A stretch of 64,000 nt of DNA, from assembly GCA_902584635.1 (NCBI GenBank), contig CACIAQ010000001.1:1-64000 (forward strand). Reading direction: 5' to 3'. The notes beneath the pieces were generated by a model. It saw nothing but the letters and a program-made list of their open reading frames with translations. It did not search any database and was not told the origin of the DNA. Origin of the DNA: an uncultured Alphaproteobacteria bacterium. Its GTDB lineage: Bacteria > Pseudomonadota > Alphaproteobacteria > Rhodobacterales > Rhodobacteraceae. Position 1 is the stretch's first letter, and the number at the start of each line of letters is the position of its first letter. A program made the position numbers and the translations under genes. Positions 1-64,000 of the stretch are shown here, piece by piece.

Positions 1-507
1 CAAATTGCGCATGAGTTTGAAAATCTTACCGTTAGAGAAAACCTAATGATGGTTCCTAGTCGTCAGAGTGGTGAAAATATTGTTAACACTTGGCTTTTCT
101 CAAAAAAAATAAGGGATGAAGAACAGATAAATTATGAAAGAGCGTCTGAAGTTATGGATTTTCTTGGACTGGATCACCTTCAGAATGAAAAGGCAGGAAT
201 TCTATCAGGTGGTCAAAAGAAGTTGTTGGAGCTCGGAAGAACTATGATGGTGGATGCAAAGATAGTACTTCTTGATGAAGTTGGCGCCGGCGTAAATAAA
301 ACGCTTTTAAAGAAAATTTCAAAATCCATTGCACGCCTTAACGCGGAAAGGGGTTATACATTTTTTATGATTGAGCATGATATTGATTTTATTTCTGAAC
401 TGTGTGATCCCATTATCGTTATGACGGAGGGATCTGTTTTAACTACTGGATCTGCCGAAAAAATAAAAAATAATGAACAGGTGATCGAAGCATACCTGGG
501 TGTTTAA
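1..507 (+). CDS. livG: Branched-chain amino acid-type (Liv/Urt) ABC transporter ATP-binding protein, LivG-like, 5' truncated by window edge
   Basis: Frame is open from base 1 (QIAHEFENLTVRENLMM...). ABC signature LSGGQKK, Walker B VLLDEVGAGV, H-loop IEHD. Followed by livF/livH/livM-like genes. Confidence 0.85.
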   Translation, partial: QIAHEFENLTVRENLMMVPSRQSGENIVNTWLFSKKIRDEEQINYERASEVMDFLGLDHLQNEKAGILSGGQKKLLELGRTMMVDAKIVLLDEVGAGVNKTLLKKISKSIARLNAERGYTFFMIEHDIDFISELCDPIIVMTEGSVLTTGSAEKIKNNEQVIEAYLGV

Positions 508-518
508 AGAGGGATTTA

Positions 519-1223
519 ATGGCGTTCTTAAGTGCTACAGATATGTTGGGGGGCTATGGAGAAACTACCATTTTAAACAGCTGTACCATATCTGTTAATA
601 AAGGAGAAATTGCAGTCATAGTTGGCCCTAATGGTGCGGGAAAATCTACAGCAATGAGAGCGATTTTCGGCATGTTACAATTGAAGAAGGGTCAAGTAAC
701 CTTCAATGATCAAGATATAACTAATCTTAAACCGCAAGAACGAGTTAGACTTGGCATGGGCTTTGTTCCACAAACAAATAATGTTTTCAATTCAATGACG
801 GTATTAGAAAATCTTGAGATGGGAGGCTTTATAAATCCTAAAAACATAGATAAAAATATCGAAGACATTTTCTCTTTGTTTCCCATTCTTCACGAAAAAA
901 GGGCGCAGACACTTAATGAATTATCTGGAGGTCAAAGGCAACAGGTTGCTGTGGGCAGAGCATTAATGACGAACCCAAAGCTTTTGATGTTAGATGAACC
1001 AACAGCTGGTGTGTCCCCAATAGTGGTTAAAGAACTATTTCAAAAAATCACAGAAATTTCTTCTAAAGGAATAGCTATATTAATGGTTGAACAAAATGCG
1101 AAGCAGGCTTTGGCTATTGCTAACAAAGGGTTTGTATTAGTTCAAGGAGAAAATAAATATACGGATAAAGGCTCATCACTTCTGAAAAATAAAGAAGTTA
1201 GAAAAGCATTTCTTGGAGGCTAA
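519..1223 (+). CDS. livF: Branched-chain amino acid-type ABC transporter ATP-binding protein, LivF-like
   Basis: Walker A GPNGAGKST, signature LSGGQRQQ, Walker B LLMLDEPTAG; LivF-length protein within a liv operon. Confidence 0.88.
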   Translation: MAFLSATDMLGGYGETTILNSCTISVNKGEIAVIVGPNGAGKSTAMRAIFGMLQLKKGQVTFNDQDITNLKPQERVRLGMGFVPQTNNVFNSMTVLENLEMGGFINPKNIDKNIEDIFSLFPILHEKRAQTLNELSGGQRQQVAVGRALMTNPKLLMLDEPTAGVSPIVVKELFQKITEISSKGIAILMVEQNAKQALAIANKGFVLVQGENKYTDKGSSLLKNKEVRKAFLGG

Positions 1224-2234
1224 ATGGATTATTTTAATGCGCTCGCTCTAATTACTAATTTCATAGTTATCCCAGGCCTTACTTATGGAAGCCAGTTAGC
1301 CCTGGGAGCACTAGGGGTAACTCTTATCTATGCAGTTTTAAGATTCTCAAATTTCGCACATGGCGAGCTTATGTCCTTCGGAGCTATGGTATGTATTCTT
1401 TTTACTTGGTTAGGCCAAAGCTATGGCTTTTCATTTTCTTTTTTACCAACTGCGTTATTGTTTCTACCAATAGCAGTAGTCTTTTGTGTGCTGTATTGCA
1501 TTGTAATCGAAAAATTTGTCTTTTCTTTTTATCGCAAACAAAAAGCCGACCCAATAATAACACTAATTGCCTCGATAGGAGTTATGTTTTTAACTGCTGG
1601 TCTAATAAGATTCATAATAGGGCCAGGTGACCAATCTTTTAATGATGGAGTCCGTTTTATTTTTTCAGTCAAAGATTTTAAGAATTTTACTGGGTTAGAA
1701 CAAGGCTTTGGTTTGAAAACCACTCAAGCTCTCACCATTGGAATAACAATTTTTCTAAGTATATCTCTTTTTTGGTTTCTTAACTCAACCAAAACTGGAA
1801 AGTCGATGAGAGCTTTTTCAGATAATGAGGAATTAGCTCTTTTATCTGGAATAGACCCAAATAGGGTTGTTTTAGTGACTTGGATTATAGCTGGAGCTCT
1901 CGCAACCTTTGCTGGCGTTTTATATGGGCTAGATAAGATTTATAAGCCTTTCATATTTTTACAAATGCTTCTTCCCATTTTCTCAGCTGCGATCCTAGGA
2001 GGAGTTGGAAACCCGATTGGAGCATTTATCGGAGGCTACGTAATAGCACTATCGGAATTAATTGTTACTTTTGCCTACAAACGAGTATTAGGCTATATTC
2101 TTCCGGAAAATCTTGCTCCAGAAAGTATGATGCAATTTTTAGCTACTGATTATAAATATGCTGTATCATTTATTATATTAGTAATAGTTTTAATTATTAG
2201 ACCAACGGGCATTTTTAGTGGAAAAACGATATGA
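1224..2234 (+). CDS. livH: Branched-chain amino acid-type ABC transporter permease, LivH-like
   Basis: Hydrophobic multi-TM protein with the typical LGALGVTLIYAVLRFSNFAHGELMSFGA and AAILGGVGNPIGAFIGGYVIAL motifs. Confidence 0.88.
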   Translation: MDYFNALALITNFIVIPGLTYGSQLALGALGVTLIYAVLRFSNFAHGELMSFGAMVCILFTWLGQSYGFSFSFLPTALLFLPIAVVFCVLYCIVIEKFVFSFYRKQKADPIITLIASIGVMFLTAGLIRFIIGPGDQSFNDGVRFIFSVKDFKNFTGLEQGFGLKTTQALTIGITIFLSISLFWFLNSTKTGKSMRAFSDNEELALLSGIDPNRVVLVTWIIAGALATFAGVLYGLDKIYKPFIFLQMLLPIFSAAILGGVGNPIGAFIGGYVIALSELIVTFAYKRVLGYILPENLAPESMMQFLATDYKYAVSFIILVIVLIIRPTGIFSGKTI

Positions 2235-3541
2235 CGTATTGGAGTAGAAGATTTACGGTATTTTCAATATTCTTTACTGCCCTCTTTCTAGTAGGACTTT
2301 TTCAGAGTTGGAATGTCGCTTTTGCGATCTTTAACATTTGCATAATATCAGCAATAATGGCTTTGGGCGTAAATATTCAAGTCGGCTACGCTGGGATTTT
2401 CAATGCTGGGATTATGGGATTCGCCGCCATTGGAGGACTTGCAGCAGTGCTAATATCTCATCCTCCAGTTACGGAAACACTATCCATAGGTGGATTTTCA
2501 ATATTATTGTGTGGAATGATGATTGGACTTGTTGCCGCCATCTGTGTATTCCTTAGCACGAAACTTCAGCTTTCTAAAATAACTCGAAGGCTCTTAATTA
2601 GCCTCACAATCATTATAGGTTTATTTTTCATAAATTTGATTGGCGCTCCCGCTGTAGAAAAAATTGAAGCCTTTGAACCGGCCGCAACTGGTTTTCTTGG
2701 GGGAATCGGCATGCCAATAATATTTTCATGGATCGTTGGAGCGATTGTAGCAGGGTTTATTGCTTGGCTTATAGGGAAAATAACTCTTGGCCTTCGAAGT
2801 GATTATCTAGCAATTGCCACGTTGGGTATTGCGGAAACGATTATCTATGTTCTCAAAAACGAAGACTGGTTGACCAGGGGGGTGAAAAACGTAAATGCGC
2901 TACCAAGACCAGTGCCTTATGAGTTAAGCCTTCAAGAAAGTAAATGGTTCATAGAATTTTGTGAAAGATACCAGTTTCCACTGGTTGAAACATCATCGAT
3001 AGTTGTGAAGCTTTGCTATTCATCTTTATTCCTCATAGTATTATTTGTTCTTTTCACCCTATTTGAAATTGCTCTTAAATCTCCTTGGGGTCGAATGATG
3101 CGCGCTATTAGAGATAATGAGGTGTCAGCAAGAGCGATGGGCAAAAATATAAAAGCAAGGCACATCGAAATCTTCATACTAGGTTCTGCTGTAGTAGGTC
3201 TGGCAGGAGCTATGCTAACAACTCTTGAGGGTCAGTTTACTCCCATAGCATATCAGCCATTAAGATTTACATTTACCGTTTGGGTTATGGTAATTATTGG
3301 AGGAACGGGAAATAATTACGGCTCTATTATCGGTGGGTTTCTTGTCTGGTTCCTATGGGTTGAGGCAGAACCTTTTGGCTTATTATTAGTTGAGTTTTTT
3401 ACAAGTCCTTTGAGTGAGACTAACTCTTTGCGAGTACATCTCATTAACAACGCTGCTCATATGAGGTATATAATGATGGGTCTTCTTCTTCTTTTGGTTT
3501 TAAGGTTTTCACCAAAAGGTATTTTTCCAGAAGGCAGATAG
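2231..3541 (+). CDS. livM: Branched-chain amino acid-type ABC transporter permease, LivM-like
   Basis: LivM motifs NIQVGYAGIFNAGIMGFAAIGG, SDYLAIATLGIAETI, MRAIRDNEVSARAMGKN; 4-bp overlap with the preceding permease. Confidence 0.88.
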   Translation: MTYWSRRFTVFSIFFTALFLVGLFQSWNVAFAIFNICIISAIMALGVNIQVGYAGIFNAGIMGFAAIGGLAAVLISHPPVTETLSIGGFSILLCGMMIGLVAAICVFLSTKLQLSKITRRLLISLTIIIGLFFINLIGAPAVEKIEAFEPAATGFLGGIGMPIIFSWIVGAIVAGFIAWLIGKITLGLRSDYLAIATLGIAETIIYVLKNEDWLTRGVKNVNALPRPVPYELSLQESKWFIEFCERYQFPLVETSSIVVKLCYSSLFLIVLFVLFTLFEIALKSPWGRMMRAIRDNEVSARAMGKNIKARHIEIFILGSAVVGLAGAMLTTLEGQFTPIAYQPLRFTFTVWVMVIIGGTGNNYGSIIGGFLVWFLWVEAEPFGLLLVEFFTSPLSETNSLRVHLINNAAHMRYIMMGLLLLLVLRFSPKGIFPEGR

Positions 3542-3549
3542 GATATTAA

Positions 3550-4458
3550 ATGCAAAAAGAAATTATACTTCTTGACGGTGGAATGGGACAAGAACTTATA
3601 AAAAATTCAAAGTCAAATCCTCATCCTCTTTGGTCCACATACGTTATGTCAGAGGAACCGGAACTCGTAAAAAAAGCCCACATAGATTTTATCGAAGCAG
3701 GAGCCAGCATTATTACACTTAATACTTATTCGACGACACCGGAAAGATTAGAAGCTAATGATTTGTTAGATAAATTCAGTTTTTTTCACAAGAAAGCTAT
3801 TGATTTGGCAAGGGAGGCAATTGACCACACAAAAAAAAATGTACTTATTGCAGGGTGTCTTCCTCCTTTAGTGTGGAGTTATCGACCAGATAAAGCGCCT
3901 GATTATGACAAATGTGTTGACTTGTATTTACAAATAGTTAACGAGCAGCAAGACTATGTGGATCTTTTCATTTGCGAAACCATGGCTTCGTTAAAAGAGG
4001 CGAAAGCTGCTGTTGCGGCAGCAAAGACTAGCGGAAAACCTATTTGGTGCGGATTAACTCTAGAGGATAATGAAAAATGTGAACTGAGATCAGGTGAAAA
4101 ATTACTGGATTGCGTGAAGGAATTACAATCTATTGGACAAGAAGAGTTTTTACTCAATTGCTCATTTCCTGAAGTCATCGATAACGGAATTGCTATTCTA
4201 AGCAAAAATACTAGTTTCTTCGGAGGCTATGCAAATGGTTTCACATCAATAGAACCCTTAAAAACAGCCAGTAATGTATCCGTATTATCCGCTAGAACCG
4301 ATTTGGGGGCTGAAGAATACTCTAGGCACGCAATAAATTGGGCTAATCAAGGCGCGTCTGTTGTTGGAGGTTGTTGTGAGATTGGACCACGCCACATAAA
4401 ATATTTGCACGATATATTGATTGAAAATGACTTTAAAATCGTCGATTTTTTAAGCTGA
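3550..4458 (+). CDS. Homocysteine S-methyltransferase family protein (MmuM/BHMT-like)
   Basis: N-term LLDGGMGQEL, EAGASIITLNTYSTTP, C-term zinc-ligand motif GASVVGGCCEIGPRHI. Confidence 0.88.
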   Translation: MQKEIILLDGGMGQELIKNSKSNPHPLWSTYVMSEEPELVKKAHIDFIEAGASIITLNTYSTTPERLEANDLLDKFSFFHKKAIDLAREAIDHTKKNVLIAGCLPPLVWSYRPDKAPDYDKCVDLYLQIVNEQQDYVDLFICETMASLKEAKAAVAAAKTSGKPIWCGLTLEDNEKCELRSGEKLLDCVKELQSIGQEEFLLNCSFPEVIDNGIAILSKNTSFFGGYANGFTSIEPLKTASNVSVLSARTDLGAEEYSRHAINWANQGASVVGGCCEIGPRHIKYLHDILIENDFKIVDFLS

Positions 4459-5940
4459 AATTCTCGTTTTTCCTACTGCTTCTTTCCAACCCTCATATTT
4501 TTTGTCTCGTTCGTCTGAAGAAAGTTTGGAAGAATATTTTTCTTTAATTGCCCACTGTTTTTCAAACTCTTCCAGTTGATTGTATAACCCTATTTTCATA
4601 CCTGCCAACCATGCTACTCCTTTTGCAGTAGATTCCTGAACATCAGATATATTTATCTCTACTCCTGTAAGATTAGCCAAGATTTTCATGGTTAAACTTG
4701 ATTGGGTCATCCCCCCATCTACACGCAGCTTTATATGATCTCTTTGCATCCCATCTACATCTTTTATCATGGCCTCTATTAAATCTCTTGTTTGAAAGCC
4801 AACGCTCTCTAGAGCCGCCAAAGCAATCTCTTCTCTCCCTGTATCTCTCAATAATCCAAAAATCGCTCCACGTGCATTAGGGTCCCAATATGGTGCGCCC
4901 AGCCCCGTAAAAGCTGGAACAAAGTAAATATCTTGATCTTTTGCTTCCGATGCAAGCTTACCCACTTGGTCTGCTTTATCTATTATATTAATCGAGTCTC
5001 TGAGCCATTGGACGACCGCGCCGGCAATGAATATTGACCCTTCTAGGGCATAACAAATGTTCCCATCTATTTTATACGCTATAGTTGACAAAAGCTTATT
5101 TTTACTCAGTATAAATTGATCTCCTGTGTTCAGTAGCGCAAAACATCCTGTTCCATAAGTGGATTTAATCATACCTTTTTGAAAACATGCTTGGCCTATT
5201 GTTGCGGCTTGTTGATCACCTGCAACTCCATTAATCGGTATTGGGGAACCAAGTATTTCTGATACCATTTCTCCAAAATCATCAGCGCACTCTTTGACAT
5301 TTGGAAGAATTTTTTCCGGCACATTTAAATCACCGAGAATATCACTGTCCCATTCTAAAATCTCGATATTAAATAGCATGGTTCTGGATGCATTGGTTAT
5401 ATCCGTTGAATGACTTTTTTTATTGGTAAGCCTCCAAATCAAGTAGCAATCAATCGTACCAAATAATAATTTTCCAGAATTTGCCATAGTTCTTTCAGGG
5501 TCATACTTATCTAGAAGCCACTTCACTTTCGTTGCAGAAAAATAGGGGTCAATTAATAAGCCAGTCTTTTCTTGATAACTTCTCTCTTTCCCATTTTTTT
5601 TAAGTTCATCGCAAAATTCAGAAGTGCGCCTATCCTGCCATACTATTGCTTTAGAAATTGCTTGGCCCGTTTCAGCGCCCCATATAGCTGTAGTTTCTCT
5701 TTGGTTTGTAATCCCAATACTTAAAATATCTTGCGAAGATATTTTAGCTAGTTTTACAGCGTCACGTGCTGTAGCAATAACTGTTGTGTAAATTTCCTCT
5801 AGATCATGCTCTACCCAACCGGGAAAAGGAAAATATTGCTCTATTTCCTTTTGAGATGAAGCCACTATTTGTAAATTTTTGTCGAAAACTATTGCTCTAG
5901 TTGATGTTGTCCCTTGGTCAATCGCAAGAACGTAACTCAT
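4450..5940 (-). CDS. glpK: Glycerol kinase
   Basis: FGGY kinase start YVLAIDQGTTSTRAIVFD; GVAGDQQAATIGQ; VDGGMTQSSLTMKILANL. Confidence 0.95.
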   Translation of the reverse strand: MSYVLAIDQGTTSTRAIVFDKNLQIVASSQKEIEQYFPFPGWVEHDLEEIYTTVIATARDAVKLAKISSQDILSIGITNQRETTAIWGAETGQAISKAIVWQDRRTSEFCDELKKNGKERSYQEKTGLLIDPYFSATKVKWLLDKYDPERTMANSGKLLFGTIDCYLIWRLTNKKSHSTDITNASRTMLFNIEILEWDSDILGDLNVPEKILPNVKECADDFGEMVSEILGSPIPINGVAGDQQAATIGQACFQKGMIKSTYGTGCFALLNTGDQFILSKNKLLSTIAYKIDGNICYALEGSIFIAGAVVQWLRDSINIIDKADQVGKLASEAKDQDIYFVPAFTGLGAPYWDPNARGAIFGLLRDTGREEIALAALESVGFQTRDLIEAMIKDVDGMQRDHIKLRVDGGMTQSSLTMKILANLTGVEINISDVQESTAKGVAWLAGMKIGLYNQLEEFEKQWAIKEKYSSKLSSDERDKKYEGWKEAVGKTRISA

Positions 5941-5953
5941 AATAAGACTTTCT

Positions 5954-7456
5954 CTAATTTAATTTTTTTATGTAGGAATTAAGTTCCCTTACCTGCTTGC
6001 TTGATAATCGTAAACCAAGCTTACTTCTTCTCCAAATCAAATCGTCAACACATCTGGCATGCTCTTGATTAATGTACCAAAGTACCTCCCTTTCCGTTAG
6101 ATCAGATCCGAAACTCCTACCTAAGTCTTTTTTTGTTTTAGCCTTACCTAAAACTTTTTCAACATCTGTGCCAAAAGTTTTAAATAGTCTTTCTGCCCAA
6201 TCTCTATTTAAGAATTTGTATTTTTTCAATATACCCACAATAAGTTTCTCTTTATCCTCTAATTTGAAACCGCCGCCCGGTAAATGTTTTGTCGAAGTCC
6301 ATTCCGTTCTTTTTAACTTTAATAAAGATGTGATTTTAGAAACAGCTTTTTCAGCCAATTTTCTATATGTTGTTATTTTTCCTCCATAAACGGTAAGTAG
6401 TACTGCTCCTTCCTTTTCTTCAAGCTGAAAGGAATAATCTCTACTGGCGTTTCGCGCTTCTACATTCTTACTTTCGTACAAAGCCCTTACTCCAGAGTAA
6501 TCCCAAACAATATCTTTTTTTGTTAATTTTTTTTGAAAATAATCCGAAGCAAAATTACACAAATAATCTTTCTCCTCATCGGAACACTTTACTTCATCAC
6601 CCTCTTTGTGCTCAACTTCAGTTGTTCCAATTAGGGTAAAATCGTTTTCGTAGGGAATGCTAAATATTATTCTTCCATCTTTTCCTTGAAATATATATGC
6701 ATTATCGTGATTAAAAAGCTTTTTTACGACTATGTGACTTCCTTTTATTAGTCTCACCATTACTTGCTTGTTTTTATTTTTTTCAACTTGACCCAGAGAA
6801 TTGACCCAAGGACCCATAGTATTTATTAAGACCTTAGTTTTTATTTCGAATGACCTTTCCTTTGACTTTATCGAAACAAGCCAATGACCATTTTTTCGTT
6901 GAACATTAGTTACTTTGGAATACGAGAAAGCTTTTGCCCCTCTTTTTTCTGCATCCAAAATATTTAGTAGCACTAGTCGCGAATCTTCCACCCAGCAATC
7001 TGTATATGCCAATGCTTTCGTATAAGACTGGTCTAAACAACTACCAAATGGATTATTTCGCAAATCAAACCCAACACTTTTCGAAAGCTTCGTAGAGCCC
7101 CCCAATAAATCATAAATGTATAAACCAAGCCTTAAAATCCAATAGGATCTCAGGTTTTTGTTATGGGGAAGTATAAATTGCAGTGGCCAGCTTATATGAG
7201 GCATTAGATTTAGGAGTATGTCTCGTTCTCGAAGAGACTCTTTTACGAGTCTGAATTGATAAGACTCTAAGTATCTCAAACCACCATGAAATAACTTTGT
7301 GGAAGAAGAGGATGTTGCCGAGCCAAAATCACCCATTTCGGCCAATCCACACTTAAATCCACTACCTGCAGCATCTCTTAAAATTCCTGCACCATTCACC
7401 CCGCCACCTATAATGAAGATATCGAAGTCGGTTTCATCCTTTTTCTTGTTTCTCAT
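5954..7456 (-). CDS. glpD: Glycerol-3-phosphate dehydrogenase (FAD-dependent)
   Basis: FAD Rossmann IIGGGVNGAGILRDAAGSG, SSSSTKLFHGGLRYLE, LIGTTEVEH; adjacent to glpK. Confidence 0.93.
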   Translation of the reverse strand: MRNKKKDETDFDIFIIGGGVNGAGILRDAAGSGFKCGLAEMGDFGSATSSSSTKLFHGGLRYLESYQFRLVKESLRERDILLNLMPHISWPLQFILPHNKNLRSYWILRLGLYIYDLLGGSTKLSKSVGFDLRNNPFGSCLDQSYTKALAYTDCWVEDSRLVLLNILDAEKRGAKAFSYSKVTNVQRKNGHWLVSIKSKERSFEIKTKVLINTMGPWVNSLGQVEKNKNKQVMVRLIKGSHIVVKKLFNHDNAYIFQGKDGRIIFSIPYENDFTLIGTTEVEHKEGDEVKCSDEEKDYLCNFASDYFQKKLTKKDIVWDYSGVRALYESKNVEARNASRDYSFQLEEKEGAVLLTVYGGKITTYRKLAEKAVSKITSLLKLKRTEWTSTKHLPGGGFKLEDKEKLIVGILKKYKFLNRDWAERLFKTFGTDVEKVLGKAKTKKDLGRSFGSDLTEREVLWYINQEHARCVDDLIWRRSKLGLRLSSKQVRELNSYIKKLN

Positions 7457-7461
7457 AAATC

Positions 7462-8070
7462 TTAAAGAATGTGTAAAAGCTCAGACCAACCGTCAACAAG
7501 CATCTTTATCGTCAGATAGACAAGAAAAACTAACCCAACCCACGAAAGCCATGGAAATTTTGTCATTACACGCATTATAATGGTCGCAAAAAATGCCATC
7601 AGTACTATGGCTAAAACCAAGCCAAAAACTAATAACGCAGTATCTTCTCTTGCTATGGCAGCAACAGCTACGACGTTATCTAAAGACATTGAAATATCGG
7701 CTACGGCTATTGTAAATAGTGCTTGAGAAAACTGTTGCTTTTCAGTCAGTTTTTCTGATAGCTCGGTTTTTACTTCAGTATCAGTCTTAGTGCCTGAATG
7801 ACGTATTTCCTTGAAAAAGCGCCAACAAACAAATGCCAAAAGTAGTCCACCAAAAATTAATATCCCAGGTATCTGAATTAAAACAGACGCTATGGCAGCG
7901 AAAATAATTCTGAACCCTGCCGCTAATGCCAACCCCCAAAAAATAACTCTTTTTCTGAATTTCTCAGATAAGCCTGCTGCGGCCATACCAATTATAATAG
8001 CATTATCACCAGACAGAAATATGTCAGCTAAAATCACTTGAACTAGCTCAAATAGTGAAAAATTCATCAT
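7462..8070 (-). CDS. TerC/YjbE family integral membrane protein
   Basis: TerC motifs ILADIFLSGDNAIIIGMAAAGL and DISMSLDNVVAVAAIA; multi-TM. Confidence 0.88.
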   Translation of the reverse strand: MMNFSLFELVQVILADIFLSGDNAIIIGMAAAGLSEKFRKRVIFWGLALAAGFRIIFAAIASVLIQIPGILIFGGLLLAFVCWRFFKEIRHSGTKTDTEVKTELSEKLTEKQQFSQALFTIAVADISMSLDNVVAVAAIAREDTALLVFGLVLAIVLMAFFATIIMRVMTKFPWLSWVGLVFLVYLTIKMLVDGWSELLHIL

Positions 8071-8162
8071 ATCGTAATTATTTATTTATTGCTTTTGACA
8101 CTTCGGGTTTAGTAGCTTATCGTCGTTATTTCAAATAAAATCTTCTTCAAAAGTAAATTTTT

Positions 8163-9278
8163 ATGAAAAAAAGCTCTATCCATAGTATGCAAGATGCTCG
8201 CTATCTAGCCAAAAAAAAGCTTCCTTCAATGATCTTTGATTATCTAGATGGTGTAGCACTCGAAGCAGATGGTTACTATTCCAATGCTGAATACTTTAAA
8301 GCAATTAAGCTATCGCAGAATGTCCTCGCTGGTGGCGGTTCAAAAAAAATATCCAAAAAAATATTGGGAAAATCATATGATCTACCTTTTGGAATTGCGC
8401 CAATGGGTATGTGTAATCTTGTTAGCTCAAAAGCAGATTATGCAATTGGGAAAATAGCAAAAACTTTCAATATTCCGGTTTGCTATTCCACAATGGCTTC
8501 TACATCACTAGAAAATACTTTTAAAATTACTGGTGATTTAGGTTGGTTTCAACTCTATGTTTATGATGATTTAAAATCGGGTCTTAATTTGGCCAAGAGA
8601 GCGCAAGTAGCTGGTTATAAAACATTGATATTAACTGTTGATGTACCAGAATTAGGTCGAAGACCAAGAGAGCTTAAACATAATTTTTCAGCAAATTTTA
8701 AACCAAATTTTAAGCAAGTTTTAGATTGCGCCATGCATCCAAAATGGAGTTTAGATCTTTTAGCTCATGGCATTCCAAGACCCCAAAACTTTGATAAAGA
8801 TTTGAAGATAAACAGAAATAAACCACGAGGAGCTGCCGATTGGAATTTTCTAAAAGACTTACGAGCGGTTTGGAAGGGTAAATTAATTATAAAAGGCATC
8901 CTTAACCCTAAAGATGCAAAAAAAGCAGAGAGCCTTGGGGCAGATGCTATTTATGTCTCCGGCCATGGCTCAAGACAATTTGATAGCAGCCCTATACCCA
9001 TACATCAAATATTGAAAATACGAAGATCGATAAATAAAAATACCATTTTGATATATGATACTGGAATAAGAAACGGAGAGGACATCCTTAAAGCGCTCTG
9101 TTTGGGGGCAGACTTCGTGATGATTGGAAAGCATGCATTGTTTTCTATAGCAGCCGAAGGATTTAATGGCTTAGTTCAAATGACTAACAATCTGAAAAAA
9201 GAGATAGAGATAGCCATGGCTCAAATGGGCACTTTTGATGTAAACAAATTAAACGCTAAACATTTAGAAGACTTCTAA
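8163..9278 (+). CDS. FMN-dependent alpha-hydroxy-acid oxidase/dehydrogenase family protein (divergent LldD-like)
   Basis: FGIAPMGMCNL, WFQLYVYDD, LTVDVPELGRRPRELKHNF, KLIIKGILNPKDA, SGHGSRQFD; family-length protein. Confidence 0.85.
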   Translation: MKKSSIHSMQDARYLAKKKLPSMIFDYLDGVALEADGYYSNAEYFKAIKLSQNVLAGGGSKKISKKILGKSYDLPFGIAPMGMCNLVSSKADYAIGKIAKTFNIPVCYSTMASTSLENTFKITGDLGWFQLYVYDDLKSGLNLAKRAQVAGYKTLILTVDVPELGRRPRELKHNFSANFKPNFKQVLDCAMHPKWSLDLLAHGIPRPQNFDKDLKINRNKPRGAADWNFLKDLRAVWKGKLIIKGILNPKDAKKAESLGADAIYVSGHGSRQFDSSPIPIHQILKIRRSINKNTILIYDTGIRNGEDILKALCLGADFVMIGKHALFSIAAEGFNGLVQMTNNLKKEIEIAMAQMGTFDVNKLNAKHLEDF

Positions 9279-9308
9279 AGGAGTTTAACATTATCCGTAC
9301 ATAATTTT

Positions 9309-9818
9309 TCAATCTAAAGACAGTCCAACTTTTATTTGAATTTTGGAGCCTATCTCATAATAGCGCCCTGTCAGGCTCGAACCAGTAAATCCATTCCAAC
9401 TGTATATCACTCTATAGCTTTCTACAGCATTTTGTTGGCTAACAACCTGTACAACTTCACATCTCTTTTCTGTGTTATAACCAACAACTTTCGTAGTTGT
9501 TTTTTGTTGTTCGGCCGCTACAACTCCTCCCATAACTGCCCCAACCCCAGCCGCATTATTATCATTTGTTAATGCTTTACCTATTAGGGCTCCAACCACC
9601 ATTCCTCCTAACACATCGGCTCCTGATGCGCCATTACCACTGACCACCTTCCCATAAACAGGTATTTTTATATTTCTGCAACGTGTCTCAGGTGTGTAAA
9701 TGTTTGTGCTTGAGTAAACTGGCTCAATTGACTGTACAGTGCCCGTGACATAATAAGCCTCTGCAAATAATGCTGAAAAAGAAAATAAAGCTAGGATTGT
9801 GGTAATTGTTCTTAACAT
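9309..9818 (-). CDS. Glycine-zipper 2TM-type outer-membrane/exported protein
   Basis: ORF 9309..9860 has an internal Met at 9818 that starts a signal peptide (MLRTITTILALFSFSALFAEA). Glycine-rich GGMVVGALIGKALTNDNNAAGVGAVMGGVVA. Confidence 0.7.
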   Translation of the reverse strand: MLRTITTILALFSFSALFAEAYYVTGTVQSIEPVYSSTNIYTPETRCRNIKIPVYGKVVSGNGASGADVLGGMVVGALIGKALTNDNNAAGVGAVMGGVVAAEQQKTTTKVVGYNTEKRCEVVQVVSQQNAVESYRVIYSWNGFTGSSLTGRYYEIGSKIQIKVGLSLD

Positions 9819-9867
9819 TTTGATCTCCGACAATGAACGTTTCCTTTTAATATACACCAAAAATATT

Positions 9868-9901
9868 AAAAAAAAAGCCGAACAAAAAATTGTTCGGCTT
9901 T
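9868..9901 (-). terminator. Intrinsic terminator, minus strand
   Basis: Perfect 12-bp inverted repeat AAAGCCGAACAA-AAAA-TTGTTCGGCTTT (9874-9901). On the minus strand it is followed by a T run (A run at 9868-9876 on +). Confidence 0.88.
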
Positions 9902-9966
9902 AGTCAACAGGGAGGTATGAACATGAAAATTTTTCATGCAATCTCTAAATTGCAATTCGCATACCA
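9868..9966 (-). ncRNA. Candidate structured small RNA or 3'UTR element ending in the intrinsic terminator
   Basis: Nested inverted repeats in the CaiB-downstream gap: outer stem GGTATG (9914-9919)/CATACC (9960-9965) encloses CATGAAAA-T-TTTTCATG (9922-9938) and GCAAT/ATTGC (9938-9953, sharing G9938). Minus-strand CCUCCC motif lies between these and the terminator. Confidence 0.35.
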
Positions 9967-9993
9967 TTTTCAATTAATAATCACAAATAAGGA

Positions 9994-11184
9994 TCAACGA
10001 CCCTTAATTACATTATTTCTAAGAAAGTTAAGAACTTCAGATTCGGTAAAACCTAAACCTAAAAGCACTGATTCAGTATGCTGACCAAGGGTCGGAGCTA
10101 ACAAACTATCGATCTTGTTAGTTACAGAGAAGCTAGCCGCTAACTTTGACTGTCGTATCTTTCCTGCAATAGGGTGTTCAGAAATTTTTATTATATCATT
10201 TGCAACTACTTGCTCATTCTTTATCATTTCTTTCCTTGTCAAAACAGGAGCGCAAGGAACGTCTTTAGCCGTTAGCAATTTCAACCATTCATCGGATGTT
10301 TTTTTCTTAAGCTCAGATTGTATCAATTCTAGTCTTTCATTTATATTCTGATGCCTTAATTCCGCCGTCAAAAACCTAGGGTCACTTAACCATTCTTTCT
10401 TATTAAACGCATCGCAAATATTAAACCATTCTTTATCGGACTGAACTGCTACAGAAATAAATCCCTCTTTAGTTTCATAAATTAGATCAATAAAACTCTG
10501 TGCGGTCTCCTTTTCAAGTTCGTCTCCAACAAAAGTATGCCCTCCCATATCTGAACCCCACAAAAAAGAAATTACAGTATCAAGCATTGATATTTTGACT
10601 TCCTGACCCTCACCTGTTTTTGCCTTATGAAATAGTGCTGCAGTTATAGCCTGAGCAGTAGCGAACCCAGTAAGCTTATCAGGAAGTATCGTTCGCATAA
10701 GCCTAGGTCTCTCTTCATCTGACCCAGCTTGTACAGTGGTTAGACCGGATAGAGCTTGAATGAGAGGATCATAAACTGGTTTATTCTTATAGGGGCCGGT
10801 AAAGCCGAAGCCACTTATTGAAACATATATAATATTAGGGCTTATCGCACTAACATCACTATATCCGAAACCTAACCTATCCATTACCCCAGGTCTGAAG
10901 TTTTGAACTAACACGTCCGCCGTTCCAATAAGCTTTTTAAGGATATTCTTTCCATCGTCCGTTTTTAGATTAATACACACAGATTTCTTATTTCTATTAT
11001 TATTGAGGTAAGCAGCTGAAATTCCAGACCTCTGAGTGCTAACAATCCTGGTATAATCTCCAACTGAAGTATTTTCAATTTTTATGATTTCAGCATCCTG
11101 ATCTCCTAGTATCATCGTTGCACTTGGACCTGAAATCATCGAAGTTAAATCGATTATTCTTATCCCCTTTAAAGCACCAGCCAT
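9994..11184 (-). CDS. CaiB/BaiF family CoA-transferase
   Basis: GIRIIDLTSMISGPSATMILGDQDAEIIKIE, GDYTR, NNRNKKSVCINLKTDDG, DVLVQNFRPGVMDRLGFGY. Start set at 11184 (MAGALKG); the longer ORF (to 11322) overlaps the divergent gene. Confidence 0.9.
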   Translation of the reverse strand: MAGALKGIRIIDLTSMISGPSATMILGDQDAEIIKIENTSVGDYTRIVSTQRSGISAAYLNNNRNKKSVCINLKTDDGKNILKKLIGTADVLVQNFRPGVMDRLGFGYSDVSAISPNIIYVSISGFGFTGPYKNKPVYDPLIQALSGLTTVQAGSDEERPRLMRTILPDKLTGFATAQAITAALFHKAKTGEGQEVKISMLDTVISFLWGSDMGGHTFVGDELEKETAQSFIDLIYETKEGFISVAVQSDKEWFNICDAFNKKEWLSDPRFLTAELRHQNINERLELIQSELKKKTSDEWLKLLTAKDVPCAPVLTRKEMIKNEQVVANDIIKISEHPIAGKIRQSKLAASFSVTNKIDSLLAPTLGQHTESVLLGLGFTESEVLNFLRNNVIKGR

Positions 11185-11288
11185 AAAAACCTCCAGAAAA
11201 ATATTTACACTAAAATATGAGCTGTTAACCTTGAAGATGCAACTTAAATTTAAGAAGCTCAAAAGGACATTTTTAGAAGAGTTTAAAC

Positions 11289-12176
11289 ATGACACCAGAA
11301 GAAATTTTATCTTATCCACCAAAAATCTTAACTCAGGAGCAAAGGGAACATTATTTTAAGTTTGGGTTCGTTGGAATAGACGACTTAGTTCCGTCAGAGA
11401 CACTAAAACTAATCAAAAAAGTTACAAGTGATTTCGTTGAAAGAAGCCGAGAAGTTACGGAGTCAAATAATATTTTTGATATCGGTCCAGGACATTCTTA
11501 CGAAAACCCGGTACTTAGAAGATTAAAAAGTCCAGATGAGAATCATGAAGAGTATTGGAATTTCTCAAAGGGTCTTATGGCTGATGTTGCTAGTGACCTT
11601 GTTGGTCCTAATGTGACATTTCATCACTCAAAATTAAACTTTAAGTGGTATGATGAAAGCGATACCGTTAAATGGCATCAGGATATCCAATTTTTTCCTC
11701 ATACAAATTACAACGTTTTGACAATAGGGTGTTATTTAGAAGACACTGACATGAATAATGGGCCTTTAGCCGTATTAAAAGGTTCACATAAAAACGACCT
11801 ATATGATCAGTACGACAAAAATGGTAATTGGACAGGCATGTTAAGCGATGAAGATGCAGACACTGTTGACATGTCGATGGTTGACTATCTTACGGGGAAT
11901 GCTGGGTCTATAACAATACATAACGCAAGAGCACTTCATTTCTCACCATCTTCGAAATCTAAAAACCCCAGACCACTTTTACTTAATTGCTATACATCTG
12001 CTGACGCTAAAGCCTATACACCCCACCCACAACCAACCGTAAACACTTATAAAATTGTAAGGGGAGAACAAGTAAAATGGGCACACCATGATCCAAGACC
12101 TTGCCAGATGCCCCCCGACTGGTCAGGAGGGTATACTTCTATTTACGCGGCACAAGCAGGCGAAGATAAAGGTTAA
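11289..12176 (+). CDS. Phytanoyl-CoA dioxygenase (PhyH) family protein
   Basis: Fe(II) facial-triad motif WHQD (HxD), GPLAVLKGSHK, and distal NARALHFSPSS...RPLL. Confidence 0.85.
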   Translation: MTPEEILSYPPKILTQEQREHYFKFGFVGIDDLVPSETLKLIKKVTSDFVERSREVTESNNIFDIGPGHSYENPVLRRLKSPDENHEEYWNFSKGLMADVASDLVGPNVTFHHSKLNFKWYDESDTVKWHQDIQFFPHTNYNVLTIGCYLEDTDMNNGPLAVLKGSHKNDLYDQYDKNGNWTGMLSDEDADTVDMSMVDYLTGNAGSITIHNARALHFSPSSKSKNPRPLLLNCYTSADAKAYTPHPQPTVNTYKIVRGEQVKWAHHDPRPCQMPPDWSGGYTSIYAAQAGEDKG

Positions 12177-13108
12177 GTGCGTAGTTTGTCCAAGAACTCT
12201 TTGAAAAGCAAGAAAGACTTACGTGTCTCAATTAAATCTGTTTCGAGCTGAAAATCATGCCATAGGTCTTTCCAGGTTTTTGTTACCACTTTGACTCTTT
12301 GCTTTTTAAGACGTTTTAAAAATTGTCCGATCTGGATTGAAAGCATCTCATTTTCTGCGTATTGGATCATCATTGGTGGTGAATTTTGAAAGTCACCAAA
12401 TAAGGGTGAAATAAAAGGGTTTTTTTGGTCTGAGTCATCGCAATATAGGTAGGATAAAGGACCAGACCCAGTTTCCTTTGCACGTTTTATAAAGGGCCCT
12501 ATAAGTACATCACTTTTACAGCAACTATAAGGATATTCTGCCATTTTAGCAGTTGGATGAACCCATGGAGAAATACAGAATATCCCTTTTGGCTTTTTTG
12601 ATTTTTCTTTTGCCAGTGCTAACAGTAATGCAAGCGCTAAATTGCCACCAGCTGAATCACCAGCAAGTATAATATTGGATTTTTTTTCTTTTCCTAAAAT
12701 AAAAGAGTATGCTTTTTTAGCGTCTTCTAATTGGCTTGGATACTTTGACTCAGGGCTAAGTTTATATTCGACAAATATAATTTCTCTGCAGAGAACCTCC
12801 GCTAAAAAAGATACATAACTTCGATAAATTTTGAAGTTACCAACAAAAAACCCACCCCCATGAAAAAATAAGATTTTTTTTGCATCATAAATCTTATTTG
12901 GAATAATATGACATAGCTCAAGTTGATATAAAGATATTTTTTTCACAACGACATTGTGAAAGTGTGGTCTTCTGTAGGATGCAAATAAAACAAGCTTTCG
13001 AATTATTTTAATCTGAAAATGGCTTAGGCTTCCAGGTTTAATTAAAGCCACAAGTCTCATAGCAAAAGATATGACTTTTTTTCTGCTTTTAGCCTTTTTA
13101 CTTATCAT
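12173..13108 (-). CDS. Alpha/beta hydrolase (HSL/acetyl-esterase-like)
   Basis: Oxyanion motif FFHGGGFFVG, nucleophile elbow LAGDSAGGNLALALLL. Confidence 0.88.
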   Translation of the reverse strand: MISKKAKSRKKVISFAMRLVALIKPGSLSHFQIKIIRKLVLFASYRRPHFHNVVVKKISLYQLELCHIIPNKIYDAKKILFFHGGGFFVGNFKIYRSYVSFLAEVLCREIIFVEYKLSPESKYPSQLEDAKKAYSFILGKEKKSNIILAGDSAGGNLALALLLALAKEKSKKPKGIFCISPWVHPTAKMAEYPYSCCKSDVLIGPFIKRAKETGSGPLSYLYCDDSDQKNPFISPLFGDFQNSPPMMIQYAENEMLSIQIGQFLKRLKKQRVKVVTKTWKDLWHDFQLETDLIETRKSFLLFKEFLDKLRT

Positions 13109-13123
13109 AAAATATTGAGATAT

Positions 13124-14077
13124 TTATCGTCTATATATTATTTTTCTTGATGATCGTATTGCACTCACCTGCTTTTCTCTCAACGATACAAAAATTCCAG
13201 AACACATTATCAAAATTATACCTAAAAGAGAAAGTCTATCTGGAATTTCGTTCCAAATTAAATAGGTAGAAATAACTGCAATGACTAAAGCCCCATATTC
13301 AAAAGGAGCTAAAAACGATGCTTCATGATTCTTGTATGCATAAGAAACAAGAATAGTTCCTATTGAGATTGGGAAGGCAATACCTACAAAAATGTGTAAC
13401 AAATCGAAAGTATTGACTGAGACCCATGAGCCCGTCAAAAATATCAAAGCGTTGCTCTGTCCAACATTAAGATCAGCTTTGTAAAAGACCCCGGCAAATA
13501 TAAGGCTAGTGACAAGAAAACATACTTGGATATAAAAACCCATCGTTATCGGTTTTTCTTGCGCCCCATATTTTCTAGTAATTATATGCAGAGCTGTATA
13601 AAAAAGAGCAGCGATTAAAGGAAATAATGAAATTAATTCAAATGAAATTGTGCCTGGCTTTATGATGAATAACATTCCCAAAAATCCAATAAAGCAGGCC
13701 AAGCTTCTACGCATGCCCACTTTCTCTTTCAAAAAAAATACAGCAAAAATTGTAATCAAAATAGGTGCTATAAAAAATATTGCTGTTGCCTCTGCTAACG
13801 AAAGCTCAGCTATTGATATGAAGAAGAAAGTATTCGCCCCTACAACAGCTAATCCCCTAAATACATGAAAAGCAGCGTTACTTGTATTTAGGTATTTAAA
13901 GCCACCGTAAAAAGGTAGAACAATAAAAAGTAAAATAGAAATGGCAAAAATAGCTCGGAAAAACATAAGCTGATGCAGTGGCATCTCAGTACTAAATAGC
14001 TTAACCGATATGTCATTTATAGAAAAACATATTGTGCCAAAGACAATTGCTGATATTCCTAATAAATTATTATTCAT
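13124..14077 (-). CDS. EamA/DMT-family transporter
   Basis: About 10 hydrophobic segments in two EamA repeats (DISVKLFSTEMPLHQLMFFRAIFAI; AEATAIFFIAPILITIFAVFFLKEKVGMRR). Confidence 0.85.
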   Translation of the reverse strand: MNNNLLGISAIVFGTICFSINDISVKLFSTEMPLHQLMFFRAIFAISILLFIVLPFYGGFKYLNTSNAAFHVFRGLAVVGANTFFFISIAELSLAEATAIFFIAPILITIFAVFFLKEKVGMRRSLACFIGFLGMLFIIKPGTISFELISLFPLIAALFYTALHIITRKYGAQEKPITMGFYIQVCFLVTSLIFAGVFYKADLNVGQSNALIFLTGSWVSVNTFDLLHIFVGIAFPISIGTILVSYAYKNHEASFLAPFEYGALVIAVISTYLIWNEIPDRLSLLGIILIMCSGIFVSLREKQVSAIRSSRKIIYRR

Positions 14078-14165
14078 GGATAGCTCAAAAAAACTTCAAT
14101 TAACCTCTGTTTGCTTTAATATCAATTAGAGTAAATTACAAATTCTTTTACGGATAAATTAAGAA

Positions 14166-14873
14166 ATGGAAATAGCAAATAAAAAAGCTCTCGTTTTTGG
14201 TGGGACTTCTGGAATTGGGCTCGCTACATGTGAGCAATTAATTGAAAAGGGTGCAGATGTTATCGCCATCAGCAGAGACCCGAGCAAGGCAACCAGTGTT
14301 AAACACAACAAACTATCTTTTGAAAGTTGTGATGTAAGAATTGAAGAGGATTTAAAAAATATTTTTGAAAAACATGCTCCTTTCGAAATCTTAGTGAGTG
14401 CAGCGACGGGAGGAAGCAGAGCAGCTGGCCCATTTCTAGCAATGGATATGACTGGATTTAAGAACTCTTTTGATAAATTATGGGGTTACGCTAATGTTGT
14501 ACGCTATGGAACAAATTATTTAAGCTCGGATGGAACAATAGTTTTGGTCAGTGGTGCGCCCGCTAGGCGAATGAAGCCTGGGCAAATTGCTCTTTCGGTA
14601 GTTGGTGGCGCAGTAGAGAACCTAGTGAGAGGGGTTGCAAACGAAATTGCTCCAAAGAGAATAAATGCTGTTGCGCCAGGTTTAATTGACACGCCCATGT
14701 TTTCACAAGAAGGTGAGGATAGAAGGATATTTCTAAACTCAGCTACAGCATCTCACTCAATAAAGCGAGCTGGAAAACCGGATGAGGTTGCAAAAGGAAT
14801 TATCTTCGTTATTGAAAATGACTTTGTTAATGGAACCACTGTCGATGTTGATGGTGGATGGATAAACTCTTGA
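14166..14873 (+). CDS. SDR-fold protein, atypical active site
   Basis: Rossmann GGTSGIGLATCEQL, VSAATGG, RINAVAPGLIDTPMF, TVDVDGGW. Canonical YxxxK not found at the expected place. Confidence 0.85.
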   Translation: MEIANKKALVFGGTSGIGLATCEQLIEKGADVIAISRDPSKATSVKHNKLSFESCDVRIEEDLKNIFEKHAPFEILVSAATGGSRAAGPFLAMDMTGFKNSFDKLWGYANVVRYGTNYLSSDGTIVLVSGAPARRMKPGQIALSVVGGAVENLVRGVANEIAPKRINAVAPGLIDTPMFSQEGEDRRIFLNSATASHSIKRAGKPDEVAKGIIFVIENDFVNGTTVDVDGGWINS

Positions 14874-14896
14874 AAATAAAACCAATGAATTGAGTT

Positions 14897-15328
14897 ATGA
14901 TAAATAGAGAAAAGGTAGAGATGGAAGGATTCACTGGACGTTGCTTATGTCGGGCTATAACTTATAAGAGTCACACGGCGCCTTTGAAGACTTTTAACTG
15001 TCATTGTGAAGACTGTAGAAGATGCAGTGGTGCTCCGCATCTTACCAATATACACGTGAAAGAAGCTGATTTATCTATTAAAGGGGCTTTAAAAAGCTAC
15101 ATACATCAATCAGAAAGTGGTAACAAAATAACAAAGAAGTTTTACAAACACTGCGGTTGTCAGATGTTCTCATTTAATGAGGGTAAGCCTGGATTAGTGA
15201 GAGTTCGTGCTGGAACCGTGAATGAATTAGATATTGTAAAACCACAAGTTGACGTTTGGGTATCGAAGAAAATACCCTCAATAAAAATAGATGAAATTTT
15301 AGATCAGTTTCAGAAAAACTTCATTTAA
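14897..15328 (+). CDS. GFA (CENP-V/GFA domain) family protein
   Basis: Zn-ligand pattern GRCLCRAITY, NCHCEDCRRCSG, KHCGCQMF, VRAGTVNELD. Confidence 0.82.
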   Translation: MINREKVEMEGFTGRCLCRAITYKSHTAPLKTFNCHCEDCRRCSGAPHLTNIHVKEADLSIKGALKSYIHQSESGNKITKKFYKHCGCQMFSFNEGKPGLVRVRAGTVNELDIVKPQVDVWVSKKIPSIKIDEILDQFQKNFI

Positions 15329-15348
15329 AATAGGAAAGAATCGATAAG

Positions 15349-15747
15349 ATGGCACAAAAAATTGTTAAACATGTTAAAGATATGGTCGATCAAGCAAATA
15401 AAGAGGTTGAAATAACACCTGTGGTTGATGCCTCAAAATATTTCGAAGATAGTCAGTACGTTTTTGTAGACATAAGAGATCCTAGGGAAATACAAAGAGA
15501 AGGAAAAATTCCAAATTCGTTCTCTTGCCCAAGAGGAATGCTCGAATTCTGGATAGACCCTGATAGTCCCTACCATAAAGACATTTTTAACCAAGACAAG
15601 AAATATGTTTTTTATTGTGCTGCAGCAGGCCGATCTGCTCTTGCTGCTAAAGTAGCACAGGACATGGGTCTAAACCCCGTATCTCATCTAGAGGGAGGCT
15701 TTGCCGCCTGGAAAAAATCTGGAAACCCTATTGAAACGAAAGAATAA
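15349..15747 (+). CDS. Rhodanese-like domain protein
   Basis: VFVDIRDPREIQREGKIPNSFSCPRG and catalytic loop FYCAAAGRSALAA, HLEGGFAAWKKSG. Confidence 0.9.
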   Translation: MAQKIVKHVKDMVDQANKEVEITPVVDASKYFEDSQYVFVDIRDPREIQREGKIPNSFSCPRGMLEFWIDPDSPYHKDIFNQDKKYVFYCAAAGRSALAAKVAQDMGLNPVSHLEGGFAAWKKSGNPIETKE

Positions 15748-15750
15748 AGC

Positions 15751-17106
15751 ATGAAAGAAACGTGTTGTGGTCCTGGATATTCGTCCCCTGCAGAAGCTAT
15801 AAAAGCACCAAGGGAAAAACTTTTGTATACAATTGCAATATATACAGGGACGGGTATACAAAAGCCAGACTATTTAGCGACAGTCGACGTTGACCCCGAT
15901 AGCCCTACTTATTCGAAAGTAATACATAGGTTGGAAATGCCAGGCATTGGTGATGAGCTTCATCATATGGGATGGAATGCGTGTTCATCTTGCCATGACG
16001 ACTCTAGCATGACTCGCAAATATCTTTTACTTCCGGGAGTTAGGTCAAATAATATTCACATAGTGGATACCGGGACTAATCCTAAAATGCCCACTCTCCA
16101 CAAAATTATTGTCGGAGCAGACATTAAATCAAAAACTAACTTAAGCGGCCCACATACCGTTCATTGCCTAGGCTCAGAAATAATTATATCTATGCTTGGT
16201 GATGCGAAGGGAGAAGCGCCAGGAGGATATTTGCATCTGGATAAAAATTTTGAAATTATAGGAAGATGGGAAAACTCAATGGGAGATATACCATTTGGTT
16301 ACGATTTTTGGTATCAACCAAGGCACAATATAATGGTTTCATCTGAGTGGGCCGCTCCCAACACGTTTATGCCAGGATTTGATTTAGAAGAGGTCGGACA
16401 CCTCAAGTATGGAAGACAGCTTCATTTTTGGGACTTCAGGGAACGTAAGCCAATTGAAACTATGTATTTAGGTGAAGATGGTCTCGTTCCCTTAGAAGTA
16501 AAGTTTCACCATAATCCAGATAGCAGTCATGGGTTTTGTGGTGCAGCCCTTAGCGCAAATGTTATACACTGGTGGAAAGATAAAAATGAAAAATGGCAAT
16601 GGGAAAAAATTATTGATGTAGAAAATCAACCACACCCGGACTGGCCAATTCCTATTCCAGGTGTGATGTCAGCAATTCTCGTTTCAATGGATGATAAATA
16701 TTTATATCTCAATAATTGGTTGCACGGCGATATGAGACAATATGATATATCAGATCCTCACAAGCCAAGACTTACTGGTCAAGTTTGGATGGGTGGTTTA
16801 CTTGGAAGAGCTCCTAAGGTTAATGGTCTCGAAATTGCTGGAGGGCCACAAATGTTTCAACTAAGCCTCGATGGAAAAAGACTGTATGTCACTACCTCTT
16901 TATTTTCCACTTGGGACAATCAATTTTATCCAGATATAAGGGAAAAGGGTGGCGTCATGATAATGATTGACTGTGACCCTGTAAAAGGTGGAATGAAAAT
17001 TAATCCTGATTTTATTGTAAATTTTGGGAAAGAGCCAAATGGTCCAAGTCGCTGTCATGAAAGTAGATATCCTGGTGGCGATTGCACTAGTGATATATGG
17101 CTATGA
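15751..17106 (+). CDS. Selenium-binding protein 56 (SBP56/SELENBP1) family; putative methanethiol oxidase
   Basis: Full-length SELENBP1-like protein: CCGPGYSSPAEAIKAPREKLLYT, PDYLATVDVDPDSPTYSKVIHRLEMP, DELHHMGWNACSSC, C-term RYPGGDCTSDIWL. Confidence 0.92.
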   Translation: MKETCCGPGYSSPAEAIKAPREKLLYTIAIYTGTGIQKPDYLATVDVDPDSPTYSKVIHRLEMPGIGDELHHMGWNACSSCHDDSSMTRKYLLLPGVRSNNIHIVDTGTNPKMPTLHKIIVGADIKSKTNLSGPHTVHCLGSEIIISMLGDAKGEAPGGYLHLDKNFEIIGRWENSMGDIPFGYDFWYQPRHNIMVSSEWAAPNTFMPGFDLEEVGHLKYGRQLHFWDFRERKPIETMYLGEDGLVPLEVKFHHNPDSSHGFCGAALSANVIHWWKDKNEKWQWEKIIDVENQPHPDWPIPIPGVMSAILVSMDDKYLYLNNWLHGDMRQYDISDPHKPRLTGQVWMGGLLGRAPKVNGLEIAGGPQMFQLSLDGKRLYVTTSLFSTWDNQFYPDIREKGGVMIMIDCDPVKGGMKINPDFIVNFGKEPNGPSRCHESRYPGGDCTSDIWL

Positions 17107-17471
17107 AAAGATTTCAGGTAAAATTATCCAATAGAGGCGGAATTTCCTATAAAGTTCAGCCGAGGCGACCTTTGCTTGACAGTTTAAGGGAACAGGGCGT
17201 TGATCTTCCCTATGGTTGTAAGTATGGGGGATGTATAACGTGTGCTGCAAAACTTATTGATGGAGAAGTAGATCAAAGAAGGCAGGTGGCACTTAATAAT
17301 AGACAGATAAATGATGGATACATTATACTTTGCGTAGCAAGACCTAAGTCGAACCTTATTCTTAAAATTGGTGTTGAAAGTCATGATAAGCTTTACAGAA
17401 ATCCATTTTTAGATCCCTTGAAGCCTCATGAACTAAAGGATGACATTGCAAAAAAAGAAAGTGAGAAGTAA
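17097..17471 (+). CDS. 2Fe-2S ferredoxin (plant type)
   Basis: Cluster motif CKYGGCITC...ILCVARP (CX4CX2C...C). Confidence 0.88.
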   Translation: MAMKRFQVKLSNRGGISYKVQPRRPLLDSLREQGVDLPYGCKYGGCITCAAKLIDGEVDQRRQVALNNRQINDGYIILCVARPKSNLILKIGVESHDKLYRNPFLDPLKPHELKDDIAKKESEK

Positions 17472-17935
17472 TGCCTGAAGCTGATGTAGACCACATATAT
17501 GATTATCCTACAGGTTATATCGAGGACATTCTGAAGTCAGTGAAAACAATTGCTATGGTTGGAGCTAGTGGAGATAAGACGAAATTTAGCTATGGTGTTT
17601 TAAGAGTGCTGCATGAAACTGGATATGAAATGTTACCTGTTAACCCAAACCCCAATATAAAGGAGATTAGAGGTCTTAAAGTCTTTCACAGTTTAAGGGA
17701 AATAGATAAACCCGTTGATATGGTACAAGTATTTCGAAGAAAAGAAGAGCTATTATCAGTAGCAAAAGAAGCAATTGAAATAAACGCAAGAGTGCTTTGG
17801 GGTCAAATAGGAGTTTATGATGACGAAGCTGCAAAGACAGCAAAAAAAGCAGGGTTAAAAGTTGTGATGAACAGATGTCCCAAAATTGAGCTGTTTCGTC
17901 CCTTTTGGAAACCCAGATTAGACCTTAAGATTTAA
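17471..17935 (+). CDS. CoA-binding domain protein (YccU-like)
   Basis: KTIAMVGASGDKTKFSYGVLRVLHETGYEMLPVNPN, VLWGQIGVYDDEAAKTAKKAGLKVVMNRCPKIE. Confidence 0.88.
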   Translation: MPEADVDHIYDYPTGYIEDILKSVKTIAMVGASGDKTKFSYGVLRVLHETGYEMLPVNPNPNIKEIRGLKVFHSLREIDKPVDMVQVFRRKEELLSVAKEAIEINARVLWGQIGVYDDEAAKTAKKAGLKVVMNRCPKIELFRPFWKPRLDLKI

Positions 17936-17947
17936 AGAGCGTATCAC

Positions 17948-19099
17948 ATGGAATATCTCACTATTGACGATCTAAAGAAAGAAGCAAGAAAGAAGGTTCC
18001 TAAAGCGTTTCATGATTATGTTCTATCAGGCTCTTGGACCGAGACTACTTTAAAAGACAATAGCAACGATTTTAAAAAAATTTCCTTTAGACAAAGAGTT
18101 GCCGTCGACATATCTAATAGAAGCACTAAAAAGAGTTTATTAGGCATTGAATATAACATGCCAGTTGCTCTAGCGCCCGTCGGCTCACTTGGTATGCAAA
18201 GGGCCGATGGTGAGATATTGGCGGCTCAGGCCGCTGAAAACTTTGGAGTTCCTTTCACTCTTTCTACGATGTCGATATGTTCAATAGAAGAGGTTGCAAG
18301 GAATACATCAAAGCCTTTCTGGTTTCAACTCTATGTTATGAGAGATCATGATTTTGCCAAGCGATTAGTTGAAAGAGCAAAAGCGGTGGGTTGCTCGGCG
18401 TTAGTACTTACTCTAGACTTACAAATACTGGGTCAAAGGCATGCTGACATAAGAAACGGTTTATCAATACCATTGAAGATAAAAATGTCTAACCTTTTCG
18501 ACTTATTGTCAAAACCTAGTTGGTGCTATCAAATGGCTAGAACAAAAAACAGGACTTTTGGAAATGTTATGGGTCATGTAAAAGATATCACTAATCTAAA
18601 CTCTTTAACCAAATGGGTTCAAGATCAATTCGATCCAAAACTTAATTGGGATGACGTAAAAAGAATTAAAGACTGGTGGGGAGGGAAACTAATTATTAAG
18701 GGGATCATGGACCCGGATGACGCTAAAATGGCACAGAAATGTGGTGCGGACGCTTTAGTGGTTTCTAATCATGGTGGAAGACAATTAGATGGTGTTAATA
18801 GCTCGATTTCCACGCTTCCCGAAATAAAGAAAGCAGTATCCAATATCGAGGTATTAATGGATGGTGGAATTTCCTCTGGACAGGATATCCTCAAAGCAAT
18901 TGCCTTAGGAGCTGAAGGTGTGATGACTGGTAGGTCCTTTGTTTATGGTCTGTCAGCCGGGGGGAAAAAAGGAGTTACAAAATCTTTAGAAATTCTCAAC
19001 AAGGAACTTGATATGACGATGGCGCTGTGCGGAAGAAGAGACATAAAAGACGTTGGTAGAGAAATAATTAAAGATTGTCCTTTTTTTGAGAAGAACTAG
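17948..19099 (+). CDS. FMN-dependent alpha-hydroxy-acid oxidase/dehydrogenase (LldD-like)
   Basis: Canonical KLIIKGIMDPDDA, SNHGGRQLDG, LMDGGISSGQDILKAIALGAEGVMTGR. Confidence 0.9.
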   Translation: MEYLTIDDLKKEARKKVPKAFHDYVLSGSWTETTLKDNSNDFKKISFRQRVAVDISNRSTKKSLLGIEYNMPVALAPVGSLGMQRADGEILAAQAAENFGVPFTLSTMSICSIEEVARNTSKPFWFQLYVMRDHDFAKRLVERAKAVGCSALVLTLDLQILGQRHADIRNGLSIPLKIKMSNLFDLLSKPSWCYQMARTKNRTFGNVMGHVKDITNLNSLTKWVQDQFDPKLNWDDVKRIKDWWGGKLIIKGIMDPDDAKMAQKCGADALVVSNHGGRQLDGVNSSISTLPEIKKAVSNIEVLMDGGISSGQDILKAIALGAEGVMTGRSFVYGLSAGGKKGVTKSLEILNKELDMTMALCGRRDIKDVGREIIKDCPFFEKN

Positions 19100-20175
19100 G
19101 CAACAAATTTTTTCTTTTCGTCTAATTCCAAAAATTTTGCTTTCTTGTTTAAGGAATTAAATATACCCAACTCTGTTCCTGAGATAAAAAATTGGCTCTC
19201 CAAAGATACTAGTTCTGAAAATAGATTCTCTTTGCGTACCTCATCCAGATGAGCAGTTATTTCGTCCAGGAGCAAAATAGGAGAGATTTTGTGTTGCTCT
19301 TTGATCAATTTTGCATTGGATAAAATAATAGAGATTATCGAAAGCTTTTGTTCGCCTGTAGAACAGTATTTTGTATCTATTTCCTTTTCCAAATAAAATC
19401 CTTGCAAATCATTTGTGTGAGGCCCAAAATTTGTTTTGCCAGATACTAGGTCCTTTCCCCTCTGATTAATTAAATTTTCAAATAACACTTCCTTGTTTTC
19501 AATAGGATCATCTTTTAGATTAAGCTTGATCAGCGGGAAATAAATATTCTTTTCAGTTAAAACTGTATTAAGTTTTTCAACAAAATCTCGTCTACTATTA
19601 TCTATTTCAAACCCAAGTATGGCCATTTCCTTTTCAATAGCGAGGTACCAAGAGCTGTCTTCTACACGATCTTTCAGCAACCTATTCCTGTCCCTGAGCA
19701 GTTTTTCATATTGAGCACATCTTTTTGCATGCTTAATATCAACACTAAATACCATTCTATCTAAAAACTTTCTTCTGTCTCTCGAGGTTTCCATCCAAAT
19801 CCTGTCCATTGGCGGTAAAAACCATATAATTTTCATATTTGAACTAAGATTATTTTGAGGCACTTTTTTTCCATCTATTTTTACAACTCTTCCTTTTCCG
19901 TCACTAGAAGTTTCGAGTTCGAAAAGTTTGTTTTTTCCGCGGCATATGGCCTCGACTTTCCAGGGATGATTATTAGTCTGGTTTATCATATCGTGAAAAC
20001 CCGACCTTCTTATACCCTTCCCTGGGTATAAGAGTGATACGGCTTCCAAAAGGTTTGTTTTTCCTACTCCGTTTTTTCCATAAATCACAGTAGGAATAGA
20101 GTCAAAGGCAAGTTCTAAAGCTTTATACGATCTAAAATTAGAGACTTTGAGTTTTTCTATTCCTACCGAACTCAT
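19096..20175 (-). CDS. recF: DNA replication/repair protein RecF
   Basis: KLKVSNFRSYKALEL, Walker A YGKNGVGKTNLLEAV, LLLDEITAHLD; adjacent to dnaN/dnaA. Confidence 0.94.
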   Translation of the reverse strand: MSSVGIEKLKVSNFRSYKALELAFDSIPTVIYGKNGVGKTNLLEAVSLLYPGKGIRRSGFHDMINQTNNHPWKVEAICRGKNKLFELETSSDGKGRVVKIDGKKVPQNNLSSNMKIIWFLPPMDRIWMETSRDRRKFLDRMVFSVDIKHAKRCAQYEKLLRDRNRLLKDRVEDSSWYLAIEKEMAILGFEIDNSRRDFVEKLNTVLTEKNIYFPLIKLNLKDDPIENKEVLFENLINQRGKDLVSGKTNFGPHTNDLQGFYLEKEIDTKYCSTGEQKLSIISIILSNAKLIKEQHKISPILLLDEITAHLDEVRKENLFSELVSLESQFFISGTELGIFNSLNKKAKFLELDEKKKFVA

Positions 20176-20190
20176 CTCAATATGGGTGGT

Positions 20191-21309
20191 CTAAACACGC
20201 ATGGGCATAACAACATAAACTGCGGTGTCGTCGTTATTATCTTTCATAAGAGCAGGATCCCCAACGTCATTGAATAAGAAAATTGCTTCCCCACTTTCTA
20301 CTTGATTAGAAATTTCTTGAAGATATTTAGCATTAAATCCAATTTCAATTTCTTCTCCTTCATAAGCAACTGGGATTTCCTCTATCGCTAATCCTGTCTC
20401 TGGAGCGTTAACAGATAATATAAGTTTTTCCTTGCTTAAGCTAAGTTTGACCGCCCTCGCACGCTCTGACGAAACAGTTGCCACTCTATCTACAGACTTA
20501 GCAAATTCTGAAGCATCAATAACCAATCTTTTTGCATTATTTTTTGGAATAACTCTATCATAATCAGGGAATGACCCGTCCACTACCTTAGATGTTAAAG
20601 ATAACACTGAATTTGAAAAACGTATTTTCGTTTCAGAAACGGAGATTTTAACCATTTCCTCAGTGGTTTCATATATCATTCTTAATTCTGAAACTGTTTT
20701 TCTTGGTACAATTACTCCAGGCATTCCGCTAGCATTGTCTGGTAATACAGTGTCTATTTTTGCAAGTCGATGACCATCCGTAGCCACAGTACGCATAAGT
20801 TTGGTGTCTTGATCAATAAACTCATGCAAAAAAACACCGTTAAGATAAAATCTTGTTTCTTCCATAGACATAGCAAACTTTACTTTTTCAAAAAGCCTCT
20901 TTAGTTCTTCAACCTTTATAGAGAAAGAAAAATCATATTCCGATGATGCCATCAATGGGAAGTCATCTACAGAAATTGTTGTTAATGAAAAAGTAGAACG
21001 GCCAGCTTCAACATTTATTTTCTGATTTAACGGATCAAGATCTATCAAGACTCTAGAACCATCAGGAACTTTTCTAAGTATCTCATAGAAAGTATGCGCA
21101 CCGACTGTAACGGCTCCCCCTTTTTCAACTACTGCTTTGACGGAATCCAATAGTTCTATGTCTAAGTCTGTAGCTCTTAAAGTTAGACTGTCTTCTCTGG
21201 CTTCAATTAAGACATTTGATAAAATGGGTATAGTAGTTCTTCTTTCCACAATGGCCTGAGCTCGGCTCATTGACTTAAGCAGGTCGTTTCTTTCCACACT
21301 AATTTTCAT
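20191..21309 (-). CDS. dnaN: DNA polymerase III beta subunit (sliding clamp)
   Basis: MKISVERNDLLKSMSRAQAIVERRTTIPILSNVLIEA; C-term AVYVVMPMRV; locus context. Confidence 0.97.
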   Translation of the reverse strand: MKISVERNDLLKSMSRAQAIVERRTTIPILSNVLIEAREDSLTLRATDLDIELLDSVKAVVEKGGAVTVGAHTFYEILRKVPDGSRVLIDLDPLNQKINVEAGRSTFSLTTISVDDFPLMASSEYDFSFSIKVEELKRLFEKVKFAMSMEETRFYLNGVFLHEFIDQDTKLMRTVATDGHRLAKIDTVLPDNASGMPGVIVPRKTVSELRMIYETTEEMVKISVSETKIRFSNSVLSLTSKVVDGSFPDYDRVIPKNNAKRLVIDASEFAKSVDRVATVSSERARAVKLSLSKEKLILSVNAPETGLAIEEIPVAYEGEEIEIGFNAKYLQEISNQVESGEAIFLFNDVGDPALMKDNNDDTAVYVVMPMRV

Positions 21310-21382
21310 TCTTACTTCATACCAAAAAATTTAATGGATAGTTATTATCCTTTTTTAAATAGAAATAATAAAGAAAAAAATT

Positions 21383-22750
21383 TTATGCCTCAAGAGTTCT
21401 ACGCAATATTTCAACCTCGTCGGCGACCTGTACATCAACGAGTTTCAGTTCTTCAATCTTCTTAACCGCGTGTATAACTGTCGTATGATCTCTTCCTCCA
21501 AATTTTCTTCCAATTTCTGGCAAAGATTTTGAGGTAAGACTTTTTGACAAAAACATAGCTATTTGTCTCGGCCTAGCTACCACCCTTGCTCTTCGTGCAG
21601 ATATCAAATCTGACATTCTAAGATTATAGTGCTGAGCAACTTTTCTAATTATCTCTTCAATAGTAACTTTTCGCTCTGATGTTCTTAGAATGTCTGACAA
21701 GCATTCCTGAACTAAATCAATATTTATTTCTTTTCCAACTAGGGATGCGAAGGCAAATAGCCTTGTAAGCGCTCCTTCTAATACCCTGACATTTGAAGAG
21801 ATTTTATGGGCTAAATACTCTAATATACCTTCATCAATTTTTACGTCTCTATTCAGTTCCATTTGAATCTCAGCTTTTGCTTGCAAAATTCCTAACCGCA
21901 ATTCGTAATCTGTTGGATGTACATCAACGACTAGACCCCAAGCTAGTCTGGATTTAATTCTTTCTTCTAAACCATCAATTTCACCAGGCGCTCTGTCAGC
22001 TGATATAACAATCTGTTTTCCCTGCTCTATGAGTGCATTAAATGTATGAAAGAATTCATCCTGGGTTGATTCCTTTCCAGCTATGAACTGAACATCGTCC
22101 ACCATCAAAACATCTACTGATCTAAATAACTTCTTGAAACCATGCATATCCTTAAATCTCAAGGCCTGAACAAATCTATACATAAACTGTTCTGCAGATA
22201 GATATAATATCCTAGCTTTCTTATTTTTTTCTTTTGTAGCCCAAGCAATAGAATGCATAAGATGGGTTTTTCCCAAACCGACTCCTCCATATAAGAATAA
22301 AGGATTAAACGTTACCTTTCCTCCATCTGAAACTCTTTTTGCTGCTGCATGTGCTAACTCATTGGGTTTTCCAACCACAAACTTATCAAATGTAAATCTG
22401 GCGTCGAGAGGTGAGCTTGGTAAGTCGAGTTGAGCTTCCTCAGATTTCTGGTCACTTTTCTTTGATACACTTTTATCTGGGACTTTATTCCGGGCCGATG
22501 TTTTATCTAAGGAGGTAATGAACTCAAGCCTACTTATACTCAGTTTCTGGTTTTTAAATCCTTGTATTATATGGTCGCCATAATTTCTGTGTACCCAAGT
22601 TCCTATAAACCTTGTTGGGACCTTAAATTTTGCAACAGAACCTTTAATCTCTTTAAGTTCAATAGGCTGTATCCAGTTTGTATGAGCGCTTTCACCTATA
22701 TTACTCTTAACAAACTCCTTTACCTTTGACCACTCATCTTTTTCCATCAA
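21383..22750 (-). CDS. dnaA: Chromosomal replication initiator DnaA
   Basis: FTFDKFVVGKPNELAHAAA, LFLYGGVGLGKTHLMHSI, C-terminal DNA-binding GRKFGGRDHTTVIHAVKKIEEL. Confidence 0.98.
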   Translation of the reverse strand: MMEKDEWSKVKEFVKSNIGESAHTNWIQPIELKEIKGSVAKFKVPTRFIGTWVHRNYGDHIIQGFKNQKLSISRLEFITSLDKTSARNKVPDKSVSKKSDQKSEEAQLDLPSSPLDARFTFDKFVVGKPNELAHAAAKRVSDGGKVTFNPLFLYGGVGLGKTHLMHSIAWATKEKNKKARILYLSAEQFMYRFVQALRFKDMHGFKKLFRSVDVLMVDDVQFIAGKESTQDEFFHTFNALIEQGKQIVISADRAPGEIDGLEERIKSRLAWGLVVDVHPTDYELRLGILQAKAEIQMELNRDVKIDEGILEYLAHKISSNVRVLEGALTRLFAFASLVGKEINIDLVQECLSDILRTSERKVTIEEIIRKVAQHYNLRMSDLISARRARVVARPRQIAMFLSKSLTSKSLPEIGRKFGGRDHTTVIHAVKKIEELKLVDVQVADEVEILRRTLEA

Positions 22751-22756
22751 TTAACT

Positions 22757-23212
22757 CTACTTCCAGGGCAAGCCCAAGTTCTTCCATCCGGTTAGCTTTT
22801 TTGGATAGCTTAAATGTTGTTCATTTCCTTCGAATCCATCCTCTACGTTAAAACACCTACTATTATAATTACCTGAATCAAACGATTCTTCTATAGTTAA
22901 TGCAGCGAAATTGGATCTAATTCCAGATCTACATATAAAAATATATTTTCCTTCGTCACGAAAGTCTAAATTTTCATTAAAATCGTTTATAAAGCGTATT
23001 CGATATCCCGGAAAGATAGAGTTTTTCCATTCTATTGTATATATCTCTTTCCCGATTTCTTGTAGATCAGGTATTCCAACTGCCAAATGCTCTTTCTTAG
23101 TTCTTACATCAATCAATAGAGCATTCTCATCTTTCCGCAGTATATCAAAAGCTTCTTTTGAATTTATATTCTCAACCAAATCTGAACCTATTATAAACCA
23201 GATTATTGACAT
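22757..23212 (-). CDS. Rhodanese-like domain protein
   Basis: ALLIDVRTKKEHLAVGIPDL and active-site loop FICRSGIRSNFAA; KLTGWKNLGLPWK C-term. Confidence 0.82.
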   Translation of the reverse strand: MSIIWFIIGSDLVENINSKEAFDILRKDENALLIDVRTKKEHLAVGIPDLQEIGKEIYTIEWKNSIFPGYRIRFINDFNENLDFRDEGKYIFICRSGIRSNFAALTIEESFDSGNYNSRCFNVEDGFEGNEQHLSYPKKLTGWKNLGLPWK

Positions 23213-23296
23213 TATTTTTTTTTACGCAGAGGTAAGTCTAGGTTGCAAGATAACCTTGCAAAGGGATTCTAGCAACGAATGAAAAAAAATTTTTAT

Positions 23297-23569
23297 TTAG
23301 CTTGCTTTTTTTAGGCCTTTAACTTTTGAATTCAATCTAGAAATTTTTCGACTAGCAGAGTTTTTATGAAGAACACCCTTAGTTACACCTCTCATTATTT
23401 CAGACTGTGCCGCCCTTAAAACACCATTTGCAGTATCTTGATCACCCTGGGCTATCGCTTGCTCAACTTTCTTAACGAATGTTTTAATTCTGGTTTTTCT
23501 ATTCTTGTTTTCCGTAGTTTTTTTAATCGTTTGTCTTAATCTTTTTTTAGCTGATGCTTTATTTGGCAT
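23297..23569 (-). CDS. rpsT: 30S ribosomal protein S20
   Basis: [35 protein letters not shown]20 size and composition. Confidence 0.95.
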
Positions 23570-23635
23570 TTTTATTGTTCTCCTTAGTATGCAATCAATT
23601 ACACAATAGGGCTGTAATTGTCAACAAGCGAACCG

Positions 23636-24412
23636 CTATTTGTCTTCAAACTTCGGTGTTCTTTTTTCTATAAAAGCAGACATTCCTTCTTTTTTATCAT
23701 CGGTTGAAAATAGAGCGTTGAATATACGTCTCTCAAATAATATGCCCTCTGACATTCCAATTTCAAATGAACGGTTTATCGATTCTTTTATGCCCACCGT
23801 CGATAACATAGATTTTTCCGCAATCTTAAGAGCAACAGCTTTCGCTTCCTTTAACAGGCTCTCAGCAGGAACCACTCGACTCACTAATCCGGCTCTTTCA
23901 GCCTCTTTAGCATCCATGTTTCGACCTGTAAGATGCATCTCCATTGCTTTAGACTTTCCAACGAATTTTGACAACAACTGTGTTCCTCCAAAACCTGCCA
24001 TAACGCCTAAATTTATTTCTGGTTGCCCGAACTTTGCACTATCTGCTGCTAAAATAAAATCACATCTCATTGCAAGCTCACACCCTCCCCCGAGAGCATA
24101 TCCGGCTACCGCAGCAATAATCGGTTTTCTTGTGGCCTGAATTCTATCCAAATCGTGAGAAAAAAAGTTACTATAAAACATATCGACAAAACTCTTGGAT
24201 ATCATTTCCTTAATATCGGCACCCGCAGCAAATGCCTTTTCTGAACCTGTTAAAATAATTGTTCTAACATAATCGTTATTGTCTGCATCTGTTAATGCGT
24301 TGTTAAGTTCCTCAAGCAATTTGCTATTTAAGGCGTTCAATGCATTTGGTCTATTTAGCCTTATAATCAAAATCGGTTCTTCGTGCTCGATAATAAGCGT
24401 CTCATAAGCCAT
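23636..24412 (-). CDS. Enoyl-CoA hydratase
   Basis: Crotonase motifs AFAAGADIKEM, GYALGGGCELAMRCDFILAADSAKFGQPEINLGVMAGFGGTQ. Confidence 0.92.
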   Translation of the reverse strand: MAYETLIIEHEEPILIIRLNRPNALNALNSKLLEELNNALTDADNNDYVRTIILTGSEKAFAAGADIKEMISKSFVDMFYSNFFSHDLDRIQATRKPIIAAVAGYALGGGCELAMRCDFILAADSAKFGQPEINLGVMAGFGGTQLLSKFVGKSKAMEMHLTGRNMDAKEAERAGLVSRVVPAESLLKEAKAVALKIAEKSMLSTVGIKESINRSFEIGMSEGILFERRIFNALFSTDDKKEGMSAFIEKRTPKFEDK

Positions 24413-24483
24413 TCGATTCTCCTAAAAAATAATATGCACAACTTTTTAATTTTCTAATCTGAATTTATCAAGAAAATAATCAA

Positions 24484-25317
24484 TTATTTCTGGCAGATAG
24501 CACAATAAAATGTACTTCTCCCACTAATTACAGCTTTCTCTATAGTACCTTTACACTTCCTGCGACGGCAAGCTTGTCCCTCTTTACCATAAACCTGCAA
24601 CTTATTTTGAAAATACCCTACCTCTCCTCCAATCTGCCTGAAATCTTTTAGAGTGGTACCACCATATTTAATTGCTTTTTTAAGAACTTTCTTAATGGAA
24701 ACGACCAATTTTTTACAATCAGCTAAAGACGTTTTTTTGCCAGTCCTGGTTGGGTTGATTTGACTGTCCCACAAAGCCTCGCTCACGTATATATTACCCA
24801 AGCCAGCAACCACCTTTTGATCCAGAAAAATATTTTTTAAAACTCTCGAAGAGTTTTTGATTTTTGACCAAAGATGTAGTGCGTCAAACTTTTTTGAAAG
24901 GGGTTCTATTCCTATGTATTTGAACCTTTTATAGTCATCAAGATCACCCTTTATTGTCTCAACGAAACCAAAGCGTCTGGGATCATTGTATATAAGAAAA
25001 ACGCCATTATCAAATGACATGGTAATATGATCATGTTTCTTTGGTTCATATTCAGATTCGCCATTTATGCTCACGTTTATTTTACCAGACATCCCAAGAT
25101 GCATGACCAGTATCATTTTTTTATTTAGAAAAAAAAGAAGATATTTTGATCTTCTACCGACACCCAAAACTCTTTTATTTAATATCAAATTTTCAAAATT
25201 CTTATCAACAGGGAACCTTAAGTCGCGCCTAAATATTTTGGTGGAAGTTATAACACTGCCTAAAACGGTGTTCTCAATGCCCAATTTAACTGTTTCTATT
25301 TCTGGGAGCTCTGGCAA
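24484..25317 (-). CDS. mutM: Formamidopyrimidine-DNA glycosylase
   Basis: N-term PELPEIETV, DPRRFGF, zinc finger C-RRRKCKGTIEKAVISGRSTFYCAICQK. Confidence 0.96.
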   Translation of the reverse strand: MPELPEIETVKLGIENTVLGSVITSTKIFRRDLRFPVDKNFENLILNKRVLGVGRRSKYLLFFLNKKMILVMHLGMSGKINVSINGESEYEPKKHDHITMSFDNGVFLIYNDPRRFGFVETIKGDLDDYKRFKYIGIEPLSKKFDALHLWSKIKNSSRVLKNIFLDQKVVAGLGNIYVSEALWDSQINPTRTGKKTSLADCKKLVVSIKKVLKKAIKYGGTTLKDFRQIGGEVGYFQNKLQVYGKEGQACRRRKCKGTIEKAVISGRSTFYCAICQK

Positions 25318-25398
25318 AATTTAATTGTAAAAATGTAGTGGCTATTGGTCTAAAAAATTATACTATAGATTATATCTACAAATAACATAACACTAATC

Positions 25399-25644
25399 AT
25401 GCTTACAGAAGACGAAATTAAAGAACTTAAGTTTGAAGATGGACTAAAGAAACTAGAGGAGTTAGTAACTCAGTTAGATGACGGCAGTTTGAGCCTAGAA
25501 GAATCAATTTCTTACTATGAAATTGGGATTAAACTTAAAAGTCACTGCGAAAAACTTTTAAAAACGGCTGAGTTGAAAATCCTTAAAGTATCTGACAAAG
25601 AGAAAATAGTGACAGAAGAGTTAAAAGTAGGTGATAATGAATAA
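25399..25644 (+). CDS. xseB: Exodeoxyribonuclease VII small subunit
   Basis: FEDGLKKLEELVTQLDDGSLSLEESISYYEIGIKL; precedes a polyprenyl synthase gene. Confidence 0.93.
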   Translation: MLTEDEIKELKFEDGLKKLEELVTQLDDGSLSLEESISYYEIGIKLKSHCEKLLKTAELKILKVSDKEKIVTEELKVGDNE

Positions 25645-26542
25645 AGCCTTAAGTGAGTTCGATGGAGCTTACTTCAAAAAATTTCTTGAAAATAATTCCC
25701 TTTATTTTGATCGCCAACTCAAAAAATTTTTAAACAAGAAAAATTTTGGAATATTAAAAAACCCCATTGAATATTCGATATTAGGACAAGGAAAAAGATT
25801 GAGACCGTTGTTGTGTATGGAAACATCAAGGGTTTTTAATATTCAAAATGATGTATCGATATTTTGTGCTATCGCAATTGAGTGCATTCATACATACTCT
25901 CTTGTGCATGATGACCTTCCTTCAATGGACGATGATGATTTGCGACGAGGTGAGCCAACTATCCATAAGAAATGGGACGAAGCAACTGCCATTTTAGTTG
26001 GAGATGCACTTCAAAGTTTGAGTTTTGAAGTGCTCAGTGCACAACAATTTAAAGTTAGTGATCAAGTGAAAAATAAATTAATTTATAGTTTGGCGAACAA
26101 ATCTGGTGCGTCTGGAATGGTATTGGGGCAAGCACTAGATATAAGTGCCGAGTCTTCTCAAAAACAACTGGAAATAAGTGAAATTTCGAAATTACAGGAA
26201 TATAAAACTGGGAAATTGATATCATGGGCATGTGAGGTTGGCCCAATAATAGCCCGTGAAAACATTGAGCCTTTCTCCTTATATGCCTCTAAAATTGGCC
26301 TCGCTTTTCAAATTATTGATGACATATTAGATGCTACTAGTTCTTCAAAAAACTTAGGAAAGAAGGCTGGTAAAGATAAAGAAAAAAATAAGGCTACCTT
26401 TGTTTCAAAATTAGGTCTTGATAACGCTAGGAAAAAGGCCACAGAATTGGTGCTGGAGGCTTGTGAAGCTATTTCAGTTTTTAAAGATCGATCTGATAAC
26501 CTTTGCCAAATTGCTAACTTTATTGTTAGCAGACAGTTCTAG
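25631..26542 (+). CDS. ispA: Polyprenyl (farnesyl/geranyl) diphosphate synthase
   Basis: GQGKRLRPLLCME, first Asp-rich DDLPSMDDDDLRRG, second DDILD. Start may be at 25637 (MNKALSEF). Confidence 0.92.
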   Translation: MIMNKALSEFDGAYFKKFLENNSLYFDRQLKKFLNKKNFGILKNPIEYSILGQGKRLRPLLCMETSRVFNIQNDVSIFCAIAIECIHTYSLVHDDLPSMDDDDLRRGEPTIHKKWDEATAILVGDALQSLSFEVLSAQQFKVSDQVKNKLIYSLANKSGASGMVLGQALDISAESSQKQLEISEISKLQEYKTGKLISWACEVGPIIARENIEPFSLYASKIGLAFQIIDDILDATSSSKNLGKKAGKDKEKNKATFVSKLGLDNARKKATELVLEACEAISVFKDRSDNLCQIANFIVSRQF

Positions 26543-26572
26543 CAATTAATTAATAGTTATCAGATAAAATTT

Positions 26573-27595
26573 TTATTCTTTTTTTAAAACTTTGTTTCCT
26601 AAAAGCTCTGCTATTTGAACTGCATTTAGTGCAGCACCTTTTCTAAGATTATCGGACACGCACCATAAACTTAAACCATTTTCTGTTGTTGAATCTTGTC
26701 TTATTCGGCTGATGAACGTTGCATATTCACCTGCACACTCTATTGGCGTTGTGTAACCTCCTTCTTCTCTCTTGTCTACCACAATTATGCCTGGAGATTG
26801 TCTCAGAATTTCTCTAGCTTCATCTTCATCTAAAAAATCTTCAAACTCTATATTCACGGCTTCTGAGTGGCCAACAAAAACAGGTACTCTGACACATGTT
26901 GCTGTAAGCTTTATCTTCTTGTCTAAAATCTTCTTGGTTTCTGCAACCATTTTCCACTCTTCTTTGGTTTGACCGTCATCGAGAAAAACATCTATTTGAG
27001 GAATAACATTAAAAGCTATTTGTTTGGGATAAACTTTAGGTTCTACTTCCTGGCCTGGTACGTATAATCCCTTTGTTTGAGCCCAAAGCTCATCCATTGC
27101 TTCCTTACCTGACCCTGAAACTGATTGAAAAGTTGTTACCACGACTCTCTTTATTCGCGCTCTATCATGTAAAGGTTTTAGTGCTACGACCAATTGGGCA
27201 GTTGAACAGTTCGGGTTTGCAATAATATTTTTATTATGAATATTATCTATATCGTCCGGATTTACTTCAGGAACTATTAATGGAATGTCGGGATGATAAC
27301 GAAATAGCGATGAATTGTCTATTACTATGCAGCCGCTGTCAGTAGCTTTTTTCACATATTTTTTTGTTGCATCTGATCCAACTGCAAAAAGCGCAATATC
27401 TACCCCCTTAAAATCAAAAGTATCTAAATCTTTTGTCTTAAGAATTTTATCTCCAAATGAACATTCTGTTCCCAATGATCTTCTACTAGCTAAAACGGTC
27501 AGCTCACCAACAGGAAATAAACGCTCAGCCAATATATTAAGCATTTCTCGACCTACGTTACCAGTGGCACCGCAAACAGCAACGTTATATCCCAT
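26573..27595 (-). CDS. asd: Aspartate-semialdehyde dehydrogenase
   Basis: VCGATGNVGREMLNIL, active site IIANPNCSTAQLV, VPVFVGHSEAVNIEFE. Confidence 0.95.
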   Translation of the reverse strand: MGYNVAVCGATGNVGREMLNILAERLFPVGELTVLASRRSLGTECSFGDKILKTKDLDTFDFKGVDIALFAVGSDATKKYVKKATDSGCIVIDNSSLFRYHPDIPLIVPEVNPDDIDNIHNKNIIANPNCSTAQLVVALKPLHDRARIKRVVVTTFQSVSGSGKEAMDELWAQTKGLYVPGQEVEPKVYPKQIAFNVIPQIDVFLDDGQTKEEWKMVAETKKILDKKIKLTATCVRVPVFVGHSEAVNIEFEDFLDEDEAREILRQSPGIIVVDKREEGGYTTPIECAGEYATFISRIRQDSTTENGLSLWCVSDNLRKGAALNAVQIAELLGNKVLKKE

Positions 27596-27606
27596 TTTTT
27601 TCCTTT

Positions 27607-28509
27607 TTACTCTTTTGAAAAATGATCTTTGAGCTTTGGTAATTCGGCAAAATTGCCTTCTGTCTTACTTTTATAAGATCGAAAGCCTTCCATCAACTCG
27701 GATTGGCTGAGCATCGATGCATTCCACATATTTATCCATTCTAATCCCTCATCAATCTTATGGTCCCGTGAAAAGTCAATAACCTTCTTACAACCGTAAA
27801 CAGCAGCGGGGGAATTAGACGCTATTTCGTTAGCAATCTCTAATGCTCCTTCAATTAGAGAGTCGTGACTCTCATATAACCTATTTACAAATCCGTACTC
27901 TTTGGCTTCTTGAGCAGAGAAGTTTCTTCCTGTAAAAGCCAATTCCTTGACAATACCTTCAGGGAGCAATTTTACAATTCGAGGAAACGTGCCTACATCT
28001 GCTACCATTCCTATTTTTGTTTCTCTTATTGAGAAAAAAGCGTCATTTGTTGCCAATCGAATGTCTGCGGAACATATAAGGTCTACCCCTCCACCTATAC
28101 AGCCACCCTGAATGGCACAAACAACGGGAATTCTGGCTTTTTGTAAAGATGATATAGAATCTTGTAAAAACGATAAAAAGCTCATAAAGTTTTGAGGCGT
28201 TTGCAGTTCTTTTTCATTCATTTTAGCTGTCTTAGAGCTTGAAAAAACATCGTTACCGAAAAGACTTAAATCCAAACCAGCTGAAAATACTGGACCAGTT
28301 GACGAAAGAACAATACATCTCGATCGCGCATTTGTATCAATGTCTCCAACAATCTTTGGTAAGTCTCTCCAGAAATCCCAGTTCATGGCGTTTCTTTTCT
28401 CAGGCTTGTTAAGCTTTATGTGAGCAACATGACCAAGAAATTCAATATCAAAATAATTCGATTGATATTGTTTTTGATAACCGACTTCTAATTTATTCAT
28501 TTTGTACAC
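27607..28509 (-). CDS. Crotonase-family protein, dienoyl-CoA isomerase (ECH1)-like
   Basis: HIKLNKPEKRNAMNWDFWRDL, FSAGLDLSLF, IQGGCIGGGVDLICSADIRLATNDAFFSIRETKIGMVADVGTFPR; retains ECH1-type Glu and Asp. Start may be at 28500. Confidence 0.85.
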   Translation of the reverse strand: MYKMNKLEVGYQKQYQSNYFDIEFLGHVAHIKLNKPEKRNAMNWDFWRDLPKIVGDIDTNARSRCIVLSSTGPVFSAGLDLSLFGNDVFSSSKTAKMNEKELQTPQNFMSFLSFLQDSISSLQKARIPVVCAIQGGCIGGGVDLICSADIRLATNDAFFSIRETKIGMVADVGTFPRIVKLLPEGIVKELAFTGRNFSAQEAKEYGFVNRLYESHDSLIEGALEIANEIASNSPAAVYGCKKVIDFSRDHKIDEGLEWINMWNASMLSQSELMEGFRSYKSKTEGNFAELPKLKDHFSKE

Positions 28510-28539
28510 CGCCTTTCTATTTCGATGTAAGTATAATCC

Positions 28540-29424
28540 CTAAGAATCATATTTAAAGCCTTTAATAGAAGAAATTAGCTTATCAGGTTGCTCCATTGGG
28601 AAAAAATGAGTTCCCCTCTCTATTACCTCAAATTTTTTTAAATTTACCAGTCTTTTAAAAGAATGCAGAGATGCCGTTGTACTTCCAATTTCTGCAACCA
28701 ACAACATAATCGGTACTCTTGTTCCTTTAATTATTTTTGGTGTTGCTACAATCTCAGTGTTTTTAAAACTTGCTGCCTCTATTTTTGGATTACATGATAA
28801 ATAAACGCCATTTTTGTCTTTTTTTGTTCCACCTAATAGATAATCCTTTAGGAAACCCTCTTTCCACGTACTAAAAATCCCTCTATTCGTGTAGGAGTTG
28901 AGTACCATCTCGAAGCTATCCCACCTATCTCTCTTCCTTAAAGCCTGTTTTGTGAGCTTCAATGTACTCGAGTCATATCCAAAAGGACTGAGATATTTGG
29001 TTAAATATTGGTAATGGTAGCTTATCACTACTGGGTCCGCTAAAATTAGTCCAGATATTTTTTCTTCTAAATATTTGCTTACTATTAAACTAAGTGATCC
29101 CCCAATTGAGTGACCACCTAACAGAACTTTACGGTTGTGTTTTTTATATAATTCAATTATTAACGCTTCCAAATCATAGGAATACCCTAGAACAGGATTC
29201 ATCTCATCATAAAAATTCCCTTTATCAGTCATCCCATATCCTGGCGTGTCCCAAGCATATACATTGAATCTGCCGGCTAATTTGCTTAGCAACATGTCGT
29301 ATGTCTGGCCATTAAATCCATTAGCGTGCGCCCAGTGTAAAATTGGCGCATCTACTGGACCTTCCCAAAAACAAACAGATAAATCGCCTCTAGCCGTTTT
29401 TATTTTCAATCTTTTCATAAGCAA
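28540..29424 (-). CDS. Alpha/beta hydrolase
   Basis: HWAHANGFNGQTYDMLLSKLA, YAWDTPGYGMTDKG, GGHSIGGSLSLIV, ERGTHFFPMEQPD. Confidence 0.88.
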   Translation of the reverse strand: MLMKRLKIKTARGDLSVCFWEGPVDAPILHWAHANGFNGQTYDMLLSKLAGRFNVYAWDTPGYGMTDKGNFYDEMNPVLGYSYDLEALIIELYKKHNRKVLLGGHSIGGSLSLIVSKYLEEKISGLILADPVVISYHYQYLTKYLSPFGYDSSTLKLTKQALRKRDRWDSFEMVLNSYTNRGIFSTWKEGFLKDYLLGGTKKDKNGVYLSCNPKIEAASFKNTEIVATPKIIKGTRVPIMLLVAEIGSTTASLHSFKRLVNLKKFEVIERGTHFFPMEQPDKLISSIKGFKYDS

Positions 29425-29470
29425 TCAATATTCTATTTATTAACACTTTATTGGACTATATAAATGAATA

Positions 29471-30925
29471 ATGCAATATGATTTAGAGACTGCTGATATT
29501 TCGTTAGATTTATTTGGATCAAGAAAGTCAAAATTGATCGACGACATAATTACTAAGACAAAAGAAACTTCTTTTCTTTTGATGCTAAGGGCATCTACAT
29601 CGGCCAAAAAGTTTTTAGTAAGCAAAAGTGCTAGATCAGTAACAATTTTTATTGGTAAAGGAAATAATGGTGAAGATGGGCTCTGTTTAGCTGCTCTTTT
29701 AAAAATAGAAAATATAAAGACCCACATAATTGACCTAGCTTATAAAAGCCGACCAAAAAGTCATGCTTACCGATTATGTGTTGACTTGGGAGTTAAAATT
29801 GAAAAATGTAGCGGAACAAAAATACCGAAAAGTGATTGGTATGTTGATGCACTTTTTGGAATTGGATTAAACAGAGATTTTCAAGGTAATTATTTAAAAG
29901 CTATCAATTTTCTCCAATGTTCCAAATCAAAAAAGATCTTGTCTTTAGATTTGCCAAGCGGCCTACATGGCTCAAAAGGAATTATTTTTAATAGAGCTGT
30001 AAAAGCCACGGCAACTATTACATTTCTTACATTAAAACCGGGTCTATTTATTGACAATTCGTGTGATCATTCAGGTATCATTTATTTTGATAACTTAAGC
30101 ATCGATCGGGTGGGTTATAAACCTGATATGAAGGCGATTGCTAAGGAAAAAATACACATACCCAACTTATCTAAGTCTGCCCATAAAGGGAACAGAGGTT
30201 CTATACTTTGCCTTGGTGGATCAAAGTCAATGGAGGGTGCTGGGATTTTAGCTGGTATATCTGCGTTACGTTCCGGCGGAGGAAAATTGTTTTGGGCTTC
30301 AAATACAAAAAAGTTACGAAGACCTCCAGAGCTTATTCATATAGACCCTACAATTGACAGTATAGAAACTGTAATAGATAAAAATATGCGCACGGCAATT
30401 ATTGGCCCTGGCTTAGGCAAGAGTTTCGATAATGAAGTTGAGTTTCTATGGAAAAGCAAACTAAAAATTATTCTAGACGCCGACGGATTGGATTGGTTAT
30501 CCAGAATAAAACCGAAAAAAAGAACTGCCGCATGGGTTGGCACTCCTCACACTGGTGAAATAAAAAAGCTTCTCGAAGATGACTTCTCAGATAAGTGGTC
30601 AAATATAATCAAACTTAAGAAGTATTACGGTGGCGATTGGATATTAAAAGGACCAGGGACTTTGGTTTCAGAAGATAAGAAGCTCTGGCTCAATTTGTAT
30701 TCTAATGGTTGGCTTGGTACAGCCGGCATGGGGGATGTTCTCGCAGGTATAATTGCGGGCCTTTGGGCCTCTGGGTCGAATGCACCTTTCAGAAGTGCAG
30801 TATATCTACAAACTCAGTGCGCAAAAAATTTCCTACAATTAAACAATGGTGCAGGCTTAACCGCTAGCAACATTTCGGAGTTCATAGGGCATAGTATTGG
30901 CAACTATTTTAAAAATGATGTTTAA
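29471..30925 (+). CDS. nnr: Bifunctional NAD(P)H-hydrate epimerase/ADP-dependent NAD(P)H-hydrate dehydratase
   Basis: N-terminal YjeF_N motif IGKGNNGEDGLCLAALL; C-terminal kinase-fold GSILCLGGSKSMEGAGILAG, ILDADGLDWL, GTPHTGEIKKLL, GTAGMGDVLAGIIAGL. Confidence 0.92.
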   Translation: MQYDLETADISLDLFGSRKSKLIDDIITKTKETSFLLMLRASTSAKKFLVSKSARSVTIFIGKGNNGEDGLCLAALLKIENIKTHIIDLAYKSRPKSHAYRLCVDLGVKIEKCSGTKIPKSDWYVDALFGIGLNRDFQGNYLKAINFLQCSKSKKILSLDLPSGLHGSKGIIFNRAVKATATITFLTLKPGLFIDNSCDHSGIIYFDNLSIDRVGYKPDMKAIAKEKIHIPNLSKSAHKGNRGSILCLGGSKSMEGAGILAGISALRSGGGKLFWASNTKKLRRPPELIHIDPTIDSIETVIDKNMRTAIIGPGLGKSFDNEVEFLWKSKLKIILDADGLDWLSRIKPKKRTAAWVGTPHTGEIKKLLEDDFSDKWSNIIKLKKYYGGDWILKGPGTLVSEDKKLWLNLYSNGWLGTAGMGDVLAGIIAGLWASGSNAPFRSAVYLQTQCAKNFLQLNNGAGLTASNISEFIGHSIGNYFKNDV

Positions 30926-30955
30926 AAGCCCCATTTTGAACAGTACTTAAAAACT

Positions 30956-31582
30956 TTAATGATCAACTGGCACTGTCATCCATCCAGTATGTAACTCACC
31001 TACTTCAGCAGCCTTTCTTACTAAAGCTTGAAACTCTTCTGTCATCCCCATTTGGTCAAATGCTTTTCCCGAAGCCTCTAAGGAAGTTGCACCGTAAGCA
31101 ATAACCATACTACTCATATTTTCTCCTGTCACTGGCACCAATAGCACGGGATTTACATCAACCTTTTCGCACATAGTCTTTACTTTTTCAAACATCTCCA
31201 TAACCATTTGGGACTTATCTTTTTTAACATTGTACCACCTAAAATTCATAACTCTGTGTGACGGCTTCATTTCTCCAGCTACCACTCTTACCAGGTTTAA
31301 TGGCATAACAATGTCACTTGCTGGATTGTCATCCAATCTCATTTGTACCTTTGACCACATTTCACTTGAAAAAACTTTTTGAACATCTGCCATAGCTTCA
31401 GTGAAATTTGCCGCAAAAGTGGAAAACACTAAGCATCCTGCATTTTGGCCAAAAACAACTCTAGATACTCGAGCGGTTATTCCCATATCTCCGAACGCTT
31501 TTGTTACTTCCAACATATTATTTAGTTGTAATTTTGCTTTCCCTAGATGTGGTCTTACAGTATTTGTTGCAATTACAGTCAT
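30956..31582 (-). CDS. Conserved hypothetical protein, family not recognised
   Basis: Intact 208-aa ORF with balanced composition and no low-complexity; ATG preceded by GGAGG (on +: cctcc at 31586-31590). Confidence 0.7.
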   Translation of the reverse strand: MTVIATNTVRPHLGKAKLQLNNMLEVTKAFGDMGITARVSRVVFGQNAGCLVFSTFAANFTEAMADVQKVFSSEMWSKVQMRLDDNPASDIVMPLNLVRVVAGEMKPSHRVMNFRWYNVKKDKSQMVMEMFEKVKTMCEKVDVNPVLLVPVTGENMSSMVIAYGATSLEASGKAFDQMGMTEEFQALVRKAAEVGELHTGWMTVPVDH

Positions 31583-31641
31583 GATTCCTCCATAATAATT
31601 TTTTTATTGTAACTTAGTTTAGTTCAGAATTAATACTTTTT

Positions 31642-32391
31642 TTGGTGGTTAATATGTTAAATGAGATAGGGATCAACAATCTAAGAGACCTAGGAGGCAA
31701 AAAAACTTCTGAAAACAAAACTCTTAAAAAGGGTTTATTTTTAAGATGTGCGGCTCCAACGGAGTGGAATAAGCAGGTAGAAACTCAAATGGCAGCACTT
31801 AAAAAACCTTTAATCATAGATTTCAGAGGTATTCAGGAGGAGAAAAAAAACCCTTCTCGGATTCCGAAAGACTTTTTAAGCAAAAGAGTGCACCTACCAA
31901 TTGAACCCAAGGTGACGGATTTGTTAAGAGGATTGAATGAAGTTGATAGATCCAAAAAAAAAGAAATAGATAAAATTTTTCAACAAGCTTATCGAAAATA
32001 TACTAATGAAAACATTGGAACCTTTGAGCAATTTTTCAAAATATTATTTGATAACCCAGGCTCTACAATAATGTTTCACTGTACTGCTGGAAAAGATAGA
32101 ACTGGCTTTGCCTCAGCTTTAATTTTTTCTCTTTTCGGCGTGAAAAATAAAACAATTATAGATGATTACTTGCTCTCAAATAAAATATACAAGCCTACTC
32201 AGAAAGTTAAGAGCGAGGTTGAAAAAATCGGCATTAAAGAACTTTTAAAGGTGGATGAAAGTTGGTTGAATGCTGGGATGGAGGAGTTTTCAGAAAGAGT
32301 TGGGAATATCAGAGATTTTTGTACTAAGATAATAAAGGGTGAGAATAGGCTTAGGGAATATTTAGACTATTGCCAGAATTCAGGAGATTAG
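31642..32391 (+). CDS. Tyrosine-protein phosphatase (IphP/DSP-like)
   Basis: P-loop HCTAGKDRTGFASAL; NNLRDLGG N-terminal motif. Start may be ATG at 31654. Confidence 0.87.
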   Translation: MVVNMLNEIGINNLRDLGGKKTSENKTLKKGLFLRCAAPTEWNKQVETQMAALKKPLIIDFRGIQEEKKNPSRIPKDFLSKRVHLPIEPKVTDLLRGLNEVDRSKKKEIDKIFQQAYRKYTNENIGTFEQFFKILFDNPGSTIMFHCTAGKDRTGFASALIFSLFGVKNKTIIDDYLLSNKIYKPTQKVKSEVEKIGIKELLKVDESWLNAGMEEFSERVGNIRDFCTKIIKGENRLREYLDYCQNSGD

Positions 32392-32395
32392 ACTT

Positions 32396-33163
32396 ATGTC
32401 GATAATGGAAAAATTTAAGTTAAACGGAAAGGTTGCTTTAGTTACAGGTTGCAGCAAAGGTATAGGATTTGGAATTGCTAAAGGATTAGCAGAAGCGGGA
32501 GCTGACATAGTTGGCGTAAGTTCGACATTAAAAAAAGGAAGTGAGATAGAAAAATATATTGAGTCAATTGGTAGAAGATTTCATTGCTTTAACTGTGATT
32601 TTTCAGAACGAGAAAATACTCATATTTTTTTAAAGGAACTTAAAAAAAATAAATTAGAACCAAATATTCTCTTCAGCAATGCTGGGTCTCTAATTAGAAC
32701 AGAGCTTAGTGAACATAGCGATGAACATTGGGACAGAATAATAGAAATAAATCTGTCATCTCAGTTTGTCCTTGCACGAGAACTGAGTAAAAAAATGGTT
32801 GAAAGAGGCTGGGGGAAAATTATTTTTACCGCATCAATCTTATCTCATCAGGGCGGCTTGTTGGTTCCCAGTTACACGGCATCAAAAGGTGGAATAGCGC
32901 AACTTACGAAAGCTCTATCAAATGAACTGGCGGTTAAAGGAATAAATGTTAATTCTATCGCTCCAGGATACGTAGTCACTGATATAACCAGTGCTCTTCG
33001 CCGGGACAAAAACAGGTCAGCTAACTTAATGGCAAGGATCCCCATGAAAAGATGGGGCACTATAGACGATATGGCAGGAGCTGCTGTTTACTTAGCTTCA
33101 GATGCATCAAGTTATGTTAATGGTGAACTGCTTAATGTAGACGGTGGTTGGATGGGCAATTAA
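32396..33163 (+). CDS. SDR-family oxidoreductase (gluconate/2-deoxy-gluconate dehydrogenase-like)
   Basis: TGCSKGIGFGIAKGLAEAGA, NAGSLIR, catalytic YTASKGG, INVNSIAPGYVVTD. Confidence 0.9.
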   Translation: MSIMEKFKLNGKVALVTGCSKGIGFGIAKGLAEAGADIVGVSSTLKKGSEIEKYIESIGRRFHCFNCDFSERENTHIFLKELKKNKLEPNILFSNAGSLIRTELSEHSDEHWDRIIEINLSSQFVLARELSKKMVERGWGKIIFTASILSHQGGLLVPSYTASKGGIAQLTKALSNELAVKGINVNSIAPGYVVTDITSALRRDKNRSANLMARIPMKRWGTIDDMAGAAVYLASDASSYVNGELLNVDGGWMGN

Positions 33164-34264
33164 TTACAAACTTGCATCTAATTCCTCAAGTATTTTATCA
33201 GTCATTTCCTTTGTTGAACAAAGACTTCCTTGTTCTCCCATCATGAGATCGGGAGTTCTATACCCTTTTGCAAGAACCTTTTCTATACTTTGCTCAAGAA
33301 GATTAGCATTTTGTACATCTGAAAATGAATACCTTAACGCCATCGAAAAACTCAAAATACACGCAATTGGATTAGCTTTTGACTGACCAGTTATATCTGG
33401 TGCTGAACCATGTACTGGCTCATACATTGCTCGCGGCAATCCATTTTCTTTTTTATTTCCTAGACTAGCTGAGGGCAGCATTCCTAAACTACCCGTAAGC
33501 ATCGCAGCACAATCAGATAATATATCCCCAAAGAGATTGTCTGTCACAATTACATCAAACTGTTTAGGGTCTCTAACCAACTGCATCGCTCCATTATCAG
33601 CATACATATGACTTAGCTCTACATCTTTAAAATCAACATGAACTTCATCAACAATATCTCGCCAGAGAATACCGCTCTCCATAACATTGGCTTTTTCCAT
33701 AGAACATAATTTTTTATTTCTTTTGAGAGCAAGTTCAAAAGCACTTATCGCCACTCTGCGTATCTCAGATTCGGTGTATCTTTGCGTGTTTACACCAATT
33801 CTCTCATTTGAGCCATCAGTATGAATGCCACGCGGTTCTCCGAAATAGATGCCAGAGGTGAGTTCTCTAACAATAACAATGTCCAGTCCTGACACTACTT
33901 CTTTCTTTAATGAAGAGAAAGAAGCTAATGCATCAAAACATTGAGCGGGGCGGATATTAGCAAATAAGTCTAGTTCTTTTCTCAGCTTCAAAAGGCCTCT
34001 TTCTGGCTTTAAGTTGAAACTCAAGTTATCGTAGTCGGGTCCTCCCACTGCTCCCAATAAAACTGCATCAACTTCAAGTGCTTTGGCTAAAGTTTCATCT
34101 GCGAGAGGTGTACCATGCATGTCATAGGCCGCTCCTCCTACTAAATCTTCCTCGACAGTAAATTTTAAATATTTTTTGTCTTGAAACCAGGCGATTATTC
34201 GCCGGACTTCAGTCATTACTTCAGGACCAATTCCATCTCCAGGAAGGATAAGTAAAGAACCCAT
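33164..34264 (-). CDS. leuB: 3-isopropylmalate dehydrogenase
   Basis: [63 protein letters not shown]. Confidence 0.96.
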
Positions 34265-34279
34265 AATTTACCTCTCTAT

Positions 34280-34885
34280 TCAGCTCCAAGAAAACTTGTC
34301 CGTATATTTCTTTTCAAACTCGGAAATTTTCTCAAAGTTTTTCAATGTTAAGCCAATATCGTCAAGACCATTCAATAAACAATATTTTTTGAAACCATCA
34401 ACCTCGAATTGTATGGAGACCCCATTACTTCTTAATATTTTTTGATTTTCAAGATCAATCGTCAAAACCGATTTTTCCTTATTTTGAGCATCTTCCATTA
34501 AAGTGTCTCTATCTTTATCTGAAAGAATGATAGCTAATATTCCATTTTTAAAACAATTATTAAAAAAAATATCTGCAAAACTTGTTGATATAACACATTT
34601 TATGCCAAAATCCTTTAGTGCCCAAGGAGCATGCTCTCTAGAGGATCCGCAGCCAAAGTTTGCACCTCCAACAATTATTGATGCGCTATTATACGGCTCA
34701 GAATTAAGGATGAAATCTTGAATTATATTGCCACTTTTATCATACCTCATCTCATAGAAGAGATTTTTTCCTAACCCAGTCCTTTCAATTGTTTTTAAAA
34801 ATTGTTTAGGAATTAACATATCCGTATCAATATTTATCAAAGGCATTGGAGCGGCTATGCCTTGAAATTTCACAAACTTTTCCAT
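34280..34885 (-). CDS. leuD: 3-isopropylmalate dehydratase small subunit
   Basis: [49 protein letters not shown]. Confidence 0.96.
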
Positions 34886-34897
34886 TAATGAACTCCT

Positions 34898-36298
34898 TTA
34901 AAGATCTCTAACGTCTGTAAGTCTTCCAGTTATTGCAGCAGCAGCAGCCATGGCTGGGCTCATGAGATGAGTTCTTCCACCTCGACCTTGTCGACCTTCA
35001 AAATTTCTGTTTGAAGTCGCCGCGCATCTTTCTTCAGGCAATAACTGATCGGCATTCATCGCCAGGCACATTGAGCATCCAGGCATTCTCCAGTCAAAAC
35101 CTGCTTCCATAAGCACGTTCGCTATACCTTCTTCTTCTGCTTGTTTTTTAACTAGCCCCGACCCAGGTACTACCATAGCTCTAACGCCACTTTTAACTTT
35201 TTTTCCCCGGACAATTCTCTCTACTTCTCTCAAATCTTCTATCCGGCCGTTGGTGCATGAACCAATAAAAACGGCATCTACATTAATGTCTTGGAGTCGA
35301 ACACCAGGTTTTAAACCCATATAATCTAACGATCTTTTTGCCGCATCAATTTTGCTTCCCTCAAAATTACTGGGACTAGGAACTTTTTCGGTTATTGCAA
35401 GCACATCTTCAGGGCTAGTACCCCAAGTAACAACTGGCGCAATGTCAGCGGCGTTCAAAGAGACTTCCTTATCAAACTTAGCATTTTTATCTGAAAATAA
35501 CGTTTTCCAAAATTCTAGCGCCTTATCCCACTCTTTACCCTTGGGGGCATTCGGCTTATCTCTTAAATAACTTATTGTTTTCTCATCGGGAGCGATCAGC
35601 CCTGCTCTTGCCCCCCCTTCTATAGCCATATTACATACAGTCATTCGTCCTTCCATAGAAAGATCACGAATTGCGCTGCCACAATATTCGATCACATGAC
35701 CTGTCCCCCCAGCTGTCCCAGTTTTTCCAATTATTGATAGTGTTATATCTTTGGCGGTTACACCTTTTCCTAACGTTCCATAAACTTCAACTTTCATATT
35801 TTTCGATTTTTGCTGAATTAGTGTTTGTGTTGCTAGTACATGCTCCACCTCAGAGGTCCCAATACCGTGTGCTAGAGCACCGAATGCCCCATGGGTGGCT
35901 GTATGGCTATCACCACAAACAATGGTCATCCCTGGAAGTGTCCAACCCTGCTCCGGCCCAATTATGTGAACGATACCCTGACGAATGTCATTGACTGGAT
36001 AGTAATGAACTCCAAACTCCTTAGCATTTTTGTCTAGTGTATCAAGTTGTTTTCTTCCTTCTTCATTTCCAAAATTTGTTAGCCGATCTAGAGTTGTTGC
36101 TACATTGTGATCAGGTACAGCTATAGTTTTTTGAGGAGAATGCACCCGCCTACCTGCAGTCCTTAAGCCTTCAAAAGCTTGAGGGCTAGTTACCTCGTGG
36201 ACTAAATGCCTATCGATGTATATAAGTGAAGTGTCATCATTTGAATATATGAGATGATTATCCCAGATTTTGTCGTATAACGTTTTGGATTTGCTCAT
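34898..36298 (-). CDS. leuC: 3-isopropylmalate dehydratase large subunit
   Basis: [67 protein letters not shown]. Confidence 0.97.
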
Positions 36299-36470
36299 TA
36301 GTTTTACCCTATAAAATATCCAAAGAATGTATAATTTTTAATTTCAAAAATCTAGTGGCAATGTAACACACTTATTTTTTTAGATGGAGGTCAGTATAAA
36401 AAGTCTTCCTTAGTTTAACAATAAATTGTATTAGTAATACTCATTAATAAACCGTCACATTTTTTTTGTT

Positions 36471-37076
36471 ATGAATTTTAGAATGAATAAAAAAACTCAA
36501 TTCCCAGGAATTCGATTAGTTTTAAAGTATTTTCTTTGTATGTGCCTATGTTTCTTAATTGTTACAACTGCGTCGTTTGGGCAAGAAAATCTCAGGAAAG
36601 CTGAAAAAAGTTTTAGAGATTGGAGTGTTTTCATATCAAAAGACGATCCCAAAATGTGCTTCATTGCTTCTCAATCTATCAAAGGTGAGGCGTTCAGAAA
36701 TAATCAAAAACTCTCATCTGTTAACAGAGAAAAGGGTACGTTGTATATTATTAAAATTTTAAATAAAGACAACGAATATGAAGGGACATTTTATGCAGGA
36801 TATCCTCTACAGGTGGGCTCCAAAGCGGTCCTTGAAATTGATAATAAGGAAAAGATTGTGTTTTTTGCACACCCTTCGCCCAAAGCTAAGGCCGAGAAAG
36901 ATCACGCTTGGGCTCAAAAATTTGATGAAAAAAAATTAGTTAATTATCTTAAGAAAGGTAGCAAGGCCATCATGAGCGCTATATCTCATCGTAATACGGT
37001 AACGAAAGACACGTTTATGTTAACAGGTTTTTCAAATGCCTTGTCAGAGTTAAATAAACAGTGCAAATTAAATTGA
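36471..37076 (+). CDS. Invasion-associated locus B (IalB)-family exported protein
   Basis: Signal peptide; RDWSVFISKDDPKMCFIASQS and FTGFSNALSELNKQC pattern typical of IalB-like proteins. Start may be 36483. Confidence 0.72.
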   Translation: MNFRMNKKTQFPGIRLVLKYFLCMCLCFLIVTTASFGQENLRKAEKSFRDWSVFISKDDPKMCFIASQSIKGEAFRNNQKLSSVNREKGTLYIIKILNKDNEYEGTFYAGYPLQVGSKAVLEIDNKEKIVFFAHPSPKAKAEKDHAWAQKFDEKKLVNYLKKGSKAIMSAISHRNTVTKDTFMLTGFSNALSELNKQCKLN

Positions 37077-38191
37077 CTTCACCGGCTATCTCTAAAAAAA
37101 GAAATATTTTAGGGCTTAGTAGAGAAGAAATTCTTTCTTTTATGGTAGAGTTTGAAAACCAGCCTAGAAGAGCGTCTATGAGAGTTAGTCAACTATGGTC
37201 TTGGATTTACTGTCATGGAATAACCTCATTTGAAAAAATGACCAACATAGATAAAAACCTTCGTACAAAACTAACAAAAGCTTTTAAAGTTTCACGACCA
37301 AATATTGAAAAAAAAGAGATGAGTAGTGACGGCACTATAAAATATCTACTTTGTTTAGATGATAAAAGCAAAATAGAAACTGTATTTATACCTGAAGAGA
37401 CTAGAAGCACTCTTTGTATTTCCTCACAAGTCGGTTGTACATTAAACTGTTCATTTTGTCATACAGGTACCCAAAAGCTGGTAAGGAACTTATCAAGTCA
37501 GGAAATCATAGGACAAGTCATTGCAGTTTATGATGACCTGGGTTTATGGGAAAAAATGAAGAATAATAGGGGTATATCTTCTTATTTTGAGGTAATAACC
37601 AATATTGTTTTCATGGGAATGGGCGAACCTTTATTAAATTATGAGGAGGTAAAAAAAGCCTGCAACATTTTAATGGACAATAAAGGATTAGACTTTTCAA
37701 GAAGAAGAGTCACTTTATCAACAGCGGGCATAGTTCCAAAAATAAAAATGGCTCATGAAGAAATCGGATGCATGATTGCGGTTAGCCTTCATGCTACTGA
37801 CGACAAAACAAGAGATATTTTAGTTCCAATAAATAAAAAATGGAATTTAGAAAAGTTGCTGGGCTCCCTGAAAAACGATGTTAATTTACGTAATTCAGAA
37901 AGAATAACATTTGAATATGTAATGCTTGACGGGGTTAATGATACAAAAAAAGATGCAGAAAGATTGGTCAAATTGCTTCAAGGGCTACCTTCAAAAATAA
38001 ATCTGATACCATTTAACAGTTGGACTGGAAGTAATTATAAGCGCTCATCCTCAGATAGAATAAAAGCTTTCAGAGATATTATAATTAAATCAAGAATACC
38101 AAGTCCAATAAGAAGACCTCGAGGAGAAGATATTATGGCTGCATGCGGTCAATTAAAATCTAGTTCTATAAAGAAAAAAGTGAGTATATGA
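37061..38191 (+). CDS. rlmN: Dual-specificity 23S rRNA/tRNA adenine C2-methyltransferase
   Basis: Radical SAM CTLNCSFCHTGTQ, NIVFMGMGEPLLNYEEV, RRVTLSTAGIVPKI, IRRPRGEDIMAACGQL. Confidence 0.95.
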   Translation: MQIKLTSPAISKKRNILGLSREEILSFMVEFENQPRRASMRVSQLWSWIYCHGITSFEKMTNIDKNLRTKLTKAFKVSRPNIEKKEMSSDGTIKYLLCLDDKSKIETVFIPEETRSTLCISSQVGCTLNCSFCHTGTQKLVRNLSSQEIIGQVIAVYDDLGLWEKMKNNRGISSYFEVITNIVFMGMGEPLLNYEEVKKACNILMDNKGLDFSRRRVTLSTAGIVPKIKMAHEEIGCMIAVSLHATDDKTRDILVPINKKWNLEKLLGSLKNDVNLRNSERITFEYVMLDGVNDTKKDAERLVKLLQGLPSKINLIPFNSWTGSNYKRSSSDRIKAFRDIIIKSRIPSPIRRPRGEDIMAACGQLKSSSIKKKVSI

Positions 38192-38688
38192 AAAAGATTA
38201 GTAAAAGAAGCTTTTTGTTTTTTTCAATTTTATTTCCTTTTATTTTTTTCAAACCTACTTGGAGCCACTCAAATAAACCAAATTTACTGGTCGTTTGGAA
38301 AAAAAAGAGAGTTTTAGCTCTCTACAGAAATAATAAGGTGATAAAAACATATCGAATTCGCTTGGGATTTAATCCAAAAGGTCAAAAAGAAAAGGAAGGA
38401 GATGGAAAAACTCCAGAAGGTAAATATTACATTACACACAAAAACCCAAATAGTAATTTTTATCTGAGCCTTGGAATAAATTTTCCAAATAGATCTGATA
38501 AGAAAAGAGCTCTAAAGAGAGGCCTTAATCCTGGTAGCGACATTTTTATTCATGGACTTGGAAAAAAAAATATAATCCTCCATTATTTTTTTGACTGGAC
38601 CGAGGGTTGCATTGCAGTAACAAACAAGGAAATAGAAGAAATTTACGGAATGGTTGAAACCGGTACGGTTCTTTACATTTATGCTTAA
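38188..38688 (+). CDS. L,D-transpeptidase (YkuD domain), exported
   Basis: Signal peptide-like N-term; catalytic IHGLGKKN...DWTEGCIAVTNKEIEEIY. Confidence 0.88.
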   Translation: MKKISKRSFLFFSILFPFIFFKPTWSHSNKPNLLVVWKKKRVLALYRNNKVIKTYRIRLGFNPKGQKEKEGDGKTPEGKYYITHKNPNSNFYLSLGINFPNRSDKKRALKRGLNPGSDIFIHGLGKKNIILHYFFDWTEGCIAVTNKEIEEIYGMVETGTVLYIYA

Positions 38689-38702
38689 AAATCAGCTTTT
38701 TT

Positions 38703-39260
38703 CTAAGATTGGCCAATCATTTGTACCCACCAAACTTTGCCGGTGCTATCTTGATACCAACTTAGACCTAAATGGGTAGCATTGAGATCCAAAATAATTT
38801 CCTTCCCTATTTTACTTTGAAACCATACATTCAACACATCGTACTCACCCTCATAAGTCTCTGACACGTTTTCACCAATAACTGAGCCTTTAAACCCTGC
38901 TATTTTTGCCCTATCTACCGCAGATGATGCATCTGAACCGTAGTTCCAAGCTCTCTGCTGTCTTGCTATATCAAAAGCATGGGTTTTAGATGCTGCTGAA
39001 AGACTATTTGAATGCTTTAGTGGGGATCGCCCATTTTCTAGTCTTAAGGCGTTAACCATTTCTAAGTGCCTTGATTTTAAAGCAGCGACTTCAAAACTAG
39101 AGATAACGCCCGATTTGGAATAGCCATGATATACATCAGTATTTGTTCCTACACAACTTACCAGAATAATTAAAAGTGGTATCTTCAAAATAAGATTGTT
39201 CAGATAACTAAAAGTTCCCTCTTTTAATTTTTGAGATATGACGTATATTCTTGTTCTCAT
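38703..39260 (-). CDS. CAP (SCP/PR-1)-domain lipoprotein-like protein
   Basis: LNNLILKIPLLIILVSCVG (lipobox-like), MVNALRLENGRSPLKHSNSLSAASKTHAFDIA, GENVSET, WFQS. Confidence 0.78.
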   Translation of the reverse strand: MRTRIYVISQKLKEGTFSYLNNLILKIPLLIILVSCVGTNTDVYHGYSKSGVISSFEVAALKSRHLEMVNALRLENGRSPLKHSNSLSAASKTHAFDIARQQRAWNYGSDASSAVDRAKIAGFKGSVIGENVSETYEGEYDVLNVWFQSKIGKEIILDLNATHLGLSWYQDSTGKVWWVQMIGQS

Positions 39261-39308
39261 GTCTAATAAGTTATTTATAATAATCGAGTTTTAACTAAAA
39301 CAAGCAAA

Positions 39309-39887
39309 ATGATCAATATTGTATTAAAAATATTAAGTTCTTGGATACTATTATTGGTCTATGTGGGAATAAGCAACCCTATTATCGCTCAAACTGCAGT
39401 AGATTTTGGCCAAGATGGAAAACCAAAACATAATATCTTCTCCTTTAGAGCACAGTCTTGGCAAGATCATTTTAAGAATCTAAATAAAGGAGGCATACTC
39501 GTTGATACCAAAACACGATCATTGCATTATTGGAATAAGAATGGGACAGAATATAAGGTATTTCCAACCTCCGTACCCCTTAATCAAGAGTTGACAAGAC
39601 TGGGATATACGAAAGTTACAAAAAAAGTAGTTGGGCCTGAATGGAGACCTACTAAAAAAATGAGAGAAAGAGATCCTCAACTTCCAGAGTTTATGCCTCC
39701 CGGCCCAGATAATCCTCTCGGCTCTCACGCCCTTTATCTTAGTTGGCCAAGTTATCGTATTCACGGAACAAGTGATACCAGGAAAATCGGGAGACAAAGC
39801 TCGTCTGGGTGTGTGGGGCTGTATAATGAACAAATAGAAGAGCTTTTCAATTTAGTTGAAATAGGAACTCCTGTTAGAATTCTTTAG
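39309..39887 (+). CDS. L,D-transpeptidase (YkuD domain), exported
   Basis: PLGSHALYLSWPSYRIHGTSDTRKIGRQSSSGCVGLYNEQIEELF; signal peptide. Confidence 0.9.
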   Translation: MINIVLKILSSWILLLVYVGISNPIIAQTAVDFGQDGKPKHNIFSFRAQSWQDHFKNLNKGGILVDTKTRSLHYWNKNGTEYKVFPTSVPLNQELTRLGYTKVTKKVVGPEWRPTKKMRERDPQLPEFMPPGPDNPLGSHALYLSWPSYRIHGTSDTRKIGRQSSSGCVGLYNEQIEELFNLVEIGTPVRIL

Positions 39888-40755
39888 AATTTTGGTGGAT
39901 TGAAAAAAGTCCTTCCTTAAATGAAGGAAAAGCAAGCTTATACCCCAATTCATCTTTGAGCTTTTTGTTTGATACCTTTTTTTCCTCTCTATAGAAGCTT
40001 TTTGCCATTTCACTCACCATCTCACTTTTTAAACTGACTATCTCTGGACAATTTTTTTTTAGTAATTTTGCAGCGAACTTGGCCACATCCAATTGCGTTG
40101 CTGGAAGATCATCGGATAAATTAAAAATCTTTGTTTTAGAATTAGAACTCATAGCCTTCTCTACTGCACCTACTATATCATCAATATGAATCCTGTTAAA
40201 TAAGTGTCTTGGTTTATCAACTATATAAACCTCTTCATTTCTCATCAAACGATCGATGAGGCTTCGTCCTGGTCCATAGATCCCTGACAACCTGAAAATA
40301 ATTGTTTTTATCAAAAGGTTTTCTCCTAATTTCAACCACGAATTTTCTGCAGCAACACGTGAAATGCTTCTTTCTGAATTGGGTTCTATATCTGAATCCT
40401 CAGTTACCCATTCACCTTTCTTATCTCCATAAACACTAGTAGTTGACAGATATCCTGCCCACTTAATTTTTTCTCTATTTTTCTTGAGTAGATACCCATA
40501 ATTTTCAACAACAGGGTCTTTGCTATTCTCTGGAGGAGCTGTGGTCAAGATGTAAACATCATCATTGAGAATATTTTTTAATTTTTTTTCGTCGTTAAAA
40601 AAAATTGGAAAAGCTTTAACGGCTTTAATTTCTTTGATCTTTTCACTACTCCTAGTAGTACAGTACACTTGCCAATTTTTTCTCGAATACTTTTTACACA
40701 TGAATTTTGCCGTATAGCCAAAACCAAAAATTAATAACGTATTTTTCTTATTCAT
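39874..40755 (-). CDS. NAD-dependent epimerase/dehydratase family protein (YeeZ-like)
   Basis: LLIFGFGYTAKFMCKKY, STTSVYGDKKGEWVTE, FRLSGIYGPGRSLIDRL. Confidence 0.85.
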   Translation of the reverse strand: MNKKNTLLIFGFGYTAKFMCKKYSRKNWQVYCTTRSSEKIKEIKAVKAFPIFFNDEKKLKNILNDDVYILTTAPPENSKDPVVENYGYLLKKNREKIKWAGYLSTTSVYGDKKGEWVTEDSDIEPNSERSISRVAAENSWLKLGENLLIKTIIFRLSGIYGPGRSLIDRLMRNEEVYIVDKPRHLFNRIHIDDIVGAVEKAMSSNSKTKIFNLSDDLPATQLDVAKFAAKLLKKNCPEIVSLKSEMVSEMAKSFYREEKKVSNKKLKDELGYKLAFPSFKEGLFSIHQNSKEF

Positions 40756-41786
40756 TTTTTTAGCTCAGATATCGCCCATATAGCTGCCTCAGATATGAAA
40801 TCAATTGAGTGATCCACATAATCTTCTAATAATTCAATGTATTCCCTTTTTCCACTATTTCCCATCGCATATATTATATTTCTAAGAAATCTGGTTGATC
40901 CTAGTCTTTTTATTGCAGTTCCACTAAAGAATTTTCTAAACTCAGTATCTGAAAATCTTAGCGCCACCTCCAAAGACAAGTTAGAAAACCTGTCTCTATA
41001 ATTCAGATTTCTAGTCAATTTGGCAAACTTGTTCCAAGGACATATAGCTAAGCAATCATCGCATCCAAAAACCCTGTTCCCAATTGATGACCTAAGCCCT
41101 TTATCTATGGCACCGTGATGTTCAACTGTAAGATAAGCAATGCACTTTCTGGCATCTAGCTTGTAAGGGCCCTCAAAGGCATTTGTAGGACAAATATCCA
41201 AACACTTTGTACATGATCCACAAAAATCTTTTTCTGGTTCATCCACTGGTAATAATTTATCGATATACATCACACCAAGAAAAAACCAGTTTCCCATATT
41301 TTTACTTACTAGATTCGTATGTTTACCTTGCCAACCTAAGCCAGATAGTTGTGCTAAAGGTTTTTCCAAAACCGGTGCTGTATCCACGAATATTTTAAGG
41401 TCACAGTCTAATTTTTTTTTTATCCAAGAGGCGACGATTCTTAGTTTAGATTTAACTACTTTATGATAATCCCTTTTTGTAGCAAAAACCGAGAAATTAG
41501 ACACTTCTTTTTTCTTTAATTTTTTTAATGGATTTTCTGCTGGAGTATAATCATCCGTAAATACCAAAATGGATTTAACACTGGACCATAACTTTTCTGG
41601 GGCTGTCCTTTCATTGACTCTTTTCTCCAACCAATCCATTCCGGCATTCCAGTCATTTTCAATAAAGTTCATAAAGTTTTCTTTTACTGAGTGATCAACC
41701 TTGCTTGGATTAGTTATGCCATAGGATGAGAATCCTACATCAGATACTATCTGCTGAAGTTGTGACTTGAAGTCCTGAATGTTCAT
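40752..41786 (-). CDS. queG: Epoxyqueuosine reductase
   Basis: DWLEKRVNERTAPEKLWSSVKSILVF, two 4Fe-4S motifs CGSCTKCLDICPTNAF and CDDCLAICPWNKFA. Confidence 0.93.
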   Translation of the reverse strand: MNIQDFKSQLQQIVSDVGFSSYGITNPSKVDHSVKENFMNFIENDWNAGMDWLEKRVNERTAPEKLWSSVKSILVFTDDYTPAENPLKKLKKKEVSNFSVFATKRDYHKVVKSKLRIVASWIKKKLDCDLKIFVDTAPVLEKPLAQLSGLGWQGKHTNLVSKNMGNWFFLGVMYIDKLLPVDEPEKDFCGSCTKCLDICPTNAFEGPYKLDARKCIAYLTVEHHGAIDKGLRSSIGNRVFGCDDCLAICPWNKFAKLTRNLNYRDRFSNLSLEVALRFSDTEFRKFFSGTAIKRLGSTRFLRNIIYAMGNSGKREYIELLEDYVDHSIDFISEAAIWAISELKK

Positions 41787-41787
41787 G

Positions 41788-42459
41788 CTAAAAATCTAAG
41801 TCGCTGTAATGGCTTGTCGGTACAAAACCAGGAACTAAATCTACCAGTATCCCAGCATTTCTGAAAGCTGGTCTCGACTTTATTTTTGCATACCACTCCT
41901 TAATTATTGGCTTAGACTGCCAGTCGATATCTCCAATATAATCTAATGCCGATATATGTCCAGCTGCTGAAAAGTCTGCCAATGACATTTTTTCTCCAGC
42001 TAGCCAATTTCTCTTTTCCAAAAGCCATTCCAAGTAATCAAAGTGAAACTTTATTTTTCTCAGACCTTCCTTTATTGAGTTGCTATCAGGTTGGCCAATT
42101 TTAAATATTTTTTTGTAAACTCTTTCGTTAAGTAAATTCTTTGTGACTTCATTATAAAATTTATCATCGAACCAAGATGAGACCCTTCGCGCTTCAAATC
42201 GAAGATTTTTGTCAGTCGGGATAAGTTTTGGAATTGGGTAGGACTCATCTAAATACTCACATATAGGGGTGCTTTCTGTAAAAACAGATACTCCTTCTTT
42301 TAACAGAGGCACCTTTCCAGAAGGGCTAAATCTAATAAAATCCAAGTTTTGTTCCCAAACAGGTTCTTCGATTAATTCAACTTCAAGCTTTTTTTCCGCT
42401 AGTACAAGTCTTACCTTTCGACAAAAAGGTGAAAGTGTTAAATGGTGCAGTTTTCTCAT
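41788..42459 (-). CDS. Glutathione S-transferase family protein
   Basis: N-term thioredoxin fold LSPFCRKVRLVLAEKKLEVELIE, GKVPLL, ESTPICEYLDE; C-term LAGEKMSLADFSAAGHISALDYIGD. Confidence 0.88.
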   Translation of the reverse strand: MRKLHHLTLSPFCRKVRLVLAEKKLEVELIEEPVWEQNLDFIRFSPSGKVPLLKEGVSVFTESTPICEYLDESYPIPKLIPTDKNLRFEARRVSSWFDDKFYNEVTKNLLNERVYKKIFKIGQPDSNSIKEGLRKIKFHFDYLEWLLEKRNWLAGEKMSLADFSAAGHISALDYIGDIDWQSKPIIKEWYAKIKSRPAFRNAGILVDLVPGFVPTSHYSDLDF

Positions 42460-42490
42460 TATTAATAAATTTTATTACGTCCATATATAA

Positions 42491-43177
42491 TTATAAAAAA
42501 CAGCTAGATCTGTCATCTTTTTTTAGAATTTCCATATCTTTTTTTAATCTCGTAATTCTTCGGAGCAGAGGTGGGTTTAATTTTTTAGGTCGCCGCATTT
42601 TTGGATTTGGTAGCGTTAATGCAATTCGAATTGCTTGTTCTTTGGTCAGTCTATTTGATGGCTTTCTGTAATATTTTTCTGAAGCTTGATTAACTCCGAA
42701 CGTTAAGTAGCCAGTTTCAACAATATTTAGATATATTTCAATAATTCTTCTTTTAGGAACACTAATTTCTAATAAAAATGTAAAATACAATTCTATAAGC
42801 TTTCTCGTCCATGATCTTCCAGGCCACAAAAAAAGATTTTTTGCTAATTGCTGGGTTATTGTCGAAGCGCCTCTTTTCTCCCCACCACTAATAACTTTAT
42901 AAATCTCATTAATGTCAATTCCTATATGTTTACAAAAACTAGAATCCTCTGTTGCCACTACAGAAAGTGCAATATTTTCACCCAAATTTGGGTAGGGGGT
43001 CCAGTTATAGTCTATCTGCTTTTTAAAAAATTTGCTTTCCCAAACCATAAAGCTGGTAAAAGGGGGGTTAAAAAACCTTAATGAGAAAACGGAAAAAACA
43101 GTTAATAATATAAAGCAAAATATTGATACTTTGGTAAATTCGATTGATTTAAGTATTAAATTGTATTTATTTAACAC
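42491..43177 (-). CDS. mtgA: Monofunctional biosynthetic peptidoglycan transglycosylase
   Basis: GT51 motifs ATEDSSFCKHIGID, GASTITQQLAKNLFLWPGRSWTRKLIE, RIIEIYLNIVETG. Confidence 0.93.
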   Translation of the reverse strand: MLNKYNLILKSIEFTKVSIFCFILLTVFSVFSLRFFNPPFTSFMVWESKFFKKQIDYNWTPYPNLGENIALSVVATEDSSFCKHIGIDINEIYKVISGGEKRGASTITQQLAKNLFLWPGRSWTRKLIELYFTFLLEISVPKRRIIEIYLNIVETGYLTFGVNQASEKYYRKPSNRLTKEQAIRIALTLPNPKMRRPKKLNPPLLRRITRLKKDMEILKKDDRSSCFL

Positions 43178-43209
43178 AAAAGATTCTTTATAAAGTGGAC
43201 TTCTCTCAC

Positions 43210-44645
43210 TTAGTCAGAAAGATCACTATGACCCATCAAAGCTAGGTCTACCGCTTTTGCAGCTTGCCTACCTTCTCTGATTGCCCACACAACAAGTGAT
43301 TGACCACGTCGCATATCACCCGCTACCCACAACTTTTCATGAGAAGTTTTGTAGAATTTGTCGTCTGCTAAAACATTTCCACGCTTATCCAGAGATAAAT
43401 TTATATCTTTTAGAATTCTTTCTGTAATAGGAGAAACAAAACCCATTGCGAGTAATACTAAATCTGCTCTAATGACAAATTCCGATTTTTCTATTTTTTC
43501 AAACTTCTCATTTACTTTCACACAGTTTAAAGAACTTACCCTACCATTTTTAATCCCGAAGGATGTTGTTAATACTGAAAACTCTCTATCTGCTCCCTCT
43601 TCTTGGCTGGAAGAGGTTCTCATTTTAAGAGGCCAGTTAGGCCATGTTAACAATTTATCTTCTCTTTCTGGGGGAGGGGGCATGATCTCAAGCTGTGTGA
43701 CAGACAATGCTCCTTGGCGAATTGATGTTCCTATACAATCTGACCCCGTATCTCCCCCCCCCCAATTACTACAACATGCTTTCCATCGGCGATAATTTCC
43801 TTTGTGCCTTTGAGATTCTCGTTGCCAACCCTTCGATTTTGTTGGGGCAAAAAATCCATGGCGAAATGAATTCCATCTGAGTTACGCCCTTCGATCGCTA
43901 GATCACGTGGTTTTTCTGATCCACAAGCTAAAATCACAGCATCATGTTCTTTTATCATATCACTAATTTCAATATCCACACCAAGCTCCACACCACCTTG
44001 AAAATGGACCCCTTCAGCTGATATTTGCTCTAATCTTCTATCGATATGAGTTTTCTCCATTTTAAAATCTGGAATACCGTATCTAAGAAGACCCCCCATC
44101 TTTTTATTTTTTTCGTAAACCACCACATTATGTCCAGCTCTCGATAATTGTTGCGCGGCTGCCAGGCCAGCTGGGCCAGAACCAATTATTCCTATTCTCT
44201 TGTTTGTCTTTCTTGGGTTTACTTGTGGCTTTATCCATCCATTATCCCACGCCTTATCTACTATAGCACACTCTATGGACTTAATTGTTACTGGGGTATC
44301 AACAATATTTAATGTACATGAAGCCTCGCACGGGGCAGGACAAATTCTTCCTGTAAACTCTGGAAAATTGTTAGTTGAATGCAAGTCTTTAGAAGCTTGC
44401 TCCCACTCACCCCGATAGACCAAATCATTCCAATCAGGTATCTGATTATTTACGGGACATCCTTTCAATCCCTTCATATCATGACAAAATGGAATTCCGC
44501 ATTCCATACATCTACTGGCCTGATCTCTTATAGCTTGCTCAGGTAGAGGTACGATAAATTCCTTAAAGTTTCTTATTCTATCTGATGCTGGCCTGTATTT
44601 CCTATCTTGCCTGTCGATCTCTAAAAAACCTGTAACCTTACCCAT
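43210..44645 (-). pseudogene. gltD: Glutamate synthase small subunit, interrupted by a frameshift at a homopolymer (or assembly/sequencing error)
   Basis: Two ORFs (43731..44645 and 43210..43707) together cover GltD. Frame changes at a 10-C tract (+) within the [14 protein letters not shown] motif. Beyond the tract the other frame reads [29 protein letters not shown] without a stop. Confidence 0.9.
43754..43763. repeat. Mononucleotide tract, 10 C (+)/10 G (-), inside gltD
   Basis: tctCCCCCCCCCCaatt read directly. Confidence 0.95.
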
Positions 44646-44675
44646 TTTAAATTCCCTTATGTTCCAAAGTATTTG

Positions 44676-47600
44676 CTATTCTGCAGCGACAATATTGTTA
44701 AGCTTTTCTGCCTTTATCTCTTCTAGCGCTCTTCTATATTCAGTAGGCATTACTTTTAAAAATCTAGGTCTATAGTCATCCCAGGCATCAAGTATCGTTT
44801 TTGCTACGTCTGATTTAGTAAGTTTAAAATGTCTCGTTATGAGATTTTTCAGCCTTTCTTCATCATGCCTGGTCATGTCATTCGATATATCCACGCGGCC
44901 ATGGTGCTCAAAATCACCTCCATGATGGTGCTCAGATTCTAGCAAATCATCTTCTTCTGGTACTGGCTCAAGCTCTACCATTGCTAAATTACATCTGTTT
45001 TGGAATGTTCCGTCTTCGTCCAAAACATAAGCGATGCCCCCAGACATACCAGCTGCAAAATTAAGTCCTGTTTTTCCTAAAACTACAACTACGCCACCTG
45101 TCATATATTCACAGCCATGGTCACCCACTCCTTCGACAACTGCCGTAGCTCCAGAGTTCCTAACAGCAAATCTTTCCCCAACGACACCGCTTAAAAAGCA
45201 TTCACCGTCAATAGCACCATAGAGAATTGTATTTCCAGCTATAATGGAATTTTTAGGTATAATTCTTTTCGCCTCTTTTGGTGGATAAGCTACTATTCTT
45301 CCTCCGGAAAGACCTTTTCCAACATAATCATTCGCCTCGCCTTCTACTTCCAAAGTAATACCTCTGGATAACCAGGCTCCAAATGCTTGGCCTGTTGTGC
45401 CCTTGAAATGAATTTTTATTGAATTCTCTGGAAGCCCTTCATGCCCAAAAATACGTGCGACCTCGCCACTCAACATAGCTCCAGTAGATCTATTATAGTT
45501 TTGAATTGGTAAACTTATCCTCACGGGCAACTTCTTTAGCAAGGTATCTTTTGACAATTCAATAAGTTGCCTATCCAAAATATCTTCTATCGGGTGTTGC
45601 TGTTTTTCACAATTATATTTTGGCACACTTTCTCCCATTTTTGGATCAAAGAACAGCTTAGAAAAATCAAGGCCCTTCGCTTTCCAGTGATTGATTGCTT
45701 TTTTCCTATCAAGTACATCAATTTGGCCAATCATTTCATCAAATTTTTTGAACCCGAGTTTGCTCATTAAAACCCGCACTTCTTCCGCTATGAAGAAGAA
45801 AAAATTCACAACATGTTCGGGCATTCCTACAAATCGCTTTCTCAACACTGGGTCTTGGGTTGCGATTCCAACAGGACAAGTATTCAAGTGGCACTTACGC
45901 ATCATAATACAACCTGACGCTATTAATGGTGCAGTAGAAAAACCAAATTCGTCCGCTCCTAGTAATGCTCCAATAATCACATCTCTACCAGTCCTTAATC
46001 CACCATCTACTTGTACAGATATTCGCGATCTTAATTTGTTTTTCATTAAAGTTTGATGTGTTTCTGCCAAACCAAGCTCCCAAGGAGAACCTGCATGTTT
46101 TACAGACGTTAATGGACTTGCGCCTGTGCCGCCCTCCATACCAGAAATAGTTACGTGGTCCGCTTTTGCTTTTGCCACGCCAGCAGCTACTGTGCCAACA
46201 CCAACCTCAGAAACTAGTTTCACAGATATATCCGCTTTTGGATTAACATTTTTAAGATCAAATATGAGTTGAGCCAAATCCTCGATAGAATAGATATCAT
46301 GGTGAGGTGGGGGTGAAATTAGTCCAACACCTCTAGTAGAATGTCGGACCTTTGCAATTACTGCGTCAACTTTATGACCTGGCAACTGACCTCCTTCACC
46401 AGGTTTTGCTCCTTGGGCCATTTTAATCTGGATCATATCAGAATTAACCAAGTATTCAGTTGTGACACCGAATCTACCTGAAGCTACTTGCTTTATTGCA
46501 GATCTTCGGTTGTCTCCATTTTTGTCAACCGAGAAGCGTTCAACCTCCTCGCCACCCTCGCCAGTATTCGATTTTCCTTCAATTCTATTCATGGCTATTG
46601 CCAGATTCTCATGTGCCTCCGCGGATATTGATCCATAAGACATTGCGCCAGTGGCAAATCTTTTTACAATTTCTTTAGCAGGCTCAACCTCATCGATTTT
46701 TACTACTCTCCGCCCAGTTTCGCCAGCATCTTTGAGTCTGAACAACCCTCTTATGGTAAATAGCCTTTCCTCTTGTTCATCCATAGACTTACTATATTCC
46801 TTGAAAGTATCAAACGAATTGCTTCTTACAGCATGTTGAAGATTAGTAATCTCATCGGAACTCCAAGCGTGTACTTCTCCTCTTTTTCGAACTGCGTAAT
46901 CACCTCCGACATCCAGTGAATCCCTTAAGACCTCTAGGTTTGAGTAGGCTTCGTCATGTCTTGTAATAGTCTCCTTAGCTATTTCATTTAAGCCAACACC
47001 GCTAATTTGCGTCGATGTTCCCTTAAAATAATCTCTAACAAAATCTTCTGACAAGCCGACTGCATCAAAAATTTGTGCTCCACAGTACGATTGATAGGTT
47101 GAAATACCCATCTTTGACATAACTTTCAGTAGTCCCTTATTGATCGACTTTATATATCGGCTCACCGCTTCAATTTCACTTACATCTTTAGACAACATAT
47201 CTTTTTGTTGAAGATCCAATATAGTGTCAAAAGCCAAATATGGGTTTATAGCCTCGGCTCCATACCCAGCTAGCACTGCAAAATGATGAACCTCTCTCGG
47301 TTCTGCTGACTCTACAACTAACCCCACAGCCGTTCGCAACCCCTTTCTAATCAAATAGTGGTGTACCGCCGCAACAGCCAAAAGAGCGGGCAAAGCTATC
47401 CTATTCTTTCCAAACTGCCTGTCTGATAGCACAATAATGTTTCCACCCTCTTTGACTACTTGTTCTGACTTTCTACATAGGCCTTCCAAACACTCCTCAA
47501 AACCTTCAGATCCAATACTCTTATCAAAAGTTGTATCTAATACTCTTGATACAAAATGATTGTCACCAATTTCACTGATCCTCCTGATCTTCTGCATATC

Positions 47601-49397
47601 CTCATTTGTTAATATCGGCTGTTTAACCTCTAGTCTTTTCACGTCCCCCAAAGATTTATTATCAAAAATATTAGGTCGTGGGCCAATGAAAGAAACTAAA
47701 CTCATAACCGTTTCCTCGCGAATTGGATCAATTGGTGGATTAGTTACCTGTGCAAAATTTTGTTTGAAATATGTGTATAGTAACTTTTTTTTGTTTGATA
47801 TCGCAGAAATCGGTGTATCAGTACCCATCGAACCAATAGCTTCCTGACCGGTTACGGCCATTGGTGACATAAGGGTCCTTAGGTCTTCTTGCGTGTAACC
47901 AAAAGCTTTCTGGCCTGAGTATAAACTTGCTTTCGATAAGGAAGCTTTCTGTATTCCATCTGACTCTAAATCCTCGAGGACAATCTGGGTTTTATTTAAA
48001 ATACCTTCATAATCGAGCTCATTGATAAGCCCTGCTTTTATTTCTTCGTCTGACGTAATCTTTCCAGCCTCCATATCGATTAAAAGCATTTTTCCAGGTT
48101 GCAATCGCCACTTTGTTATCACTTTGCTCTCATCTACTGGCAAAGTTCCTGCTTCTGAGGCTAAGACAACAGTGTCATCGTCAGATACAAAATATCTTGC
48201 TGGTCTCAATCCATTTCTATCAAGTGTTGCTCCAATTTTTTTTCCATCTGTAAAAGCAATAGCAGCTGGACCGTCCCAAGGCTCCATAATAGAAGCATGA
48301 AACTCATAAAACGATCTCCGCTTTCTATCCATGAGGGTATTTCCGGCCCAAGCTTCTGGGATCAACATCATTGAAGCATGATGAAGCGGATAGCCTCCCT
48401 GATAGAGTAATTCAAGAGCGTTGTCGAAAGATGCTGTGTCTGATTGACCCTCTCTTGTAATTGGCCATATTTGGTTCAAACTTTCACCCAAGAGATCTGA
48501 CTTTAAGCTCTCTTGCCTAGCTGCCATCCAATTTACATTGCCTCTGCTGGTATTTATTTCACCATTATGTGCCACCATTCTATAGGGATGAGCTAACCTC
48601 CATGAAGGAAAAGTATTTGTGGAAAATCGCTGATGCACCAGTGATAGAGCAGAGACATATCGCTCATCTTTTAAGTCTCGGTAGTATTTAGCCAATTGAT
48701 CAGCCAAAAACATCCCCTTATATACAACAGTCCTACATGATAGCGAAACTGCATAATATGAGTCTTCATTACCTAATTTTTCATAAATTCGGTTAGTCGT
48801 TCTCTTTCTTAATATATAGAGGCTTCTTTCAAAGTCTTGTTCCTTCATCCCCGCAGGTTTACTAAAAAAACCTTGCACATGCTTAGGTTCAGATTCACGA
48901 ATCTCTTTGTCCTTAGACAAACATGCATTACTTACAGGAACATCACGCCAACCCAAGAGACTTATGCCTTGTTCCTCACTGAGGTTCTTAATCACTTTTT
49001 TTATCAGCATATTATTTTTAATTCCTCTTGGAAAAAAAAACATACCAACACCATAATTACCAGGGGTGGGAAGCTTCACTTTCAATTTTTCCATTTCATT
49101 CAGATAAAGCTCGTGAGGTATTTGTGTTAGCATCCCAGCCCCGTCTCCCACTAAAGGATCCGCCCCGGTAGCACCCCTATGCTCAAGATTCTCAAGGATA
49201 TAAATCCCTTTCTGGATAATGTTGTGGCTCTTTACACCTTTTATATTTGCAATAAAACCTAGACCACAAGAATCGTGTTCTTTGCTAGGATCGTAGAGCC
49301 CTTCCTTTTTATTTCGTTTTCTTTTAAAAATCTTCATATTCTCAATAATCGGTTTTTTTAAAATTTGTTTGAAATGATTTTTTAATATAGTTTTCAT
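44676..49397 (-). CDS. gltB: Glutamate synthase large subunit
   Basis: HDSCGLGFIANIKG (catalytic Cys), HNGEINTSRGNVNWM, GEGGQLPGHKV, HLNTCPVGIATQD; 1573 aa. Alternative start at 49337. Confidence 0.97.
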   Translation of the reverse strand: MKTILKNHFKQILKKPIIENMKIFKRKRNKKEGLYDPSKEHDSCGLGFIANIKGVKSHNIIQKGIYILENLEHRGATGADPLVGDGAGMLTQIPHELYLNEMEKLKVKLPTPGNYGVGMFFFPRGIKNNMLIKKVIKNLSEEQGISLLGWRDVPVSNACLSKDKEIRESEPKHVQGFFSKPAGMKEQDFERSLYILRKRTTNRIYEKLGNEDSYYAVSLSCRTVVYKGMFLADQLAKYYRDLKDERYVSALSLVHQRFSTNTFPSWRLAHPYRMVAHNGEINTSRGNVNWMAARQESLKSDLLGESLNQIWPITREGQSDTASFDNALELLYQGGYPLHHASMMLIPEAWAGNTLMDRKRRSFYEFHASIMEPWDGPAAIAFTDGKKIGATLDRNGLRPARYFVSDDDTVVLASEAGTLPVDESKVITKWRLQPGKMLLIDMEAGKITSDEEIKAGLINELDYEGILNKTQIVLEDLESDGIQKASLSKASLYSGQKAFGYTQEDLRTLMSPMAVTGQEAIGSMGTDTPISAISNKKKLLYTYFKQNFAQVTNPPIDPIREETVMSLVSFIGPRPNIFDNKSLGDVKRLEVKQPILTNEDMQKIRRISEIGDNHFVSRVLDTTFDKSIGSEGFEECLEGLCRKSEQVVKEGGNIIVLSDRQFGKNRIALPALLAVAAVHHYLIRKGLRTAVGLVVESAEPREVHHFAVLAGYGAEAINPYLAFDTILDLQQKDMLSKDVSEIEAVSRYIKSINKGLLKVMSKMGISTYQSYCGAQIFDAVGLSEDFVRDYFKGTSTQISGVGLNEIAKETITRHDEAYSNLEVLRDSLDVGGDYAVRKRGEVHAWSSDEITNLQHAVRSNSFDTFKEYSKSMDEQEERLFTIRGLFRLKDAGETGRRVVKIDEVEPAKEIVKRFATGAMSYGSISAEAHENLAIAMNRIEGKSNTGEGGEEVERFSVDKNGDNRRSAIKQVASGRFGVTTEYLVNSDMIQIKMAQGAKPGEGGQLPGHKVDAVIAKVRHSTRGVGLISPPPHHDIYSIEDLAQLIFDLKNVNPKADISVKLVSEVGVGTVAAGVAKAKADHVTISGMEGGTGASPLTSVKHAGSPWELGLAETHQTLMKNKLRSRISVQVDGGLRTGRDVIIGALLGADEFGFSTAPLIASGCIMMRKCHLNTCPVGIATQDPVLRKRFVGMPEHVVNFFFFIAEEVRVLMSKLGFKKFDEMIGQIDVLDRKKAINHWKAKGLDFSKLFFDPKMGESVPKYNCEKQQHPIEDILDRQLIELSKDTLLKKLPVRISLPIQNYNRSTGAMLSGEVARIFGHEGLPENSIKIHFKGTTGQAFGAWLSRGITLEVEGEANDYVGKGLSGGRIVAYPPKEAKRIIPKNSIIAGNTILYGAIDGECFLSGVVGERFAVRNSGATAVVEGVGDHGCEYMTGGVVVVLGKTGLNFAAGMSGGIAYVLDEDGTFQNRCNLAMVELEPVPEEDDLLESEHHHGGDFEHHGRVDISNDMTRHDEERLKNLITRHFKLTKSDVAKTILDAWDDYRPRFLKVMPTEYRRALEEIKAEKLNNIVAAE

Positions 49398-49512
49398 GAA
49401 AAGAAAAGAAAGTTTATAGTTTGAATTATTTACAATTTTCTTTACAAAAAAAATTTAGAAAAAACATTACGGTTTGTTGTACATTCTCTGAATTGACATT
49501 TATCTTTTAAAT

Positions 49513-50304
49513 ATGAGCATTTTTCACGTTTTCTTTTTGTCTCTTATTCAAGGAGCAACAGAGTTTCTACCAGTATCATCTTCTGCACATCTGGTTCTTT
49601 ATAACCAATTTGTTATTGGTCTTCAGGATAATTTAGGCCTAGATATCGCTGTTCATTTCGGTAGCTTAATGGCAGTTATCTTACTACTCGTTAAACCATT
49701 AAAAGAAAACACTAATGACTTTTTGGAAAAAAATGGCGTGAAAAGATCTCTGTTTTTATTGTTTTTAGCGACACTTCCTCTAATATCCATGGGTTTATTC
49801 TTAGAGTATGCACGTCTTATTGATTTATCAAGACAAATAGAAATCATTGCTTTCACAAATATAATATTTGCTTTTTTACTTTTTTTGTCAGACAGAAAAA
49901 AAAGCAGGCGCAAGCTTTCAAATATTTCAACAAGAGATATTTTGGTTATTGGTATCTGGCAATCTTTTGCAGTCTTTCCTGGTACAAGCAGATCGGGAGC
50001 CTCAATAACAGGTGCTCGTTTTTTAAGCTACAACAGAAAAGACTCCATAATAATATCAGTAGTACTTAGTGTACCCGCGATAGCAATTTCTAGTGGCTAT
50101 GTTGCCTTAAAATTTTTTAATAATGAAAGTAAAATCGATGTTTATCTTACTATCTATGCAACGCTATTCTCGTTCATTTTTTCCTATTTAGTCCTAAAGT
50201 TCTTTATAAGATTAGGGGAAAGTTTTTCTTTCACTCCTTATGTAATCTACCGCATCTTGCTCGGGTTAACTTTATTTACCCTTATATATGTTAAGTTCGA
50301 TTGA
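49513..50304 (+). CDS. uppP: Undecaprenyl-diphosphatase
   Basis: SLIQGATEFLPVSSSAHLVL and FPGTSRSGASITGARFL signatures. Confidence 0.95.
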   Translation: MSIFHVFFLSLIQGATEFLPVSSSAHLVLYNQFVIGLQDNLGLDIAVHFGSLMAVILLLVKPLKENTNDFLEKNGVKRSLFLLFLATLPLISMGLFLEYARLIDLSRQIEIIAFTNIIFAFLLFLSDRKKSRRKLSNISTRDILVIGIWQSFAVFPGTSRSGASITGARFLSYNRKDSIIISVVLSVPAIAISSGYVALKFFNNESKIDVYLTIYATLFSFIFSYLVLKFFIRLGESFSFTPYVIYRILLGLTLFTLIYVKFD

Positions 50305-51223
50305 AGCGGGAAACGATCTTCGGTAGAATAATGCTGAGCTTTTTTGGAACTATTCCTATATCTGAGAACTTTTCTGCGCCACTACTTACTAGATTGTCAC
50401 TTTCTAGGCTCTTAACCTGTGCCAAAGTTAAAATGGGAGGCACAAAACCGCCCGATATTACGCGAAAAAAGTCGTTTATTGAAGCAATTATCTTTGCTGG
50501 TAAAAAAGGAATTTTTAATATGATTCTCCTTCGTTTTATTTCAATCAATAACATACCAATAAGTTCTTTGAATGCGTATATGTCATCTCCACCTAATTCT
50601 AGATATCTTTTGTTTTGATTAGTCTCGATCAGTAGACTAACGGCTTTGGCGACATCGTCGACATACACTGGCTGGAACTGAGTATTCGGCCCTACAACTG
50701 GAATAAATGGACTAATCGATGATAGTTCTGCAAACCTATTAAAAAATGTGTCTTCACTTCCAAATATTAACGAAGGTCTAATAATGTTGGCCTTTGGAAA
50801 GTTCTCGAGAACAGCTTCTTCGCCTATCCCTTTTGACTTAAGTAGTTGACTGTTCGAATTGGAGGACGCTCCCAAAGAGGATATATGAATGAATTGATTT
50901 ACTCTTTCCTTTTTTGCAGATTCAGCCAAATTTCTAGCGGCACTAACGTGAAGGTTTTTAAAAGACTGTGAACTTGTTTCAAAAAAAGTTGCTACACAAT
51001 TAATTACGCAATCGGATCCCTTTACATAATCTTGGAGACTTTTTTCATCTTTTATGTCGCCTCTGAGCAACTCTATTTGGCCCACTTTACCATATACTTT
51101 GAGAAAAAGAGCCTCATTAGGCTTTCTTACTACCGCTCTGATGAAATAGCCTTTTGAGGCTAGCTGCCTAACTATATACCTTCCCAAGAAGCCAGATCCG
51201 CCGAAAACAGTAACTAAATTCAT
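50291..51223 (-). CDS. Complex I NDUFA9-like NAD(P)-binding protein
   Basis: MNLVTVFGGSGFLGRYIVRQLASKGY, RPSLIFGSEDTFFNRFAELS, GPNTQFQPVYVDDVAKAV. Start set at 51223. Confidence 0.87.
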   Translation of the reverse strand: MNLVTVFGGSGFLGRYIVRQLASKGYFIRAVVRKPNEALFLKVYGKVGQIELLRGDIKDEKSLQDYVKGSDCVINCVATFFETSSQSFKNLHVSAARNLAESAKKERVNQFIHISSLGASSNSNSQLLKSKGIGEEAVLENFPKANIIRPSLIFGSEDTFFNRFAELSSISPFIPVVGPNTQFQPVYVDDVAKAVSLLIETNQNKRYLELGGDDIYAFKELIGMLLIEIKRRRIILKIPFLPAKIIASINDFFRVISGGFVPPILTLAQVKSLESDNLVSSGAEKFSDIGIVPKKLSIILPKIVSRFNRT

Positions 51224-51345
51224 TAAATTGTCCCTAATGCTTTGATATGCGTACGATAGAGTATTTTTTCTACATATCATTAAAAATTTACAAATTCTTT
51301 GAAATTAATATAAAAAAAAGCTTAAATAAATTTTTTAAGGTAAAA

Positions 51346-51957
51346 ATGACAGTCTCTATATATAAAAACGACATTCCCGCAAATTTAGAGCTTGGTAGCG
51401 AGATAGCAGTAGACACAGAAACTATGGGCTTAAAGTTTGGTAGGGACAGATTGTGTTTAGTTCAAATAGCAAACAGTAAGGGTTCAGTTTATCTTATTCA
51501 GATTGACAAATATCAGCATAACGCTCCTAATTTGGCAGAGGTAATGAAAAATGAAAAAATAGTTAAAATTTTTCACTATGCCAGATTTGACATTGGTGTT
51601 CTTAATAAAAACTTACACTTTATGACGCGCAACATTTATTGTACAAAAATAGCATCAAAACTAGGAAGGACTTTCTCTCAGAGCCATGGGCTTAAGAACC
51701 TTGTAAAAGAAATATTGTCCATTGATATTTCTAAAGAACAACAGTCATCATATTGGGGAGCAGAAGTTTTAAGTGAGAATCAAATTAATTATGCAAAACA
51801 AGATGTTCTGTATTTACACAAAATCAAAGAACACCTAGACAAAATTTTGATACACGAAGATAGATATGACATTTTCCAGAAAACATGCGATTTCCTACCC
51901 ATAAGATGCCAATTAGATAATATGGGTTGGGAAGATATAGACCCTTTCTCTCATTAA
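51346..51957 (+). CDS. rnd: Ribonuclease D-type 3'-5' exonuclease
   Basis: DEDD motifs AVDTETMGL, HYARFDIGVL, NYAKQDVLYL; start set at 51346 (MTVSIYK). Confidence 0.9.
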   Translation: MTVSIYKNDIPANLELGSEIAVDTETMGLKFGRDRLCLVQIANSKGSVYLIQIDKYQHNAPNLAEVMKNEKIVKIFHYARFDIGVLNKNLHFMTRNIYCTKIASKLGRTFSQSHGLKNLVKEILSIDISKEQQSSYWGAEVLSENQINYAKQDVLYLHKIKEHLDKILIHEDRYDIFQKTCDFLPIRCQLDNMGWEDIDPFSH

Positions 51958-52027
51958 TTTTTTGAATATATGCTAAAAATCGTGGTGAATAAATTTCATT
52001 TCCAAAGAACAGAATTTATAATAACAG

Positions 52028-52624
52028 ATGGAAACTGATACAACCCAATATACCAGGCTAGTTTTTTGGCTAAAATTAATGCTTGGATTGAGCGCTGGAC
52101 TTTTGTTTTTAGTAATATTTCAATTCTCTTATTCAAAGAAAGTCGATCCACCTTTTAGCGTTGTGACAAAAGATGTGAGAATCGGGTTGAAATATCAAGC
52201 GCGGGAGACCCATATAACAGGAAATACATCTGACGGTGGTACTTTTGATTTTTATGCAAAGGCGCTAAACCCTAGTCACCAAAATGACAAAACAGTGATA
52301 TTATCAAAGCCGCTGGGCGAAATATCGTTTTCAAGTGATCAAAAGTTTAATTTTTCATCAGATTTCGCTAGCCTCAATTTAGATGCGAAAAATATATTGT
52401 TTAATGGTAACCTTTCGCTTAAAAACTCATGGGGAACGCTTATTAGAACTGAAGAATTAGTTGCAGATTTTGAGAAAAAATTACTGCTTGGACCTAAGAG
52501 GATAACAGTGAAATCTGAATTTGGTTCTTTAGCAAGTGGGCGGATGGAATACTTTTACAGTTCCGCATTGGAAGAAGAAATCTTTTTTAGCGACGGAGTA
52601 ACAGTTGAAATATTTGTTGACTAA
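52028..52624 (+). CDS. lptC: LPS export ABC transporter periplasmic protein LptC
   Basis: Single N-terminal TM, LptC-like beta-strand region (GGTFDFYAKAL), between rnd and lptA. Confidence 0.82.
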   Translation: METDTTQYTRLVFWLKLMLGLSAGLLFLVIFQFSYSKKVDPPFSVVTKDVRIGLKYQARETHITGNTSDGGTFDFYAKALNPSHQNDKTVILSKPLGEISFSSDQKFNFSSDFASLNLDAKNILFNGNLSLKNSWGTLIRTEELVADFEKKLLLGPKRITVKSEFGSLASGRMEYFYSSALEEEIFFSDGVTVEIFVD

Positions 52625-53108
52625 AACAGTGTCTATTGAGCCATTGAGGAGGAAATTTTTTTTCTTAATTAATATTGTCCTTTTTTTGATATTACTCCAC
52701 GAGGTTGGAATTTCGTCAGAGATTAAAAGAGAAACAATACGGTTTAGTTCAGACACTGCTCATATTAAAAGGAAAGAAGGTATTTTACGTTTATCAGGTG
52801 ACGTGAATATTGAATATGATAACTATATAATAAAGTCGGATTTTTTGATAGCGAAAACAAAAAGTGTAGATTCGCACGAAGTAAAAATTATTGAGGCAAG
52901 TAAAAATATATATTTTTCGAATAATAAAGATATTTCTGCGAGAGGAGACAAGCTTTTTATGGATTTAGACGAAAAGTTTGTTTCAATAGAAGGCAACGTA
53001 GAGTTTTCTCAAGGTAAATCGGTTATCAGAGCAAAAAAAATAAATGTTGATTTAGTGACAGAAACAGTGGACTTTGAAGGAATTAAAGACTCATTTATAG
53101 AAAACTAG
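52605..53108 (+). CDS. lptA: Lipopolysaccharide transport periplasmic protein LptA (OstA domain)
   Basis: GILRLSGDVNIEYDNYIIKSDFLIAKTKS, VSIEGNVEFSQGKSVIRAKKINVDL; directly upstream of lptB. Confidence 0.87.
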   Translation: MKYLLTKTVSIEPLRRKFFFLINIVLFLILLHEVGISSEIKRETIRFSSDTAHIKRKEGILRLSGDVNIEYDNYIIKSDFLIAKTKSVDSHEVKIIEASKNIYFSNNKDISARGDKLFMDLDEKFVSIEGNVEFSQGKSVIRAKKINVDLVTETVDFEGIKDSFIEN

Positions 53109-53118
53109 AGGGAGAGAA

Positions 53119-53883
53119 TTGGCAAAGCCGTATTTAACTGTGGACAACTTCGCCAACAAAGATGTTGGTTTAAGTGTTAAGGGACTAAGAAAGGTTTACA
53201 AATCAAGGCTTGCTCTGATGGATTTTAGTATTTTTGTCACCAGAGGTGAGGTTGTAAGTCTACTAGGACCAAATGGAGCTGGAAAAACAACTGCTTTTAA
53301 CATTATCGCCGGAATACACAGATCAGACGGAGGTTCTATAAGACTAGACGGGGATGAAATTTCTAATCTTCCTATGTATAGAAGAGCAAAATCTGGATTA
53401 GGGTACCTTCCTCAAGAATCGTCTATTTTTAAAGGCCTAACTGTTGAAAAAAATATTGATGCAATATTGGAGCTTAAAATTAGAGATCCAAAGGAGAGAC
53501 GTAAGAAAATTGAAGAACTATTGGGTGAGTTTTCAATAACACATCTTAGGAACGCGAAAGCAGTCAATCTTTCTGGAGGAGAAAGAAGAAGAGTAGAAAT
53601 AGCACGCTGCTTAGCAAGCCAACCTAAGTATATTTTACTTGATGAACCATTTGCAGGAGTGGATCCAATAGCAATTGACGAAATCAGGGGCTTGGTACGT
53701 GAGCTTAAAAATAGAAATATAGGAATTTTAATTACTGATCACAATGTGAGAGAAACTCTGAAAATAGTGGATCGGGCTTACATAATTAACGACGGAAAAA
53801 TTATCAAAAATGGGACTCCCGATTTTGTTATAAGTGATAGAGACGTGAGACGGGTTTATCTAGGTGATAAGTTCGCTCTATAA
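53119..53883 (+). CDS. lptB: LPS export ABC transporter ATP-binding protein LptB
   Basis: GPNGAGKTTAFNIIAG, YLPQESSIFKGLTVEKNI, LSGGERRRVEIAR, DEPFAGVDPIAIDEI, ITDHNVRETL; TTG start. Confidence 0.95.
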   Translation: MAKPYLTVDNFANKDVGLSVKGLRKVYKSRLALMDFSIFVTRGEVVSLLGPNGAGKTTAFNIIAGIHRSDGGSIRLDGDEISNLPMYRRAKSGLGYLPQESSIFKGLTVEKNIDAILELKIRDPKERRKKIEELLGEFSITHLRNAKAVNLSGGERRRVEIARCLASQPKYILLDEPFAGVDPIAIDEIRGLVRELKNRNIGILITDHNVRETLKIVDRAYIINDGKIIKNGTPDFVISDRDVRRVYLGDKFAL

Positions 53884-53947
53884 AAAATTTTATAAAACTC
53901 TAGAAAAAAGAAAATTTTTAATGTAACGTTCAGCGATTAACGGGGGA

Positions 53948-54424
53948 TTGTTTCAAATGAAGATGCAAGACATATTGTCCAAAGAGGCTATAAAAACAAA
54001 GATTAGGGTGGCGAATAAAAAACAGTTAATACAAGAAATCGCCAGTATAGCATCAGAACATATAGGTATTCCAAATATGAGTATTGCAAAATCTTTGCAG
54101 CAACGCGAAATACTTGGACCGACGGGAATTGGGAATGGAGTTGCAATACCTCATGTAAAACTAAGAGGTTTAACAAAAATTTGTGGGTTTTTTTCTAGTT
54201 TAGAACGGCCCATCGATTTTGAAGCTGCTGACAAGCAACCAGTAGATCTTATATTCACCTTATTAGCTCCCGAAAATAATAAGGGAACTGAACATCTTAA
54301 AGCTTTAGCAATGGTTTCAAGAGTTTTTAGTGAAAAAAATATACGGTCTAAACTTAGATCGTCAGAAAATACCGAGTCTTTGTTTGCTATATTGACAATT
54401 GATGAAGACTCAAAAGCTGCTTGA
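53948..54424 (+). CDS. ptsN: PTS IIA-like nitrogen-regulatory protein PtsN
   Basis: GPTGIGNGVAIPHVKLRGL (phospho-His motif), PVDLIFTLLAPENNKGTEHLKALAMVSR. Start may be 53957 (MKMQDIL) or later. Confidence 0.9.
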   Translation: MFQMKMQDILSKEAIKTKIRVANKKQLIQEIASIASEHIGIPNMSIAKSLQQREILGPTGIGNGVAIPHVKLRGLTKICGFFSSLERPIDFEAADKQPVDLIFTLLAPENNKGTEHLKALAMVSRVFSEKNIRSKLRSSENTESLFAILTIDEDSKAA

Positions 54425-54591
54425 TTAGTTCATGTATTGATCTTTAAAAGAGACCTTTTAAGGGCTATATTACCAGCGTTTGTGATACTTAAAGCTTTTT
54501 ATCCTTTATTTTAAATCTTTACATTTATTTAGGAACAATTCTACCTGTAAACCTTTAAAATTAAAGCTTGCTGATTTTCTAATAAGCTGTC

Positions 54592-55377
54592 TCATAAAAT
54601 TTTCTGCCAATCTATTTTTCTAGAATCATTAAAGTCCCTAAGCGCAACAAAACTTCCATTCTCATAGTTTTTTTTCCCATAAATGAGTTCTTTTTTTGTA
54701 TTTAAATCTATAAGAGAGCCGCCAGCATATTTGAGTATTGCGTGACCTGCAGCCGTGTCCCACTCCATAGTTCGACCAAACCTTGGATAAATATCTGCTA
54801 CTCCCTCTGCGAGCTTGCAGAATTTAATTGATGAGCCAATTTTTAAAACGTTATGTTCGAACTCATCTTTAAAAATTTTACTTTCTCTCCCAATAAAATT
54901 GTTGTCCGAGGTTATAAGCGTAAATATCTCTTTTTTTTTATGCTTTCTCCTTAACTTAACTTTCTGGGATTTTTTTAAGAAGTTATATTTAAAACTTTCA
55001 TTATTTGTGGATGTGTAAAAAAGTTCTCCGCTTATCGGACTGTAAATAACTCCTAATTCTGGTTTCCAGTTATTGATAAATGCTATATTGACCGTGAAAT
55101 TATTAGTTTTATTTAAAAACCCTTTTGTTCCATCCAGTGGATCAATAATAAAAAATTTTCCTATTTCTGAAACTCTATTTTCAGACTCTTCTGATATCGC
55201 TGGTATTTTTGGAAACCGTTGCTTTAAAACTCTCAAAATTATCTCGTTTGCTTTCTCGTCAGCTGTTGTTACTGGAGAGTTATCACTTTTTATAGATGTC
55301 TTAAATTTTCCACTTTCATAAATTTCACGAATAACTATTCCCGCTTCTGTGGCTAATTCAACTAGTGTATCAATCAT
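54592..55377 (-). CDS. cysQ: 3'(2'),5'-bisphosphate nucleotidase (CysQ-like inositol monophosphatase family)
   Basis: SPVTTADEKANEIIL, ISEESENR, FIIDPLDGTKGFLNKTNNFTVNIA, MEWDTAAGHAIL; start set at 55377. Confidence 0.9.
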   Translation of the reverse strand: MIDTLVELATEAGIVIREIYESGKFKTSIKSDNSPVTTADEKANEIILRVLKQRFPKIPAISEESENRVSEIGKFFIIDPLDGTKGFLNKTNNFTVNIAFINNWKPELGVIYSPISGELFYTSTNNESFKYNFLKKSQKVKLRRKHKKKEIFTLITSDNNFIGRESKIFKDEFEHNVLKIGSSIKFCKLAEGVADIYPRFGRTMEWDTAAGHAILKYAGGSLIDLNTKKELIYGKKNYENGSFVALRDFNDSRKIDWQKIL

Positions 55378-55439
55378 ATATAAAACCAAATTGTGTATAC
55401 ATTTATTACAACAAAAATGAATTTTTAGCACTATCTAAT

Positions 55440-55470
55440 CTTGCACGACAAAATTAATTACCTATATACC
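55440..55470 (+). promoter_or_regulatory. Putative sigma-32 (RpoH) heat-shock promoter of dnaK
   Basis: CTTG (55440-55443), 17-nt spacer, CCTATATACC (55461-55470), matching alphaproteobacterial CTTG-N17/18-CYTATNT except the trailing G; 37 bp upstream of dnaK ATG. Confidence 0.65.
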
Positions 55471-55507
55471 ATAAGGTTAACGATATTATTATTTGAAAGG
55501 TCAGATT

Positions 55508-57421
55508 ATGGGCAAGGTCATCGGTATAGACTTGGGAACAACTAATTCGTGTGTTGCAATAATGGAGGGCGCAAACGCAAAGGTTGTTGAAAACTCAGAA
55601 GGTGCTAGAACAACACCATCGATTGTAGGGTTCACTGATGATGAACGCTTGGTAGGTCAACCAGCTAAAAGACAAGCTGTGACAAACCCTTCGGATACCC
55701 TTTTTGCGGTTAAGAGACTGATTGGAAGACAATATAATGATCCAATGGTTACGAAAGATAAAAAAATGGTGCCTTATAATATTGTTGAAGGGAGTAATAA
55801 AGATGCTTGGGTAGAAGCAAAAGGCGAAAAGTATTCTCCAAGTCAAATATCAGCATTTATATTGCAAAAAATGAAGGAAACTGCAGAGAGCCACTTAGGG
55901 GACGAAGTAACTCAGGCGGTTATAACTGTGCCAGCTTACTTCAATGACGCGCAAAGGCAAGCAACAAAAGATGCAGGCAAAATAGCTGGACTGGAAGTTC
56001 TCAGAATTATAAACGAGCCTACCGCAGCTGCATTAGCCTATGGGCTAGAAAAAAAGGGCGGTAAAACTATTGCTGTCTATGATTTAGGTGGAGGTACATT
56101 TGATATATCGATTCTAGAGATCGATGATGGGCTTTTTGAAGTTAAATCAACTAATGGAGATACTTTTTTAGGTGGAGAAGACTTTGACTTAAGAATAGTT
56201 GACCATTTGGCGGAAGAATTCCGAAAAGAAAATGGTGTTGATTTAAAAGCCGATAAAATGGCCTTGCAGAGATTAAAAGAAGCTGCTGAAAAAGCAAAAA
56301 TAGAACTCTCATCTTCAAGCCAAACTGAAATTAACCAACCTTTCATATCTATGGACCCAAAAACAAGTCAGCCCTTACACATGGTTATGAAGCTGACTAG
56401 GGCAAAACTTGAAAGCTTAGTTGGAGATCTTATAGCCAAGTCATTAAAACCATGTCAGGCTGCAATAACTGATGCAGATGTTAAAAAAGGTGATATTGAT
56501 GAGGTGGTGCTTGTTGGTGGAATGACAAGAATGCCCAAGGTTATTGAAGAAGTAACTAGTTTTTTTGGAAAAGAACCTCACAAAGGTGTTAATCCTGATG
56601 AAGTAGTGGCTATGGGTGCTGCAATTCAAGCTGGAGTTCTTCAAGGTGATGTGAAAGACGTGGTTCTTCTCGACGTCACACCTCTGAGCCTGGGTATAGA
56701 AACTTTGGGTGGGGTGTTTACAAAATTGATAGACCGAAACACAACTATTCCAACGAAAAAAAGTCAGGTTTTCTCTACTGCGGAAGATAATCAAAGCGCT
56801 GTTACTATTAGGGTATTTCAAGGCGAACGAGAGATGGCTACGGACAATAAGGAGCTCGGCAAATTCAATTTAGAGGAAATAGCTCCTGCGCCTAGGGGCA
56901 TGCCGCAAATTGAGGTAACCTTTGATATAGATGCGAATGGTATTGTTTCAGTTTCAGCTAAAGATAAAGGTACAGGTAAGGAACAAAAAATAACGATACA
57001 GGCTTCTGGTGGGCTCTCCGAAGAGGAAATAGATAAAATGGTTCAAGATGCTGAAGAAAATGCCGAATCTGATAAAGCCAAAAAAGATCTAGTTGAAGCA
57101 AAAAACCAAGCTGAGAGCCTAATACACAGCACCGAAAAATCTATTGAAGAGCACGGCAATAAAGTTGATCCATCTACTATAGAGGCCATGGAACTATCTA
57201 TGAAGGCTCTAAAGGAAGTTTTAGAGAGTGATGATGCGGAAAAAATTAAAGCAAGAAGTCAAGACTTAACCGAAGCATCAATGAAACTAGGCGAAGCTAT
57301 ATATAAGGCCGAAGCAGAAAAAAACTCTGGCGAACCTGATGTGGCCGATGATGATCTGAATAAAGATGACGGCGACGTTGTAGACGCTGATTTCGAAGAC
57401 TTGGATGAAAAAAAGAAATAA
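55508..57421 (+). CDS. dnaK: Chaperone DnaK (Hsp70)
   Basis: [48 protein letters not shown]; start set at 55508. Confidence 0.98.
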
Positions 57422-57455
57422 TTAAATTTTTTTTATTCTAAATATGGAAAGCTAA

Positions 57456-58595
57456 ATGGCGAAGAGAGACTATTATGAAACTCTTGGTATTTCAAAGGGT
57501 GCTAGTGAAGCTGACATAAAGAAGGCATTTAGATCGAAGGCTAGAGAACTACATCCAGATAAAAATGCAGGAAGCTCCAAGGCGGAAGAAGAATTTAAGT
57601 TCGTAAACGAAGCTTACGAAGTGCTTAAAGATCCGAATAAGAAAGCAGCATACGACCAGTATGGTCATGCTGCCTTTGAAAATGGTGGTTTTGGTAATGC
57701 AGGAGGAGGAGGAGACTTTTCATCAGCTTTCTCGGATGTATTTGAAGATCTGTTTGGGGATTTTATGGGAGGTTCTTCGCGAAGAGGGTCCGGCTCGTCT
57801 TCCAGAAGAGGTTCAGATCTTAGATATAACATGACTATATCTCTGGAAGATGCATATAGGGGTAAGTCAACAACTATAAAGGTCCCATCTTCTGTAAAAT
57901 GTGAGCAATGCAATGGTACAGGAGGTAAAGATGGAACTCAACCGACTTCATGTCCGACTTGTAGTGGCATAGGAAAGGTTCGGGCACAACAAGGATTTTT
58001 TACTGTTGAAAGGACATGTCCAACATGCTCAGGAAGGGGGCAAATGAATAAAAACCCTTGTCGTTTTTGCTCGGGTTCTGGAACAACTCAAAAAAATAAA
58101 AATTTAAGTGTAAACATTCCTCCGGGTGTAGAGACTGGAACTCGAATTAGGTTGACTGGAGAGGGAGAGGCAGGATTACAAAATGGTCCGACAGGAGACC
58201 TTTATATTTTTACAGAAGTTCTAGATCACTCAATATTCCAGAGGGAGGGACCAAATTTATTTTGTCAAATACCAATATCTATAGTCTCTGCCACGCTTGG
58301 TGGAGATATTGAAGCGCCAACCCTAGACGGTGGGAAAACAAGAGTAAAGGTTCCAGCCGGCATTCAATCTGGAAAGCAGTTACGATTACGGGGCAAAGGA
58401 ATGCCTAATATTAGAGGCAAATCTCACGGAGATTTATACATAGAACTTAATATCGAAACACCTGTTAATCTAAATGAAAAACAGAGAAGTCTATTAATCG
58501 AATTTGAAAAGTCACTACAAGCATCAGATAATAGCCCAAAACACTCAAACTTTTTTTCAAAGGTAAAGAATTTTTGGGAAAAGAATAGCAACTAA
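57456..58595 (+). CDS. dnaJ: Chaperone DnaJ (Hsp40)
   Basis: J-domain HPDKN, G-rich region, four CXXCXGXG zinc repeats. Confidence 0.97.
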   Translation: MAKRDYYETLGISKGASEADIKKAFRSKARELHPDKNAGSSKAEEEFKFVNEAYEVLKDPNKKAAYDQYGHAAFENGGFGNAGGGGDFSSAFSDVFEDLFGDFMGGSSRRGSGSSSRRGSDLRYNMTISLEDAYRGKSTTIKVPSSVKCEQCNGTGGKDGTQPTSCPTCSGIGKVRAQQGFFTVERTCPTCSGRGQMNKNPCRFCSGSGTTQKNKNLSVNIPPGVETGTRIRLTGEGEAGLQNGPTGDLYIFTEVLDHSIFQREGPNLFCQIPISIVSATLGGDIEAPTLDGGKTRVKVPAGIQSGKQLRLRGKGMPNIRGKSHGDLYIELNIETPVNLNEKQRSLLIEFEKSLQASDNSPKHSNFFSKVKNFWEKNSN

Positions 58596-58666
58596 AACAT
58601 TGCTTCCTTTTTTCAAATTGTACACTATTAAGTCACAAAGAAACCATAATCACGAGACCCGTTGCG

Positions 58667-61225
58667 GTGCAAACAACTCCTGTAATCCAGCAATACTTAG
58701 ATATTAAAGCCAACCATCAAGACTCGCTTTTATTTTTTAGGATGGGTGATTTTTATGAGCTTTTTTTTTCTGATGCTGAAATAGCATCAAATGCTCTAAA
58801 TATAATTCTCACAAAAAGAGGACAACATAAAGGAAAAGATATACCTATGTGCGGGGTACCCTTCCACTCCGCAGAGAGTTATATAAAAAAACTTCTAGAT
58901 CAGAATATGAAAGTAGCAATATGTGAACAGCTTGAAACTCCTCAAGACGCAAAAAAAAGAGGGTACAAAGCAATTGTAAAAAGAGATGTGGTCAGAATAG
59001 TTACGCCAGGTACGAAGCTAGAAGAATCTTTTCTAATACAAAAAGAAAATAATATATTAATGGCGATATTTTTTTTTGATAATGTTTGGTCCTCTTGCTG
59101 GATAGATATTTCCACTGGTTTGTTCAAATCGACTATGACAGAAAACTCGCAATTATTTTCAATGATTGATCAAATCTCACCAAATGAAATTATTTCATAC
59201 AAAAACTCAAAAGGATTAAATACACTAACCTTGTCTCCCATACAGGTGACTTTGCTAGAAAGGGAAAGAGACTTTACAAGAGACACATTTATTGATTTTT
59301 TATCTTCATTTTTCGATCCAATTTGTCTTCAGAAACTTAATACAAGTCTTTTAGGATCTATTTGTCTTATTGTGGAGTATCTTCAAAAAAATAAAAACTT
59401 ATTTCTGGAACATTATAATATTCCAGAACAAATTGATCTTTCAAACATAATGTCTATCGATCCATCGACACGAAAAAACCTTGAAATAAACAGTTCCTTG
59501 GATGGAGCAAAGAATCTCTCACTCTTAGGGGTAGTTGATAAGACCTGCAGTCTTCTCGGCTCAAGACTTCTAAAGAGAAGATTAAACGCCCCTTCCACGC
59601 AAAAAAGCCAGATTTTAAAATGGCAGAGAAAGGTTACTGAGTTCTATTATAATTTTCAAATTACCGAACAAGTCAGGACTTTAATTACCAAGTTCCCTGA
59701 TACAGAGAGAGCTTTATCTCGGTTGATAAGGCTTGGGCCAAACCCCAAAGATCTTCTATCAATGAAAAGAGGTTTTAGAATTTTTTTTATGCTCAAAGAA
59801 GAAATACAGCTTTTCAAGGAAAATAGCATTAGTTTAGAAAAGGTTGTTGAAGATGAGATTAAGGACATACTCGAAGAACTTGAGTTAGCCATCGATGAAG
59901 AGTCACCTCTCACCACAAAAGAAGGTGGATTCATAAAAGAAAACTTCAGCGATGAATTGTACGAGATAAAATTGATCAAAAAAAAGGCCAACTCTGATCT
60001 TGTAGAGTTGCATAAAATATATTCCGAAAGAACGGGTATAAAATCATTGAAATTGAAATATAACAATGTACTTGGGTACTTTTTTGAAGCACCTATATCC
60101 TATAAGAATAAGCTCATGGAGGATAAAGAGTTTTTTCACAGGCAAACAACAGCTAACACAATTCGAATTAAAAGTATAAGCCTTGATCAAATAGAAAAAA
60201 CTGCTCTTAATGCAAGAAATGATGCATTAGAGTTAGAGATGGAAATATTAACGGAATTACATAAAAAAGTTATAAATATAAGTAAAGATATTATTTTTTT
60301 ATCAAGGAAAGTATCCTCTTTAGACGTCTGTTCAACTCTCAGTTATATAGCAAAATTATATGATTGGTGCTGCCCTTTGGTGGACGACAGCAAAGATTTC
60401 ATTATTAAGGATGGACGCCATTCCGTGGTAGAAAAAACAATCTTTAATAAAAGCCTAAATTCCTTCGTTCCTAATGATTGTTTACTAAATTCTAATGAGC
60501 ATCTTTGGCTGATTACCGGGCCCAATATGGCAGGTAAATCAACATTTCTAAGGCAAAATGCACATATCATTATATTAGCACAAATTGGATCCTATGTTCC
60601 CGCAAGGGAGGCGAAAATTGGAATTGCAAACAAACTTTTTAGCAGGATAGGGGCATCAGACAATATTTCCAAGGGTCAGTCTACTTTTATGGTCGAAATG
60701 CTGGAAACAAGTAATATTATCAGAAATGCTGATCAAAAGTCTTTTATCATACTAGACGAAATAGGGAGAGGTACATCTACTTTTGACGGATTAGCTATAG
60801 CCTGGGCAATTATCGAGAGGCTGTTGGGAAATAATAAATCCAGAACCTTGTTTGCAACTCATTATCATGAACTTACAGAAATTGAGAATAACAATTCCAA
60901 AGTTAGAAACGTTTCTTGTGAGATAAAAGAGTGGAAGGATGAGATAATTTACTCTTACAAAGTAACTAAAGGAAGATCTAAAGGCTCCCTCGGTATAAAG
61001 GTTGCGGAGCTAGCAGGTTTTCCAAAAGATGTTACAACACACGCAAATGCCTTACTCCGTAAATTTCAGGAAAAAGAAGCAAATTCGAGTAGTATTGTTT
61101 TAGAAGAAGATTTTCAGAAAGAAGGCCTACTTAAAATTAAAGATGATTTAGCGAGCATTGATTTAGATTCTATAACTCCTCTGGACGCACTGAAAATTCT
61201 TTATAGGTTAAAGAATGAAATTTAA
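58667..61225 (+). CDS. mutS: DNA mismatch repair protein MutS
   Basis: TPVIQQYLDIKANHQDSLLFFRMGDFYELFF, ITGPNMAGKSTFLRQ, DEIGRGTSTFDGLAIAWA, FATHYHEL. Start may be the upstream GTG at 58664. Confidence 0.97.
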   Translation: MQTTPVIQQYLDIKANHQDSLLFFRMGDFYELFFSDAEIASNALNIILTKRGQHKGKDIPMCGVPFHSAESYIKKLLDQNMKVAICEQLETPQDAKKRGYKAIVKRDVVRIVTPGTKLEESFLIQKENNILMAIFFFDNVWSSCWIDISTGLFKSTMTENSQLFSMIDQISPNEIISYKNSKGLNTLTLSPIQVTLLERERDFTRDTFIDFLSSFFDPICLQKLNTSLLGSICLIVEYLQKNKNLFLEHYNIPEQIDLSNIMSIDPSTRKNLEINSSLDGAKNLSLLGVVDKTCSLLGSRLLKRRLNAPSTQKSQILKWQRKVTEFYYNFQITEQVRTLITKFPDTERALSRLIRLGPNPKDLLSMKRGFRIFFMLKEEIQLFKENSISLEKVVEDEIKDILEELELAIDEESPLTTKEGGFIKENFSDELYEIKLIKKKANSDLVELHKIYSERTGIKSLKLKYNNVLGYFFEAPISYKNKLMEDKEFFHRQTTANTIRIKSISLDQIEKTALNARNDALELEMEILTELHKKVINISKDIIFLSRKVSSLDVCSTLSYIAKLYDWCCPLVDDSKDFIIKDGRHSVVEKTIFNKSLNSFVPNDCLLNSNEHLWLITGPNMAGKSTFLRQNAHIIILAQIGSYVPAREAKIGIANKLFSRIGASDNISKGQSTFMVEMLETSNIIRNADQKSFIILDEIGRGTSTFDGLAIAWAIIERLLGNNKSRTLFATHYHELTEIENNNSKVRNVSCEIKEWKDEIIYSYKVTKGRSKGSLGIKVAELAGFPKDVTTHANALLRKFQEKEANSSSIVLEEDFQKEGLLKIKDDLASIDLDSITPLDALKILYRLKNEI

Positions 61226-61228
61226 AAA

Positions 61229-61855
61229 TTAGCCTTCACTTTTCTCTTGATTATTTTCTATGACTCCAGACGATACCCCCACCTGCGCTGCCCTCAAAAG
61301 TCTATCTCCTATTGTAAAACCATTCGTCATAACTTGAATAATGTTTCCTTTCTCGATGCTTGGATGAGGACCCTCAAACATTGCTTGATGAAACTTGGGA
61401 TCAAATTTTTCTCCCAGTTCAGGAGCAAGTTCATTGATTTCATGGTTTGAAAAGGTATTTAACAATTCTTTTTTTGTGAGCTCTATTCCCTCAAAAAATG
61501 CATTTTTCCTTTGCTTCATTTCATCATCAATACTTTCCAATGCCCGATTGAGGTTGTCAAGAACAGATAATAAGTCCCTTGCTAACTTTGTGCCGCCATA
61601 TATCTCTGCATCTCTTTTTTCTTTAAAAAATTTTTTCCTTATATTCTCTGTCTCCGCGAGAGCTCTCATCATTTTATCTGAAAGAGATTTGTTTTCCTCT
61701 TTAAGTTCGTCTATTGTCTTTTCTGGCTGTTTGTCTTCTGAGCTCAAGTCATCTAATTCTTTTCCTTCGTCGTCTACTAAGACTTCTTTTTCCTCCTCAT
61801 TCTCTTTTTTTTCTTCATAACCCTCTGTATCCATCTTTATATCTTCTTTGCCCAT
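61229..61855 (-). CDS. grpE: Nucleotide exchange factor GrpE
   Basis: Acidic N-term; ALAETENIRKKFFKEKRDAEIYGGTKLARDLLSVLDNLNRAL; C-term GFTIGDRLLRAAQVGVS. Confidence 0.95.
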   Translation of the reverse strand: MGKEDIKMDTEGYEEKKENEEEKEVLVDDEGKELDDLSSEDKQPEKTIDELKEENKSLSDKMMRALAETENIRKKFFKEKRDAEIYGGTKLARDLLSVLDNLNRALESIDDEMKQRKNAFFEGIELTKKELLNTFSNHEINELAPELGEKFDPKFHQAMFEGPHPSIEKGNIIQVMTNGFTIGDRLLRAAQVGVSSGVIENNQEKSEG

Positions 61856-62104
61856 TTTACTGACCTTTCCGCTCTACAGTGCATTTTTCCAAAGATAAAA
61901 CGCCACCGATATAATCACTATAATTGTCCTGTACGTTTTTGATAATTGTAAAAATTACGCATATATTCATATAAGATATATATGTATGAATTAAAACAAT
62001 TTAAAGCCATATATGGAAAAAATAACCTTCGATAATATTATTTTCTAATTTACCCCTTGCTTTATTCAAATGAATAATTTTTTATGTATCCATAAAAAAA
62101 TCAT

Positions 62105-62824
62105 ATGGGTAAAAAAATGAACACCTTAAATGGAGCGATGAGAGAAGTTTCTATAACTTTTGATTTATTAACAAACACAGAAAACTCTTGTCTTATTAAG
62201 TTTGGTAACACTGTAGTAATTTGTAAAGCGACTATAGAAGAAACTGTCCCTCCATTCTTGCGAAAAAGTGGGCTAGGTTGGGTAACAGCAGAATATGGAA
62301 TGTTGCCAGGCTCTACAAATGAAAGAATGAGGAGGGAAGCAAAACAGATTGCTCAAAGTGGTCGCACACAGGAAATTCAAAGATTAATCGGAAGAAGTTT
62401 AAGAGTAGCAGTAGATAGGGTTGCGCTAGGCGAAAGACAAATAATTGTAGATTGTGATGTTATTCAAGCCGATGGTGGAACTAGATGTGCATCAATCTGT
62501 GGGGGTTGGGTCGCACTAAAACTTGCAACCAATAACCTGATAAAATCCGGACAAATAAAATTCGATCCAATTGTTCGACACATTGCTGCTATATCTTGTG
62601 GAGTTGTTGATGGAGAACCAAAACTAGACCTTAATTATAAAGAAGATAGTTCAGCTGAGACAGACGCTAACTTTGTTATGGATGATAGCGGTAAGTTGAT
62701 TGAAATCCAATGTTCCGCTGAAAAAGAGCCGTTTTCGAAGGAGCAATTCGAAATAATGTATTCTATGGCAGCAAAAGGGATAGACAATATAATAAAAATA
62801 CAGAAGTCAGCTTTAAATGAATAG
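62105..62824 (+). CDS. rph: Ribonuclease PH
   Basis: [57 protein letters not shown]. Confidence 0.96.
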
Positions 62825-63428
62825 AAAATTTGAAGAAAAAGATTTGGTGTTAGCTACACACAATTTTGGAAAAATTGAGGAGTTTAAGCATTTATTTGGC
62901 GAAATAGAATTTAATATTACAGATATAGGTCAATATTCCTGGGCTTCACCCGTAGAAAATGGGACATCATTTTTGGAGAATGCGTTAATTAAAGCAAGAG
63001 AAGCCACAAAATTGACCGGTTTGGTTAGCTTGGCCGATGACAGTGGTCTATGTGTTGACGTATTAAAAGGCGCTCCAGGCATATACTCTGCTGATTGGGC
63101 TATTATGGGTGATGGATCAAGAGATTTTAAGTTTGCAACCAAAAGGCTTATAAATGAAATTGAAAAGAAGGATTATGTTAAACCTTTAACAGCTTATTTT
63201 GTTTGTTCGTTGGTTTTACACTGGCCGGATAATTATTTTGAAAAGTTCGAAGGGAAAGTATTTGGTGAAATAATTTGGCCAGGAAAAGGAAGTAGTGGGC
63301 ACGGCTATGACCCAATTTTTAAACCGAACGGATACAAAGAGACGTTTGGCCAGATGGATAGGTGGAAGAAAAATAAAATTAGTCATAGGGGTTTAGCTAT
63401 GGATAACTTACTGGATTCTTGTTTTTGA
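62817..63428 (+). CDS. rdgB: dITP/XTP (non-canonical purine NTP) pyrophosphatase, RdgB/HAM1
   Basis: [75 protein letters not shown]. Confidence 0.95.
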
Positions 63429-64000
63429 GTGTTAAAAAACCTTCACTAGCAATATACATACATTGGCCATTTTGTAAAATAAAGTGTCCTTACTGTGATT
63501 TTAATTCATATCGGAAAGAAAATATAAATCAGACTCATTGGATTAAAGCGTATCTGCAAGGATTGGAGTTGTGGTCTTCTAGATTGGATAAAAGGAATAT
63601 AACCTCCATTTTCTTTGGTGGAGGAACTCCTAGTCTACTACATGAAAGTTATTTAGAATTACTATTAAAAAAAATTGATGGCCTATGGGGTATTAACGGT
63701 GATTGCGAAATTACTATAGAGACCAACCCCAATAGTGTGTCTTCCAAAAAGTTTAAGGTGTTACGCGACATCGGTATAAATAGGGTGTCTGTGGGTGTAC
63801 AAGCTCTCAATAACATTGATCTGGAAAATTTAGGGCGTGACCATAACAAAAACCGAGCTATTAAAGCAATAGAAATAGTTAAAAAATGGTTCCAGAATTA
63901 TAACCTTGACTTTATATACTGTAGGCAATTTCAAAATCCTAATGAGTGGAAGGATGAGCTTTCGCAAATAATATTTCTAGAAGCGCCTCATCTATCTCTC
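63425..64000 (+). CDS. hemW: HemW-like radical SAM protein (coproporphyrinogen III oxidase-like), 3' truncated by window edge
   Basis: Open frame not in the ORF track: SLAIYIHWPFCKIKCPYCDFNSY (CX3CX2C), IFFGGGTPSLL, ETNPNSV, GVQALN. Likely TTG start overlapping the rdgB stop. Confidence 0.87.
   Translation, partial: MSVKKPSLAIYIHWPFCKIKCPYCDFNSYRKENINQTHWIKAYLQGLELWSSRLDKRNITSIFFGGGTPSLLHESYLELLLKKIDGLWGINGDCEITIETNPNSVSSKKFKVLRDIGINRVSVGVQALNNIDLENLGRDHNKNRAIKAIEIVKKWFQNYNLDFIYCRQFQNPNEWKDELSQIIFLEAPHLSL

Follow-up and report, generated by a model that had tools for sequence, protein, structure and literature searches.

A probable small RNA of the SorY/SorX kind behind a CoA-transferase gene in an uncultured marine member of the Rhodobacteraceae

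The locus lies on the minus strand of the window, as we call the whole stretch of 64,000 nucleotides that was analysed. The upstream gene encodes a CoA-transferase of family III (CaiB type; 9994–11187, minus strand; Pfam PF02515, E 2.3e-104), and the downstream gene, taken from the list of open reading frames, encodes a glycine-zipper-like small protein (9309–9818, minus strand) for which no Pfam family was found; this second gene is conserved beside the RNA in those members of the genus that were looked at. The gap between the two holds the probable RNA described here (9867–9965, minus strand), with a putative 5′ end about 30 nt behind the caiB stop codon. Read along the minus strand, its main elements are a 5′ hairpin formed by the 17-nt palindrome CATGAAAAATTTTCATG (CATGAA/TTCATG; 9922–9938), recognised by comparison within the genus and the family, the core UUCAUACCUCCCUGUUGACU (9902–9921) directly behind it, and a Rho-independent terminator (9868–9901) consisting of a 12-bp stem (9901–9874) and a U tract, probably the Hfq-binding 3′ end. 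The core resembles an anti-Shine-Dalgarno sequence, lies in a run of invariant columns, aligns with the SorY consensus apart from one missing base, and begins 77 nt behind the caiB stop. The initial annotation had also listed an outer stem, GGTATG (9965–9960) with CATACC (9919–9914), and a GCAAT/ATTGC hairpin (9953–9949 with 9942–9938), which shares one base with the palindrome.

All of these elements, including the palindrome, CCTCCCTGTTGAC and the terminator stem with its U tract, are located on the minus strand. The claim that the gap is structured beyond chance holds up: the minus-strand fold has a z score of −2.95, and only one of 200 shuffled sequences was equally stable. The plus strand folds even more strongly (z = −4.92), as can be expected, because inverted repeats fold on both strands; a terminator-like U tract is present only on the minus strand.

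BLAST gave strong matches to the gap in 18 of the other 21 genus genomes. When 19 species, with the window as one of them, are aligned, the 26 bases UUCAUACCUCCCUGUUGACUAAAGCC show no variation in any column (26/26), whereas mean column identity is 87% across the caiB end and what follows it, 88% in the RNA's 5′ portion and 78% in the spacer past the terminator. The base pairs, counted on 18 sequences of the genus, fared differently. In the terminator 99.5% of the cells are paired, and the palindrome hairpin keeps six of the seven pairs counted. Five of the six pairs of the outer stem are kept, with a C·A mismatch in 13 of the 18 sequences; the stem is not maintained by compensation, and CATACC belongs to the conserved core. 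The GCAAT/ATTGC hairpin has at least one inner pair broken in all 17 relatives, its third pair being absent in 16 and its fourth in 14 of the 18 sequences. Thus, of the nested stems first proposed, the palindrome hairpin and the terminator are kept in the genus and the other two are not: only this sequence has the nested structure in full, whereas its relatives share the hairpin, the core and the terminator. There is almost no usable covariation within the genus, since the stems that are kept hardly vary. A stretch elsewhere in the window's own genome (G000:C8:35038) was considered as a second copy and rejected; it lies antisense within an alpha/beta-hydrolase gene and has no terminator.

No family had been assigned to the RNA before, and StsR/RSs0827, considered as its identity, was dropped once Rfam pointed to SorY/SorX, with which the locus belongs. 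The Rfam scan that had been proposed as a check gives no match in the window at gathering cut-offs, but does so in permissive mode. The best match is SorY (RF02651) with 35.0 bits and E 1.1e-5, against a cut-off of 111, followed by SorX (RF02784) with 26.9 bits and E 1.1e-4 (cut-off 46.6); mmgR/suhB (RF00519) matches weakly at 23.9 bits (cut-off 41) and BjrC1505 (RF02356) scores 22.1 (cut-off 50). The window core is aligned in both the SorY and the SorX match. On 18 sister loci, the SorX model exceeds its cut-off in five, at the motif; none of them reaches the SorY cut-off of 111, which is judged narrow for this reason.

The same arrangement recurs far beyond the genus. At least 118 stretches carry the pattern ACCTCCCTGTTG(N)ACT followed by NNRGCC, nearly all from Rhodobacteraceae among the matches listed, with Ruegeria, Paracoccus, Roseovarius and Gemmobacter among the genera; on the strength of these names, the family to which the genomes belong is taken to be Rhodobacteraceae. 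Of 298 family genomes, 273 have the RNA motif ACCUCCCUGUUG(N)ACU, mostly in one or two copies each, and almost none have its reversed control. Nearly every family copy has a hairpin of differing sequence just 5′ of the core, and at 118 loci the energies of these upstream hairpins have a mean z of −2.9 relative to simple base-composition shuffles. The window has both features of a broadly defined SorX/SorY-type sRNA, the core ACCUCCCUGUUG(N)ACU immediately before a terminator and a hairpin abutting its 5′ side. In 57 SorY-type loci, the pairs of hairpin and terminator show 82 changes on both sides against a shuffled mean of 36, a count that favours the structure, as this was named from the same 57 sequences; with the partners slid out of register, at most 52 such changes are seen. 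The hairpin 5′ of the core was not recovered when RNAalifold was applied to the MAFFT alignment. By the counts above it covaries in the family, and CATGAA/TTCATG is its counterpart in the window. Conservation and covariation in relatives, on which the initial annotation had staked its proposal, are therefore both found across the Rhodobacteraceae, and they support its view of a trans-acting minus-strand sRNA of about 90–110 nt with an anti-Shine-Dalgarno-like CCUCC motif.

A covariance model, R1, was built from the 57 Rhodobacteraceae loci, none of them from the window's genus. It matches the window significantly at 9867–9959 (53.1 bits, E 1.4e-10; next best 11.4 bits) and finds one copy in 20 of 22 genomes of the genus, one of these being weak. 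The base pairs in R1 are only those of the terminator and two short pairs, so the window score rests mainly on sequence. Among the family copies there are further ones (L270, L286, L293) which surfaced antisense in the target search described below, with cores of the UCCUCCCUGUUGGACU type replacing ACCUCCC; these are possibly a third type of paralogue.

Two chromosomal types occur in the family, one behind a LysR-type regulator gene and one behind an OmpR-type gene. The LysR-type loci, in some genomes located before purL, mostly have an RpoH-like CTTG…TANNT promoter; we take them as SorY-type, and LysR is the most frequent context of SorY-type loci across Rhodobacteraceae. The OmpR-context loci fit the published SorX locus (PMC6238624). 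The genus of the window has the RNA after caiB and not after either regulator gene, and the gene that comes after the nearest LysR homologue (54–56% identity) is cobS-like, with no copy of the RNA there; the locus of the window copy is therefore new. It resembles SorY in having a hairpin directly before CUUCAUACCUCCCUGUUGGACUU and then the terminator stem. It differs from SorY in that its core is one G short of the SorY consensus (GUUGACU for GUUGGACU), its hairpin is AU-rich and unrelated in sequence, it lies behind caiB and not LysR, and the promoter consensus is not recognisable. With SorX it shares the ACCUCCCUGUUG core, the terminator architecture and a position close behind a protein gene; however, that gene is of the OmpR type for SorX (PMC6238624) and a family III CoA-transferase in the window, and the SorX flank reads cgcACCUCCC, which the flank in the window (UUCAUACCUCCC) does not. 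The alpha-r8 RNAs mmgR/suhB of rhizobia have CCUCCCU…GACUU and then a terminator, but the mmgR core reads CCUCCCUAGACUU, and hosts and regulation are other (PMC7143759). BjrC1505 is similar in the CCUCCCUGUUGACUUGAGCC core and terminator at the loci found by R1, and differs in being a longer RNA (a model of 140 positions). The window thus very probably contains a genuine sRNA gene of the SorY/SorX kind, in an uncultured, AT-rich marine relative. We put the probability that the gap encodes a trans-acting sRNA of about 95–100 nt, homologous to SorY/SorX of Rhodobacter sphaeroides, at roughly 0.88. It would add a further member to a kind of sRNA that is already known; its relation to SorY is drawn from core, hairpin and terminator, and strict orthology would go beyond this likeness.

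How the RNA arises can be viewed in the light of the two known cases: SorY has its own promoter, and SorX is cut from a 3′ UTR by RNase E (PMC6238624). Upstream of the RNA no sigma-70 consensus promoter was found. A possible, weak promoter at 9967–9997 (minus strand), suggested by the genus alignment, consists of TTGATC, overlapping the caiB stop, and an AT-rich −10 region. At the position of the RpoH-type promoter the window has only this hexamer, which is TTGACT in most relatives, and the AT-rich region; at the corresponding position, CTTG-N19..22-TANNT occurs in 75 of 115 Rhodobacteraceae loci, with a shuffled mean of 0.9. A variant of the main reading, which leaves the pairing unchanged, is that the RNA would be SorX-like, derived from the 3′ UTR and processed from caiB mRNA by RNase E. 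The missing sigma-70 promoter is consistent with such an origin, as are the distance from stop to core, which resembles the OmpR–SorX arrangement (36–135 nt), and the fact that caiB still lies upstream in L025 and L026, which are divergent members. The better score of the SorY model (35.0 versus 26.9 bits), the context UUCAUACC, which is of the SorY type, and the TTGAC kept at the promoter position in most relatives speak for a gene with its own promoter, and we give processing somewhat less than even odds.

The gap might instead hold only the intrinsic terminator of caiB, with a 3′ UTR that is structured and has no function of its own; the start about 30 nt past the stop codon, the terminator at the end and the lack of a clear promoter consensus would agree with this. 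It is improbable, however: the 26-base core, most of which is not in the terminator stem, does not vary at all, against about 87% conservation in the stretch with the end of caiB, and hundreds of genomes have this core and a hairpin next to unrelated genes. On the opposite strand, AACAGGGAGGTATGAACATG resembles a ribosome-binding site and start, so that GGGAGG-TATG could begin a small protein; an open reading frame of 64 amino acids is listed there, and the frame is open in 14 of 19 genus members. But it is cut at 13–38 codons in the other five, much of it runs antisense to caiB, and roughly half of the loci in other Rhodobacteraceae have a sequence that does not allow the ATG, on which grounds the frame was rejected as a gene; the U tract and the covariation also fit the minus strand, and this reading is hardly credible. 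The sRNA of the SorY/SorX kind is the reading followed below.

By sequence comparison, the 5′ hairpin, the core (CAUACCUCCCUGUUGACU) and the terminator are conserved in both genus and family. SorY and SorX are described as controlled by alternative sigma factors and as interacting with Hfq, and their reported targets are a malate transporter mRNA and a spermidine transporter mRNA (PMC8307010; PMC7866481); in other alphaproteobacterial sRNAs, CU-rich anti-Shine-Dalgarno motifs pair with ribosome-binding sites (PMC7143759). By analogy, the invariant CCUCCCUGUU would be the pairing seed, and the RNA probably acts like SorY and SorX, its CCUCCCUGUU pairing to ribosome-binding sites with the help of Hfq. 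Whether it has a promoter of its own or is released from the 3′ end of the caiB transcript, the RNA would be bound at its terminator and protected by Hfq; through CCUCCCUGUU it would then pair with ribosome-binding sites of the GGGAGG type in certain mRNAs, which would block their translation and favour their decay by RNase E, probably under stress.

Two genes stand out in the search for AACAGGGAGG near an ATG, in which most matches were the antisense of the RNA itself. The leader AACAGGGAGG precedes the ATG of a flgF-like gene in the window genome, with a similar leader in G014, and that of a cytosine deaminase gene, translated in G002, G006 and G013, with the same leader in G009 and a similar one in G003. 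The predicted pairing energies are −21.1 kcal/mol (flgF-like) and −19.3 kcal/mol (cytosine deaminase), compared with −17.4 for the best of 64 gene starts in the window, the two leaders having been chosen for their match to the core. Complementary to the sRNA core are the ribosome-binding site AAAACAGGGAGGAATTACATG of cytosine deaminase (L246, L256, L265, G009:C40:2685) and TTAACAGGGAGGCATAATTAATG of the flgF-like gene (L236). This is suggestive only, and makes the two mRNAs candidate targets. Two other matches were discarded, one inside a coding frame (G000:C4) and one with no clear open reading frame behind it (G000:C81). Pairing of the takP- and potA-type ribosome-binding sites in this genome is no better than background, and the TRAP receptor gene starts of the window genome, at −12.8 to −14.9 kcal/mol, are inside the background. 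In the alpha/beta-hydrolase gene mentioned above, 14 bases (G000:C8:35053-35066; L002) are perfectly complementary to the sRNA core, which could be a target site or chance.

More widely in the class, R1 has matches of about 26–44 bits in 37 further genomes. Rfam names some of the loci fetched mmgR/suhB and some BjrC1505, and others are without a family; one core links SorX, SorY, mmgR and BjrC1505 across Alphaproteobacteria. The loci L316–L332, spread across the class, have CCUCCCUGUUNNACUU and a terminator in common, and those among them without an Rfam family include some with a GACGUCUCCCAGACGU hairpin. Viral contigs from IMG/VR (L157–L202, e.g. L159, L162, L164, L165, L185, L188 and L197) carry a hairpin, UACCUCCCUGUUGNACU and a terminator. 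In these contigs, which were selected by the motif itself and represent 12 lineages, a terminator lies behind 32 of 46 motif matches, compared with 55 of 2300 random positions, and several copies are located 11–55 nt behind major capsid or terminase genes. In four related isolated phages the capsid gene is followed by an ordinary terminator, and R1 finds no match. Tentatively, and with somewhat less than an even chance of being right, SorX, SorY, mmgR, BjrC1505 and several unnamed loci, along with the copy in the window, may form one anti-Shine-Dalgarno superfamily across Alphaproteobacteria (hairpin, CCUCCCUGUUNNACUU, terminator); phages would have acquired its seed repeatedly, at the 3′ ends of transcripts for capsid, terminase or other products, and so mimic the host RNA.

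The copy in the window lies at a different locus and falls below the cut-offs that Rfam now uses. It suggests that phototrophic Rhodobacter is not alone in having the stress-linked SorY/SorX sRNA, and that marine relatives with small, AT-rich genomes have retained it. An invariant core beside freely changing hairpins indicates which bases probably do the work, and provides a concrete seed with which targets may be sought in uncultured marine bacteria, and mimics in viruses.
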